From assembly GCA_963971405.1 (NCBI GenBank), contig OZ020484.1:10602001-10666000 (forward strand): a DNA stretch of 64,000 nucleotides, in the 5' to 3' direction. Source of the DNA: Psococerastis gibbosa (lineage: Eukaryota > Arthropoda > Insecta > Psocodea > Psocidae). The notes below the pieces were generated by a model. The model had not been told where the DNA came from, ran no database searches, and worked only from the letters and a program-made list of their open reading frames with translations. Below are positions 1-64,000 of the stretch, one piece after another. How positions within the stretch are numbered: the stretch's first letter is position 1; each line of letters opens with the position of its first letter. The translations under genes were made by a program, and so were the position numbers.

Positions 1-384
1 TCGTTGCTCTAATTAATTATTGGCAGCTCAGCAGAGTGAAAATGGGTAGGTACTGTTTCCGAAACGGAACGCATTATATTCAGGGCATTAAACTCAGCCT
101 GCTATAACAGCAACCTTTTAATCACTTGATTTCCTTAACCCCGTCCCCACCAATAGTTATTTCAGGGAACGTCCCTTTTCAGTCTAATGAAAATGAAAAT
201 TATATGGGGAGACCGCCAAATCCTTCTTCTCATCATTAAAATGGAAAAGACAGGACTATAGGTGTTTGCCTGATTAATTTTGCGCTATATCTGTTTTACG
301 AAATGTCTTAAACGGTGACACCAGTAAAATAAACATTTTCAATATCACCTGAGCAGCACTGAGGCATTCTATTACATTTTAAAC
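1..384. other. unannotated AT-rich DNA
   Basis: No coding pattern, terminal inverted repeat or match to another part of the window was seen here. Confidence 0.5.
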
Positions 385-1256
385 AACCGGTCCGAGTTAA
401 CTCGAACATGCTTTCCAATTTATCAAAATTAGTAGATTGAGAAAATGAGTAATTTCATGGTAAATAATTTTCCTATGGTTAAATTTCCGATATCTCGGGG
501 GGGGGGGGGGGGGTTGTCCACCTGACGTCACTGGAGGTGAGGTAAATTCTAGATAGGTCAGACCAACAAATTACCACACAGCAATACTGGTAGGGCACGC
601 AATGCATTTCAGCGTGAATTTTCTATCATTTTTTCAAAAAAACATGATTTTACAAAACCAAATACTTTTCTGGAAAAGCAACCTGTCCGCTTTCGTTACT
701 CAATTTAACACCTAAAACATGCCTGAAGGTAGAAATCACCAATAGAAAGGTTTCGCAGAAAAATTATTTTTTAGTCATTTTTCATTAAAATTTAGCTATT
801 TTTATTTTTTTACCCCCAGAAGCAACCTATCAAGGGGCACGCGACCCCATGCATTTCGTTAAAATTAATAACGACTACAATATATGTGAATTTAAAAGAA
901 ATCGTTGCAGCCGTTTGTGAGAAATAAATTTTTTAGACGTTTTTTTGGAGTTTTTTGAGAATAACACCCCCCCCCCCAAATTAAGTTAGCCCCAAAAAAA
1001 AAAATTGTTCCGAGGTATGATTTTTGTGAACCTACATGCCGAATTTCATCAAGATCGACCGAGTAGTTTGCCCGGAAATCGACGCACAGACAGACAGACA
1101 GAACGACAGACAGAACGACACACAGACAGACATTTCGTAAAAACCACTTTTTTTGGTTTCTGGGACCTCAGAACGGGTAAATCCGTTGAAATCTCGGAAT
1201 CGAAAATTTCGACCGTCACAAAGCATTCCTTTTACTACGTATAAATTGGAAAGCAA
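385..1256 (-). mobile_element. Helentron-like non-autonomous element (HINE), copy 1
   Basis: One of seven copies of the commonest repeat here. Read on the minus strand it starts with TTGCTTTCCAATTTAT, carries a (GTCT/GTCY)n tract, and ends just past the inverted copy ATAAATTGGAAAGC (seen near 410) and a short hairpin (CGAGT/ACTCG type) next to AACCGG. Sub-terminal inverted repeats, a central GTCY microsatellite, a 3' hairpin and no obvious target duplication are the known layout of Helentron-associated elements such as DINE-1. A run of 17 G lies at 497-513. It encodes no protein; the open frames here arise from the GACA repeat. Family assignment is inference from structure. Confidence 0.72.
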
Positions 1257-1289
1257 TAATCTTTCATTGTTTCGTATCGTAGCCTAGAC

Positions 1290-1584
1290 CCGTGTCGGAT
1301 TAACCCCTGTTGGGGCTGTGGGTGCAAACTTGCATTATTGTATAGTAGAAGTACCTACGGCTGTACAGAGCCGACCCGGCGGTGCAAAATCTGACTAACA
1401 TTGCAGCAAAAAATGTTCAATTTCCCGCCAATTTCAAAACTTTGTAAATTTTTTGTCAACATTTAATTTTTTTTTAAATTAAAAAATATCTCCTTTGTGG
1501 GGGCCGGTATTTTAGGCATTTTCGGGGGGGGGGGGCGGGGGCGTGGGCCTGTGCCCTAAGTGTCCATGGATTAATCCGGCACTG
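1290..1584. mobile_element. hAT-type miniature element
   Basis: A 295-bp element flanked by a perfect 8-bp duplication GCCTAGAC (1282-1289 and 1585-1592). The ends are imperfect inverted repeats, CCGTGTCGGATTAA on the left and TTAATCCGGCACTG on the right. A CAGTG-type terminus with an 8-bp duplication is the hAT signature. The interior is AT-rich with a G run near 1525 and has no coding capacity. Confidence 0.75.
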
Positions 1585-1592
1585 GCCTAGAC

Positions 1593-2379
1593 TCACTGCA
1601 GATGTCCAATAACGACGCATAGGCTTCTTAAAAAAGAAAAATATATTAGATTTCGAAAAATTGGGTTAGTTTCATCTTAGCAATTACAAATACTGTAGAG
1701 AAAAGCCGCGCCAAGGTTTTGATAAAGAGGGGGGGGTCAAAAAATTTTTTTTACGTAATTTATTACTGAATTAATGGATAAATTCTTCAAATCATACCTG
1801 TTTACATACACAAATTTATTTCGGGGGGGTGGGGTGGTCCGGACCCCATGGACCATCCCCATGGGCACGGCCATGCCGTATAGACTACAAAGAAATATTA
1901 TTATTTCTACCGTATTCATAAATTCCGAAAATCACTGCTGTTTGTTCTCACGCATTTCTGATTTTACTTACAAAAAGATTAGAAATATCCAGCCAAATGT
2001 CACATTTTTTCAGTGAAAAAGATTTCTCATAATTCGAGCAACTTTTGCGCTTTCAACACTGAAACTTAGAATTACTTTTAATAAAAACAACACTTGTTGG
2101 ATGCGAATAACTAAGTGAACATTGTTCCCCGAATTTTTGAGGCGGAAATATTTCTAAATTTGATTTACAGTAAAACTTACGAAGCCCGTAATTATGGAGG
2201 AACGGCATACATCATTTTTAACGATTTCTTTATGGTAGGAAGGATGTCAGTACCTTGTAGCGCTACATATACAGTAGATATCCGTAAAAATTACAGTAGA
2301 TTTACGTACCATATTTAAACATTTCAATTTCTCAGTAAGCTAATCCCATTTCTACTTCCTGCGCTTGTTTCGCGTGTTA
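1593..2379. other. AT-rich DNA with a G-run patch
   Basis: A G-rich patch (about 1821-1860) and short meaningless frames. Nothing recognisable. Confidence 0.4.
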
Positions 2380-2585
2380 GAAAAAAAAGACGCGAGACGA
2401 CAACCAAGTGGTGGCTTAGGAATGGTAGAGGATCCCCTCTCATGACCACCATCTATTCGGGAGCAGCAGCCACTGTGGTTGAGTGGACCCAGGACCAGGA
2501 TCTTTCTTGTTGAGTCTCGAACCTCGACCTTTTCGTTTCGCATAATCTAGTACTGTACAAACTCGACTATCCCAACGTACTCGTC
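2380..2585 (-). repeat. possible tRNA-derived SINE head
   Basis: On the minus strand a B-box-like GGTTCGAGACTC (near 2520) lies about 45 bases after an A-box-like stretch near 2570, and an A/T homopolymer follows at about 2381. No second copy is visible in the window, so a SINE is only a possibility. Confidence 0.25.
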
Positions 2586-2664
2586 TGTTATACACAGATT
2601 AGTTTTCAAAGCCTTCTGCCGACTGAGAAATAATAGTGGCTAATAGAAGAGGGCGTATACCAGT

Positions 2665-2790
2665 TGGTCAATGGCCCAGAATTCTTACGGAAACAATATA
2701 AATAGTGTCGGAATCCATGGGGTCGTTGGCATTGGACAAGGGACCAATGGCTCACTATAAGAAGGTCTAGGTCCACAAGAAAAGTACTTC
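2665..2790 (+). repeat. interspersed repeat D, partial copy
   Basis: Shares a block ('ccagttkgycaatggcc' then 'ggggtcgttggcattggac') with 33395-33625, and in inverted form with 56655-56860 and part of 61430-61790. It is a short non-coding family of unknown class, possibly SINE-like because copies stop after a run reading like 'ggtccataaaa'. Confidence 0.6.
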
Positions 2791-2806
2791 AGGACATTAT
2801 TATTAT

Positions 2807-2946
2807 GGCCCCTATTCCACCAACGTCAATAGTGATAGTAAATGTAGTATTGACGTGGTAGCAGACATTAAAGACAGTCTAAAAATGTCTGCTACCACGT
2901 CAATACTACATTTACTATCACTATTGACGTTGGTGGAATACGCGCC
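2807..2946. mobile_element. PIF/Harbinger-like foldback, short form
   Basis: A 140-bp nearly perfect palindrome with ends GGCCCCTATTCCACC and GGTGGAATACGCGCC. Flanking triplets are TAT and TAA. The centre carries the hinge GACGTGGTAGCAGACATT facing its inverse, the same hinge as in the long foldbacks (for example 34462-34845) although the outer arms differ. Confidence 0.72.
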
Positions 2947-3010
2947 TAAGTCACAGTTCAATCTTTTATTATTATTATAATTATGTAGCCTCATGAAATG
3001 TATTATCACT

Positions 3011-3176
3011 CAAGGCCATAGCCAGAGAGGGGGTCTAGGAGTCTGAAACCCCCCTCCCCCCAAAAATATTTGCACCGTACACTGAATAGAATGGAGTGTT
3101 AAATATATTGAGGTTACCTCAGACGTCAGATGCCCCCCTCCCCCAAAAAACATTTCTGCCTACGGCATCGGCCTTG
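3011..3176. mobile_element. hAT-type miniature element
   Basis: Ends CAAGGCCATAGCC and GGCATCGGCCTTG, flanked by TTATCACT (3003-3010) and ATATCACT (3177-3184), a 7-of-8 match. The interior contains opposing C runs and no coding sequence. Confidence 0.68.
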
Positions 3177-3261
3177 ATATCACTGATGCTTACAAGATGC
3201 TTTAAAATTTAAGGTGTAATAAGCATTTATTTATTGTCGTATGAATTAACAAAAATAATAA

Positions 3262-3498
3262 ATGTGGCAATCATATTGGCATGAAGTGTACGCCGATGGC
3301 AGCGGTACGCCTCTGGATGGCTTGACCTACTTTGGGCCTGGTGTGTTGAACCTGCTGACGACCGCTGACAATGAGTACCTAGTGTGCGTAAGCATTGTAC
3401 AGCGGACGTCCAAGAAGGGAGGCACGAGCCAGGCCCGGGGTCGCCCAAGATGTCCAGGGGTGGACTTGAAGGCCTGTGATTCCCATCAATACTTATGA
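3262..3498 (+). other. unrecognised GC-rich open segment
   Basis: About 240 bases clearly richer in GC than the surroundings and open in one plus frame (78 codons, containing DGSGTPLDGLTYFGPG) and also in one minus frame. I do not recognise either translation. It may be a fragment of an old retroelement or an exon; a GTAAGT lies downstream at about 3529, but outside the plus frame, which stops at 3496. No second copy is present here. Confidence 0.25.
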
Positions 3499-3558
3499 GA
3501 TCAACCAATTCGGCCTTCTCTTGTTTAGGGTAAGTTCCTTTCTAGATGTTATATGGTA

Positions 3559-3590
3559 CCTCAGATTCACCCTGACCTCTGAATCTGAGG
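3559..3590. repeat. perfect 11-bp hairpin
   Basis: CCTCAGATTCA, ten bases of loop, then TGAATCTGAGG. An isolated perfect stem, probably the remnant of a small foldback element. Confidence 0.6.
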
Positions 3591-4199
3591 GATCATACGA
3601 CATTATTTAAAAGCTTCCTAATTTGTAAATATAACATTTATCATTCTATTAGTGGGCGGTTATTCCGACACTCATAAACAAATTTCAAAGAGTAATGATG
3701 AATTGTGAGATGAGCGTGGGGCTGTTGCTTTAAAATGACAGCACAAGAGAAGAGAAGGGGGGGGGGGAGAGTCCGCCTATTGTTGCTTTCCCATCACCAG
3801 GAAATGAGCTGAGACGGTTTCGACAGCTTTCCTTATGTATTACTTTCAACAGTGAGACAGATAAAGGTATTCCTGTTGATATTCATAACCATTGTAAGGT
3901 AGCATAAATAGCTTATTGGCCGAAATCGATTTATGTATTTGCATCAAATTGGCCGTTGAAATTCCTAAAATGTCACATAACATAAAATTACAAATATCGG
4001 TAGCATACATACTGCACAGTAAGACTTTCCCTTCCATGATTTACACAGATTATTAAGACTCCTTGCATTCAGAGCCCTAACTCAGATTGCGTCCTACTAT
4101 ATGGTTAACAAGGCGAAAATTGTAAACATATTGATCAGCCGTATATAAGTTAGTATATTTATAGTCTGACCTGCAGGCTACCAGCGGGGCCACAGGTGG
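3591..4199. other. unannotated DNA
   Basis: A G run at about 3759-3768 and otherwise AT-rich single-copy-looking DNA. Nothing else seen. Confidence 0.4.
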
Positions 4200-4978
4200 A
4201 GGAAAGAAAGAAAGAAAGAAAATTGTCTTTATTTTCCATGAGGGCGAATTTTGAGCCTTTCGACCCACTCTTGCAATTAAGCCATAGAAGGCCACCAGAT
4301 ATGATGGTGGCCAGCTGCCAATATAATGACTAAGCTGCCCCGACCATGCCTGACAGTACGGGCTTGCCCATAAAAGGCCGTATATGCCCAAGGACAAGCA
4401 CCTCCAAATAACCAAGAACACCGGGGAGGTGGCAGAAGAGATGGCCTAGAAACCTGATGAAAGCAACCCAATTAAGAAGACCCTTTGGTACCGGAGAAGC
4501 AGTCCCTAGTTAAAATGGGGCCATAGGATCTGTGACCCCATTAGAGATGGTTGCGGATGAACCCTGATAGGTCAGCGGCACCGCTCAAGTCTTCCACGCA
4601 GACTAGGATCACGGATCACGGGGAAGAATACTCCGAACCATAAACCAGGACGTTAGGCCAGCCAGTTGAGAAAGTGACCAATCAAGCATACGCCCAAGAA
4701 CAGTCCAAATAACAAGGAACACCGGGAAGGTGGCAAAAGAGATAGCCTAGAAACATATTGCAACCCAATTAAGAAGACCCTCTGGTACCCAAGAAGCAGT
4801 CCCTGGTAGAAATGGGGCCATAGTATCTGTGATCCCATTAGAGATGGCGGTGTATGATCCCTGATGGGTCAGCGGCGGCACTCAAGCCTTCCACGAAGAC
4901 TAGGAACACAGTGAAGGACACTGCGAACCCTAAACCAGGACGTTAGGCTAGCCATTTGAAGAAGTGACCAATCAAAAG
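4200..4978 (-). mobile_element. retroelement 3' region with tandem duplication
   Basis: On the minus strand the segment ends with an AATAAA-containing stretch followed by (CTTT)n at about 4201-4220, the look of a retroelement 3' tail. Upstream are two direct copies of a unit of about 300 bp, roughly 4383-4685 and 4686-4978, both containing CAACCCAATTAAGAAGACCC and GGACGTTAGGC and about 80-85 percent alike by eye. Small open frames lie in both units, but I recognise no protein. It could be a LINE 3' untranslated region with internal repeats. Confidence 0.5.
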
Positions 4979-5495
4979 TATGGATGGTTAGGTAGTGCCA
5001 ATATTGTGAGTGCGAGGACTAGGGCTTTCCCCAGCGTAGCCTGGCAGCAGTGAAGAGAACAAGAGAGCTGAATAACATCACACTGACACGCCAAGACGCC
5101 CTATAGAGAGATAGAGAAGCGCCAATGCCGTACTGCTGACACCCCGTAAAGGATAAGGTGCGGAAAAAGTAATAAAAAAATAGATATAGATTATAATCGT
5201 ATGACATTACAGGACATTTTGGTATGAAAGAGTTACAGCAGGAGAAACATTAGAAGGCCGGCTTGCACAGCGTTTACATGTGAGTAAGTTGGTGTTTTAA
5301 CGTTCCGAAAGAGAACACGAAAAAGTAAGTTCCACTTTATACAGGGTGCTGTAATAATTATTTATTTTATTTCCCAGGCTGGTTACTCGACCAGATATGG
5401 GAGGCTATTTTATAACAAAACAAATTATTCCAAATAATACATGGGTACGACCACCTCAAAGCTGCCACTACTCAGAGGTGGCGTCACAAAATACA
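4979..5495. other. unannotated DNA
   Basis: Flank between the duplicated retroelement region and a Helentron-like copy. A TTTATTTTATTT stretch near 5362 resembles a minus-strand retroelement tail. Nothing firmer. Confidence 0.35.
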
Positions 5496-6290
5496 GAACC
5501 GGTTCGAGTTTACTCGAACATGCTTTCCAATTTATCAATTAGTAGATGGGGATAATGAGTAATTTAATGTAAATAATTTTCCAATGGTTAAATTTCGGAT
5601 ATCTGACGTCACTGGAGGTGAGGTAAATTCTAGATAGGTCAGACCAACACATTACCACACAGCAATAATGGCATTTAAGGGTGAATTTTCTATCAATTTT
5701 TCAAAAACATTTTTTTGCAAAAAAACTAAATAGTTTTTTGGAAAAGCGACCTGTCCGGTTTCGTTACTCAATTTAACACCTAAAAGATGCCTGAAGGTAG
5801 AAATCATTGATAGAAAGGTTTTGCAGAAAAATTATTTTTTATTCATTTTTCATTAAAATTTAGCTATTTTTAGTTTTTTACCCCCAGAAGCAAACTATCC
5901 GGGGGCAAGCGACCCCCCGCATTTTGTTTATATTAATAACGACTAGAATAAATGTGAATTTGAAAGAAATCGTTGGAGCCATTTTTGAGAAATATTTTTT
6001 TATACGTCTTTTTTGGAGTTTTTTGAGAATAAAACCCATCCAATTTAAGTTAGTCCAAAATTAAAAAGAATGATCTCTCGAGGTATGATTTTTCTGAACC
6101 TACATGCCAAATTTAATCAAAATCGACCGAGTAGTTTTCCCGGAAATCGATGAACAGACAGACATTTTGTTTAAAAAAAAACACTTTTTTGGGTTCCTGG
6201 GACCTCAAAACGTCCGTTGAAATCTCGGAATCGAAAATTTGGACCATCACAAAGCTTTTCTTATATTACTACGTACAAATTGGAAAGTAA
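5496..6290 (-). mobile_element. Helentron-like element, copy 2 (no G tract)
   Basis: Same layout as copy 1: GAACCGG plus hairpin at 5496-5520, sub-terminal inverted repeat next to it, and the opposite end AAATTGGAAAGTAA at 6290. The (GACA)n block is reduced to two units at 6154-6163. It lacks the G homopolymer and the 11-base GTTGTCCACCT block found in the other copies; GATATCT joins directly to GACGTCA at about 5600-5612. Confidence 0.72.
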
Positions 6291-7420
6291 TAAATGGTGC
6301 TGCTGTACATACTCTAAATATCTTAAGCTGTAATTGAAGAAAATGAAACTAATACAAGATACAAATACAAATAAAAAATACAAATAAAAAAATACAAATA
6401 CAGATACAACAATACTAATACAATACTAATACAATATATAGACCTAGATCCACACAATTTTTGTATTGTATACTACAATACTATGCCAATTCCTTGTCAT
6501 AAATTACCGTAGATACATTTAATTTACCAAGCCGTAAAATAACTCGTACAGACTGAATGTAAATAGTAAGAATTCTGTTGTAATAAAGGTCAAAGACAAT
6601 CATGTTTTGTATTTCAAGGGAGAACTTCGCAACTTTTTACTTCCTCAAAAAGAAGCTTCTTTAGAAACACAATAACTTTCAAAATGATTTGTTGATGGCA
6701 GTGTGGAAACTTTTCTTTCCTATTTTAGCAACAGGTACAGTGCATAATATATTATGGAACTTTGAAGGGGAAGATAGCGAAATTGATGAATGACTCATTG
6801 TGCGAATTTTTTAAAATTATGGAACTCACCAAGCTAACGTAGCTTTAGGAGTAATTGAAAGTCCCTCTAAGTTTGATGGGAAATTCGATTACACTTTCAT
6901 AACTTCGTCAAGGGGTTTCTTAATAATTTTCTTCAACTAAGTGGTCTTTCCGACGAGAAGATGTTGGCACTCAGTTTGGTGAGTGAATTTTTATTAACTA
7001 CTGGTAGGTAACCTACCAAAACATGCATAATTCAAGTTAGGTACCGTATTGGCAAAATGCATGGTTTAGAGACAAACGGACACCCCCACTGGATAAGTAA
7101 AAATTAAATTTATTTCCTTCAAAACAGTTTTACAATGATTTTAGAAGTACAATATCAGTAGGAAGGGACCCTTTAGAACGAGACTGTACTGAGAACCTTT
7201 TACTATAGCTAATAGCTGAAACTAAAAACTAAAATATAGGGCTATGAGAAGACAAGTAAGCGAATAATAATAATTATGTTTCCATACATAAATGAGTAGA
7301 AGAAATACTCCCCTACATTTTGATGCAGAGTATTGCACGTCTTCTTCTCTAATCGATGTATTTGCAGAAATTTTTTCCAACTCCCTCTCCATTCTTCTTT
7401 GCCCTGGTCTGTTCTCTGGA
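6291..7420. other. AT-rich DNA with imperfect A/T-rich microsatellite
   Basis: A degenerate (ACAAATA)n-like patch at 6360-6440. The rest is AT-rich without recognisable genes or repeats. Confidence 0.45.
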
Positions 7421-7515
7421 GCCGGCACTAACTTCGTTTGGCCACAGTTTGTGAAGGCGTGAACATTGTATTTTTCGCGCCTTTAGAACTGTGGCCAAAT
7501 GGTGTTAGTGCTGGC
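7421..7515. mobile_element. 95-bp foldback with 34-40 bp arms
   Basis: Left arm starts GCCGGCACTAAC and right arm ends GTTAGTGCTGGC. The arms match through TTTGGCCACAGTT and AACTGTGGCCAAA with a loop of about 15 bases. No clear target duplication was found. Confidence 0.6.
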
Positions 7516-7644
7516 TACATGCTATGTGTTATAAAATATAGAGGAACATTTCATCTACTTCTTTTCATACTCATTTAAGGCTCTATGATGGATATTTTAT
7601 GAGAACTTTGACATTTTACAAAAAAAGAAAAGTGTAGTGGTATA

Positions 7645-7905
7645 TATACAAAGACTTTCACGGCCGCAGTAACTTGATGAAGCAGTAGAATCTAGGATGA
7701 TAGGCCGTGGTCGATCTGATAACGTACTTCCAAACGTTTCGCCAACATCCTCAGTGGCACTGCGTAGACTTTTAAGATTGTATCTCGGAGGCTCAGCAGC
7801 AACTCCAGTTGCAGATATTGACCGCAGATGTTGGCGAAACGATTGGAATTACACTTTCAGATTGACCACGGCCTATCGTCCCGGATTCTAAGGCTTCAGC
7901 AACGT
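7645..7905. mobile_element. palindromic pair of Penelope-like terminal repeats, copy 1
   Basis: The left part reads CTTTCACGGCC then GGCCGTGGTC, ACTTCCAAACGTTTCG and CCTCAGTGGCACT; the right part is its inverse, ending with GACCACGGCC and CCCGGATTCTA. These are the motifs of the 54395-55160 element. GAAACGTTTGGAAG next to CTGANGAT is the conserved end sequence I associate with Penelope-like elements. Here the hammerhead-like motif has lost its middle helix by about 14 bases. Confidence 0.6.
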
Positions 7906-8616
7906 CTGATTGGCACTTTATCACAGGTGGATACACTGTATAATAGGTACTGTACTTAATAATAATACATGTAACTGATTGTACCTTTGAGTCTTTGACG
8001 CGCATAATAAGTCATTATTCGTATGAAAACTAAGAAGCATGCCTCCAGTTGCTAAATATTGTAATTCAAACTAATAAAAAAGTGCCTACAATATTCATCG
8101 TACCTCTACGTATCTAAAGCATATCTAATTACAGTGGATGGAATTTTTAATTAGGTTAGTATCAAATTGATATTGTATCTCATCAGTTATACAGTGACGG
8201 CTTTTGGATATTCCTTTGATACCTTATTCGCAAAAAGGTCGTTCCTTCTACGTCATTTGATCGCACGATTAGACCACGTAACATAAAGAATAAATAGCAA
8301 CAGTGCACTAAACACTCGGTAGATTTTAAGCTATAGCATATCTTCTTTGACACTGGCCTCGTGACTGATTTTACATTTTACGAGCACAGACTACTGAAAC
8401 AATGACATTGTAGTAAAATTAGTTGCCCCAATTCATAGGTGTTGCTTTTAACACATTATTACGATTACGATTACGATTATATTTTATACCAACAACAACA
8501 AAATTAATTACATAGTTGACATACCGCAAGGCACTAGCCCGTGTGCGGTTAAGTACATTATACTATAATATACTAATAATGTTCTGGGGGCCTTTTTATG
8601 GTCCGTGGCCTACTTA

Positions 8617-9063
8617 GGCGGGTATTCCACATACGTACATCGTCAATGAAAATTATGAAATTGAAGGACATTTCCATTTTTCATTGATGGCGGCCATTCC
8701 ACGTGTTTTTTCAAAAATTTACAATTTTCTATTGAAACGTATGCGCCAAATTTTTAAATTTGTTTGCATTTGTTTCTTGAAATTGTATTTGTTTTCTTCG
8801 TCGCCTTATTTATATTTTATAATTTTATATTATTTAAACCTTATTACAATTTTTACACAGAAATGCGTTCTTTTTAAAGAAATCCATTAAAATAGTTGTA
8901 CTTGTCATATGCCATGACGCCATTTTTTAATTTTAGTTTGTTTGTGATTTTACTCTATGATCAATTGATTATTGATCAATTTTAACAATGGCATAGAGTA
9001 AAATTGAAATGTCCTTCAATTTCATAATTTTCATTGACGATGTACGTATGTGGAATACCCGCC
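8617..9063. mobile_element. PIF/Harbinger-like foldback, intermediate form
   Basis: Ends GGCGGGTATTCCACATACG and its inverse, flanked by TTA (8614-8616 and 9064-9066). The arms are about 60 bp. The interior from about 8880 to 8995 matches the core of the long foldbacks (CATGACGCCATTTTTTAA, TTTGTTTGTGATTTTAC, ATTGATCAATTTTAAC), although the outer arms belong to the 31925-32086 type. Confidence 0.75.
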
Positions 9064-9066
9064 TTA

Positions 9067-10514
9067 GTATAGTAGCCCATTGGCCCCTCTCCCAGTACTA
9101 ACGACTCAATGAATTTTTTGGACATTAGGCCTATAGATAATAATGTAAATTATATTTGTGTCCTATGAATTTTTTGGTCATTGGCAAACTGATACACGTC
9201 TTCAATGACGGTACGAGTCTTCTCAACACATTATACTAAAGCCAGTCCAGCACGACGTAAATGGTAAGTAAGCCTGGGTCCATAAAAATTCCTTCAAAAA
9301 TAACAATTACAATTACCAAGGTATATGCAGTAAAAACGGGTAAAATAATAGAGACGTATGCAGGGCGGCATATGGGGTCCCAAGGGTTTGAATGCCCCCC
9401 CCCCCTGTGATTGGAAAAATACGACATTGACCCTGACTAACAAAGAAATCGTTACAACTTTGTTTAGAAATGTTTCTAATTGTCATCTCACCCCCGGAAA
9501 GATATTGAAATGGCGCCACTGGAATAATAGGTGAATCGGGACAAAACCTAGTTCTTAGCTTTCAGTATATAGGTATACAGGTATATTGCAGAAGTATGAG
9601 GAATCATAATTCCTAGTAAGAAATAATTAACCCCATCTTGGCAATGCCCATACAAACAGGAGCACCGGTCAGCATGCAGCTGAATATTCAAGCAATCCCC
9701 ACCAATAATAGGGGCGTTGGGAACGTTGCATCAGCATACGAAATGGGATAAAAGGGGTAACTATCGTATACAATCGGGGAAGGTAATGCTTTCTCAAAGC
9801 TTTCCTTTTTCAAATAATGGCGCACTTTCAGTTGATCCATTCTTTAGAAATGGGAAATGGAACTTTTGACAAGAACTTTGAAATACAATAGAGAAGCTGG
9901 TTTAAGGAGAATAGATAATCATCCATGTAATGGAAAGTTAAACTAAACATTGGTAAAGCCCCTACAATAATAGATAGATAGATAGATAGATAGATAAATT
10001 TGTGTATTTATCAAAAATACAATACAATGTAAATTTCAAACCTGTTCCCCCTCAAGCTGGAGCTGGGTGGCACATCAATAGCACAGTCACAATATTTAAA
10101 AATTCCCCATTTTTTGGCGTTCTTATCTCTTTAAGGACTAACCGGGCAATTATTTTTATACAGCCACATCCAACAATTGAACGTATTTCGAAAATATCTA
10201 AAAACAAATCTCAACGAGTTTACCCCGACAAACGAAGACTACAGACTACCTGTAAACAACTTACTGACTTAGGTACTTTCTGAATATTAGCTTAGGCCTT
10301 TTTTCACATTGCAGCATATTATAATTATTGTAACTTAACGTTGAATGGAAATATAAATTTATTGAATTATATATATATGTATATCGTATATTTATATATT
10401 ATATAGCCTATATATATATTGTAATAATAACGGATTAAGACTCCAACTCGGATACCCATTTCAGAACAACGATTTGGAATAAATAGTGGGGAAGATTCTG
10501 TCATGCACTCCTTA
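9067..10514. other. AT-rich DNA with microsatellites
   Basis: Contains a C run near 9396, a (GATA)n tract at about 9971-9997 and a TA-rich stretch at 10366-10420. No genes recognised. Confidence 0.45.
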
Positions 10515-10890
10515 GGTGCCCATTCCATTGACCGGCTAGGGCTATTTCCAAAAACGGTGACGTGGTAGCAGACATTCAAGACTTAGGCGGGGTTTCCATC
10601 GACCTCGCATTGCAGAATTGAAGGAAATGTTTATTTTCCTCTATGCCATAGTTAAAATTGATCAATGATCATACAGTAAAATCACAAACAAACTAAAATT
10701 AAAAAATGGCGTCATGGGATATGTTAAGTACAAACATTTTAATAGATTTCCATAAAAAGAAAATTCTAATTTCCGTCAATGTCATTTGCATTCTGCAATG
10801 CGAGGTCGGTGGAAATGAACCTGTCTTGAATGTCTGCTACCACGTCACTGTTTTTGGAAATAGCCCTAGCCGGTCAATGGAACGGGCGCC
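10515..10890. mobile_element. composite foldback, long form, copy 1
   Basis: A 376-bp palindrome with TTA on both sides (10512-10514 and 10891-10893). Outer arms: GGTGCCCATTCCATTGACC, CGGCTAGGGCTATTT, then the hinge GACGTGGTAGCAGACATTC. Inner arms: TTAGGCGGGGTTTCCA and CTCGCATTGCAGAAT. The core contains ATTGATCAATGATC. TTA duplications and a GG(G/C)-type terminus suggest a Tourist-like PIF/Harbinger element. No transposase is present. Confidence 0.8.
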
Positions 10891-10893
10891 TTA

Positions 10894-12239
10894 ATATCTT
10901 GATATTATATACAGGTATATCCAGTAGGTATATACGTCGTGCATAACTGAACCTTCCCTACAATTTATTCCAAATTTTTGGTATGAAAAGGATATCCGAG
11001 TCGGAAGACGCAGCTTTAAAACCAATGAATTATTTCTTAATACCCTTCTAAAATCTCCCGGTTACATCCACCTATTTTAGAGTTTAAAACGTTATTCTAG
11101 AGGAAGGAAATGACTTTTTTTCTGTATAGAAAATCATTTTTATCTCGTTTATCTGTCACGTAAGGAACATGGAAAAAAATTTATTCACTCATTTCCTTTG
11201 ACAAAAATAAAAAGAACACTGAAATATATTTTGATCGGCAAATTTGTAGAAATCAATGTTATTGAAGCTGTCAGTAACCTATAAGCTTATAAACGCATAA
11301 ACCGAGCTATTTACACATGTTTAATAGAACAATCGGATTGAAATCAAAAGCTGCCCCTAAAATGTGTAAATGATGAGTTTTTCGGAAGAATTAGGACAGA
11401 AATCATTTTGACGAACAGCCATCATCAGACTAGACTTGAATACTAATTGACACTCAGGTAAGATAATTCAATTAAACACAAATGTTACCTATATTTCAAT
11501 GAAACCACAAACAAATTGCTCAAGGACTCACAAATCAAGACTTTTAAACTAGGTACCTAACTTTACGCGTAAGAGAAAACTCATTTCTCAGACAAATCTC
11601 GAGTTCTCATGAGAATATCAAAGAACACGTAAAAAGTACCTAACGAAGTTATGGAGTTATAATGGTAGGTAACTTACGTCCTGTTCTGAAACTTGACGAC
11701 AAACTTTACAATTTATATTCAATGGTTTTCAATTTAGAGTTATAAAAGATAAAATGTTTGTAGGAGTATAAGATGCACCAATTACGGATTTGATTGAAGA
11801 AAATGGGGATTGGAGTAGTTAGTGAAAACTTTTGTGAAGATGTTGGATTCTCAATAGCAGATGATCTGTCAGTTACAAGCGGCGACATTTCCGTAAGAAA
11901 TATTGGAAACTATTGGTAAAAAGGGGAAGCATTGGATTTTGTATTTTCATCGTTGCCCTAGCTTATAATCGGAAGATCTACAAGACATTAAATATTGCCT
12001 ATATAACATCTCCCGTACTTCAGAATTGAAATCGGTTGTCATTGAAATTGTGTACTAATACAGTACAAAGACGAAGACTATTTATAATTACTATAATTCC
12101 ACTGGAAATGGAAATTGTGACATTTTGTATTAATTCATGGTTCTCACATAATACATACTACTATACATAGGCTATAAATCTAATTAATGTCCATATTTTT
12201 GTTGGGATTTTAAATAGACCTATCAGTAACAATAACAAG
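10894..12239. other. AT-rich DNA, nothing recognised
   Basis: No repeat shared with the rest of the window and no convincing reading frame. The 60-codon frame near 11706-11888 has no recognisable features. Confidence 0.4.
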
Positions 12240-12617
12240 TAACTAGGCCTCTGATTGGCTAATTTATTTATTTTATTTTTTGTTTTTATAAAAAAAAGTT
12301 AAATCGCGTACAAACAATTTAATTAATGTATCCGATTAACCTCTTCAATCGCCCCACTAAGTCACCTTCTGTCGAGTTGCGACATGTCTCCGACCGCAAG
12401 GTTTGTAGATACAACTACCACCTTGCCACCGAAGTCGCTAATAATGACCCGCAATTGTGACAGCAGGACATAGGTACACGTTTATTACCTAGCTGTCAAC
12501 AGTGAATCATTATCACGCAATTGAGGACATACAACAGGTATGAATATATAATTGTCGGAAATGGAATTCCTAATAACTAAGGTAACTTCTGTGCATTACA
12601 CTTGGAAGACCTAGTTA
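12240..12617. mobile_element. miniature inverted-repeat element F, interrupted copy
   Basis: Ends TAACTAGGCC and GACCTAGTTA. It shares almost its whole interior (ACAGCAGG-CATAGGTACACG, TACCTAGCTGTCAA, CAACAGGTATGAATATATAA) with the uninterrupted copy at 60724-60951. A SINE (12264-12436) splits it after GGCTAAT. Confidence 0.72.
12264..12436 (-). mobile_element. tRNA-derived SINE S1, copy a
   Basis: On the minus strand the head (12436 downward) contains the A-box-like TGGCAAGGTGGTAG and the body ends in GATACATTAATTAAATTG followed by a T/A-rich tail. It is flanked by GCTAAT at 12258-12263 and 12437-12442. The same site without the SINE is at 60742-60747, so the boundaries are well supported. 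Related copies: 14405, 20716, 23445 and 36475. Confidence 0.75.
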
Positions 12618-13148
12618 TTAGTTTCACTGCTATCTGCAGTATGTGCGACACACTTAAATTTTATATACAGTATATTGTTAATCCGGACCAAATATACATC
12701 AGAAAAAATATTAGGTACCCAGATGAAATTGTAAGGTTATGAAAATTTGAACAGTCAAAATTTATTACTGTTGCTCTCCCTCGTCACATTCCAACTATAT
12801 TAGGTACTACCTATTTATCATCAGGAGTAGAAAAGTTGAAAGTTAAATGGACGAACTTTAAGAGATAAGCTTTGTCTGCACAAAAGCCTTTTCAAACATT
12901 CATAGCTTATCATTTGGAACTTCAAATGGTAATCGAACAGTTCAACGTCAAAACCAACTTTTATGTCTCTTCTATTCTCAAGATCAGAATGTTATAGCTT
13001 TTGTGCCTGCTTTATTTTTTTCCTTGGGAAGACTCGGTGAGACAAGTTTTAATTGTAAATAAATAGAGAAGTGTTACTCTCTCATTAATCTCCGGCATTT
13101 ACTGTATTTCATTTTATTAATATACCTATATAATTGTATGTACAGTAT
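12618..13148. other. AT-rich DNA, nothing recognised
   Basis: No shared repeat or coding pattern seen. Confidence 0.4.
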
Positions 13149-13421
13149 ATCAATCAATCAATCAAAATTTATTTCCAAAATAAAATTTTTTACAGTTTTT
13201 TGTCACTTCCCTATGGGCTAGGCCCGTTTTAGGGTAGAAATTTTACAATATTCTAAAATACTAGTATATACAATGAATGCATGCAGTTAAAATACAAATT
13301 TTGTGTCAAGTTTAAAAATATAGTGAATATGTATGTAAGTGTAGTGGTGTGTATATGTGTGTGTTGGTGGTATATGGAAGATTATTATTATTTATTTATT
13401 TGTAATTATTATTATTTTTTA
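13149..13421 (-). mobile_element. LINE 3' untranslated region and tail
   Basis: Follows the stop codon of the reverse-transcriptase fragment at 13422-13856. It contains an AATAAA-like signal near 13172 and ends in (TGAT)n at about 13150-13165 (seen as ATCAATCAATCAATCA on the plus strand). A short tandem tail in place of poly(A) is usual in CR1-like and related LINEs. Confidence 0.7.
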
Positions 13422-13856
13422 TTATGTAATTTCGAGATCAATAAGCCATTTTTTTATATTTTTTCTAAATACTTTATAGTTTGTTTGGTTTTTTATTTTC
13501 AGAGGAAGTTTATTATAGTACTTTTTGCCTATATAAGAGGTTTGTTTTTGCGTGTAGCTTGTCGAGACCGTTTGTATGGATAGTGGGTTTGTTTGTTTGT
13601 ACCTAGTGTTGTGTTGATGTGTGGGCCTGTCTTGTTTATGTATATTTTTGTAGGTGTTGCAAATAGATTCTTTTATGTATAGCTTTTTGATTGATAGTAC
13701 GTTTGCTAGTTGTAATAGGTCTTCGGTGGGGTATCTATTTGGTTTCCTATGAATGATTTTTAACGTCTTCCGTTGTATTACGTTTAATTTCTCTATGACG
13801 TTTTGGTTTGCTGATCCCCATGCGGTTATATATGCTATTATTGTCGTTGAGATAGC
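13422..13856 (-). pseudogene. LINE reverse-transcriptase C-terminal fragment
   Basis: One minus-strand frame stays open for 144 codons from just after an in-frame TAA (13857-13859) to a stop at 13422-13424. It has no ATG, so start-based ORF finding misses it. The translation has the layout of the region after the RT thumb in Jockey/CR1-type LINEs: an AYITAWGS block (the usual Y-G-I-x-x-W-G), then VIQRKTLKIIHRKPNRYPT, LLQLANVLSIKKLY, KKYYNKLPLKIKN and KVFRKNIKKWLIDLE before the stop. The RT catalytic domain and endonuclease are absent, so this is a 5'-truncated copy. With the 3' region at 13149-13421 it makes a typical dead LINE insertion. Absence of internal stops suggests a recent insertion. 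Clade (CR1 versus Jockey) is uncertain. Confidence 0.85.
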
Positions 13857-14089
13857 TTACCGACTAGAATGTATTGTAGTAACACACATATTAAGAATAT
13901 TTTGTCGGTGGTTGTATCTTTTGTCAGGACATGTAGAGTAGTGGTACAGTTGAAGTTGGAGTTGAAAAATGTTCTCTCACTCCAATTAATCGATTAACTA
14001 AACGAAACTTGAAAATAATAGGTTCGCGTCTCTAAAAGCAGCTACTTTTGCTCGTGTGTGACGTCATTTTTTTGTTGGTCCCTCAGAAA

Positions 14090-14368
14090 TTCCAATATGG
14101 CATGCTGTCAAGGGATGTCGCTGTGGCCACTTTCAGGATGCAAACCGGCCACGACTATCTCCAAACCCATCTGCACAGAATAGGACTCGTCGACTCACCT
14201 ACCTGCCCCCTCTGTAATGAGGCTGAGGGCACGGCTGACCACCTGCCAAACTGCAGAGCTATGGACACAAACAGCAACAACAATGAAGACTCCTTGCGAC
14301 AACGGTCAAGGCTCTACTGGGCGACACGGCGCCAAATGGCAGAATTGCCACGGACGGGCGTTGGATGA
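14090..14368 (+). pseudogene. LINE C-terminal fragment (RNase H end and zinc knuckle)
   Basis: The translation from about 14090 reads LSRDVAVATFRMQTGHDYL, then HLHRIGLVDSPTCPLCNEAE, then DHLPNC, and ends after YWATRRQM shortly before the stop at 14366-14368. The order 'TGHD-x-L-x-x-HLHRIG ... CxxC(N) ... H-x(4-5)-C ... YW-AR' is the C-terminus of RNase H-bearing non-LTR retrotransposons common in arthropods, where the CCHC group is thought to bind nucleic acid. The RT, RNase H catalytic core and endonuclease are not present upstream. The segment is clearly GC-richer than its surroundings. It differs from the LINEs at 13422 and 20325. Confidence 0.82.
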
Positions 14369-14404
14369 CCTGACCTGAGTATTATATGGTCTAAGTTTAA
14401 GATT

Positions 14405-14572
14405 AAGTCTTCGATGGCATAGTGGTAGTTTGTTCGTACATGTGCGAGTCTCTACACATCATGCGATCGGTGACCTGTCGTAACTCACCACAGGTATTAC
14501 CCACAGAGAAGAGGTTATTCGGATACATTCATTGAATTGATTGTATGCGAATAATCTTTTATAAGAAAAAAA
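14405..14572 (+). mobile_element. tRNA-derived SINE S1, copy b
   Basis: The head contains the A box TGGCATAGTGGTAG (14415-14428), a good match to the Pol III consensus. A weak B-box region lies about 14465-14480 (CGATCGGTGACC). The body ends GGATACATTCATTGAATTG, then ATAATC and a T/A-rich tail. Same family as 12264-12436. Confidence 0.7.
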
Positions 14573-15136
14573 AATCACTACCATAGATTCTAGTTTAAAA
14601 ATATTTGTATGTTTCTTGGAAAATTAACTTTAAAAACACTGCAGATTCAAAGCAATGCAACGTAAGCTAACGAAATTGTGCAAAAACTAATAAAGTAAAG
14701 GAAAAGTCTGTTATTTTCACAATTTCAACGAGATTTCCTTCTTACCGAGGATTAAGGCTGGTGGAGATGAATAAAAAAAAAAATATAAAAGGAGGAGTAC
14801 CCACGGGTGAGAGGGCGGGAGGGGGGGGGGAGGTGAACAGATGAAGAGGGCTCGCGTTAATTGGGCGTTTGCATGACCGCAGGCAGTGCACCTCATCTCT
14901 TTTGTCTCTAGTCTAGCTGGAATTGAAAAGCACGTACAGGTTCATATATTCTGCTACCTCAGAAAAGAGTAGTTTATCCTTGCATATATTACGATACGGA
15001 AAGGATAAAATGATAGGATTTGAATACAATAACATTTCATTATGCAGACAAAAAGATGAAAAATTGTGTTCTATAGCAAGGTAAGGTACCGACAACAATT
15101 ATGCGTCGGTGCCAGATACACAATATACGTTAGTAC
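14573..15136. other. AT-rich DNA with G-run
   Basis: A G-rich stretch at 14811-14832 and otherwise unremarkable sequence. Confidence 0.4.
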
Positions 15137-15407
15137 CAGGCACGTAGCCAGGGAGGGGGCTTTGGGGGCTGAAGCCCCCCCCCCCTGAAATGTGAAAAAA
15201 AGAAAAAATCCTTGCATTGTTCTGCTTGATGTTTCACCTGTATTTTTTTCTCCCTCTAACAATACTAAAACTGTGTGTTTTTGCATGTAAATACTTAAAA
15301 ATTTCCGGGGGGGGGGGCGGACCCACCGTTTTACTGGGGGTATTCAATGCCCCCTCGACCCCCTGGTAGTTAGCCCCTCCCGAAATAAAATCCTGGCTAC
15401 ATGCTTG
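15137..15407. mobile_element. hAT-type miniature element with opposed G and C runs
   Basis: Ends CAGGCACGTAGCCAGG and CCTGGCTACATGCTTG, flanked by GTTAGTAC (15129-15136) and GCTAGTAC (15408-15415), a 7-of-8 match. Interior C runs at 15176-15185 and a G run near 15307. Confidence 0.72.
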
Positions 15408-15499
15408 GCTAGTACACCCCCCCCCCCCATGGTCAGTTGTTTTTAGAAATAACATCTAATTTTACACCGATACTGCTCGTAGAGCTGTAAAAATATTTA

Positions 15500-15860
15500 A
15501 AACAAGCGGGGCTTCGGACCGCTTCGCGGCCCCCCCCCCTTTTCGCTTATAAGGTCAAATTCACTCATCGTTTTATTGCTATTGTATAAAGTTCAAAACA
15601 AAGAACGTTAGTTTTGTTTATAACGTTTCGAACGCACTTTTCGGTTCTTTGGAATTTATTCCGAGGACAACTCATACGAAAAGGGCTGTTTTTAGGGTTC
15701 TTCCGGCAATTATTGGAATTTTTTTTCGCCGTAAAAACCATCGTTGAACTTCAATGAACATTTAAAAAAAAAGAATTGTCCAAATTGGTCCAAGCGTTGT
15801 TGAGTTATGCGCTTACCAACACATTTTGCAATTCATTTTTATATAATAGATTTAAAAACT
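15500..15860 (+). repeat. probable retroelement 3'-type repeat
   Basis: Contains a block GAATTGTCCAAATTGGTCCA (15774-15793) and then GTTGAGTTATGCGCTTAC and TTTTTATATAATAGAT. I recognise this arrangement as a widespread arthropod repeat end, usually attached to RTE-type LINEs or Helitrons. No second copy is present here to test it. Confidence 0.35.
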
Positions 15861-16149
15861 TTAAAACATTTACAAACCATTGTTTTCTCCTTTAACTGTC
15901 TGGGAAAAACTATATAAAGCTATAAAAATGCTAAAAATGCTAAAAGTATGATAAGTAATTTTATTTTATTTGTACAATACAGTTTTACACCAATTAGGCT
16001 ACATTGTACGAAAAGTTCCAATTGAATTGAAGTATGAATCGTAATGTTATAGACTACTCCCAACCTCGTCCCCCTCCTTCCACAATTTAGTACCTTATAT
16101 CCTTTCTTATTATGATTGTACCCTCCATCCCCACTTTCTTAGAATATAA

Positions 16150-16270
16150 TGACGTGTTGCTTCATTTGTGTGTTAGTCTGATGATGGTATCTTACCGAAA
16201 CCGATTACATTTAATAAAATTTATCGTGGATCAGTTGCGTCTTTCCAATTTTATAATTAGAAGGCTAAGA
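16150..16270 (+). mobile_element. Penelope-like 3' end with hammerhead-like core
   Basis: GTCTGATGATGGTATCTTACC followed by GAAACCG (16177-16203): CTGATGA, an extra T, a perfect 4-bp helix GGTA/TACC with a TCT loop, then GAAA. After it comes TTTAATAAAATTTATCGTGG. The same arrangement follows the GIY-YIG reading frame at 32190-32756, so this is probably the 3' end of a second truncated Penelope-like element. Outer helix pairing is weak. Confidence 0.5.
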
Positions 16271-16282
16271 TAGGCTTAATCG

Positions 16283-16650
16283 TAAGTACGTGAGGTTTGA
16301 AAGGGGGGGAGGGAGGTTCGGCCTAAATCACAAAATATCACAAGGGGGAGGGAGTATAGTAAGATATCCCGTGTATTTATTTTTTTATTTTTTCGTCAAA
16401 CGCGTGATTTCTAACCCGAAAAACGGTGTGTACTGTGACCTTGACTCGCGCCGTTGCCAGGCAACGAACGAACGACTCGGCTTGTCGGTAGTCAATTATT
16501 CTGTTATAAAAATTTTAATATTCTTAGTAGGTACTAATAAATACACAAGATTTTTTTGAGGGGAGGGGGGTAGTCTTAAACCTCAAACCTCACCACGTAT
16601 CACCAAGAGGGAGGGATGGGATAAAAAATGTTTAAGAAAAAAAGTGATTA
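16283..16650. mobile_element. degraded copy of element M
   Basis: Starts ACGTGAGGTTTGAAAGG and ends near GTGATTAATGGACAACC. It shares TAGTCTTAA, the CCTCACCACGTATCACCAAG block and TCGTCAAAC/TCGTCAAAT with the better copy at 38918-39404. Terminal repeats are eroded. Confidence 0.55.
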
Positions 16651-17865
16651 ATGGACAACCTCATGTTGGGATCAGTCGCAAATTTAATCTATTTCATCAC
16701 ACTTACATAGACTAATTACTTATTCTACATATTCATGAATATTCACAGCAACTTATTCACATAGGCAGCCATTTAACAGCAGAACTCGTAATTTAACTAA
16801 ATTGAAGCAAAGTTATCTCCCTGATGGAATTGCGAGTTTGTTTAATCGTAATATAATTGGTTTGGAGAATAGAAATTCGAGACTTTTACATTTCTATTGC
16901 CTCTGTAATAATTAATGCTAGAAGTTAGAACAACAAACAGGGTTGAAAAGGCAGGCACTAGAGAAATTTGAAACGGAATGGACGTCAGCAATGTTTACAC
17001 CCTTCTCCAGGGAATGCAAGCCCAGCATCTTAGACTGCTGAAATACCGTACATAGCTCTTGCATGGGGTTTGGGAGGATTTTAGTTTTAATGATCAAATG
17101 GCGCTTGATTGATGCGCTGTCACAACTGATATTATGAGTAAATGAAAAAATGGATATTATAACGCCGAAAATGTATCAAGGCAGTTTTTACCATCGAGAA
17201 TTACTATACATAGTTCAATTTAGTGCAGGCGTTTACAAATGGTGAGCCATGTCTCCACAGGGAGTCAGGGGCCTCTTCCAGGGGAGCCATTGTGAGAAAA
17301 GAAAGTTATGGATTATGGATAAAAAGCAGGGCCCAGACATTTTGTGAATTGTGCAAAAACAGGGGCAGTAAGCATGTACAATAAAATAATCCCAAGCTTC
17401 GAGTTTCTATCAAATGAATTTTTTACTAAATAAAACTTTTTGCTTTTTTCTTCATTACATACTGTATGTAAATCGCATTCTTTTATAAAAACCGAAAATT
17501 ATTCGTGAGAACCCCTGACCCAGTGGGTATCAGAAGAAAGATATTAGAAATGTTGCATTTCAGGTATTTAAATTAGTAAGATAAATACAATACATATAAC
17601 ATATACTACTAAGTAGCCTAAGTCAGTTACATAAAATGTTTAAAAAAAATTAGCGTGCGTGTATCGGTGTACACACGTATAAGAAGTGAAACTTCCTTAT
17701 GACATCATTTTTCGAAAAATGATCTACTACAATATATTTGCAACTTTACAGAAATTGGTTAAGTAAAGCTAAATTAGATAAATTTTAAGCAAAAGGCTTT
17801 TAATATTATAAACATGTTTACAAATAATTCAATTATTTTACCTTATTGTTGCTAAGATTATAATA
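16651..17865. other. AT-rich DNA, nothing recognised
   Basis: No shared repeats or coding pattern seen over about 1.2 kb. Confidence 0.4.
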
Positions 17866-17967
17866 GCATTTCATTAATTATGATGGTTGTCTGTAAGCCA
17901 GTTGTAAAGTCGGTTTGCAGACGATAGTTTTACGTGACAACGCCTAAATTACTAAATCTTTCTTAAA

Positions 17968-19054
17968 GAACCGGTCCGAGTTTACTCGAACATGCTTTCC
18001 AATTTATCAAAATTAGCAGATAGAGAAAATGAATAATTTCATGGTAAATAATTTTCCTATGGTTAAATTTCCGTGTCCGTGTATTGTACTTGTGCATACA
18101 CACGTGCCCCCCGGACGCAACTTTGTTCTGACTAAAAGAGCTTCTTTACCGCTCCATGCCAGTTACATCACAATACTGGCAGGCGTGGCACCAGATGGCG
18201 GTAACGCCAAAAGTGGGCGTTGGATAAAGTTTAAGTAAAGAACCGGTCCGAAATAATTTTTCTATTGCTAAATTTCTGATATCTCGGGGGGGGGGGGGGG
18301 GGGGTTCCCATCTGACGTCACTGGAAGTGAGGTAATTTCTAGATAGGTCACACCAACACGTCACACAGCAATAATGGCAGGGCACGCAATGCATTTAAGC
18401 GTGAATTTTCTATCATTTTTTCAAAAAACAAAATTTTTGCTCAAAACCAAATAGTTTTTTAGAAGAGCACCCTGTCCGGTTTCGTTACTCAATTTAACAC
18501 CTAAAACATGCCTGAAGGTAGAAATAATCGATAGAAAGGTTTCGCAGAAAAATTATTTTTTAATCATTTTTCATGAAAATTTAGTTATTTTTATTATTTT
18601 ACTCCCAGAAGCAAACTATCAAGGGGCAAGCGACCCCCTGCATTTTGTTAACATTAATAACGACTACAAGATATGTGAATTTAAAAGAAATCGTTGGAGC
18701 CGTTTTTGAGAAATAATTTTTTTAGACTTTTTTTTTTAGTTTTTTGAGAATAAAATCCCCCCAAATTGAGTTAGCCCAAAATAAAAAAAAAATCTCTAGG
18801 TATGATTTTTGTGAACCTACATGCAAAATTTCTTCAAAATCGGGCGAGTAGTTTGCCCGGAAATCGATGAACAGACAGGCGGCAGACATACAGACATACA
18901 GACAGACAGAGCGACAGACAGACATTTCGTAAAAACCACTTTTTTGGGTTCCTGGGACCTCAAAACGTGTAAATCCGTTGAAATCTCGAACATTTTCGAA
19001 AAATTTCGAACATCACAAAGCTTTCCTTATACTTACATATAAATCGGAAAGCAA
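17968..19054 (-). mobile_element. Helentron-like element, copy 3, with two 3' ends
   Basis: The 5' end is at 19054 and the (GTCT)n tract is seen as GACAGACA near 18870-18925. A first terminal motif (GAACCGGTCCGA) lies at 18239-18250. Beyond it is about 165 bp of sequence absent from other copies (18074-18238), then a second complete 3' end with sub-terminal repeat and hairpin (17968-18073). The insertion joins TTAAA and TAATATATGG; the uninterrupted site is at 46808/46809. No base is duplicated, as expected for rolling-circle insertion between A and T or T and T. A run of 19 G lies at 18286-18304. Confidence 0.75.
18074..18238. other. segment captured between two Helentron-like 3' ends
   Basis: GC-rich relative to the element and absent from all other copies. 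It contains ACACGTGCCCCCCGG and GGCGTGGCACCAGATGGCGG. No protein recognised. It could be host DNA taken up by read-through of the first terminator, or a remnant of an earlier insertion. Confidence 0.5.
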
Positions 19055-19639
19055 TAATATATGGCTAGAAAGAGAAAGAAATGTGGAAAAGCCCTTAAGT
19101 AGTTTTAATTTTTTAAATAGATAATAACGCGACCGAAAGAAGCCTATTTTTGTTGATAATCGTGCGCACTCCCTGACGTTTCACACCCCCAAAGCCAAAC
19201 CCCTTGCTTGATCACCACAAATATAGCATGGCTTGAAAGAGGAAGAATAGACCAAGCCATGGGTATAATTTAAATTATAATAGGCCTTCCACATCAGCCC
19301 AAAAATTGCTTTAAACCCGCTCAAATGGGATTGCTGGAAATGTGTCATTTTTTTTTTAGAAATTTTGTGTTCCACTCGTGGTTAAGGGGTGAAAGGGTGA
19401 ATTTGAAAATATATATTTATACTCGTTTGAAACCTTAATTTATACTGCTTCTAATGAGACATTAAAAATTAATTTCGGTTGAAAATTGTAGGCTGTGGAA
19501 TTTTATGTACTCTATGCATGTAAATTCAAAAGTATCCTTTGAACCTGTATTCCGACGAAACAGTGATGGCTTACCAATTCACTTGAGCCTAAACGAAGAG
19601 ACGTATTGTAAAACTGAATATATGTCTGAAAAGAGTAAG

Positions 19640-19910
19640 AAAGGTGAAAAACAAATAAAGTAGTTTGAAGTTGTCAAATTGATATTAACACCCCCAAAAA
19701 TGCGGCCGAAAAAGGCCTATTTTAGATTAAAATCAGAAAATTATGGCCAAATTTGGGCGCGCCTCCTCATGTTTCCTCCCCCCAAAGTCGAACCCCTTGC
19801 CCTATCACAACAAATATAGCATGGCCTGAAAGAGGAAGAATAGACGAAGACATGGGTATAATTTAAATTGAGATAGGCCTTCTACATCTGCCCAAAAATG
19901 AGCGTCATCC
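19640..19910 (+). repeat. interspersed repeat H, second copy
   Basis: Repeats the middle of 19055-19440: AAATATAGCATGGCYTGAAAG, ATGGGTATAATTTAAATT and ATAGGCCTTC are common to both and to 46550-46680 (inverted). Confidence 0.65.
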
Positions 19911-20324
19911 ATGAGTACAGAAATCAGGATGCGCGTAACAAGATGGCGCGTCACCTATCACGTGATCGAGTCCCAATATGGCGCGTCACTAGGATTTTCT
20001 CCCTACGTCGATAAAGAAGTTTAACTTTCATGCTTCACGTGGTTGTGTGGTATCACCCCAAATCCTGGACATAAAAATAAGAGTATCCGATGTCATAAAA
20101 AGTTTTTTTATGATAAATCATCCGATCCATTTCTATCACAAATTTCAGCAAAAGCGTCACGTCAATTATAATTAAATAACATTTTACGTGTGGTCGAGAG
20201 TTTATATTTGATTCTCAAGAGAGTCATTGATTAAAAAGTTTGAAACCCACAACTGTATACTGTAAGCAAAACAGTGAGTGGGAGTCTAGCCAGGAAATTT
20301 GCAGCTGCATTGAAAAAGCCCAAA

Positions 20325-20690
20325 ATGTTTTCATTAAATGGTTGAAAGTACTTCGGTGCCGGAATACCGGAGAACAACATAAGGGCATTTGAAATGTGAA
20401 CCCAGACGAATGATGCGCATGTCTTGGAAAAAACTTGTGGCTAATGCCGAGGTCCCGGTGAACGGATGCAGAAGCCAAGTTGCTGGTGGCGATTAAGAAA
20501 CAAACACTAACAAGCTTCGGCCATGTGATGAAGAACGAAAAATACCGCCCTCTGCATGTTATGATCTTTGGGAAGATAGCACTGACGGTTCCCGGCGGAA
20601 GATGAACATCCTGATTGAAAACCCTGTGGCAAGACCACAACTTCCCGGCTTCCAGCATTTTCTGATGCCAAATTACCACAAAAAGTACGA
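20325..20690 (+). pseudogene. RTE-like LINE C-terminal fragment, decayed
   Basis: Plus-strand reading frames, broken by stops and shifts, give IRAFEM at about 20379, then MMRMSWKKLV, then LLVAIKKQTLTSFGHVMKNE (20479-20538), YRPLHVMIFGKI and TLWQDHNF. This is the C-terminal signature of the RTE/endonuclease-reverse-transcriptase group ('AFEMW ... RM-RISW ... FGHVMRNEKYRLL'). There is a TGA where the W after AFEM is expected and another in the GRRR segment. The 151-codon minus-strand frame over the same bases is its antisense shadow. A SINE follows at 20716. Sister fragment at 25965-26270. Confidence 0.82.
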
Positions 20691-20715
20691 TACAACAGAA
20701 AGTAGTTTTTGTTTT

Positions 20716-20893
20716 TGAAAAGGGTTAAATCGCATACAAACAATTTAATTAATGTATCCGATTAACCTCTTCAATCGTCTCACTAAGTCACCTGCTAGGT
20801 GCTTGTGTCGAGTTACGACACGTCTCCGACCGCTAGGTGTGTAGAGACTAGCACAGGTAGAAGCACGCTACCACTTTGCCACCGAATTCGCTA
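20716..20893 (-). mobile_element. tRNA-derived SINE S1, copy c
   Basis: The most complete copy: head near 20893 (AATTCGGTGGCAAAGTGGTAG read on the minus strand), middle CGGTCGGAGACGTGTCG, tail end ATCGGATACATTAATTAA. It lies immediately downstream of a LINE tail, whose machinery could in principle mobilise it. Confidence 0.72.
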
Positions 20894-21511
20894 CCCTTAA
20901 AATTTAAAATAATGGACGGTAGCCTTTGAAACGACGCATAACTATACGATAATTTATGTGACAGTGCTTGAAAATGGAAGCAAACGTCCCAGTAAACAGT
21001 AAACGTGGAAGTTGAATTTATTTTCTGTTGAGCTAGCTGAAAAACAGGCATGTTATTTAACAATACGTAATGTAAATAAGAGTACCCCCATAAATACATA
21101 ATTATCTATTTAAATACAGTTGTTTACTTGTTTGCACTACTGCTGACTTCAAAGCCCTTTCTCGACCACGGCTTTTTGTCAACCCAAAATCGTAATTACG
21201 AAAGTCTCCTTTTCCCTAACTAACTTGCGGTCCTTTCTAAAGTCAACATGCAATAACAGAGAATCACTATGGTAAATCCCTGCTTTTGTGGAACGTTGTC
21301 AGCCCCTAATTCCTGCTACTCTGCAATGCATAATTTACGATTTAATGGATGTCAACAAAGAAGTAGAAAAGACCGAATACAATATATTACATATAGGTTA
21401 CAGACAAGGCTGTAGTTCAACCACCCCCCCACCACCGAAATGAAATGGCTTGACACAGGATTTTGGGAGGAAAAACAAAAACTACATTGTAATATACAAT
21501 GAAATTTCTGA
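20894..21511. other. AT-rich DNA, nothing recognised
   Basis: No shared repeat or coding pattern seen. Confidence 0.4.
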
Positions 21512-21531
21512 CCCCCCCCCCCCCCCCCCCC
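21512..21531. repeat. C20 homopolymer
   Basis: Twenty consecutive C. A second C run lies about 90 bases upstream (21423). Confidence 0.9.
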
Positions 21532-21823
21532 GATAGAAAATCCCAAAATACTGCCTTGGTTACAGCAACTGTTGATTTTCACGGAAAGTCGATTCTATTC
21601 GTACCTAGCAGTGGCGCCAACTTAAATGGCACTCAGAGGCTCAAACAAAAAATTAACAATAGTCATCTACTACTTAGATTAACAAAGTCTATATAATATA
21701 GCTAACTAACGTATTAAATAAATTAAAAAATATAAACTTACAAATTTCGGGTTAAATAACTACGGTCATCTTTCTCTAAACTAGCGTATGGGAAAAATTA
21801 ATTTTAATCCGTAGTATACCTTA

Positions 21824-22028
21824 GGTATAGTCCACGAAAAATGGAATGTTTTGATCCTGTGCAACACTATAAAAATATTCCTTGCACTATTTTGTGTTAC
21901 CTTGTTGCATTGAATGCAAGACATAACAAAAATTGTGCAAAGAATATTTTCACTGTTGCACAGGATCAAAACATTCCATGTCCATACATTCTATGTCTAT
22001 GCTTTTCTCATTTTGCGTGGACTATACC
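21824..22028. mobile_element. TA-flanked foldback element
   Basis: Ends GGTATAGTCCACG and CGTGGACTATACC, each next to TA. A second, longer pair of arms lies inside: ATGGAATGTTTTGATCCTG (21841 on) against its inverse ending at 21981, plus TTGCAC/GTGCAA. 205 bp, non-coding; Tc1/mariner-like by its TA flank. Confidence 0.7.
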
Positions 22029-22279
22029 TATCTACGCTCTGCTTCCTGTAAAGTCTTTGGGTTCTAAACCTCCACCCACCTCAGCCCCCTCCCGGATTTT
22101 GACGAATAGAGGCACGGAACACATGGGGTATTTTGGCAATTTACGCCTTTGAGCAAGCCTGGCCTCGTCATAACAGAGAAATAAATAAATATTTAAAAAA
22201 GAATTATCCCTACGTAGTCGGTTAAATTAAGAGTGAGTTTAAGAGTTTTCTGTGTTGACCATCCCGCTACTTTTTTGCT

Positions 22280-22670
22280 CAGTCATTCCCGGCCCTATTG
22301 TCACAACAGGACAAAATGACTTTACCGTTGGCTATAGTACACTTACTTCAGCCAACGCAACGCCCATGCGTGGCCTTTCGGCCATCCGACGCCGTGCCGC
22401 CCAGTATAAAGAAGCTCATCCCACCAAAGTTGCCTCGCAGATGACGCCCTTAAGGCCGTCGCAGGTTGCGAGATGTACGCGATCTCTGCCTGATGAGGGC
22501 GTCGTTTGCAGGGCCCTGAGAAGGGCCGGTTTTTCTTTTTCTGGGTTGTGGCACGGTAAAAGACGAAGAATTGTACTTCATTTAGCAACACCCAAGGTAC
22601 ACCGCTTGGAGGCGAACTACACTGTACCCCGGCTACAGTACAATGTGGTGGCATTTGTTGTCAACATTTA
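22280..22670. other. GC-rich island with unrecognised open frames
   Basis: A clear rise in GC. One plus frame (22252-22671) and one minus frame (22343-22654) are both open, and I recognise neither. On the minus strand lies a histone-type hairpin (22512-22527). Possible readings are a decayed multigene-family locus or an old GC-rich transposon. Confidence 0.4.
22512..22527 (-). other. orphan histone-type 3' stem-loop
   Basis: Minus strand GGCCCTTCTCAGGGCC: six-base stem, four-base loop TCTC, preceded by AAAAACC. Replication-dependent histone mRNAs end in a GGCYCT-loop-AGRGCC hairpin of this size, with U at loop positions 1 and 3. No histone codons were found upstream, and the 3' flank is not the usual ACCA. 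Confidence 0.3.
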
Positions 22671-22707
22671 ATAACGGCCGCAGCGATTTCTAGGGGTCCA
22701 TAATACA

Positions 22708-22940
22708 CGGTGGCGGCGCTAGAAATTTTAAGGTGGGGGGGGGGGCATGGAGGTGCATGACTTCTATCTGGGGGGGCCAATGAAAAAACAAAACACTTTT
22801 CATTGGGAGTAGGTATACCGTTCAATAATTCTGCAATTTAACAAGATGTAAAATATCTCAAAACTGGGGGGCCCCGGAGGGGTCGGAGAAACTTTTGGGG
22901 GGGCCAGGCCCCCTCGGGCACCCCCGTAGCGCCGCCACTG
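22708..22940. mobile_element. hAT-type miniature element
   Basis: Ends CGGTGGCGGCGCTA and TAGCGCCGCCACTG with a perfect 8-bp duplication ATAATACA (22700-22707 and 22941-22948). G runs near 22734 and 22897. A relative starts at 41147. Confidence 0.82.
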
Positions 22941-22948
22941 ATAATACA

Positions 22949-24147
22949 CCACCCAAGTCTTCTTAATTAGCAACCATAAGCTTAGCATTGGCCACTGTTC
23001 TATTTTAAAGTCGTAGGAAAAATAATAAATGCATTCCACAAAGAAAGAACATCTTCCCGCCTTCCACTCCAACAACTTTCCAATCTCGCCACCTAACTTT
23101 CAATACTTTCAACCAAAACTTGGTGAAATAATTCATCACAGCTCGCGCTAACTGAAATATATTTTCTCACAAGATCATTTCCTATGCTAAGTATTAACAA
23201 TAGAATTCTTATCCAAGGGAAAATTACGGTGAGATTCTGAACATCACGCAATTTGCGCGTTTACAAATTTTGAGTTATACGAGACGTACATTACAGCCCA
23301 TTGAGAGGAATGATTTTCAAATGAAGGTTCAATCGTAAGCTAAGTAATAGAAGCAAGTAATGGAAGAAAGAATATGAGTAGTTTATGAATGGAATAAGTT
23401 CAAACAGAATACATTCTTAACTTTTTTCATGGTAACATGGAGTTACGAAAGGTCACCGATCGCATGATGTGTAGAGACTCGTACAAGTACGAACATGCTA
23501 CATGTATGCTATCACAGACCATTTTCACTTTGCTACATTGTGAATTGCCTTAGAAACTATAAATATAAATAGTAAATGTAAAAATATCGCCCTCGAAATA
23601 ATCATTAAAATTAAAAAATATTCATTTATTTTAAACAATTGAATTAATACCATCACGTGACATAATCGCCATAATCGGGCCGCAGCTTTATTCCCTGAAT
23701 GATTTGTTAACCAAAAATTATTATCAGTCTTCGTGTGGTTTTAGCTTAAAACCCCTAAAGCAGCTAAGGCTATGCACGCTTGTTAAAGAGCCAGTTAAAA
23801 ATAAATAATTTAAAGGGTAATGCTAATGGGAGGAAGGGAAGTAAAGTTAATGGGATGTCGGATGATGACTCGCCCCCTCCCCCCCTCTTTCACCCCCACC
23901 ACCCCGCTTCCACGATCTAGACAGCAGAGCAGCACCTTCTAATTACGTCATAAATGGAATACCTACACCACTTACTTTCTCGGGGCAATTAACCCCATGA
24001 GAAACAATCAGCATTTAGCTACATGGCAAATATTCGCTACCTTCGTTACAGTTTCCAGCTTTTTCTTTTCATTTCTGGGCAGAGGCCTCACCCAGATTGA
24101 AAACTGAAAATTACCTGTTTACTCGTATAATATACTAATATATCATA
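22949..24147. other. mostly unrecognised DNA with a SINE remnant
   Basis: A partial minus-strand S1 SINE at about 23445-23540 (GTCACCGATCGCATGATG..GTGTAGAGACTCG block shared with 14405-14480 inverted). The rest is AT-rich; a C-rich stretch lies at 23873-23910. Confidence 0.45.
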
Positions 24148-24159
24148 ATGTATTTTTCG

Positions 24160-24310
24160 AGTTGGCAGGGGAACATGGTGGGACATGATAACGCGCTTAG
24201 GCAGTCTACGTACGTGTCGAGTCCTGGTCACCTCCGATTTCATCGTGTGACTTTACCATGTTCCCCAAGTGGTTCGGAATCCACTATAATCAGGAGGTCC
24301 ACCCTGTCTG
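24160..24310 (+). repeat. interspersed repeat E, partial copy
   Basis: Shares GTCCTGGTCACCTCCGA, CGTGTGACTT and CAAGTGGTTCGGAATCCAC, then AATCAGGAGGTCCAC, with 26540-26735 and with 35370-35705 (inverted). Short coding-like frames run across all copies but no known protein is seen. Confidence 0.65.
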
Positions 24311-24419
24311 TCAACTCCCCTTTCCCCAAGGTGAAAGAGTCTGCCCTTAGGGTGCCTCAAGTTAACAAACAGACTCACTCCCCTAGCCAGGCTGACAGGG
24401 TTGCTTAAAGCAAAAATGC

Positions 24420-25512
24420 TGAAAGCAGGCGTTAGAAACAACAACAACACATGAAATGATAGGTAATAATTTGTGGTTTTCGCCATAAGTTGCGTTTCAA
24501 ATTGTGAACAGTATAGCATTTATATTAGGTTACCTGGTAGAGTAGCCCTTAGGGGCTAAAGGTCGCCTAATATAAATCAGTTTTTTCATTTCATATCATT
24601 TATAAAATATATATATATATATATATTCACTTGTAATCATCCTTAAAAACAGTCCCCAACTTGGATTTTTCAAAAAATCGCAATAACTCAAAAACGAAAT
24701 TACCCGATCCATAGGGGCTGCCTTTGTTTAGCAACTAGCTATAATAAAATTAGCCTATGTACTGCACCTCCACATTTTGTCTTTAGGTACCGGTATGGTA
24801 GTAAAAGGGAAATGCCACTTTCTCACGTGATCATGAATTAAAGAAATTAATGCTTACTGAAAATGTAGCCTATATTATATACCATATTGAACTTGAACGT
24901 AATATACAGTATGTTTTAGTCAACAGCAATATACGGTAAACGTAGCATTCAGATGATATAACCCAACGAATATCTCACTTTTATAGTGCCTTATAATCAA
25001 AATATAGGCAATAAAGCTTTTAGACACTTTATGCGAACAAATGTGGGAACCCGCAATAAATTTTCAGCGGCCCCAATAATGACACAAGTGTATCCTTTCA
25101 TATAAAACTTTTATGGCATACGCGATGAGATGCAAAATATTTGCACGCTCTAAAGGACAATCTAGCAAGAATCAGTTTCAAAATCCCTGATGATTAGAGA
25201 ATAAGAAGACAGAAGCGAAGAAAACGCTGAGAAATACATTTACTCAATCTCAACTACTTTTTGTAAGCTCTCACGGTATTTTGATAAGAGTCAGCAAACA
25301 ATACACTCTGTTTTGTTCTAGTATCATCTACGATTTCGCTTCAAGAATGTGCAAAATGTATTTGTATAACATTAACAGGAAACCTCTAAAAGACCCACTC
25401 TCTGAAGTTAGAGTTAAATTTATTAGGGTAGGTGAAGTAAGGTAATCTAGATGTTTTTTCCTGCAGCAAAAATGTAACCAAAATAGAATTTATCTAGAAC
25501 TAAAACCAACTA
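24420..25512. other. AT-rich DNA with (AT)n
   Basis: (AT)n at about 24606-24627. Nothing else recognised. Confidence 0.4.
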
Positions 25513-25882
25513 CCGGCTAGGGCTAAATACAAATATGGTGACGTGGTAGCAGACACTCAAGACTTAGGTGGCGTTTCCACCGACCTCGCATTGCAGAATG
25601 CAAATGACATTGACGGAAATTAGAATTTTTCTTTTTATAGAAATCTATTAAAATGTTTGTAATTAACATATCCCATGACACCATTTTTTAATTTTAGTTA
25701 GTTTGTTTGTGATTTTACTCTATGATCATTGATCAATTTTAACTATGGCATAGAGTAAAACAAACATTTCCGTCAATGCCACTTGCATTCTGCAATGCGA
25801 GGTCGGTGGAAACCCCGCCTAAGTCTTGAATGTCTGTCACCGTTTTTGTATTTAGCCCTAGCCGGTCGGTGGAAACCGCGCC
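25513..25882. mobile_element. composite foldback, long form, copy 2 (left end lost)
   Basis: Starts inside the outer arm at CCGGCTAGGGCTAAAT; the terminal 17 bases are missing. Hinge, inner arms and core are present; the right end is GGTCGGTGGAAACCGCGCC. A part of the right hinge is deleted (TCTTGAATGTCTG then CACCG). Confidence 0.72.
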
Positions 25883-25964
25883 TCACTATGTAAAATAATT
25901 TGTTGTTTCCAAATGAGCCCCATGACGTTCTTCCTTGATTTGCTAATTCAGCTACCGTACCTTC

Positions 25965-26270
25965 TTCTTTTGCTTTAAATGCCTGCGCTGTCGATGATTG
26001 GGGATCATCAAGACAATTTGGACCTCGGAAAATGTTGCTCCAAAAGGAGAAGTCGTTGTCTTACCAAACCACTGCCTCAGGTTTTTTAACCGGTATGTTC
26101 TTCTGCCAGGAGCCCTCAGCCGTCTATCTTCCTTTTGATTATTACATGCTGAAGGCGATATTTTTCGTTCCTCATCACATGGCCAAAGTATTTTAGTTTC
26201 CGTTTCTTAACCGTCAGCAGCAACTCAGTTTCTGTATCCATTCGCCTCAGTGCCCACGATCTCTCCAGGA
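25965..26270 (-). pseudogene. RTE-like LINE C-terminal fragment, decayed
   Basis: Minus-strand translation gives RMDTETELLLTVKKRKLKYF (26243 downward), then GHVMRNEKYRL, HVIIKRKIDG, then a stop in the Gly/Arg stretch and LKNLRQWFGK-like residues in a shifted frame. Same family as 20325-20690 and better preserved in the FGHVMRNEKYRL core. No RT palm is nearby, so it is a 5'-truncated relic. Confidence 0.82.
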
Positions 26271-26367
26271 AATGCAACGAATTTTATCTGTATACACTGT
26301 ATATTCACATTACAAATGTATTGGTCCTGTTCTCCATAGTTACCACGCCTCTGGTATCAATCACTTA

Positions 26368-26519
26368 GGGCCCGTTTATAGCAGGCGGTGGCGGTTGCGG
26401 TTCTGGCGTAAAATAAACATAAGAAAAACTTTGCCCAATGTAAACACGGAATGACAAGCTTATCCAATGTTTATTTTACGCCAGATCCACTCCCGCAACC
26501 GTCTGCTACAAACTGGGCC
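26368..26519. mobile_element. PIF/Harbinger-like miniature element
   Basis: Ends GGGCCCGTTTATAGCAG and CTACAAACTGGGCC, with TTA on both sides (26365-26367, 26520-26522). The inner arms GGCGTAAAATAAACAT and its inverse complete the palindrome. GGGCC...-type ends with a TTA duplication are typical of Tourist-like elements. Confidence 0.78.
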
Positions 26520-26539
26520 TTACCGTTGTAAGCCGGCCG

Positions 26540-26735
26540 CCTTACCAAGTTGAATCCAGCGGACCAGAGCAGGTTCAAAGATGCAGATAACTTGGTAGTG
26601 TGCACAGTGCCGGTAGGGAAACATAGTAGGACTTGTCCTGGTCACCTCCGAACTAATCGTGTGACTTCACTGTGTTTCCCAAGTGGTTCGGAATCCACTA
26701 TAATCAGGAGGTCCACTGTCCTATGGGCCCACACC
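26540..26735 (+). repeat. interspersed repeat E
   Basis: Starts near AAGTTGAATCCAGCGGACC and contains GTGTGCACAGTGCCGGTAGG, both shared (inverted) with 35370-35705. Its translation is nearly identical to that copy over about 45 residues, reflecting DNA-level similarity. Confidence 0.7.
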
Positions 26736-27612
26736 GTGGCCTGGGACTGTGTCCAACCATACTACTACTTACCGTTGTAAGCGATCGTGTTAAAAACGGG
26801 ACCATGCGGTAATTGCTAATCAAAAACATACTCTCATCTCACGAGCTAGATATTGTGATACTGTATATACTAGTAAAATGCGCGAGAGTTCACGTTATTT
26901 TATTTCTATAATGTCCCTTTGAATGAGGCTATTGCGTAGAAGAGAACAATAGCCCGGGACAATTAAGATAAAAAGTACAAAAGCGTATTCTCGCAGAACA
27001 GAAACTGCCAACCGGTGAGGACGGTCGCTGTCATATAGATTTTCATATATGGCAGCAAGCAAACCTTGTATCATCAAATTTTTGCCCCGTGACAGCGCAT
27101 CACAGTTTTCATTAAAAGTTATCTACGACTACGGTATGTCTAATTAATATTTACGTTGGTCGCGTGTTAACCCGCACTGATATACAACCAAATAACACAC
27201 AGGATTTACTGAATTTACGTCTATTGTGCTTAAGATTGAAATTAAATCCACTAATACGGTTAGAAACCACACTGTATATTTAATCAATGAAGCCACTCAT
27301 GTATGTACCATAAGTGAACTTATTGTATATTTTAGGAGATAATGCTATTCATAGTGCTCATTTTCTAGTATTTACTATTATTATTATTTTTAAATTTTTA
27401 GGCGCGGGACTCTCGAGTATTTCCGCCGGTCGGTGTGTGTGTGCGGAGCTGCTAACTTATATTTGGTTAATGTTGGTAGTTTCCGTTTGGAACGGTTCTT
27501 TTGTATTTGTCCATAGGTGTTTCATGACTCCAGTCTTGATGAGAAAATTTAACGCTGCTATGGCCGGCTCATGTTTGCCCCCAATTAAGCTTGACAGGGT
27601 GTGTGGTTTTGG
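26736..27612. other. unrecognised DNA
   Basis: A frame of 108 codons at 27314-27640 runs into a transposon end and has no recognisable domain. Otherwise nothing seen. Confidence 0.4.
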
Positions 27613-27615
27613 TAA

Positions 27616-27942
27616 GGCGGGGTTTCCACCGACCGGCTAGGGCTAAATACAAATACGGTGACGTGGTAGCAGACATTCAAGACTTAAGCGGGGTTTCCAC
27701 CGACCTCGCATTGCAGAATGCAAATGACATTGACGGAAATGTTTGTTATATTACTCTATGCCATAGTTAAAATTGATCTATGATTATAGAGTAAAATCAC
27801 AAACAAACTAACTAAAATTAAAAAATGGCGTCATGGCATATGTTAATTACAAACATTTTAATAGATTTCTATAAAAAGAAAAACAAACATTTCCGTCAAT
27901 GTCATTTGCATTCTGCAATGCGAGGTCGGTGGAAACCCCGCC
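27616..27942. mobile_element. composite foldback, hybrid copy
   Basis: TAA on both sides (27613-27615, 27943-27945). The left end is the outer terminus (GGCGGGGTTTCCACCGACC then CGGCTAGGG), the right end is the inner terminus (GGTCGGTGGAAACCCCGCC). The right hinge and right outer arm are absent, yet the flanking triplets agree, which suggests that the hybrid itself moved. Confidence 0.75.
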
Positions 27943-27945
27943 TAA

Positions 27946-29017
27946 GGGCGTTATGCGTATATAAAAATGTACGGAATATGTACGTATGAGGCATGCCTCC
28001 CTTCCGACATCTAATTCATTAGGTTTTTTTTATGTCCCTTCAGTTCGATTTCCCATACGGACTTAAAACATCGAGGCTACACAAAAGGAACAAATGCAGA
28101 CAAACATGCTGGACAACGCTATAGAGTATTTCACAAATGGCAAGGTTTGTTTGTAGGAAGAGGCAAGAGGAATTGTATGACAATTGGTTCCATTAGATAA
28201 TTACATATTACACGGGTTTAATTAAATTATACAATACTATACCCCTTCTGTCACATTTCAAGTTTTTCATTATTGAGCTTATGTGATGATACTTTTTTTT
28301 CGTGTCCAAGCGATTCAAAAGTTTTACTTAACTACCAATATTTCACCACATCAATGGTAGCCTAGTTTCAGTGCCAGAAGTCGTTGACAGTGGCAGAGTA
28401 CGCAGTAGAGTTGTGATGTTACTTAATTTTTTTGATTTTTTTTTCTTGTCCAAGCGATTCAAAATTTTTAACTTAACGACTAATATTTTTTTTAATTACT
28501 TCCGCGATCAGATTTCTTGCAGCCCAATAAAACAAATAATCTCGTGAACCTCTGCTATTGACGAGAGCTGGGCACGTCATAAGGTGTTTTCTGTTCATTT
28601 CTTCCCGAGTGTCGCACAGAAAGATATAGACAATAGTACACTAACAGTATTAATATATACAATACGTCATTACGATACGTAACCCAAATGTTGTTCGTCG
28701 GCAACATTTTGTCGTGTTCTGTCTGCTCTGGGTCAAAATAATTTGGGTAACTTAGGGAATAAAATTACAATCGAGGGAGCAGTGCCACAATATTATACGG
28801 TTAACGCTTGGGGGAATCAGCCAAAGCAGATTCCAGCCGACCGCGCTGTCAGGAGTCTTCCCTTTAATGTAAACCCATGCCACCCCCCCCCCCCTCTCTC
28901 TCCCCCTCTTCTACCCCATACACGATTCAGTAGCCATCAATGGGAATCATTAGTCTATATATCAGACGACTGTCCGTCAAACTATTGAGGAATAAGCGAC
29001 TAACTTATACCTTAGAG
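27946..29017. other. unrecognised DNA
   Basis: A C-rich stretch at 28882-28912. No genes or shared repeats seen. Confidence 0.4.
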
Positions 29018-29110
29018 CAGAGGTTCTCAAACTTATTTTCGTCGCGGACCCCTAAATAATTATATAAAATTGCATCGCGACCCACTAAATTCTACATTGC
29101 AATTTTTACT
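29018..29110 (+). mobile_element. hAT terminus, orphan
   Basis: CAGAGGTTCTCAAACTTATT followed by CGTCGCGGACCCC. CAGNGGTTCTCAA is the classic terminal repeat of one hAT group. No matching opposite end was found; another hAT-like start, CAAGGGCGTACGCAGG, follows at 29142. Confidence 0.55.
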
Positions 29111-31002
29111 TCGATTTCCTTCCTAAAATAGCCTTATCGTCCAAGGGCGTACGCAGGAATAGGAGCAAGGGGGGAAGCCAGAGGGTGGTTCCAGCTACCA
29201 ATAAATATGATACCGGGTACCTCACCTTACTTCTTACTATCTTTAAAACATATATATGACTTAAATTGCAAAAAAACTCGTCAATCAATTCAATTCTATC
29301 TAGGAGGGGGTCACGTGACTGGCCTGGAAATGACTTTGCAGGGGGTTCCTAATACACGTTTTAAACCGCAGGGGCATAGTAATATTCGATAGAAGGGACA
29401 AGTATACGCGTAGACATGCTTACGCTATCAAGCCAAACTAAAATTACTATTACTATAGGTCTCAAATTCGTGCATGAAGCATTTAAAAACATAGGCTACC
29501 TCTTAGAACATTTTTACGTGCCCCACAGCGAAGAGAACCTCCAACTTTTATCATTACATGCTTACAATTGACAATATGAACAATTACTTTGACAGTAAAG
29601 CGCCAGCAATATGTAAAGCTGCAATTACTTGAAATAGTAAAACGTGAAATACAGAACAGGTACGCGACGCGGGGCTTTGTTTATAAAATGGATATTTAAC
29701 CATCCCTTGGCTACAGACCGTTATCAATATGGCTGCTACGTGTAGCCTGCATAAGATAAGTACGCAATTCGGCGGGGAAATAGCCTGCCCAAGCTAACAA
29801 CTAAACTACAGAGTTTTTGACCGGGTCCAGGTATCCGCTTTGCTATGCTGCAGTGTGTAAGACTTCGATATTTTTTTCGTTATCTCTGATGCTCAATGTT
29901 CAAGGTCAAAAGTCTCCGGTTTGACCTTAAGTATCCACTAATAATACTGTACTACGGGGAAAGCAAGTAGGTACGGGTTTACTCGTATTTTTTTTTTTTT
30001 TTTGTAAACTTATTTTTTCACGATTAGGTATTTCCAGATTTTTTTTTTAAAACTTGGGTTTCTTGGGGGAGGGCCAATGGGGCCAACTGCCCCATAATCC
30101 CCCCCCCCCCCCAAGGACCTGGAAAAGGCTAAAACAGCACGAGCTGATTATGAATCAGGAGAAGTAGGGCACATTGTTTTCTTAATCCTTTTTCTAATTT
30201 TCTGAAGGCACAATGCTTGCTGGTGCATGTCCCAAGGGAAACTAGAAGTGAATAGAAAGGTTCTTTTGTGTTCAAACTACTACCATACATGTTTACACTT
30301 TACAGAGCCATGCGGGGGATATTTCAGGGTGAGGCACGACAAAAAAATTGCACCCCTTCCCGGAGATTTTGGGGCTATTATACATCAATTGTATATTGTA
30401 TGTAAATTAAGGCTGTATAAAGAGGTAAGGTTTCGTAATTTTTTTGATCATCGTCCGAAGCAAATTTATTAGTAGGGTAGGCCTGCCTTACCTTTTGAAT
30501 AATTTAGCGTAGGCTATATTTTCATTCCTTCAAAGATTTAGTTTAAAACTCCAAGTGGGTCTCACAGAAATCTTTCTCTTGATGGTATCGTAGCTCATTT
30601 TAGTATTCGGTATTCATATTTTGATGTAAATGTCATGTCTGATACTCCCTAAAGCAACCAGCTCAACCAAAATTGTTGATACTATTTTGAATTTGTCTTG
30701 TCGGTGCCCCTCGAGCTACATCATCCTATAGCACCGCACAGTTCTGCATGTTTACTCCATAAAAGGTTAAAGAATCATAATTGATTATTATAAAAACCCT
30801 CTCGAACCCTTAATTTTCATTGTAGTTCTATAATAATACATTGATAACATATTAGCACAGCAGTGAATCACCCTCCTCAGATATTATACAATAGTATATG
30901 CAAATATACCAAGAAAAGAAAGGAAGTACAGTTGTAGTATTATTGTACTGTACAATAATGAAATCAACAAATATTAGCAGACTAACAAACGTAATTTACT
31001 TA
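29111..31002. other. unrecognised DNA with homopolymers
   Basis: T run at 29989-30003 and C run at 30099-30112. No reading frame or shared repeat of interest. Confidence 0.4.
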
Positions 31003-31375
31003 GGCGCCCATTCCACGGACCGGCTAGGGCTATTTACAAAAACGGTGACGTGGTAGCAGACATTCAAGACTTAGGCGGGGTTTCCACTGACCTCGCATTG
31101 CAGAATTGACGGAAATGTTTATTTTCCTCTATGCCATAGTTAAAATTGATCAATGATCATACAGTAAAATCACAAACAAACTAAACTTAAAAAATGGCGT
31201 CACGTTAAGTACAAACATTTTAATAGATTTCTATAAAAAGAAAAATTCTAATTTCCGTCAATGTCATTTGCATTCTGCAATGCGAGGTCGGTGGAAACGC
31301 CACCTAAGTCTTGAATGTCTGCTACCACGTCACCGTTTTTGTAAATAGCCCTAGCCGGTCGGTGGAATGGGCGTC
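31003..31375. mobile_element. composite foldback, long form, copy 4
   Basis: TTA on both sides (31000-31002, 31376-31378). Ends GGCGCCCATTCCACGGACC and GGTGGAATGGGCGTC. Hinge, inner arms and core as in the other long copies. Confidence 0.8.
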
Positions 31376-31378
31376 TTA

Positions 31379-31921
31379 CTACAGTCAGTTAAAATACTAT
31401 TGTATATGAGGCTAGGTGGTTGTGCTGCTCTCTCTCAGACCACTCAGCTAATAACTGTAAAGCCCAATAAGGAAATACAGTGTATAGTCTATGAAAGCTT
31501 AGCTGGATACAAAATAACTCTTGAAATAGGCCTGCGGGTAATGCCTACTAAAAGGCAATGTTGATATTAAATCTGACAAATGGCCGCAAGGGTCCAAAAG
31601 TACCATTAGAGATAACTAGTTTCCAGGTATTTCTGCTGAAAAAATAACTACCGGCAAGCCTGAAAAGCGCTGGAGCATAATATAGGGAGGGAACGTTTCA
31701 TCAAGCAAACGATAATTTTGGCAAGATAAAATCGTAAAGATTGTGTGGGGGCAATATCCCTGATGGGACTCACAATATAATGTCCATTATCCGTACGGTG
31801 CTGGACCATTTTGTTGAGATGTTCAAACCTCAAATGAGAAATTAATTTTTTTTATCCTGTGTTATGTATTGTCAGCAGTGTGTATAGTATATCAGTGATT
31901 CTTGGATTCGGGGTGATTTGC
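31379..31921. other. unrecognised DNA
   Basis: Nothing recognised between two foldback elements. Confidence 0.4.
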
Positions 31922-31924
31922 TTA

Positions 31925-32086
31925 GGCGGGTATTCCACATACGTCAATCGTCAATGAAAAATTGAAAAATGACGTTTTAGCAGACATTAAAGACATACTA
32001 AAAATTCTGCTACCACGTCAATTTACGTCATTGTTACGTCATTTTTCAATTTTTCATTGACGATTGACGTATGTGGAAAACCCGCC
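31925..32086. mobile_element. PIF/Harbinger-like foldback, short form
   Basis: TTA on both sides (31922-31924, 32087-32089). Ends GGCGGGTATTCCACATACG and CGTATGTGGAAAACCCGCC. The centre carries a diverged hinge (GACGTTTTAGCAGACATT against TCTGCTACCACGTCAAT). Same outer arms as 8617-9063 without its large core. Confidence 0.78.
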
Positions 32087-32189
32087 TTAAGATCGATAAT
32101 AAGACTGGGTTTGGTTGGCACTTGATAATAAGTCGTCTTCAAGTTATTGGTCCAAGGACGAATTAATAGAATTCTTCTTGACAATATGA

Positions 32190-32756
32190 GCATATTCCGC
32201 TTATGCAGGTGTAGCAACTACTACTACCCTCTCTTTAGTCTATGGAGCGAGCCAGACTTCTGAACCAGATAAAGGGCACGTTAAGTTACCATATCTGGGT
32301 AGGATCAGTTTGGAGTTGGCCTCTTGGATTGGAGATAGGGTCGATAAGAATGTGTCATTTTATTCTGTGGACTCGTTGGGTAAGCAACTGATTAATTGTA
32401 AACCTAAATTGGAGAAAGGGAGGAAATCAGGGGTTTATCAACTAGACTGTAATGACTGTGGTAGCTTATATATTGGACAAACTGGGAGAGGGTTTAAAGA
32501 AAGAATAGCGGAGCATAGACGGGGGGTAGGAAAACCCGACACTCAGTCCGCCTTTGCCCAACATATAAACACCCACAACCATGCCTGTGATATAGATAAT
32601 TTTAAGATCTTACATGTAGCCAACAAGGGGAAACTTCTTGATAATTTAGAAACCATTGAGATTAGGGAAGCTATGGTTAAAAACAAATCGTTACTTAATG
32701 ACATAACCTTTTTAAGTAGTTCCCCCTTGTTGGCGCTTCCATTGGTTAATGTTTAA
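32190..32756 (+). pseudogene. Penelope-like element C-terminal fragment with GIY-YIG endonuclease
   Basis: Open from just after a TGA (32187-32189) to TAA (32754-32756), about 188 codons without internal stops. The first part contains HVKLPYLGRISLELASWI, matching the linker after the reverse transcriptase in Penelope-like elements, where 'LPY' begins the connector. Next comes VYQLDCNDCGSLYIGQTGRG, with the two short motifs (VYQL for GIY, LYIG for YIG) of a GIY-YIG nuclease, then the KERIAEHRR helix carrying the catalytic-site arginine, and NLETIEIREA with the glutamate expected for metal binding. The C...C(N/D)C pair before YIG is usual for this group. The RT is missing, so this is 5'-truncated. 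A hammerhead-like motif follows at 32865. Confidence 0.88.
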
Positions 32757-32905
32757 TTGTTCAATTTAAATTGTTTACTTTATGCGATGCTGTGTGTTAT
32801 CCTGACAATGAGTTTTATTTTGTTTTAGCTTGCATACCTTGTGTTTTATCTGTTTTCAATCGCACTTGACGATGGCGTGAGCCGAAATCGGTTGTGAATT
32901 TTTAA
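32757..32905 (+). mobile_element. Penelope-like 3' region with hammerhead-like core
   Basis: About 110 bases after the stop lies TTGACGATGGCGTGAGCC then GAAATCGG (32866-32890): near-CTGANGA (first base T), an extra T, a perfect 3-bp helix closed by a GTGA loop, then GAAA. Position right after the endonuclease frame supports identifying the same pattern at 16177 and in the palindromic elements as Penelope-like ends. Confidence 0.55.
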
Positions 32906-33394
32906 TTTTATTTTATTCGTAAAACTATACAAAGTTAATTTTAACAATGAGTGACAGCAAGTTTTACAAAGTTACTAAGGAGACTATTATGTTTAGTAGC
33001 AACTACACCCGTTAAATATATCGCTTCCCCTAACCAAGAGCGGGTTTTGCCTCCAATTTAGGGGGGGGGGGTCAGCGGGCAGATTCAGTGGATTATAACA
33101 TTAAAAAACATCTTTATTTTTAATTCCCACTGTAAACCCATATTATCTAGTTTAAGTTCATTTAATTATTTTTTTTTGGGGGGAGGAGGGGGGGTCTAGA
33201 CCCCCTGACCCCCCCTAAAATCCGCCCTTGCCCCTAACCATACAGTAGCAATGAACAATGGTATTGTCAATTCTGTTTTCTCCAGTAACAGAAGTAATTT
33301 CGATGGAAAGCGACCCGATGAAAAGATAAACTAAATAATTTGTATATTAAATAACATAATACTAAAATTGAGTTTTTTTACTTTTTTGACTACT

Positions 33395-33625
33395 TGGTTA
33401 AGTCATACTTTCGCCTGTTTTATTGCGTGAATGGTAAGCTTGTCTCAGTTTGTCCATTATCGCTTGTAGCGGGTGTAGGTTGACATCAAGAACATATACC
33501 AGTTTGCCAATGGCCAAAAATTCATACGGAAACAATAAAAATAATGTGCGAAATCCACGGGGTCGTTGGCATTGGACAAGGGACTATGGGCCGCTATAAG
33601 TGGACCTGGGTCTATAAAATGTCCA
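33395..33625 (+). repeat. interspersed repeat D, fullest copy
   Basis: Begins near GTTAAGTCATACTTTCGCC, contains GTCCATTATCGCTTGTAGC and GTTTGCCAATGGCC, and ends GGACCTGGGTCTATAAAATG. It matches 61430-61570 in the same orientation and 56655-56860 inverted. Non-coding. Confidence 0.65.
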
Positions 33626-33649
33626 TCAAAATAAATATGTATATATATA

Positions 33650-34461
33650 TTGACGTTTTTGTTCTATTACTAACCCAGCCTAGCGGAGTTAGGGCTATAA
33701 AGCCATCTCTTACCCTCAACTAGGAATACTCAATACAAAATTGAGTTTTCCATATTGTTAAAACTTGCAGGCCAACCAGGGTCATCGCCATTGTCGGCAA
33801 CCTCTGGCTGCACTAAAATAAAAAAATATATTGAAATAAGGAAAAAAAATCGGGCTTGACAAGAAACAATAGCAGTCAGTAATACCCCAGAGGATACAAA
33901 ACAATACCATCGGAATACGCTGAAATTAAAAATACCAACCGCGGAAATTGTTCAACGGATATTCTCGCAAACATTCAACAATCAATCTGATGAAAAAAAA
34001 GAGAGGGGCAGATCAAAGACTTGTTGCTCTGCTGACACATGGCTCAGCTTTGATGACGCTGCTTGTATCACTCCCGCATTAATCTGCTATGCAAATAGCG
34101 CAAACATTTTTTAACATTCCTCTATCAAATCGGTCAGAAAAGCTCAGGCTGGTGTGAAAAGCTCAGTGAAATACATGGAATAATTATTTAAAAGTTTATT
34201 GGGTATTGGCGATCCAGTTTGGCAGTTCTAACAAAACAATATAACCACACCAGCACCATAACAAAGAAAAATTACACTTTAAATTTTTCTCACCAAATGG
34301 CCGACATGCCAAGGGTGGACGTAGGCTAGTAAGTAAGTACACGCTAAAAAAATTTGAAAATGTAAATAAATAATTAAGGACGTTGTGTTCTATTACTAAG
34401 CCAACCAGCGGAGTTAGGGCTTCATACCCCTTAGCATTACACACTAAAGATAAATTAGTAA
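33650..34461. other. mostly unrecognised; repeat J at both ends
   Basis: 33655-33715 and 34378-34435 share TGTTCTATTACTAA, CCAGC and GCGGAGTTAGGGCT; the inverse is at 60972-61012. The stretch between holds no gene I can support. Confidence 0.45.
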
Positions 34462-34845
34462 GGCGCCCATTCCACCAACCGGCTAGGGCTATTTACAAAA
34501 ACGGTGACGTGGTAGCAGACATTCAAGACTTAGGTGGCGTTTCCACCGACCTCGCATTGCAGAATGCGAATGACATTGACGGAAATTAGAATTTTTCTTT
34601 TTATAGAAATCTATTAAAATGTTTGTACTTAACATATCCCATGACGCCATTTTTTAATTTTAGTTTGTTTGTTTGTGATTTTACTGTATGATCATTGATC
34701 AATTTTAACTATGGCATAGAGGAAAATAAACATTTCCGTCAATTCTGCAATGCGAGGTCGATGGAAACCCCGCCTAAGTCTTGAATGTCTGCTACCACGT
34801 CACTGTTTTTGTAAATAGCCCTAGCCGGTCGGTGGAATGGGCGCC
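34462..34845. mobile_element. composite foldback, long form, copy 5
   Basis: TAA on both sides (34459-34461, 34846-34848). A 384-bp near-complete example: outer ends GGCGCCCATTCCACCAACC / GGTGGAATGGGCGCC, hinge GACGTGGTAGCAGACATTC, inner ends TTAGGTGGCGTTTCCACC, core with TGATCATTGATCA. Confidence 0.83.
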
Positions 34846-34848
34846 TAA

Positions 34849-35369
34849 ACGACATATTATTCACACAATCATCCCCTCTTATAGATTTAGGGTTTTGTAC
34901 TAACACCAGTGGGTTTCGTAGACGAAGTTAATTTTTAACGATTATTTGAGTTTTAGTAATTCCAGTTTTAACAAGTTTTGACAAAATACTGAGTTTTTGT
35001 TTGTTTACCATGATGTCGATAAACCTTAAATGCCACTGAATAGGTACTTAGTTTTTAAGAATGAGATAGGCTACGTGGGCCTACATACTGTATACATTTA
35101 TTCAAGTTATTCGGTTCCCCTATCTACATTCAAATCAACGAAATAAAAATAGAATAAATGACGCCGAGCCATAAGCTAAGTATTGCCGATAGCAGCGAAA
35201 CGAATGTGGAAATCTGGCAGTCCTGCGACAGGGGAAATAGCAAAGGACGCGTTTCCACGTTGTACGGTTTCAACATAGAAAAAATAAAATAGCGGCAAAT
35301 GGCAAACAAATGAACAATTCAACAGAGGCAGTAAGTTACTGTGCACTTGGTACACAATCTAAATAGCAT
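34849..35369. other. unrecognised DNA
   Basis: Nothing recognised. Confidence 0.4.
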
Positions 35370-35705
35370 GCTGGATTATGTATTAGGCTTATGGTGAGTA
35401 GTAGTAGTAGTAGTAGTAGTGTTCGTCGGGTTAATAACGACTTAGGCCTCATATTTGGGCCCATAGAGCGACCCCGACTTGACTGTCCTACGCCAGCCCA
35501 TAGGACAGTGTACCTCCTGAATATAGTGGATTCGGAACCACTTGGGAAACACAGTGAAGTCACACGATTAGTTCGGAGGTGACCAGGACAAGTCCTACCA
35601 TGTTTCCCTACCGGCACTGTGCACACGACCAAGTTATCTGCAGCTTTGAACCTGCTCTGGTTCGCTGGATTCAACTTGGTATGGCGGCCGATCTTATGGT
35701 GAGTA
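35370..35705 (-). repeat. interspersed repeat E, fullest copy, with (ACT)n tail
   Basis: On the minus strand it begins near 35700, runs through the shared block (AAGTGGTTCCGAATCCAC and GGAGGT...) and ends in (ACT)n at 35396-35421 followed by CACCATAAGCC. A body that ends in a short tandem tail suggests a retroelement 3' end. The 112-codon frame across it has no recognised domain and ends in the leucine run encoded by the tail. Confidence 0.65.
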
Positions 35706-36474
35706 CCTCAGCTTATACGAGAAACTACCGCGGAATCGTTGAGAATCTGAGCTTCAGAGGCCCCCCTAGATGAGAGTGACCGATAGGCAAGGCAATTTAA
35801 AAGCAGAGAATTGGTAACCTTTTATCTATTTAAAAAATGTGTTCAAAATTCTTAAGATAAAGACTTCTTATTTTGTATATTATATTTTCATAATACCCCA
35901 TAAACATTGCACTGCTGTTACAGCAGTGCTGTATGATATGCTGCTGAAAATAAGGTTGGATTAATTGCAAAATGGGTTTATGTAGAATTATATTAATATA
36001 TGACAAGGCTTTTAACTTCATTATCCCAGTATTTAATTCTCTAAATAGAAATGGGAACGAAAATTGCAAAAAATTAAATAAAATATTTTTTCCAGCATTT
36101 CATTTTTTCTAATTTAAAGTTAGGAAGGTACTCTACTCTGCGAAAATATTATTTATTGTACAGTCTATCTGTGACCATGAGTAAAAAGGCGGGGTGCATA
36201 TAATAGGGGATTCACAATGTGATTTATTCACAGCATGCTAAATGTTTAAATTTTCAATGCGGAAGTGTGGACAAAATCGAAAAATAACCTCTCATTCAAT
36301 AATAAATACCGTAATTAACAAATTAACCGCTCACCACAGTCTCATATCTGATCATCAAATCAAAAAAGATTATAAAATCAAAATTGAAAGCAAAAATGCG
36401 TTTTTTGACTAAACGGTTCGCGCATTGAAGTAGCGTCTTAAATTAATTTCCATTGTTTTTTTTTTCTTTCTTTT
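35706..36474. other. unrecognised AT-rich DNA
   Basis: A short inverted pair GCACTGCTG/CAGCAGTGC near 35909-35930. Nothing else. Confidence 0.4.
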
Positions 36475-36655
36475 GTTGTAAAAAAGATTAATCGCATACA
36501 AACAATTTAATGAATGTATCCGATTGACCTCTTCAGTCGCCTCTGTAGGTTAGTACCCGTGTTGAGCTACTACACGTCTCCGATCGCATGGCGTGTAAAG
36601 ACTCGTACAAGTCCAAGCACTTTACCACCTGGCCATCGAAGTCGAAGTCGATTTT
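36475..36655 (-). mobile_element. tRNA-derived SINE S1, copy d
   Basis: Same body as 20716-20893: AATCGCATACAAACAATTTA at the tail side, GTATCCGATTGACCTCTTCA, GTCTCCGATCGCATGG, and a head reading GGCCAGGTGGTAAAG on the minus strand. Confidence 0.7.
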
Positions 36656-37354
36656 ATATGGTCAAGAATCATATCCATCTGATCAACAAATCCAAAAACA
36701 TAACGAGGTCATTCGATCACTTGTTTTACCCCTCATATTTTTCTCATACCGGGCGCCTATAATAAAAATTGATTCTTTAGGAGTAACCTCCAAAAATATC
36801 ATAATTTCGTAATTTGCGTTCTCAGCAACGTTTACGGCGGATTTCTTTCATGACTGAAAACAGGGAATTCAGGATGCTGCATAGCCTACTGTATAGTGAA
36901 TCTCCAAAAGTGTAACAATAATTTGCCCACACACGGCGACGTCGGCAGAGGCGAGCGTTACATACCTAACAACCCATTGGCCAGCAGTGCTTGACATGAA
37001 TTTTACGTCTTTATTCCTTGTAAGGTACTAACAAAATTCAGCTCCCACAAACTTTGGGAAGTTGTATAAAAAATTCATGGGTTGGAGCTTTAGGGTGTCC
37101 ATCCATTATAAATGGGATGGAGAAAATCCTTGAGATGACGAAGCAACTCACAGTCCTTCTGTAAATTGAATTAAAACTATACATATTTCAGATGTCCAAG
37201 GGTGTTATGCTATCGCCACCATCTCGGACCTTTGTCCTTTCCATGAGAGTTATGGTTTCATTTATAAATAATAATTAATAAATATTATAATAAACGGAAA
37301 AACTCCAATTTTGACAAAGTTGTTACAAGTGGAATAATAACAGTACACATGGTA
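36656..37354. other. unrecognised DNA
   Basis: The part next to 37355 is A/T-rich (37262-37300) and is probably the 3' region of the minus-strand LINE relic at 37355-37642. Confidence 0.4.
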
Positions 37355-37642
37355 TTATAACGCATGTTGTAAGGCTTTCCTCCTAATGCCATTTAGTGAT
37401 TCATGGAATATATCAATGTCACACTTCTGGTTGAGAATATTACACCTGGTTAGCATTCTATTAAGTCCGAGTTCTTGTAGGTAGTTAGTTCTGTACAAAT
37501 TCATATAAAATAGACTTGACTTGTTTCAAGGGACGTGGATATTAATATTTACTAGTAGGGAAGAACATTGAAACCTATTTGATAGGATGTTATAAACAGC
37601 AATAACATCATACATGTTTCTCCTGTCAGTTAGTGCGCTGAT
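37355..37642 (-). pseudogene. LINE reverse-transcriptase C-terminal fragment
   Basis: Minus-strand translation: ALTDRRNMYDVIAVYNILSN, then VNINIHVP, an in-frame TGA, then FYMNLYRTNYLQELGLNRML, TRCNILNQKCDIDIF, and a stop at 37355-37357. 'R-R-x-x-YD-x-x-x-x-Y-(K/N)-(I/L)-L' followed by 'YRTNYL ... L-x-RM-x-x-x-CN' is the C-terminal pattern of Jockey/CR1-like LINEs of arthropods. No RT palm is present. It is a third LINE family, distinct from 13422 and 20325. The single TGA shows it is inactive. Confidence 0.8.
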
Positions 37643-37853
37643 TTAAACACTATTGAGACTCAGCAACACTTAAGGAAAATATTTAGCGTGTCAGCGTTTA
37701 CACTATACTCACAATTGCGGGTTCGCCGAAAGCAACGCATCAATAAATAAATAAATATAATTCTGTTAAATTATACAATCAAGTAATCAACAAGAATCGA
37801 CAAGAAGGTATAAAGTAAAATCGTCAAAATCAGCTAGGTAGTAAAAAATTATA
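37643..37853. other. unrecognised DNA
   Basis: Includes a short AATAAATAAATAAAT tract at about 37743-37757. Confidence 0.4.
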
Positions 37854-37856
37854 ATA

Positions 37857-38244
37857 GGCGCCCATTCCACCGACCGGCTAGGGCTATTTACAAAAACGGT
37901 GACGTGGTAGCAGACATTCAAGACTTAGGTGGCAATTCCATCGACCTCGTATTGCAGAATGCAAATGACATTGACGGAAATTAGAATTTTTCTTTTTATA
38001 GAAATCTATTAAAATGTTTGTACTTAACATATCCCATGACGTCATTTTTTAATTTTAGTTTGTTTGTTTGTGATTTTACTGTATGATCATTGATCAATTT
38101 TAACTGTGGCATAGAGGAAAATAAACATTTCCGTCAATTTTGCAATGCGAGGTCAGTGGAAAGAAACCCCGCCTAAGTCTTGAATGTCTGCTACCACGTC
38201 ACTGTTTTTGTAAATAGCCCTAGCCGGTCGGTGGAATGGGCGCC
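37857..38244. mobile_element. composite foldback, long form, copy 6
   Basis: ATA on both sides (37854-37856, 38245-38247). 388 bp, ends GGCGCCCATTCCACCGACC and GGTGGAATGGGCGCC; internal hinge, inner arms and core all present. ATA departs from the TTA/TAA of the other copies. Confidence 0.82.
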
Positions 38245-38744
38245 ATAGCAAAATTTCAATGTGAAACCTATACTTCTCCATGTGTTTATACCGATCTTCT
38301 GAACATAGGCCATCAGCAGCATTACAGGAATGCTGAACAAAAGGCAACAGCAAACAGACCCGCGACCTTGGAGCCATATCTTAATTTCTGGTACATTTTG
38401 ATTTGCATCCAGAAAGTGCTGCACGCACTTTTGTAATTAATCGTTAGTTATCGAGGGTATGTACGAGTAGAGGTAAACGCTCTTTCGGGCGTGTAATTGT
38501 AGACTACGAACTTCGTAGGATATAAATATGAAACAGATTGTACCTAATATAAAATACAATAAAATATCGGGTATTAGAATATTGTAGTAGGGTTAATTAT
38601 CATTAATTGCTTCCCTATTTACTAGTATAAGTTGGCATACAGTAAAGGAAAACTTTGTCATGATTGCGATTTTCAAAATCGAGATTTCAAAGTAATTACT
38701 CGCGTTTGAACAATCAATCTATGGGAGCATGGGAGCCCTAATTG
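38245..38744. other. unrecognised DNA
   Basis: A 66-77 codon pair of overlapping frames near 38240-38430 has no recognised domain. Confidence 0.35.
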
Positions 38745-38781
38745 TATTTTGTCTAATTATTGTATTTGTTGGAAATAAAGA

Positions 38782-38873
<92 letters not shown>
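38745..38873 (+). repeat. LINE 3' tail grown into (ATT)n microsatellite
   Basis: GTCTAATTATTGTATTTG then TTGGAAATAAAGAATTATT leads into about 30 ATT units (38782-38873). GGAAATAAAG(ATT)n is a common terminal pattern of CR1/Jockey-like LINEs. The tract explains the polyisoleucine frame on the other strand. Confidence 0.75.
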
Positions 38874-38917
38874 CGATAAGAAATTATTAACTTTGTCAAA
38901 AAACCCCACTCGTGTAA

Positions 38918-39404
38918 GGGGCCGTACATCAATCACGTGAGGTTCAAAAGGGGGGGGGGGTTCGGCAAATTTTTTCGTCAAATGCATGATCGCATGATTA
39001 CACCTTCCTTCAATATTGTTTTTATGCCAGTCAAAAACAACCTGCAACCTTTCTGTCTAGACATGTTTATCATTTTCTACAATAGAATAAAATAAGATTA
39101 TACTTTATACCTGTATTTAAAAATAATTTTATAAAAATTTTAAGATTCGTTGCAGGTACTAAATAAAAAATAAAATAAATAAATAATCGTTTATTTGCAA
39201 ACAGACAATGTCCAATAATATGCAAATTAAAATAAAGAATACTAAAGACACGTGATTTTGGGTGTGTGTGTGGGGGGGGGGGGGGGTAGTCTTAAGCCTC
39301 ACCACGTATCACCAAGGGGGGGGGGGGGTAGTCTTAAGCCTCACCACACGTATCACCAAGGGGGGGGGGGGGGTAAAAACATTACGTGATTAATGAACGG
39401 CCCC
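38918..39404. mobile_element. miniature inverted-repeat element M
   Basis: Ends GGGGCCGTACATCAATCACG and its imperfect inverse (ACGTGATTAATGAACGGCCCC), flanked by TAA and TAG. The interior holds three G runs of 11-14 and a direct duplication of TAGTCTTAAGCCTCACCAC at 39287 and 39330. A degraded relative is at 16283-16650. Confidence 0.72.
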
Positions 39405-40041
39405 TAGGTATAAAACCATGAGCGGCAACTACTATAAGGAAATCTACAGCACAGTTACACCTTATCAACGGTTTGAGACTTGCTTAACCCGTAGAGAAGA
39501 TGCAAATGTGACTATGGGTTAGTTTACATAGGACTGGGAGCTGTTATTGGGATGAAGGGGGGGGGGGTGGTTACCTATTCCTAACTTGCTGGTTAAATCA
39601 ATGAGGGGGAATGATTTTTTTAAATAACATGTCGTTAAATATGTTTTTCCTATTGCTTAAAGCTTTTTTTAATCTCCACATTTCGAGAAAACAAAGTGTG
39701 ACAGATTTTGTAATTTTGATTAGGGATGTCCGGGATTGGGAATTGAGAGAAATTTTACTGGATATATACAAGTATACTATAAGAACCCACGGTGTAACCT
39801 TCAGTAAAAAATTAAATAATTTCAGGAGTAGTTTGCATGGGATAATAAGCTGAAATAAATTCAATGCAAAGACCTACCTTGCACTCTGGTTTAGTTAATT
39901 CCAATTCCACACAGCTTATTTTAATCCATATACTAATCCACATTAACACATTTTACAAAATGTCACGGTCAACTTATTTTTAGAAAACCCCATAAATGAA
40001 TCATCATAAGCAAGCCCCATGACTACGGACGGATTATATTT
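39405..40041. other. unrecognised DNA
   Basis: G run at 39557-39567. Paired 80-88 codon frames on opposite strands at 39598-39864 show no recognisable domain. Confidence 0.4.
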
Positions 40042-40891
40042 TTGCTTTCCAATTTATACGTAGTATAAGGAAAGCTTTGTGATGGTCGAAATTTTCGATT
40101 CCGAGATTTCAACGGATTTACACGTTTTGAGGTCCCAGGAACCCAAAAAAGTGGTTTTTACAAAATGTCTGTCTGTCGGTCGGTCTGTCGGTTCGTCGAT
40201 TTCCGGGCAAACTACTCGGTGGATTTGAGTGAAATTTGGCATGTAGGTTCACAAAAATCATACCTCGGGACCATTTGTTTTTGGGGGGCTAACTCAATTT
40301 GGGGGGTTTTATTTTCAAAAAACTCCAAAAAAACGTCTAAAAAAATTATTTCTCAAAAACGGCTCCAACGATTTCTTTTAAATTCTCGTAAATTGTAGTC
40401 GTTATTAATGTTGACAAAATGCGGGGGGTCGCTTGCCCCTTGATAGTTTGCTTCTGGGGGTAAAAAAATAAAAATAACTAAATTTTAATGAAAAAATGAC
40501 TAAAAAATGCGAAACCTTTCTATCGATGATTTCTACCTTCAAGCATGTTTTAGGTGTTAAATTGATTAACGAAACCGGATAGGTTGCTTTCCCAAAAAAA
40601 TATTTGGTTTTGCCCAAAAAATTATTTTTTGAAAAAAATGATAGAAAATTCGCGCTCAAATGCATTGCATGCCCTGCCAGTATTGCTGTGTGGTAATTAA
40701 TGTGTTTGTTTGACCTATCGAGAATTTACCTCACTTCCAGTGACGTCAGGTGGACAACCGCCCCCCCCCCCGCCCCCCGAGATATCGGAAATTTAACCAT
40801 AGGAAAAATATTTGCCATAAAATTACTAATTTTCTCTATCTAATAATTTTGATAAATTGGAAAGCATGTTCGAGTGAACTCGGACCGGTTC
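40042..40891 (+). mobile_element. Helentron-like element, copy 4
   Basis: Begins TTGCTTTCCAATTTATACG and has the (GTCT/GTCG)n block at about 40167-40194. It ends with the sub-terminal repeat ATAAATTGGAAAGC (40854-40867), hairpin CGAGT/ACTCG and GGACCGGTTC. The C tract at 40762-40779 (interrupted by one G) is the complement of the G tract in other copies. Confidence 0.75.
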
Positions 40892-41146
40892 TTTTGTTAT
40901 TACGTTAATCCGTAATTTTCAATTTGGATATTTCAAAGAAGTGAGGATAACACGTTTCCAGGTACCAGGACATAAAAAAGTAGATTTTAGGAAATGTCGG
41001 CCAATGGGATGAATCTTGGACAAAAATAGGGAGAAATACCTACGATATACGATACGATACCTCGTACTTATAAAAATGCATTGCATCTCATATACCATTT
41101 TGTACCTAATGTACCTAAGGATTGGCTAGTAGGGTTAATCGCATGG
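40892..41146. other. unrecognised DNA
   Basis: Nothing recognised. Confidence 0.35.
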
Positions 41147-41345
41147 CAGTGGCGGTGCTAGAAATTACATGATGGGGGGCCATGATTTCTATCTGGGTCC
41201 GTGAAAAAACAAAACATGTTTCATAATGAAAGTAACTAATTTGTAACGAGTTTTATTTCTGACGTTTTTTAATTAAAAAAATTCAGCTATATAACATGTA
41301 AAATATCTCAGAGGGGGGGGGGGAGGGGCAGGCCCCACCGGGCAC
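41147..41345. mobile_element. hAT-type miniature element, incomplete
   Basis: Starts CAGTGGCGGTGCTAGAAATT and shares ATGATTTCTATCTGGG, AAAACAAAACA and TGTAAAATATCTCA with 22708-22940, ending near GGCAGGCCCC. The right terminus is lost. Confidence 0.62.
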
Positions 41346-43368
41346 ATTTTACATTTTTCAGGCGAGCTTTGGGCCATCAGGTCCACTCTTACAACCCTTT
41401 GGACAAAATAATATGTACCTAGGAAATGGCTAGTAGGTTCTACCTCATCGCGCATTGAAATGTATGCGTCAGCCCATCTGGCTGAGTAACGAACTGTTCC
41501 GTCGAAAAATCCAATGCGTTAGAATACGGAAAATCGGGAAAACAGAAAATTAATTCCTAGGACAATTTTATTATACATCATGGATGGTCTCACTCATCAT
41601 AATTTCCTTTTATACTAACAGATAAGTAGGAAACCATGTACGGATTCCCTCTTTTGCTTGCGTGGCTTTAAAGGAACATAGCAAAGGCAATGCAATACTT
41701 TTTCATTGCTATTAATTAAAATTTGGTTTGAAAATCCCAACACAGCCAACAGCAGTAGGTAGGCATTGTAATACTGCGTTGAGTTGAGATCTACGTCCCT
41801 ACCGAAAAATCACGGAAAGTACCTATAGTATAATACGAAAGCTCGCATTGCACCAATATAATTTGTAAGAGGATTATTGCTCCCGAAACACTGGCACAGT
41901 ACGCCTCAGTCAACTTACCATGGTGTTTCTGCTATGGCCCAACTCAGTGTAATTTAACCTACAATAAACCTTTTTGGATTAAAATATTATTGACGGCATT
42001 TTCTGAAAGTTGGTAGCAGAGTCTAAATTATTATTGTAAACTGCACTAGCTATCAAGTTAGTAAATCATGTACGGCACTTAAATTAATTTTCAGACTCAC
42101 AGAATTTTTCTTGGCTCTCCATTTCCTTAAGAGGGGTTACGTCGTTCCCCGGGGATATTAATGGGGAAACTCCTAATTTACCTTTGCTAAAGCTACAAAT
42201 CAAGCAAGCTGACCATCCGAGGCAATTTGTTTTTGTCGAGCCAGTATTTAAAGGTGAAATCAACCCCACAAAGGCCAAAGCCTACTTAGATACAAGTACA
42301 AACTATATCCCTCCCCAGATAGACTGGGGCCTGGGGTTGACATTTTAATTGTAAAATATATAAAAACAATGTAATACACTGTAATATCTACTCACTTACT
42401 TACATACTACTTACATTCCAATGAGGGCCCACTATCCCCGATCTCAACGTCAACTGGCCGGCGCGTCACCAAATGACTCAAAAGACAAATCATTGGTTGA
42501 TATGTAAGTTAGTGTGTGAAACTAAGATTTTGTTGATGTTGTTATTGTTGTAAAAACTGATTAGCAATTTTTGTTCTTTTCCCTCTAATCATTTCAACTT
42601 GTAATTTTCATTCAGGAAAATTAGCAATTAAAGATGCTGCTCATAAAACAAATGACTGCCCCAAGTATACGGCATAGGTACTGCGCATTTCCTAGTTGCC
42701 GTACTGCTGCGTTTCAATCCTGTCCCATGTTGTACCTTATCCACTTTCCTCCTAAAACCATCCTCCCTAAGTGACAAGCATTTTCTTCCAGCATCTACAG
42801 GACTTCTCCAGATGCGAGATAAGAGTGAGTTTTAGTTCGGGTTGGCTGAGTGGGCTCGCGAGAGGTTGAACGCACAGTTAATTCCATACTACCTGGATGC
42901 TACCCTGAATCACACATGCAAATGGCCATGGCAGTGATGAAAGGGGGCAAGTAAAGGCACAGGCGCTTAGTTTGCAAGTTACTTTCCCACTTCCGCAGAA
43001 ACAAACGCAAAACATCAAGACATACGCTGGTCTTTAGACGTTGGAATTTATGTTTAAAAGAGCAAAAAATGCTATGACGCGGATAATAAGACAAGTTGTT
43101 TGAAAAATAAGTGAATAACCTATTGCAGTAACAACTCTCTGCAATCAGGGACATCAACTGGAAAATTAAATCAGCGGAAAATCCCCTCGAAAAAGTCACG
43201 TTTTCAACGAGTTTCGCAGTTCGTTGAACACCACATCCCATCTCAACTATGTTCTACTAAGCCTGGGCAATTGGGCTGCAATATCATTCTAAGTTAAGGT
43301 ATTCAAGGATGGTAAACTCCGGAACAGTTAAGTTTCAGCGCCCGGCGCTTCGCGCCTCACATTGTAAA
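41346..43368. other. unrecognised DNA, about 2 kb
   Basis: The largest stretch without a repeat I recognise. A 113-codon minus frame (42900-43241) shows no recognised domain. If a host gene exists in this window, this is one of the few places not occupied by transposons. Confidence 0.4.
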
Positions 43369-43745
43369 GGCGCCCATTCCATTGACCGGCTAGGGCTATT
43401 TCCAAAAACAGTGACGTGGTAGCAGACATTCAAGACTTAGGTGGCGTTTCCGCCGATCTCGCATTGCAGAATGCAAATGACATTGACGGAAATTAGAATT
43501 TTTCTTTTTATATAAATCTATTAAAATGTTTGTACTTAACATTTCCCATGACGCCATTTTTTAATTTTAGTTTGTTTGTGATTTTACTGTATGATCATTG
43601 ATCAATTTTAACTATGGCTTAGAGGGAAATAAACATTTCCGTCAATTCTGCAATGCGAGGTCGGTGGAAACGCCACCTAAGTCTTGAATGTCTGCTACCA
43701 CGTCACTGTTTTTGGAAATAGCCCTAGCCGGTCAATGGAATGGGC
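43369..43745. mobile_element. composite foldback, long form, copy 7
   Basis: Left end GGCGCCCATTCCATTGACC; right end stops at CAATGGAATGGGC, about three bases short. Hinge, inner arms and core are present. Flanking triplets (AAA and ACT) do not match because of the eroded right end. Confidence 0.75.
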
Positions 43746-45520
43746 ACTATAGGCGAGCATTTAACTGGTAGGGCAGTTTGTACTTCAGGAGTTTGGGAAG
43801 GGGGAGGTTCTCCCACTGAAGAGCGCGAGTTGTTTTTAAAGACAGACTATAACCACACGGAATGCTGCAGTCGAGTCAAAAACTAAAACTAAAAGCAGCG
43901 GGCCTACTGTGATGATTATTTTCAATCTTAACCAGGGATTAAAAATGTGAACAAGATAATTTTATAATGGAAAGTGCTATGCTAATTGCCTGACAGGTAG
44001 AAAGTCCCACCCAAATGATCTGTCTTTTTGAAAATATTATTTTTAAGTTATAAATATAACTAATAATAATATAAACAATAATAATTACAATTTCAAGCTG
44101 CCTCAAATATATTTTTTTTTTAAACAATACTTTGGAAGCGCCTGGCAATGTTAAGGTCCTGACTAAATCGTCTGGCTTATTTGTTTTTAAAGTATTCATT
44201 AAATATTACACTGTACCATATACAAATTTCATATTGCCTCAAATACCATTTTTGGGGAGCGAAAAAAAATGTTCAAAATTCACGAGCCAGGTCATTACCA
44301 CATTGGGGTGTAATAGGAGAGGTGACAAGTACCTACTCCAAATTTGGTGCTAGCTCTCCTACTATACAGGTAGTAGGATCGCTGGTGCTGGCTTATACGG
44401 ATTTGTCGTCTGAAAGTATATATCACAGGAACAAGGACTCTATTTGGGCCCAAACCTAGATACATGACAACATAGTATACAACTGGTGACCAACTCAGTA
44501 TTGTTTAAGAGAATATGCTACTTAGAAAATTGGCATTCCAAAATTAAATACTTTTCATTTTTTATTTAATTAACTCAGCAAGTTATTAAAAATTTGACTC
44601 ATCTAAGTTGTATCATATAATCGGGTATTTTTACTTTTCGGTTTTGTAGTTCTTCCAAAAACCCCAGAATACGCAAATGTTTTGCCCTGTCTGGTATTTA
44701 TGAAAGAATTAAGGTACCATAAGTTTAATATTTCCTATTCATGATGCATGAAGTAGTCTTCTACAACTTCCATGGGCCAAATCATTAATGACTTGCTTTG
44801 TTAATTAAATAACAAAATAAAAAGTCAATAATAACAACAAATTTTAGGGTGCTCATTTTCTACGTAGGCTAGTCCTCTTAAAGTACAAAATAAAAATATT
44901 ACTAATGAAATAAAAATAGCGTAACCTATTGTATGACGTATTGTGTAGTAGTATGCGTTCGTTTTCCTGTCGCATTTTTCACAATAACCCAGTTCGCTAA
45001 TTGTGATACTGCAATAAATCACTCCTTCCTGCTATATTACAGTGCACTGTGAAACTAAATTTGCAACAGTTTTCATTATGAACACATTTTCAGACATTCT
45101 TATCAATTATAGATAGTTTTTTTTACTCCCCTAAAAATTATTTATGTCTTGATAAGTATGAAATGTCACATTTTTGGTAAGGTTTAACTCCTAATAAAGG
45201 AGTTAGCTTGATTTCAAATTTCATGTAGAATGGTGTTACTTTTATCTGACGATCTGCTCAAGACCTATATTGATGAATGAGGACGCCAGATGTAAGTTAA
45301 CCCGTAGCGTATGTACGCAAGATTACCGAAATTTCTCTAATGACTTTCCCCTATACAACTGAAAGTTTCATTCCCCAACGAATGCCCCCATTTCCCCAAA
45401 GTCATGCACTAATGCCGTGTAACTTACGGCTACTTTCTCCAAATTACATTTCCGTGTTCTCTCCCCTTTAAGAAAACAAACACAATTCTGTGAGTATCGC
45501 ATTTTTAATGACATTCCATG
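43746..45520. other. unrecognised DNA
   Basis: AT-rich; small overlapping frames at 44132-44459 are not recognised. Confidence 0.4.
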
Positions 45521-46032
45521 CAAGGGCGAGTCCAGGACCGATTTTCGGAGGGGGCCATTCTGGGAAAAGTGGGTGTAGGCTACCAAGCCAAATTAATTTT
45601 TAGCGATTGTGCAATATGGTGTATTTCTTAGCGAAACGAGGCACATTAATTTACAGTACATTACTTGAAAAGCGCATGCGCCTGATGCAGATAGGTACCA
45701 ATGGGGGGTCCGGGGGTCTCTCCCGGGGGGGAAAATTTGAAGCTCAAAATAGTGGGGCTTTACGCATTTTAGCAGCAGTAAAGTACAGATTTTTTAAAGC
45801 TTACAGGGGAATGCTTAAAAGCTAATTCATATTGCTGGAAACAGGGGGACCTGGGGGAAATTTTGAAAATATAAGTTCAAAATAGTGTGGTTTTACGATT
45901 TTTGCAACAGTAAAATTTCTAATTTAAACATGGAAGACATATTCATGTTTTTGTTTAGAATGTCCTATTTTATATAGTGTACGCCAATTTTTCTAGGGGG
46001 GGGGGCATGGCCCCCCTCTGGCTCCGCCACTG
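45521..46032. mobile_element. hAT-type element with tandem internal module
   Basis: Ends CAAGGGCGAGTCCAGGA and CTGGCTCCGCCACTG, flanked by ATTCCATG and ATGCCATC (6 of 8). The interior repeats a module: a G/C-run block, then AAAATAGTGGGGCTTTACGC (45747-45766) with TTTTAGCAGCAGTAAA, and again AAATAGTGTGGTTTTACG (45890). Confidence 0.65.
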
Positions 46033-46549
46033 ATGCCATCAACGGGGCCTACTATGCCGTTTTATATAATACATAAAAGTACATGAGTCATGAGTCAAAA
46101 GATAAACCGGGTATTTAAGCTGTTCAGGTTTAAATGATATGAATGCAAATATCATAAACAATATATTCAAAGAATAGAGGTATTAGTATAATTTACATTT
46201 TGATATCCTGTCATGAATAAACCATAGTGCTTGTCATGCTTCTCACTGGAGCTGCTTACAACCAAGTAGGACTGGTAGGGGCGGAGGCAGGGGGGGGGGG
46301 GCTTATGCTTTATGTGACACATTTTCCCATCTTCACAGTCATTGGCGATTATTTAAACTACGGCTCATTCCATTTCTAAGCGTGCGTAGTTTTTAAGTTT
46401 AAAATGTCTCAAAACTGTTTTTTTGACACGACAACGTCTAATAAATCGATGGGCGCTGGCTGGAAATCTAGGTGCGTGTTCGAAAAATTGTTACTACGAT
46501 AGGTGATGTTCATCCGTAACGCGGGTATGTGACGCGGGTTTAAAGCAAC

Positions 46550-46880
46550 TTTTTGAGCAGATGTAGAAGGCCTATCTCAATTTTAATTACACCCATGTCT
46601 TCATCTATTTTTTCCTCTTTCAGGCCATGCTATATTCGTGGTGATCAAGCAAAGGGGTTGGCTTTGGGGGTGTGAAAAGTCAGGGGGTGCGTACGATTTT
46701 AAACAAAATAGGCCTCTTTCGGCTGCGTTATTATCTATTTAAAAAATTCAAACTACTTAAGGGCTTTTCCACATTTCTTTCTCTTTTTCTCTTTCCAGCC
46801 ATATATTATTTAAGGAAGATTTAGTAATTTAGGCGTAACACTATCGTCCGTAAACCGACTTTACAACCGAATTACAGACA
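46550..46880 (-). repeat. interspersed repeat H, uninterrupted copy
   Basis: Inverse of 17880-17967 plus 19055-19440, here contiguous. It therefore preserves the empty site (between 46808 and 46809) of the Helentron-like insertion at 17968-19054. Confidence 0.72.
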
Positions 46881-47395
46881 ACCAATTTTTATAATTACGC
46901 CATAACCTATGGTTTCCGCCAACAGTTCCAGGACGTCCGATAGGCGATACCTCGTATACTGTCAAGCATGGTGTAAATCGCTCCTTCATTTACCAACTGT
47001 TTTAACTGAAAAAATCTTTTTTTTTTTTAAATTATTTCATCAAAAAATTTATTTTTTTCTCCTGTTTTTACGTCCAATCGTCGTATCTGCAAGCCTGTAA
47101 AAAAATGAAAATTTCTTGGCTGAAGTGTAGGAGATAATGAATTAAAACCACCGGGAAAACCTTTGGAACGCTCTCTTGAAAAGTTAGCATTTTGCAGTTA
47201 TAGGCAAATCAAGGAGCGATATATTCAATATATTGTAGTAAATATTTTTAAGACATGCAATCACACAATCCAGACAGAGGTAATATGTCGGAATCTATCA
47301 TTTAACTTCCTTTGCGGTTATAGGACATTAGATTCTTAGGTTGTTTTTTATACCATCACAAACACTTAGAATGAGGTGCAACAGACAGCAGCAGC
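46881..47395. other. unrecognised DNA
   Basis: Nothing recognised. Confidence 0.4.
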
Positions 47396-47818
47396 CAGAG
47401 GCGGCCCCAGACCTCATAAAAGGGGGAGGCACTTGTCAGTGGCGTAACGATAGGTTTTCGAAGGAGTATTATTTGGCGCCTCTTCACCCAATATCATACA
47501 AGTTACTCAAGAAAGAATGAATACAATTATGGACAAGGGGGGCCCGGGGGTCTCCCTCAGGAGATGTTTTTTTTTTTTTAAATAGGGCCGAAATGGTGAA
47601 GTTTTACGCATTTTGAGAGCAATAAGGCTTAGGTATTGGAAAGAATCTATATAATTGTGGAGAAGGGGGGTTGCGGGGGACTCCCCTGGGAGAATTTCTT
47701 TTGGAAAATAGGGCCGAAATGGTGAAGTTTTACGCATTTTGAGTGCTGTAACACTTAGATTTTAGAGGCAAAGAATATAACTGCTGTCCAAAGGGGGGGG
47801 GGGGGTAATTGCCCACTG
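47396..47818. mobile_element. hAT-type element with tandem internal module
   Basis: Ends CAGAGGCGGCCCCAG and AATTGCCCACTG, flanked by GCAGCAGC (47388-47395) and GTAGCAGC (47819-47826). A second terminus-like CAGTGGCGTAACGATAG lies inside at 47436. Two module copies share ATAGGGCCGAAATGGTGAAG and TTTTACGCATTTTGAG (47582-47620 and 47708-47743). Confidence 0.62.
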
Positions 47819-47826
47819 GTAGCAGC

Positions 47827-48953
47827 ACATTATGCTACAGAGTATTCATCCCTGTTATAATGTCTGGAATGTGTGAAACAAGCGAAAGACCTATTATTAT
47901 GATAATAGGGGAGAAAACAGAGAAAGTAAGCTTGCAAAAGGTACAGAGAACCTTTGAGTAATTTATATGAAATAGCCCCGTAGTCTACGAGAACTAAATG
48001 CTACATAGTCTATGAAAGTAATGGTGCAAATAATGGCCAACCTAAAAGGATGTTACGAACTGCAATAATAACTACCACCATTGGAGTAACGGAGTTGTAA
48101 ACTGACATAATCATTGAAAGTTTTTACGGCGAACCATAGGAAAGCTTCCAGTATAGAAGTTACACAAGCTACTCACCACACATTCGACTCAATCTCAACA
48201 TTGTTAAATTCTTTCTCTCTCATCTTGTTTACCTCAACAATTAAACCTAAGATACCATAAGGAACGTAAGGATGATGCGTATTATGGTTTAGTAATAATA
48301 TTGTATAGTAATATTGTCAGATTTATGAAATATATACCCATACATCATTTAGCTTTATTCTTCCGCCACTATGGTAATACAGATGTTACTGTTCTTTAAA
48401 AAAATTTCTAACCATCACTTAAGGTTAGTTTATAAGCCCCCATGATTTTGTAGTGGTTAGGGTTCATATACACGTACGATATAAGCTGTGTTGAAACACA
48501 TACCTAACGTATCAACACCGTACTTCGTATTCAATGGCATGAAGACAATAAATATAGCCGTTATATTATGTGGTTAAAATTTTTAACTACTAGTATGGTG
48601 CCGGTATGGTATGGTGGACGATTTTATTTTAAACTTTCTTGTACTTGTATTGTATTGTATAATTTAACAGAAATATCTATTTATTTATTTACCAAAATCG
48701 ATTTAATAGCCAATAGCCTTACTGCTTGGCTAAAAAGGAGGTGGAAGGGTAACAAAGTGACCAGCAATTTCGGAAGGAGAAATGTTTCCCGTGCATACAA
48801 ACATGGCACCCCCATGAATGGAAGTATAAAGTATCAGAGGAAAGCCACCCTCGGCCATTCGTTATGATTGCTTTCCTTCCTGAGGTCCAGCGACTTTTGT
48901 CATAACACGTAGTACAGCGATTCAGTCTCATCCATGTACGACACCCACATTTT
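47827..48953. other. unrecognised DNA
   Basis: A 99-codon plus frame (48568-48867) and its antisense have no recognised domain. Confidence 0.4.
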
Positions 48954-49835
48954 TTGCTTACCAATTTATACGTAGTGTAAGAAAAGCTTTGTGATGGTCG
49001 AAATTTTCGATACCGAGATTTCAACGGATTTACACGTTTTGAGGTCCCAGGAACCGAAAAAAGTGTTTTTTTTTACGAAATGTCTGTCTGTCGCTGTCTG
49101 TATGTATGTCTGTCTGTATGTATGTCTGTCTGTCTGTTCATCGATTTCCGGGCAAACTACTCGGTGGATTTGGGTGAAATTTGGCATTTAGGTTCACAAA
49201 AATTATACCTCGAGACAGTTTTTTTTGTTTTGGGCTAGATCAATTTGGGGGGGGGGGGTTTATTCTCAAAAAATAAAAAATAAACACCTAAAAAAAATGA
49301 TTTCTCAAAAACGGCTCCAACGATTTCTTTTAAATTTAAATACTGTATATTCTAGTCGTTATTAATGTTGATAAAATGCGGGGGTTCGCTTACCTCTTGA
49401 TAGTTTGCTTCTGGGGGTAAAAAAATAAAAATAACTTAGTTTTAATGAAAAATGAATAAAAAATCATTTTTTCTGCGAACCCTTTCTATCGATGATTTCT
49501 ACCTTCAAGCATGTCTTAGGTGTTAAATTGAGTAACGAAACCGGACAGTTTGCTTTCCCAAAAAACTATTTGGTTTTGTGCAAAAAAAATGTTTTTGAAA
49601 AAATGAAAGCAAATTCACGCTCAAATGCAAATGCCCTGTCATTATTGCTCTGTGGTAATGTGTTGGTCTGCCCTATCTAGAATTTACGTCAGGTGGACGA
49701 CCCCCCCCCCCCCCCCCCCCCCCCCGTGATATCCGAAATTTAACCATAGGAAAATTATTTACCATAAAATTAATCATTTTCACTCTCTACGAATTGATAA
49801 ATTGGAAAGCATGTTCGAGTAAACTCGGACCGGTT
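48954..49835 (+). mobile_element. Helentron-like element, copy 5
   Basis: Begins TTGCTTACCAATTTATACG and has the longest (GTCT/GTAT)n block (49081-49138). It ends with ATAAATTGGAAAGC, hairpin CGAGT/ACTCG and GGACCGGTTC. A run of 25 C lies at 49701-49725. Confidence 0.75.
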
Positions 49836-50061
49836 CTTCTGTCATGCCGCGGAGCAAGGCCATATCCTGGAACACTGAGAAGGGGGGTTTCAGTCGACAG
49901 TACAATGTTCGTATGAAATGTAGTAAAATATACGTTAAGTATAAGTGACCTATCCACATGTTACACCCTGTAAATAGGGGACACGGGGGGATTTTTTTTA
50001 TAAATTGGCGTGAAATAGTGGGGGTTTCCGCATTTTGACTCCAGTAACTTTAGGTTTAACA

Positions 50062-50796
50062 CATTGGAGTAAATTCCCAAAATTTCTGGGGGGGGGGGGA
50101 GGACCCAAGACTTTGATTTTAAATTTTCTTTCTTTTAATATGTATGAAATACATTATACACTAAACTATTCAAGTTCAGTAAAACAAAAAAATTAAATAG
50201 TAAACTTTTGCATTTGAAATTTTAAAAATTAAAAAAAAAATTGTTTTTAGTCTACTGAATTTTTTTTTAAAGTTCTGACACGCCCCGCGACCTAGTCGTC
50301 TCATCCTCTATATATGTCGTACATGACGGCCAAATTTCTGAACCTGTTCTAAATGGCGGTACCATTGAATATAAAACACTGTTATATATTAAATGCCAAT
50401 GCACATACTATACCCTAGAGAAAGGGTGGTCCGGGGGGTCTCGCCCGGAGAAAAAAAAATTGATAAATAGGCCCAAATTAGTGAGGTTTTGCGCATGTTA
50501 AGCCCTGGAGAAAGGGGGGCCCGGGGTTCTTTGAAAAAATAGGTCAGAAGTATTGGGGTTTTAAGCGTTTCGAGTAATATATTTTTTATGAAAGTACTTG
50601 ATCAATATGTTGATTTTTTAATGATGTCTTTCATGTAAAATAAGCATACTAAGAATTAATTTCCCTTTCGTTATTGTGGATACTTTGCCTTTAGCCTCCA
50701 TAACGTCTTTGTCACCAGAAATCCGGGGGGGGGGGCCTTGGTAGGACTTGGGAGCTAAGCCCCCCCCCCCCCAGGACCCCCTTATTTACGCCAATG
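50062..50796. mobile_element. hAT-type element with tandem internal module
   Basis: A perfect 8-bp duplication GTTTAACA (50054-50061, 50797-50804) encloses ends CATTGGAGTAAATT and TTATTTACGCCAATG. Inside are modules with ATAGGCCCAAATTAGTGAGG and TTTTGCGCATGTTAAG, preceded by GGTCTCGCCCGGAG, and G/C runs. No transposase. Confidence 0.78.
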
Positions 50797-51628
50797 GTTT
50801 AACAGACAGATCCGCATAGCCTACAAGTTTGAAACTTATACTTGAACTTCTTCCCTAACCAATGGCAACCATATCATGGCTAATGTCATGCTGGGCTGGG
50901 TGGAGAAACCAACGAACGTCAGGTAGGCGTAGGCCACAACTGAAACTATGGCGGAAATGTGACAACACTCATCTGGTAATTCTCTTTTATGTTCCGGTCA
51001 GGTTGGGCTCGCCTGCGGCGCCACCACCTTCCCCTACGTGGTTAGCGGTCGACCTTGGGGGGGGGGGGGGCATTCAATAAAAACAGCTCAATGAAACTCG
51101 AACCTTAACGGCAAAGCTGCTACCCCCTCAATAACTCACGAAAAGTAATGTATCTTGCGAATATTTTGAGATAAGATATGAATATAATTCGGCTTGAGAA
51201 GTAAAAAAAAACTCCGGCCTTAGGAGGATAATCCTTCATAAAACTTGGCTCAAGAAATTTGCTGACGGCAAAACTAAATGTATACAGACAAATATTTTCT
51301 TTCTTAAAAATGACTTCCAAAGAAGTTTTATTCATAGATAAACTTTATCTCATTACCTGCTCAGTTTACACTTCTTTAATCTTTATTAACTTATTAGTAT
51401 AGAAAGAAATTAATTTGTTGCTAGTAAGAAAATGTTCTAAGAATATCTATATTACTTGACTCGAATGATAATAATTTTGCACGGGGACTGCCTATAAAAA
51501 TCGCGTAATTAGCTAGTTAAAAAAATGACACGACGCCTCTCACTAAACGAGTCTAAAGTATCGAATCAAGCTTTGTCAAATCGATAGAACGAGGTTTTAA
51601 ATGCATGACTGGGGATTTTGATAGGCAA

Positions 51629-51881
51629 CCTATTTGTCCTTCAATTTATTTTCTTTTGATTTTTATTATTTGAGGTGTAACCCCATTTTTATACGTTACA
51701 ATAAATTTTAATTTTGTTTTTTTTATTTTTTATAATGTGTTTAAGAATAGGAGTTTATGGAGTTATGGTGGCTGGGTGATCTTCTAATTCTAGTTATTCT
51801 TTGTTAGGAGGACTTCGTGCAGTAGCTCAAACTATTTCGTATGAAGTAAGTTTAGGGTTCTTAATAATAATTGTCATAGGG
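51629..51881 (+). pseudogene. nad1: NUMT: fragment of mitochondrial ND1
   Basis: ND1 is a membrane subunit of respiratory complex I. With the invertebrate mitochondrial code (TGA Trp, ATA Met, AGA Ser) the segment reads about FMMCLSMGVYGVMVAGWSSN, then [20 protein letters not shown] (51790-51849), the strongly conserved ND1 core. An upstream part in another phase reads IIWGVTPFLYV; the phase changes in the T run near 51719-51729. Three TGA codons would be stops in nuclear translation. A hAT-type element interrupts it at 51882. Whether ND1 continues after 53198 is unclear, since two TAA codons follow within ten codons. The sequence is unmistakably mitochondrial; the arthropod affinity is inference from [19 protein letters not shown]. 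Confidence 0.88.
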
Positions 51882-53190
51882 CAGTGGCGTAAATAACACC
51901 CCCGCAACCCCCGCGGTGCGGGGGGGGGGGGCGCACCATCGCTGGGGGCGCACTTCTGTCCCCAAAAATAATAAGATAATTTACCTATAGAAATCTACGT
52001 ACGGTAATTAATAAAAATATTAAATATCAATTTGTTATCCATGTTGACTATAATTATGAAATTAGGAACTTCATCTCATTTAAAACTAAAAATTATCTTT
52101 CTCGCCAATCCTGCGCTTCATCAGTGGTGGCAGAATGCACTAGGTACCAACAATACCAGACAGCGGCTGGTAGGTTTTCCATTATTATTTTATTATTTAT
52201 ACTACAATATTTTTCTTCCCATTCCACCAAGACCGCAGGCAAGGGGGGCTCATTGGGCTGCAGCCCCCTCCCCCCACCGAAATGAAAAGTTGAGAATTAA
52301 ATGCATTTAGTACGGTAACATGAATATGTCTTCCTTTGTGAATTATAAGCTTTACTGCTATTAAAATCGTAAAACCCCACAGTAATTCGGGCCTATTTTT
52401 TCAAAAAATTTCCCCTGGGGGGGACCCCCGGGCCCCCCTGTTTGCTGCAATATCAATAAGCATTCCTTTGTAAGTTTTGTAAAAATTTATACTTTACTGC
52501 TGTTAAAATGAGTAAAAGCCAACCCCCGGGCCCCCCTGTTTGCTGCAATATCAATACCTAAGCATTCCTTTGTAAGTTTTGTAAAAATCTATACTTTACT
52601 GCTGTTAAAATGAGTAAAAGCCAACTATATTACACTCATATTTTCAATTTTTTCACCGGGGGAGACTCCCGGCCCCCACCCCCCCCCCCCCCTACGTACA
52701 AGATTATTTCTATAAAATCTATACCGTCGTAATGGTATCATAACGCATATCCACAAAATGTTATCTGGCTGTCTCCACTAAATTAGCATTTTACGTGCGT
52801 ATGCTATCATATATAGCCTACGAGTAACCAAAATTAGAGGATATGGATAAAACCGGGCTTGGCGGGTTCGAATCCCGCCAAGCCCGGTTTTTTTCCATAT
52901 CCTCTAATTTCGGTTATAACGAGGAGGTTACCTCTTCAACCAAAGTTAATTTAATGTCAGTGTTATATGTACCATATAATACTACAATGTAAAGCCTACG
53001 AGTAATACTATAACCTCTTAAGAATACACTAGATAGGATCACAGCCACCCCCGTAAAAAAATTCTGGCTACGGCCTTGCACTCCACTATTGACTATCACT
53101 TATAACAAAGATAAAACAATACGACAAGTTAGGGCGCACCAAAGGTCTTGCGGGGGGGGGGGGGCGCAGCAAAAGTTATTTACGCTACTG
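51882..53190. mobile_element. hAT-type element inserted in the NUMT
   Basis: Ends CAGTGGCGTAAATAAC and GTTATTTACGCTACTG (15 of 16 matching), flanked by TCATAGGG (51874-51881) and TCATAGGC (53191-53198). No transposase. Inside: opposed G and C runs, a 95-105 bp direct duplication (52428-52524 and 52525-52626) with CCTGTTTGCTGCAATATCAA, a nested SINE-derived palindrome (52823-52918) and the end of another hAT miniature element (GGCTACGGCCTTG, 53076-53088). Confidence 0.82.
52823..52918. repeat. palindrome centred on a tRNA T-arm
   Basis: About 48 bases on each side of a centre at 52870. The middle, GGCGGGTTCGAATCCCGCC, is a perfect T-arm with the Pol III B box GGTTCGAATCC on both strands. It continues outward through AAGCCCGG, T/A runs, CCATATCCTCTAATTT. 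To the right it runs on into the body of SINE S2 (GAGGAGGTTACCTCTTCAAC). Confidence 0.75.
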
Positions 53191-53198
53191 TCATAGGC

Positions 53199-54269
53199 TA
53201 CTTATAATAATCTCCATTATATTTTTCAATGTCAAATACGAGTATAACACGCACGCTCTGCCCTTCTCCCAAACTTTTGACCAAGCACTATATAGAATGA
53301 GCTTTTTTTTACCAAATAAGCTACATAAAATAATCCTATACAGGTTCCTTTTTTAAACTTGGGCCACAAAAAAAATACTAGATCCTCCCATAACACATGA
53401 GAGTGCCTACACAGGTATTAATAATACCGAATTAAGGGCTAAAACATCTGAAATCATCTTTTCACAACTTAAAAATTAACGCTAGCTCACCTACGAGTAG
53501 TAGGTATTTGGGACTTCAAAACGCGTGTACCGGTACCGGTACCGTAATTCGGACATTTTTTCGATTACTAAGCTGCGTTTATGTATGGAAGAGTGAGGAT
53601 CAGGGCTCTCTGTGGGGAAGCTGCCAAAGCCCTAACCCCTATAGGAAAACTAATTATCGAACAGTAATAAGTACAGTAAATTGGCGTGTTTTGCTCTTTG
53701 TCCGTGAAGCTGAACCTTCTAAAGTGAAGGGAAACTATAAAATTGTAATTTTACCGTTGAATCAAAATGTGTGGATTAATGCGTAACATAACATTGAAGC
53801 GGTTTTGAGAATAAAGCAAATGAATTCCTGGGCGGATGAGCAAGCTGTGGTCGCAGGACTGATTAAAAGCTTAAAGTCAGCCACTCGGGACGACGCTAAC
53901 TTTCCTTAACACTATGGACTACCCCTGTCTAACTAATGTATTTTAATTACTGCCATGTTCCATCGGTACCTACGTTTGCTGCTGAAGATATTCCTCACTC
54001 CCTAGAGCATTGAATCTTCTAGTACCCACTCTACTTTAGAATCAACATAACATTTAAATATTATAGTCCGTCAGGAGCGACAATTGACAACAAATTGAAT
54101 CTAAGGGCAGTGCGATAAGCAAGAATAGTAATAACCAAAGATTAGTGGCTAAGCGTGGAGTATATAACATCTTAAATCTTGGCTTAAAGCCAATTGTGGA
54201 AAAGCAATGTTTAAACGAATATTACCGGATAGACAAAACAAAAATTAAGACTTGGATGCGGAACTGTCA
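53199..54269. other. unrecognised DNA
   Basis: Contains GTACCGGTACCGGTACCG at 53528. No gene supported. Confidence 0.4.
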
Positions 54270-54471
54270 TTCATATTAAAATGTCGTTGGTCAAACGTCA
54301 AAAGTTTATTGATGACAACACAGTTTCATAAGCATACCAATTGCAAATCATGTAACTGTCATTCAAATTAAGATGTCATTGCTCAATATAACTGCATAGG
54401 CTTTCACGGCCGGAGTCGAATGAGGAACCAGTAGAATCCGGGCTGATGGGCCGTGGTCGAAGTGAAAGAGA

Positions 54472-54519
54472 ACTTCCAAACGTTTCGTCAACATCTGCGG
54501 TCGACATCTTCAGTGGAAC
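54472..54519 (-). ncRNA. hammerhead-like ribozyme motif, left arm
   Basis: Inverse of 55083-55128: CTGAAGA, extra T, helix GTCGAC/GTTGAC, GAAA, CGTT, and outer helix TTCCA/TGGAA. Confidence 0.42.
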
Positions 54520-55082
54520 TGCGTAGACTTCTAAGATTGTATCTCGGAGGCTCAGCAGCGACTGTGAGGGCAGTAGGTTGTGCTCTGAAATTTATACTAA
54601 GATGCGGGGTGGTGGGGGGTGGAGGCGGAGTCATCCTCGCTCCTGATTGGCTCCCTACTACCTCAACCTGATTTCCGGATGATGACACCAGTTTCTTTGC
54701 TGTAGTCTTCTTTAAGGCTGGATACCAAATTCGATTGACCTTTAATCCTGGTATGAAGAAGTACTTTCTACAACTTCTTCATACCACCCTCGGTTACACA
54801 GAGAGGCTATAGAGATCCACAAGCACCCGCATAACTTCAATAGGAAAGAAGAAGGATTAAAGGTCAATCGAATTTGGTATCCAGCCTTAAAGAAGACTAC
54901 AGCAAAGAAACTGGTGTCATCATCCGGAAATCAGGTTGAGGTAGTAGGGAGCCAATCAGGAGCGAGGATGACTCCGCCTCCACCCCCCATCACCCCGCAT
55001 CTTAGTATAAATTTCAGAGCACAACCTACTGCCCTCACAGTCGCTGCTGAGCCTCCGAGATACAATCTTAGAAGTCTACGCA

Positions 55083-55128
55083 GTTCCACTGAAGATGTCG
55101 ACCGCAGATGTTGACGAAACGTTTGGAA
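55083..55128 (+). ncRNA. hammerhead-like ribozyme motif, right arm
   Basis: In order: helix I strand TTCCA, core CTGAAGA (matches CTGANGA), one extra T, helix II GTCGAC with loop CGCAGAT and GTTGAC, core GAAA, a two-base self-complementary helix III (AC/GT), U as the predicted cleavage-site base, then helix I strand TGGAA. Minimal hammerheads with a very short helix III, expected to work as dimers, are described from Penelope-like elements. The extra T after CTGAAGA departs from the canonical core, so activity is uncertain. Confidence 0.45.
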
Positions 55129-56093
55129 GTTCCCATCAGCCCGGATTCTACTGGTTCCTCATGTCATTGCTCAAATCCAACAACGTTTATAGATGACAAT
55201 AAACATACCAAATTGCAAATAATGTAACTGTCACTCAAATTAAGATGTATAGATGTTCACATCCAACAACGTTTATAGATGACAATACATTTTCATAAAC
55301 ATACCAATTGCAAGTCACGTAACTGTCACTTAAATTAAGATGTCGTTGCTCAAACCCAACAACGTTTATAGATGACAATACATTTTCACAAACATACCAA
55401 ATTGAAAATCATGTAAAGTGTCACTCAAATTAAGATTTCGTTGTTCAAATCCAACAACGTTTATAGATGAAAATACATTTTCATAAACATACCAAATTGA
55501 AAATCATGTAAAGTGTCACTCAAATTAAGATTTCGTTGTTCAAATCCAACAACGTTTATAGAAGAAAATACATTTTCATAAACATACCAAATTGAAAATC
55601 ATGTAAAGTGTCACTCAAATTAAGATTTCGTTGTTCAAATCCAACAACGTTTATAGATGAAAATACATTTTCATAAACATACCAAATTGAAAATCATGTA
55701 AAGTGTCACTCAAATTAAGATTTCGTTGTTCAAATCCAACAACGTTTATAGATGAAAATACATTTTCATAAACATACCAAATTGAAAATCATGTAAAGTG
55801 GCACTCAAATTAAGATGTCGTTGTTCAAATCCAACAACGTTTATAGATGAAAATACATTTTCACAAACATACCAAATTGAAAATCATGTAAAGTGTCACT
55901 CAAATTAAGATTTCGTTGTTCAAATCCAACAACGTTTATAGATGAAAATACATTTTCATAAACATACCAAATTGAAAATCATGTAAAGTGGCACTCAAAT
56001 TAAGATGTCGTTGTTCAAATCCAACAACGTTTATAGATGAAAATACATTTTCATAAACATACCAATTGCAAATCATGTTTTGCACTGGAATAG

Positions 56094-56219
56094 TTGCTTG
56101 AATACCATGCAAGATGCCAAAGGCTTCGTCCAGACATCGGGTCAGCAACAACTCTCAATGGTTTAAATATGCGCGGCACGTATCAGACAGGGCGACTTGC
56201 CTTTGACAATAGTTCTAAG
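56094..56219 (+). CDS. candidate internal exon of an unknown gene
   Basis: A 126-base (42-codon) segment bounded by GGAATAG on the left and AAG|GTAAGT on the right, a strong splice-donor consensus. Translation starts LLEYHARCQRLRPDIGSA, then TTLNGLNMRGTYQTGRLAFD and NSSK. It is more GC-rich than the adjoining satellite, open without stops and of balanced composition. I do not recognise the protein. The acceptor side is weak, with a poor pyrimidine tract (ATGTTTTGCACTGGAATAG), and it begins only about 20 bases after the last satellite unit. It could instead be a chance frame; it is still the best candidate for host coding sequence in the window. Confidence 0.3.
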
Positions 56220-56439
56220 GTAAGTGGGCTTCTAGAATCTCTTATTTCGGGTGACAACCTTGCAGAAGTAGATTTTATTTTACTTCATTGTATTATTACA
56301 GTCTGCAGAAACGTATCTTTAGCTTGATATCGGTAAAAAAAATTTCTCCAGTGACTTTAAACCACTGGACCACAAGCCTGCAAGTACAGAGTTCGCTAAA
56401 TCCTCTACTTATATAATTTTTGACAAGATTCGTATTTTT

Positions 56440-56650
56440 TAGACAGGTTAGCACATGCTACACAACTATCTGACGTTCTAACCAAACATGTATATGAACC
56501 GGATCGGTATAGATAGGGAGTTCGAATCCTGGTAAGTCCAAATTTTTCTAAAGCCTCTGATTTCAGTTATGATGAGGAGGTTGCCTCTTCAACATACGAG
56601 TTAGTTAGTTTAATGACAGTGTTATATACCATGTACCATATTAGTTAATT
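56440..56650 (+). mobile_element. tRNA-derived SINE S2
   Basis: The head has GTTAGCACATGCTACAC (A-box region) and GGGAGTTCGAATCCTGG (B box, 56517-56533). The body AGCCTCTGATTTCAGTTATG, GAGGAGGTTGCCTCTTCAAC and CAGTGTTATATACCATG is shared with 52900-52980. Confidence 0.65.
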
Positions 56651-56654
56651 ATTT

Positions 56655-56860
56655 TTTAAAGTCTTTTTATGGACCTAAGCCCACTTATAGTGCCTCATAG
56701 GTCCCTTGTCCAATAGCAACAACCCCATGAATGTTTTTGGGCATTTGCAAACTGGATACGTTCTCGATGTCAACCTACACTGGCTACAACCGATAATGGA
56801 CAAGCTAAGACAAGCTTACCATTGACGCAATGAAACAGGTGAAAGCATGACTTAAACAGG
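56655..56860 (-). repeat. interspersed repeat D, inverted copy
   Basis: Inverse of 33395-33625 (CCCTTGTCCAATAGCAAC, CCGATAATGGACAAGC, AGGTGAAAGCATGACTTAA). Confidence 0.6.
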
Positions 56861-57064
56861 ATATAACACCATATAATACGGCAATATATATGGTATACAG
56901 TAGCTATGAAAGCTTTGTGGTTTACCCACCTTCATAAAAAGAATCAAAATCAGCTTATGGTTGTCAAAATCAGATAGTATAAGAATTTAACTAATTTTTG
57001 TGAGTTCTTTGGCTGTAACTTGTCCAGCAGAATAAACCATTCAACCTTTTCTCTTTCTTTTACC

Positions 57065-57301
57065 ATGTTTGATCGGGTTATTAAAGCTCAAAGTAAGCAC
57101 AAAGGATGTGGATTAAGTAATTGGGGTATTTTTATCAAATCTATGTTACATAAACTGGCAGAACATGGTCGAACAAAGATAGCTGGAGGCTGGAAATCGG
57201 AGATTGGAGCCCATTATTCTGACCTTTTAGGCTATGAGGATTATCCTGCCGTGATAAAACTCAATCAAATGTTTTGGAAAAATAGGATTTTTTTTTTATA
57301 A
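57065..57301 (+). other. unrecognised 78-codon open frame
   Basis: Starts MFDRVIKAQSKHKGCGLSNW and contains HKLAEHGRTKIAGGWKSEIG and YEDYPAVIKLNQMFWKNR before the stop. Composition looks protein-like, with no low-complexity bias, and a pyrimidine-rich stretch precedes the ATG. I recognise no family. It may be a transposon remnant or an unknown small gene. Confidence 0.3.
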
Positions 57302-57358
57302 TGGACAGATATCAAAATATTTTGAATAGGTATACAAGAAATGGTCCTGTATTTTTTG

Positions 57359-57513
57359 ATTAAATTAATTTCTCGCTCCACAGCCGCTAAGATATGAAAG
57401 TGGCCAGATAAAAAACGTAAAAAATGTACAATTCTTGCGAAAGCTTCTGTATTTGTTATGAATTTTTCACTTGACCACTTTCATATTTTTGGAACGAGAA
57501 ATTATTTAATTTC
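57359..57513. mobile_element. foldback element, 155 bp
   Basis: Left ATTAAATTAATTTCTCGCTCC and right GGAACGAGAAATTATTTAAT pair. Inner pair ATATGAAAGTGG and CCACTTTCATAT. No transposase. Confidence 0.6.
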
Positions 57514-58287
57514 CTCAAAAATGCACGACCATTCATTGTTTACAAAATATTTTTAAATCTAAATTTTTAAGCTCGTTACTTGTAAAATAGGTTCTTTTGA
57601 TGCAACATAATTTGTTTTACAACGAATTTCCAATTTGTAAATTTCTTGGATAGTATATATAATAGCATGTAAAACCTACTAGAACTAGACCATGCAGTAG
57701 ATAGTGATTCATCTCCGCATTGACATATTTTATCGAATTACTCGATATAAGCTGCGAGCTGGGGTTCTTTAATTCTCATGCGGCCCCCAATAAAGTCTCC
57801 ATTTTGTTTTACTAGTTTGGCTATGGCATTCCAAACGCGAATTTCTTTTACTGTAAAATGCTGGAAAATATCAGTATCTTTTCAAAATCAAAAAAAAGTT
57901 GAAGAGGTATCCTTATTCCTTGGCGAACTAATAAGTGGAAATCAGATTTTCAAATACTGCCCATGCTTTAAAAGATTTTTTAATGAAACGCGAGAGAACG
58001 TGAAGGGATGTAACAAGATAACATGCCTGAGGCAATAGAACTAAACTCATCCTACCAAGTTTCAATTAATATTTAATATACTGTAAACTCGAAAATATTG
58101 TATCAGGTCTAGTTTACCAGTTGTTACCTTCCCCCGAGTAGACTAAATAGGCAGTGCAGTTGTTATTTTTTAAAATTATCAATTAATTAGTAAGCCCATT
58201 ACAAAAAGAATCAACAGCAGAGTCTCGAAAAGTTATTAGTTAAATTTGCCATATATTCACATCATGCTGGCAAGTTAGTTAAGCAGC
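57514..58287. other. unrecognised AT-rich DNA
   Basis: An 86-codon plus frame (57778-58038) is not recognised. Confidence 0.4.
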
Positions 58288-58545
58288 AAAGGCTTTCACG
58301 ACCGGAGCCAGATGCAGCAGTATAGAATCCGGGCTGATGGGCCGTGGTAAAACTTAAAGCGTAATTCCAAACATTTCGTTAACATCTGCGGGTGACATCA
58401 TCAGTGGCACTATACTTAGACTTCCAAGATCGTATCTGGTAGGCTCATTAGCAACGGATCGCCAAAATGTTGGCAAAATGTTTGGACGCATGCTATTCGA
58501 TAGACCACGACCCATCAGCCCGGATTCTACTATTTCATAGACCTT
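58288..58545. mobile_element. palindromic pair of Penelope-like ends, copy 3
   Basis: GGCTTTCACGACCGGAGCC, AATCCGGGCTGATGGGCCG, CATCATCAGTGGCACT on the left; inverse ATCAGCCCGGATTCTACT on the right. The left arm keeps a hammerhead-like core on the minus strand (CTGATGAT, GTCACCC..GTTAAC region, GAAATGTTTGG) with a weaker helix II than 55083-55128. Confidence 0.62.
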
Positions 58546-58603
58546 TGAAAGATTCATCCGCGAATTCACGAGATGTCAGGGAATATACCTAGGTACCTAC
58601 ACT

Positions 58604-58832
58604 CAGGCCCCAACCTAGGGATTTCACCGCCCAGGGCACTAAGTCTTTCAGCCCCCTACCCCGTTAAAACAAAATGTTCCTTTCGCACTCATCTGAAAAT
58701 ACTTTTCTAGCTCGGGTCATATTATTTTCCCAAATGTCATGAATTTCGCATGAAGTATTTTTTTCATTTCGACTGACCCCCTCCCCCCCTCCCGGGAAAT
58801 GCCCAATCTGCCCATTTATAGGACAGGGCCTG
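58604..58832. mobile_element. hAT-type miniature element
   Basis: Perfect 8-bp duplication CCTACACT (58596-58603, 58833-58840). Ends CAGGCCC and GGGCCTG, with CCAGGGCA inside. The interior has C runs near 58780. Confidence 0.75.
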
Positions 58833-58840
58833 CCTACACT

Positions 58841-59944
58841 GAACCTTTAGCGGCTCTAGGGGACTTGAATAAATAATTAAGCTGTATATATTAATAACGG
58901 TGAAAAATCGTGGGTCAACTTTTGCGACAGCGCGCAATCTGGCTGACTTTATCAGATTTTTTTTATTCAATCACCTGTTACACGCGGGTGGCGGATAGTT
59001 ACACTACGAGTAAGTTAATAGCTTCACTTTTCTTCTGTATGTGATAATTATGAAGGCAATATCACCGTTGGATAATGAAGGAATGAGATTTCTTGTAGCG
59101 ATAAGTACAGGTACTGCCGGACGTGACATAAAAATGTTCGTGCGTAAGCTTGTCTATCTGTATCTATCTGTACAGGGAACAATATCTTAAACTTCATATA
59201 AAAAATATGGTAATTTGCCAGTCAGTACTTGGTCTAAACATAAAAAGGTTATTTTTAGACATAGGTAACATGGATAGACGCTGATACAGGTGGGTAGGTT
59301 ACAATTTGTGGCACGATTAATGATGTCAAACTTTAGTGTTCATAAATGGCCGTATATATTCAAATCGTAGCACACTGTGAAAACCTTTCTTTTAATTTAC
59401 TAATTATTACGTCATCCGTAGTGGCAGTAATGTGAAAATGTTAAAATAAGAGTAATACTTTACCACTACCAAATACGTCTTTCTATCAATTATGAACAAA
59501 AACATTCCCCCTGAGATTTTAAAAGGTGATCTCCTCCGATGGGAAAATTTGACAATCAGTTCTAGTAGGCTATTTTATCTGCCTATCAATGTGGACAGTT
59601 GTATTGTATAGAAGTACAATTGAACAATTGTAAGTAAAAATTTTCATTTTCTAATTTAAAAAAAAGATATCTTTTGTGTCGCAAACATTCGGCTGGGTGT
59701 TTGATCTAACTTTGCTAACCAATGTTTAACGTATCTAACGGGGATCAGATGGAACAAACAAGCAAATATCGTAAATATGTTAGAGGAAGGATTTCCATTA
59801 AAAAAAACGAACTGCCGACAATAGACAGTATTTCATCATTCACTTTTAACCGTCGTCATAAACAAATTACTAGCAGCTATGAACTATATAAAAGGGTAAG
59901 ATTACACAGTGCATATACTGTATGTTGATCAAAATGAGTTAAAC
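58841..59944. other. unrecognised AT-rich DNA
   Basis: A 68-codon frame (59722-59928) has no recognised domain. Nothing else. Confidence 0.4.
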
Positions 59945-60337
59945 AAGAGGCAAGCGACCCCCTGCATTTTATTAACAGTAACAACGACTGCAATATATAT
60001 GAATTTAAAAGTTGGAGCCGTTTTTGAGAAAAAATTGTTTTAGACATTTTTTTTGAGATTTTTGAAAATATAACCCCTCCAAATTAAGCTAGCCCAAAAT
60101 AAAAAGAAGTGGCCTGGAGGTATGATTTTTGTAAACCTACGTGCCAAATTTCATCAAAATCGAGCGAGTAGTTTGCCCGGAAATCGATGAACAGACAGAG
60201 CGACAGACAGACATTTCGTAAAAACCACTTTTTTTGGTTCCTGAGACCTCAAAACGTGTAAATCCGTTGAAATCTCGGAATCGAAAATTTCGACCATCAC
60301 AAAGCTTTCCTTATACTACGTATAAATTGGAAAGCAA
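59945..60337 (-). mobile_element. Helentron-like element, copy 6, truncated
   Basis: Keeps the 5' half (end TTGCTTTCCAATTTATACG read from 60337, GTCT block at about 60190-60213) and stops near AGGCAAGCGACCCCC. The hairpin end and G tract are missing. Confidence 0.72.
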
Positions 60338-60379
60338 TGAATAATATTAAGCATGCATGGTAAATACAATAATTCAGTC

Positions 60380-60460
60380 ACGACATGTAGAGTAGTGTGG
60401 TACAGACTCAAACTTTCACCCGAAAGGTTGTTGGTTCGAGTCCCACACGTACTACATCTT
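60380..60460 (+). repeat. tRNA-like SINE head
   Basis: TAGAGTAGTGTGGTACAG (A-box-like), a 5-bp stem CTTTC/GAAAG where the anticodon arm would be, then GTTGGTTCGAGTCCCAC (good B box with T stem). The acceptor ends pair only partly, so this is not a functional tRNA gene. A short copy of the head is at 13927-13945. Confidence 0.5.
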
Positions 60461-60723
60461 CTGGACAAATTCGGAGGGAATGTAAAGTAGGCGGTTCGCC
60501 TTCCTAGTTGAGTGTAAGAGAGGGCTTTCCTTCACTAGGTTGGCTAAGAAGTAGAACCAAACAAAGTCAATACCTATTTAGTTATTTATTTATCGCTGCT
60601 CTTTCTTTCTGCAGGTTCCCTTTTAGCCTCCAGTCGTCTCCGAATTGCACTCCATGTTGCTTTTACAAGTCTTTTATATCACTTCATGGACTCTACCCAT
60701 CAGTAGTCTGAAAGACATGTACA

Positions 60724-60951
60724 TAACTAGCCCCCTAATTGGCTAATAATGACGCACAATTGTTGACAGCAGGCCATAGGTACACGATTACCCAAGTTTA
60801 TTAGGCTACCTAGCTGTCAAGAGTGAATTATTATCACGCAATTTGGGACAATTGTCAGCACAACAGGTATGAATATATAATTATGCGAAATGAAATTCCT
60901 AATAACTAAGGTAGCTTCTTTACCATACATTACACTGGGAAGGCCTAGTTA
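60724..60951. mobile_element. miniature inverted-repeat element F, uninterrupted copy
   Basis: Ends TAACTAGCCC and GGCCTAGTTA. Collinear with 12240-12617 except for the SINE, so TTGGCTAATAATGAC here is the pre-insertion site. Confidence 0.72.
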
Positions 60952-61429
60952 TTAGTTACACTGTTATCTGCTAACTCCGCTACGTTGGCTTAGTAATACA
61001 TAGAACAAAAAGTCAATATTTATTTATTTATTTGAAAATAAGGTCCTATAGCTATGTTAGGAGGTATAGCAGACAGGCAGCAAAGAGTACCCGAGTGGGG
61101 GATAGGTAATTTGAAAATGTCTATCAAAACTAAATAGATTGTTGCATCATACATTCAGTGTTGAGTGTGATAAAAAGCAGAAGTAAAGGGTGGGCTGAAA
61201 TGTGTACACAGAGGTAGAAGATGATGATAGTGGCTTGTCCATTTTTAATGACGCCATATTGATCTACTACAACCATCTTATCACCCCAGATGTTAATCGT
61301 GTTTTAGCTAATGGAATAATCAAGTCCTCAATCTAATATTCCTCCAACTTGTACTATGATAATCGTGGTTCTTAATGCATTTCGTTAATGCATTCAAGGA
61401 CTCTTACACCGGTACCAGAACTTGGTGAA

Positions 61430-61790
61430 GTCATGCTTACGCCTGTTACATTGTGTAAATGGTGAGCTTGTCCAAGCATGTCCATCATCGCTTGTAGCTG
61501 GTTCAGGCTAACATCGAGGGCGTGTAGCAGTTTGCCATTGAAGAGCTATGGGGTCTGTGGCATTGGGCAAGGAGATTATTATTATTTGAAGAGCTTTTTT
61601 ATTTGACCTAGGCCTACATGTAGTGCCCATTGGACTTTGCCCTGCCAACGACCCCATCCGGTTTTCAGCCATTGTTGGTACTGAATCGTACGTTCTTTCC
61701 GCCGTTGGCAAACTTATATTCACGGTCTCGATGTAAACCCACACGGACTACAAGACGACAATTGGGCAATCTCAGACATGTTTAAACCTC
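61430..61790. repeat. inverted pair of repeat D
   Basis: 61430-61570 is in plus orientation (GTAAATGGTGAGCTTGTCC, TGTCCATCATCGCTTGTAGC), 61590-61790 in minus orientation (GACGACAATTGGGCAATC, GATGTAAACCCACACGGAC). An inverted pair with a short A/T-rich spacer. Confidence 0.6.
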
Positions 61791-62771
61791 ACATAGAGGG
61801 AGAAGGGTGCATCCTGTCACCGTAAAATTGATGAACGGACTATAGAGAATGTGTCGGTGCGCACGTGCATGTTCTACGTTTATTTGGGGAATTTCGTTAT
61901 GAATAAAAAAAATTATTTGTTGTATTGTTTTTGAGTCTGTTTACCTGATCCCAATGACCACGGGGTGGCTAAACAGTTATTTTCCACTAAGACCAGAGGA
62001 TTGGGATGGGAGTTAAGACTTACTTAGAATAAGGACCTTAAATAGTTGAAGCTCAATTCATTTGGGACGATCATAGAGATATAGGTACTAAGGAACTTAA
62101 GGATTCCTTCGAGGCTGATATTGTCGACAGCAGAAATCAAACTAGAGTATTAAAAATGTGAGAGCGGAGGATGTATTAAAATTGCCAATAATTTAGCTTA
62201 ATATACTCTCTAATATAGCTGGCATGGAATAATGAAGATAATACTGCTAATGATACCTTGATTCAGTAATATTTCCACAGTGTACTTGCTATGATGGGCT
62301 ACATTCATAGTGTTTTGCACATTTTCATGAGTAATTTTGGGAATCTCATTATAAGATAATCTCGTAATCAGCTTCCTATCGTAATGGCTATTTGAAAGCA
62401 TCGCCTGAGCCCAGCCCATAGCACAAATCAAATTGCAAATATATCGTAGTTCAACTATGGCTACATAATAAAGACGTACATCTAAATAAATAAATAAATA
62501 AAACAACGAACTGAAACTGAAGCATGCTGATGCTATTGCAACAGCTTCAGTAGAACCGCCCTTCTGATCGGAATAGTTTCATTTCAGCAACTTATCATTA
62601 AAGCGTTGGATTTGTTTGTTTTTTGCGGTGTGTTATTAATAAATTTCATTGTGCCAGTATTATTATTAACAGTTAGGCTATTTATTATTTATTGATGATG
62701 GAGAACACAGAAGCGTGCACGCAGTGAAAAATAGATAAATAGATAAATAGATAATGTAGGGGGGGGGTCAG
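61791..62771. other. unrecognised DNA with small microsatellites
   Basis: (AAAT)n at 62484-62503 and (AAATAGAT)n at 62730-62752. No gene supported. Confidence 0.4.
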
Positions 62772-62961
62772 GACATGGACGGATACAGCAGCTAACCTCC
62801 CCCCTAAAATCAAATCAAGTTAATGTGTCACGCTCTAATTTAATCGATACTACATATGTTTTTCCTATTTTGAACCACAACTACCCCCCCCCCAATGGGC
62901 TGGATCCATCCCTGAGTCAGGAGGGGTAGCTGCCCCCCAAAATGGGCTGGATCCGTCCCTG
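62772..62961. mobile_element. possible hAT-type miniature element
   Basis: CAGGACATGGACGGATAC on the left and GGCTGGATCCGTCCCTG on the right, with an internal second copy of the right end (62900-62918). No target duplication found. Confidence 0.4.
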
Positions 62962-62969
62962 ATTGGAGG

Positions 62970-63771
62970 CAACATGCTTTCCAATTTATCAATTAGTAGA
63001 TATAGAAAATGAGTAATTTCGTGGTAAATAATTTTCCAATGGTTAAATAGGGGGGGGGGGGGGGTTGTCCACCTGCCGTCACTGGAGGTGAGGTGAATTC
63101 TCGATGGGTCAGACCAACACATTACCACACAGTAATAATGTCAGGGTACGCAATGCATTTGAGCGTGATTTTTCTATCATTTTTTCAAAAAACAAATTTT
63201 CGCAAAAGTGCACAAACCGAAATAGTTTTTTGGGAAAGCAACCTGTCCGGTTTCGTTACTCAATTTAACACCTAAAACATGCCTGAAGGTAGAAATCATC
63301 ACTAGAAAGGTTCCACAGAAAACTGATTTTTTTTATTAATTTTTCATTAAAATTTAGTTATTTTTATTTTTTTACCCCCAGAAAAAAAAACTATCAAGGG
63401 ACAATTAACATTAATAACGACTACAATATAGTGTATGTCAATTTAAAAAAAAAATCATTTGATGGAGCCGTTTTTGAGAAATAATTTTTTAGACGTTTTT
63501 TTTTAGTTTTTTGAAAAGAAACCCCCCCAAATTGAGTTAGCCCAAAATAAAAAATTTTTCCCGAGGTATGATTTTTATGAACCCATATGCCAAATTTCAT
63601 CCAAATCCGCTGAGAAGTTTTCCTGGAAATCGATGAACAGACGCAAAAACCACCTTTTTGGGTTCCTGGGACCTCAAAACGTGTAAATCCGTTGAAATCC
63701 CGGAACCAAAAATTTCGACCACCACAAAGCTTTCCTTATACTAGGCAGGCTACGTATAAATTGGAAAGCAA
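62970..63771 (-). mobile_element. Helentron-like element, copy 7
   Basis: 5' end at 63771 (TTGCTTTCCAATTTATACG on the minus strand). The GTCT block is almost lost (about 63634-63641), a 15-base G run lies at 63050-63064 and the sub-terminal repeat is at 62974-62990. The terminal hairpin and AACCGG are missing beyond AACATG. Confidence 0.72.
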
Positions 63772-64000
63772 TAAATAAATTTGAGATCAGATACACAACA
63801 GTTAATGCACAATAGTCACGTGTCGTAACTGTACTAGTATTAGTACTGTGCCGTAAATGGTATAGTTTCTAGTCGTTTTTTTTAGCTTTACTTAGGTTGT
63901 TCATTATAGTTTTCTTTATATTCAATGTGGCGCGGGACTCTTTTATTGTGTTCTTATTAACATTGCAAAATTTGGTATTAAGTTGTATGGCCGATCCGAA

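Follow-up and report, generated by a model that had tools for sequence, protein, structure and literature searches.

Several elements of the Helentron (DINE-1-like) class, and one canonical Helitron, provide the background against which the repeat studied here can be read. In the account of DINE-1 given in PMC2374699, the 5′ and 3′ ends of the element are called conventional, and both readings of the TT at its insertion sites are already set out, as bases carried by the element or as a TT duplication of the target. For the mite HINEs, PMC4067079 detected no change of the target on insertion and leaves the placing of the Ts open. The work on Helraiser in PMC4778049 assigns a function to the 3′ hairpin, which acts as a terminator and whose loss raises read-through into flanking DNA; the same source describes one natural bat copy in which a palindrome-less end was bypassed. 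In the open-access literature, we found no paper that joins Helentrons, read-through, and transduction, and we claim no priority; a wider search of the same literature returned, among the matches listed, only PMC4067079 as a paper that treats Helentrons. Here, we describe the commonest repeat of a 64-kb stretch of Psococerastis gibbosa DNA (hereafter the window), together with one copy of it that is composite and whose empty site is preserved nearby (Table 1).

Anatomy and class of the window's commonest repeat

BLAST within the 64-kb window recovers seven copies of the repeat, labeled A to G, in agreement with the preliminary description made from the sequence alone; the computations took copy C from 40039 (three Ts further out) and copy G to 60340 (three bases further out). 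The DNA that replaces the 3′ end of copy F (62885-62970) contains two GGATCC-containing units and is perhaps the end of another transposon. A related but diverged HINE is represented by its 5′ end at 38607-38702 (75% over 68 bp at 38641-38702 by BLAST), which has by eye its own subTIR-like start and partial inverted repeat and breaks off ahead of the (ATT)n array at 38782-38873. Just past the 3′ end of copy C, positions 40950-40998 match the HINE 5′ block at 82% over 50 bp and are perhaps a remnant of another HINE.

Table 1. Positions of the repeat copies, of the parts of copy A, and of repeat H in the window
Feature	Position	Strand	Basis
HINE-like copy A (composite), 1087 bp, both ends	17968..19054	sense on -	sequence, BLAST, alignment
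Copy A, terminal TT at 5′ end: element-borne or 2-bp TT duplication	19053..19054	-	
Copy A, 5′ subTIR GCTTTCCGATTTAT	19039..19052	-	subTIR match count
Copy A, partial inverted repeat of 5′ subTIR (GGAAAGC on sense strand)	19020..19026	-	sequence, fold
Copy A, degenerate CTGT/GTCY microsatellite	18871..18924	-	sequence reading
Copy A, internal 3′ terminus CGGACCGGTTC, lacking subTIR and hairpin	18240..18250	-	BLAST, alignment, motif count
Copy A, candidate captured segment, 166 bp, absent from other copies, no further BLAST match in window	18074..18239	-	
Copy A, intact 3′ end on the outer side, 106 bp, matches 3′ ends of B to E	17968..18073	-	
Copy A, 3′ subTIR GCTTTCCAATTTAT (written on + strand)	17994..18007	+	subTIR match count
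Copy A, 3′ hairpin, 7-bp stem, 4-base loop	17974..17991	-	fold
Repeat H, part left of insertion	17884..17967	.	BLAST within window
Repeat H, part right of insertion	19055..19320	.	BLAST within window
Uninterrupted copy of repeat H (paralogous empty site)	46534..46884	-	sequence reading, BLAST
HINE-like copy B, both ends	384..1256	-	BLAST, alignment
HINE-like copy C, both ends	40042..40891	+	BLAST, alignment, subTIR matches
HINE-like copy D, both ends	48954..49836	+	BLAST, alignment
HINE-like copy E, both ends	5496..6290	-	BLAST, alignment
HINE-like copy F, 3′ subTIR kept, other DNA in place of hairpin and terminus	about 62971..63771	-	
HINE-like copy G, 5′ half only	59944..60337	-	BLAST, subTIR matches

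Read from 19054 to 17968, copy A begins with TT, the 5′ subterminal inverted repeat (subTIR), an inverted repeat 12 nt further in, and a conserved block, and continues through the CTGT/GTCY microsatellite to a second subTIR, a 7-bp-stem hairpin, and GGACCGGTTC at 17968. The 14-bp subTIR, already recognized in the preliminary description, has 14 matches at two or fewer mismatches, compared with 1.76 expected in shuffled sequences; 13 of these mark copy ends, the remaining one being a stray at 11703, and the 5′ subTIR is present in all seven copies and the 3′ subTIR in six. Its length is in keeping with the roughly 11-15 bp of subTIRs in HINE/DINE-1-like elements. The two are placed asymmetrically: the 5′ one begins 2 nt from its end of the element, and 26 nt, including the hairpin, separate the 3′ one from the other end. 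With RNA parameters, the 5′ subTIR and its inverted repeat fold at -11.8 kcal/mol in copy A; the fold is likewise stable for C, F, and G, whereas B and D give weaker ones and E none. The same 3′ hairpin occurs in 5/7 copies, its region having been lost in F and G. The reported GTCY microsatellite is present but degenerate: mixed runs of CTGT/GTCY-type units, at least three long, occur in 6/7 copies, (CTGT)3 or more in A, B, and D, and strict (GTCY)3 or more at only two places, in B and D, while strict (GTCY)4 or more is found nowhere in the window.

The strand of the element is set by its likeness to DINE-1, and its 5′ and 3′ are conventional because no ORF lies inside it. Under the DINE-1 convention, the element runs from a 5′ end at 19054 to a 3′ end at 17968, the reverse of the orientation first proposed, and the hairpin at the right-hand end corresponds to the 5′ subTIR and its inverted repeat, the 3′ hairpin lying at the opposite end (17974-17991). 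Presumably, the 5′ pair was taken for a 3′ hairpin and the element was hence read backwards.

Assignment to a Helentron/HINE-like class rather than to the terminal-inverted-repeat MITEs, as originally suggested, is well supported by the asymmetric subTIRs, the 5′ partial inverted repeat, the CTGT/GTCY microsatellite, and the 3′ hairpin, and further by T-rich insertion sites and the lack of a long target duplication. The repeat is thus very probably a HINE, that is, a nonautonomous member of the Helentron (DINE-1-like) class. The termini also bear on the alternative of a canonical Helitron, with TC...CTRR ends and an A^T target. If the element is taken to begin at the TT that precedes the subTIR, all seven copies start TTGC or TTAC rather than TC; all five copies with a 3′ end finish GGTTC or GGTTG rather than CTRR; and the hairpin stands 6 nt from the end in copies A to E, compared with about 11 in canonical elements as given in PMC4067079. 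Although the insertion at repeat H can be read as A^T, and lepidopteran Hel-2 Helitrons also have (CTGT)n, a 5′ inverted repeat, and SIRs (PMC4344730), a canonical Helitron is scarcely credible here.

As a HINE, the repeat would be moved in trans by a Rep-helicase-endonuclease, with rolling-circle transfer running from the TT, subTIR, and inverted-repeat end (19054) to the 3′ hairpin/GGTTC end (17968) and insertion at T-rich sites; the ends and sites are seen in the copies, while the mechanism is proposed from the family. Among the 35 stop-to-stop ORFs of at least 95 aa that lie wholly inside the window, none has a Rep, helicase, or DDE transposase domain (Pfam, E 0.01). The only Pfam matches in this set are a GIY-YIG domain (E 7.7e-05) in the ORF at 32190-32756 and two below-cut-off matches in 14036-14368; we guess that the GIY-YIG ORF is a remnant of a Penelope-like retroelement. 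No tRNA gene was detected in the window. Three exact patterns gave 0 matches in viral contigs and copy C gave none in a phage collection, both of which are poor places for such a repeat, so that these results say little. The class is an ordinary and well-described one, to which the copies add a further case of a known element type; for the window, the classification fixes the strand and ends of its commonest repeat, which any search for an autonomous partner needs.

Empty site and target of copy A

On the forward strand, repeat H is split by the element, reading CTTAAA, then the element at 17968-19054, then TAATATATGG, and the second copy of H is uninterrupted (TTAAATAATATATGG), the minus strand of 46300-47200 reading CTTAAATAATATATGG without a break; both observations had been made before and are borne out here. 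By BLAST within the window, the left part of H (17884-17970) aligns to 46884-46806 and the right part (19053-19320) to 46810-46534, the two matches adjoining. When the flanks of copy A (150 + 150 bp) were joined and searched with word size 7 and dust off, they matched 46884-46654 in a single HSP covering query positions 67-298 of 300, with 232 bases aligned and 85.4% identity over 240 columns. In a somewhat stricter control (word size 9, dust on), an HSP crossing the join by 40 bp on each side arose for 4 of 1904 random joins with equal spacing, and all four start at 54216-54458, in a repeat-rich stretch. The paralogous empty site of copy A is real, and copy A sits in repeat H as one block. 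Within the window, an empty site is present for this one copy of the seven: the joined flanks of B to G gave no join-crossing match elsewhere in the window, the fair tests being those of B to E, since F and G lack 3′ ends. Two neighboring repeats were also noted, namely a partial match to the right-hand part of H (72%) at 19617-19899, a third and diverged copy 0.3 kb past the split one, and a tandem array at 55199-56078 (95-bp unit, 9.3 copies, 95% matches) that adjoins the repeat-rich stretch at 54-55 kb.

The sense-strand sequence is ATTATTTAAG at the empty site and ATTATT / GCTTTCC...GGTTC / TTTAAG at the filled one, which has two Ts more. The surplus Ts are either element-borne or a TT duplication (AA on the + strand). 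The earlier statement that there is no target duplication therefore holds at copy A for anything longer than 2 bp and leaves room for a 2-bp TT duplication; its "no duplicated bases" followed from assigning two A/T bases to the element, and the absence of duplication is read from one empty site with a resolution down to 2 bp. TT directly precedes the 5′ subTIR in all seven copies. The base after the 3′ end is T in all five copies that have that end, within TT in four and TG in copy E. A TT duplication fits A to D as they stand but not E, whose TG speaks mildly against it.

These same bases carry the case for a cut-and-paste MITE with subterminal inverted repeats and a TT duplication, moved by a DDE transposase: the filled site of copy A equals the empty site plus two Ts, the 3′ flank starts TT in 4/5 copies, and DINE-1 itself was once read in this way (PMC2374699). 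On the other hand, the inverted repeats are not at the very ends, the ends are asymmetric (2 nt vs. 26 nt) with a separate hairpin between the 3′ subTIR and the end, the full set of features matches DINE-1, and the TG of copy E disagrees, although this is one copy and a single substitution could explain it. We consider such a MITE very improbable.

Composite structure of copy A

Copy A has a composite nature that the preliminary description overlooked. Alignment to the other copies reveals an excess of 205 bases close to the 3′ end (18046-18250). The body of the element, read on the sense strand, ends TTATTT and is followed directly by CGGACCGGTTC, the last 11 bases of the family at the 3′ end; intact 3′ ends have the subTIR and hairpin before this motif, whereas the inner one lacks both. 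At one or no mismatch, the motif occurs seven times in the window, compared with 0.34 expected; five occurrences are the ends of A to E, one is the internal terminus, and one is a stray at 15515. The inner terminus stands at the point where homology with the other copies breaks off, and TTTA follows it, as at the outer end. The inner and outer parts of copy A have 27 bases in common with four differences by eye (26 bases at 88.5% by BLAST), and, within the window, the 166-bp segment was found in copy A only. The unbroken H copy at 46.8 kb places the entire composite inside a single insertion; the composite either arrived as a unit or was built later by nesting and recombination.

Based on this structure, we incline, by a little over even chances, toward a natural origin of copy A by terminator bypass (read-through capture) in a Helentron-type element. 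The machinery would have run past a 3′ end from which subTIR and hairpin had been lost, taken up 166 bp of the adjoining DNA, and ended transfer at a neighboring copy that was truncated on its 5′ side but had an intact 3′ end. By analogy with Helraiser, such read-through probably explains copy A most simply. It requires a broken terminator, as is observed, whereas the alternative, in which a HINE inserted into a HINE already holding foreign DNA and later recombination between the bodies removed one 5′ end, requires the foreign DNA, the nested insertion, and the recombination all at the same place. With seven family copies in 64 kb, however, homologous partners are common, an inner terminus could lose its hairpin through chance deletion, and tandem Helitrons with 3′-truncated inner copies have been published (PMC7492417); nesting followed by recombination is a possible but rather unlikely origin.

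Divergence was considered as a sign that the body of copy A is older than its outer 3′ end, and it gives no support to this, nor thereby to read-through against nesting. Copy A differs from the majority at 55/753 positions in the body and 2/74 in the outer 3′ end, but B (42/687 vs. 2/73) and E (59/662 vs. 4/73) point in the same direction; the gap is smaller in C (33/676 vs. 3/72) and D (47/680 vs. 4/73), and copy F is reversed owing to its replaced end.

If the read-through origin is correct, a single 64-kb stretch displays the broken terminator, the captured 166 bp, the new terminator, and the empty site, and this clean natural case would extend the hairpin-as-terminator rule of Helitrons to Helentrons.

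Comparison with described Helentrons and Helitrons

DINE-1/INE-1 of Drosophila, as described in PMC2374699, likewise has a subTIR, a 5′ partial inverted repeat, and a GTCY/CTGT microsatellite in the 5′ block, followed in the same order by a 3′ subTIR and a 3′ hairpin, and shares the TT-rich target and the TT ambiguity. It differs in the sequence of the subTIR, which is GCTTTCCAATTTAT here and ATACCCGTTACTC and others in that source. No tandem central array was found within the copies (TRF score 120), unlike DINE-1, and they are without the satellite-like central array of HINE-Mo and Cg_HINE. The oyster HINEs (Cg_HINE) list their parts in the same order, including an inverted repeat and a GTCY-type microsatellite (PMC7492417). 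In PMC4067079, T-rich flanks are common to mite and oyster HINEs, and those of a predatory mite (HINE-Mo) also have a subTIR 2-4 nt from the 5′ end and a 3′ palindrome near the end; as described there, mite HINEs differ from the element here in having no 5′ inverted repeat and in their distances to the 3′ end, which are about 38-60 nt from the 3′ subTIR (26 here) and about 8-35 nt from the hairpin (6 here). Lepidopteran Hel-2 Helitrons resemble it in having (CTGT)n after the 5′ SIR, a 5′ inverted repeat, and a 3′ hairpin, and have TC/CTRR ends, which are missing here (PMC4344730).

For the origin of copy A, the nearest comparison is with the Helraiser/Helibat read-through products of PMC4778049. 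Those are canonical bat Helitrons, and some of the events were made in cells, whereas the read-through proposed for copy A is drawn from one copy of a Helentron-type element. What the two would share is a palindrome-less 3′ end that was bypassed, with the flank carried along to a new 3′ end.
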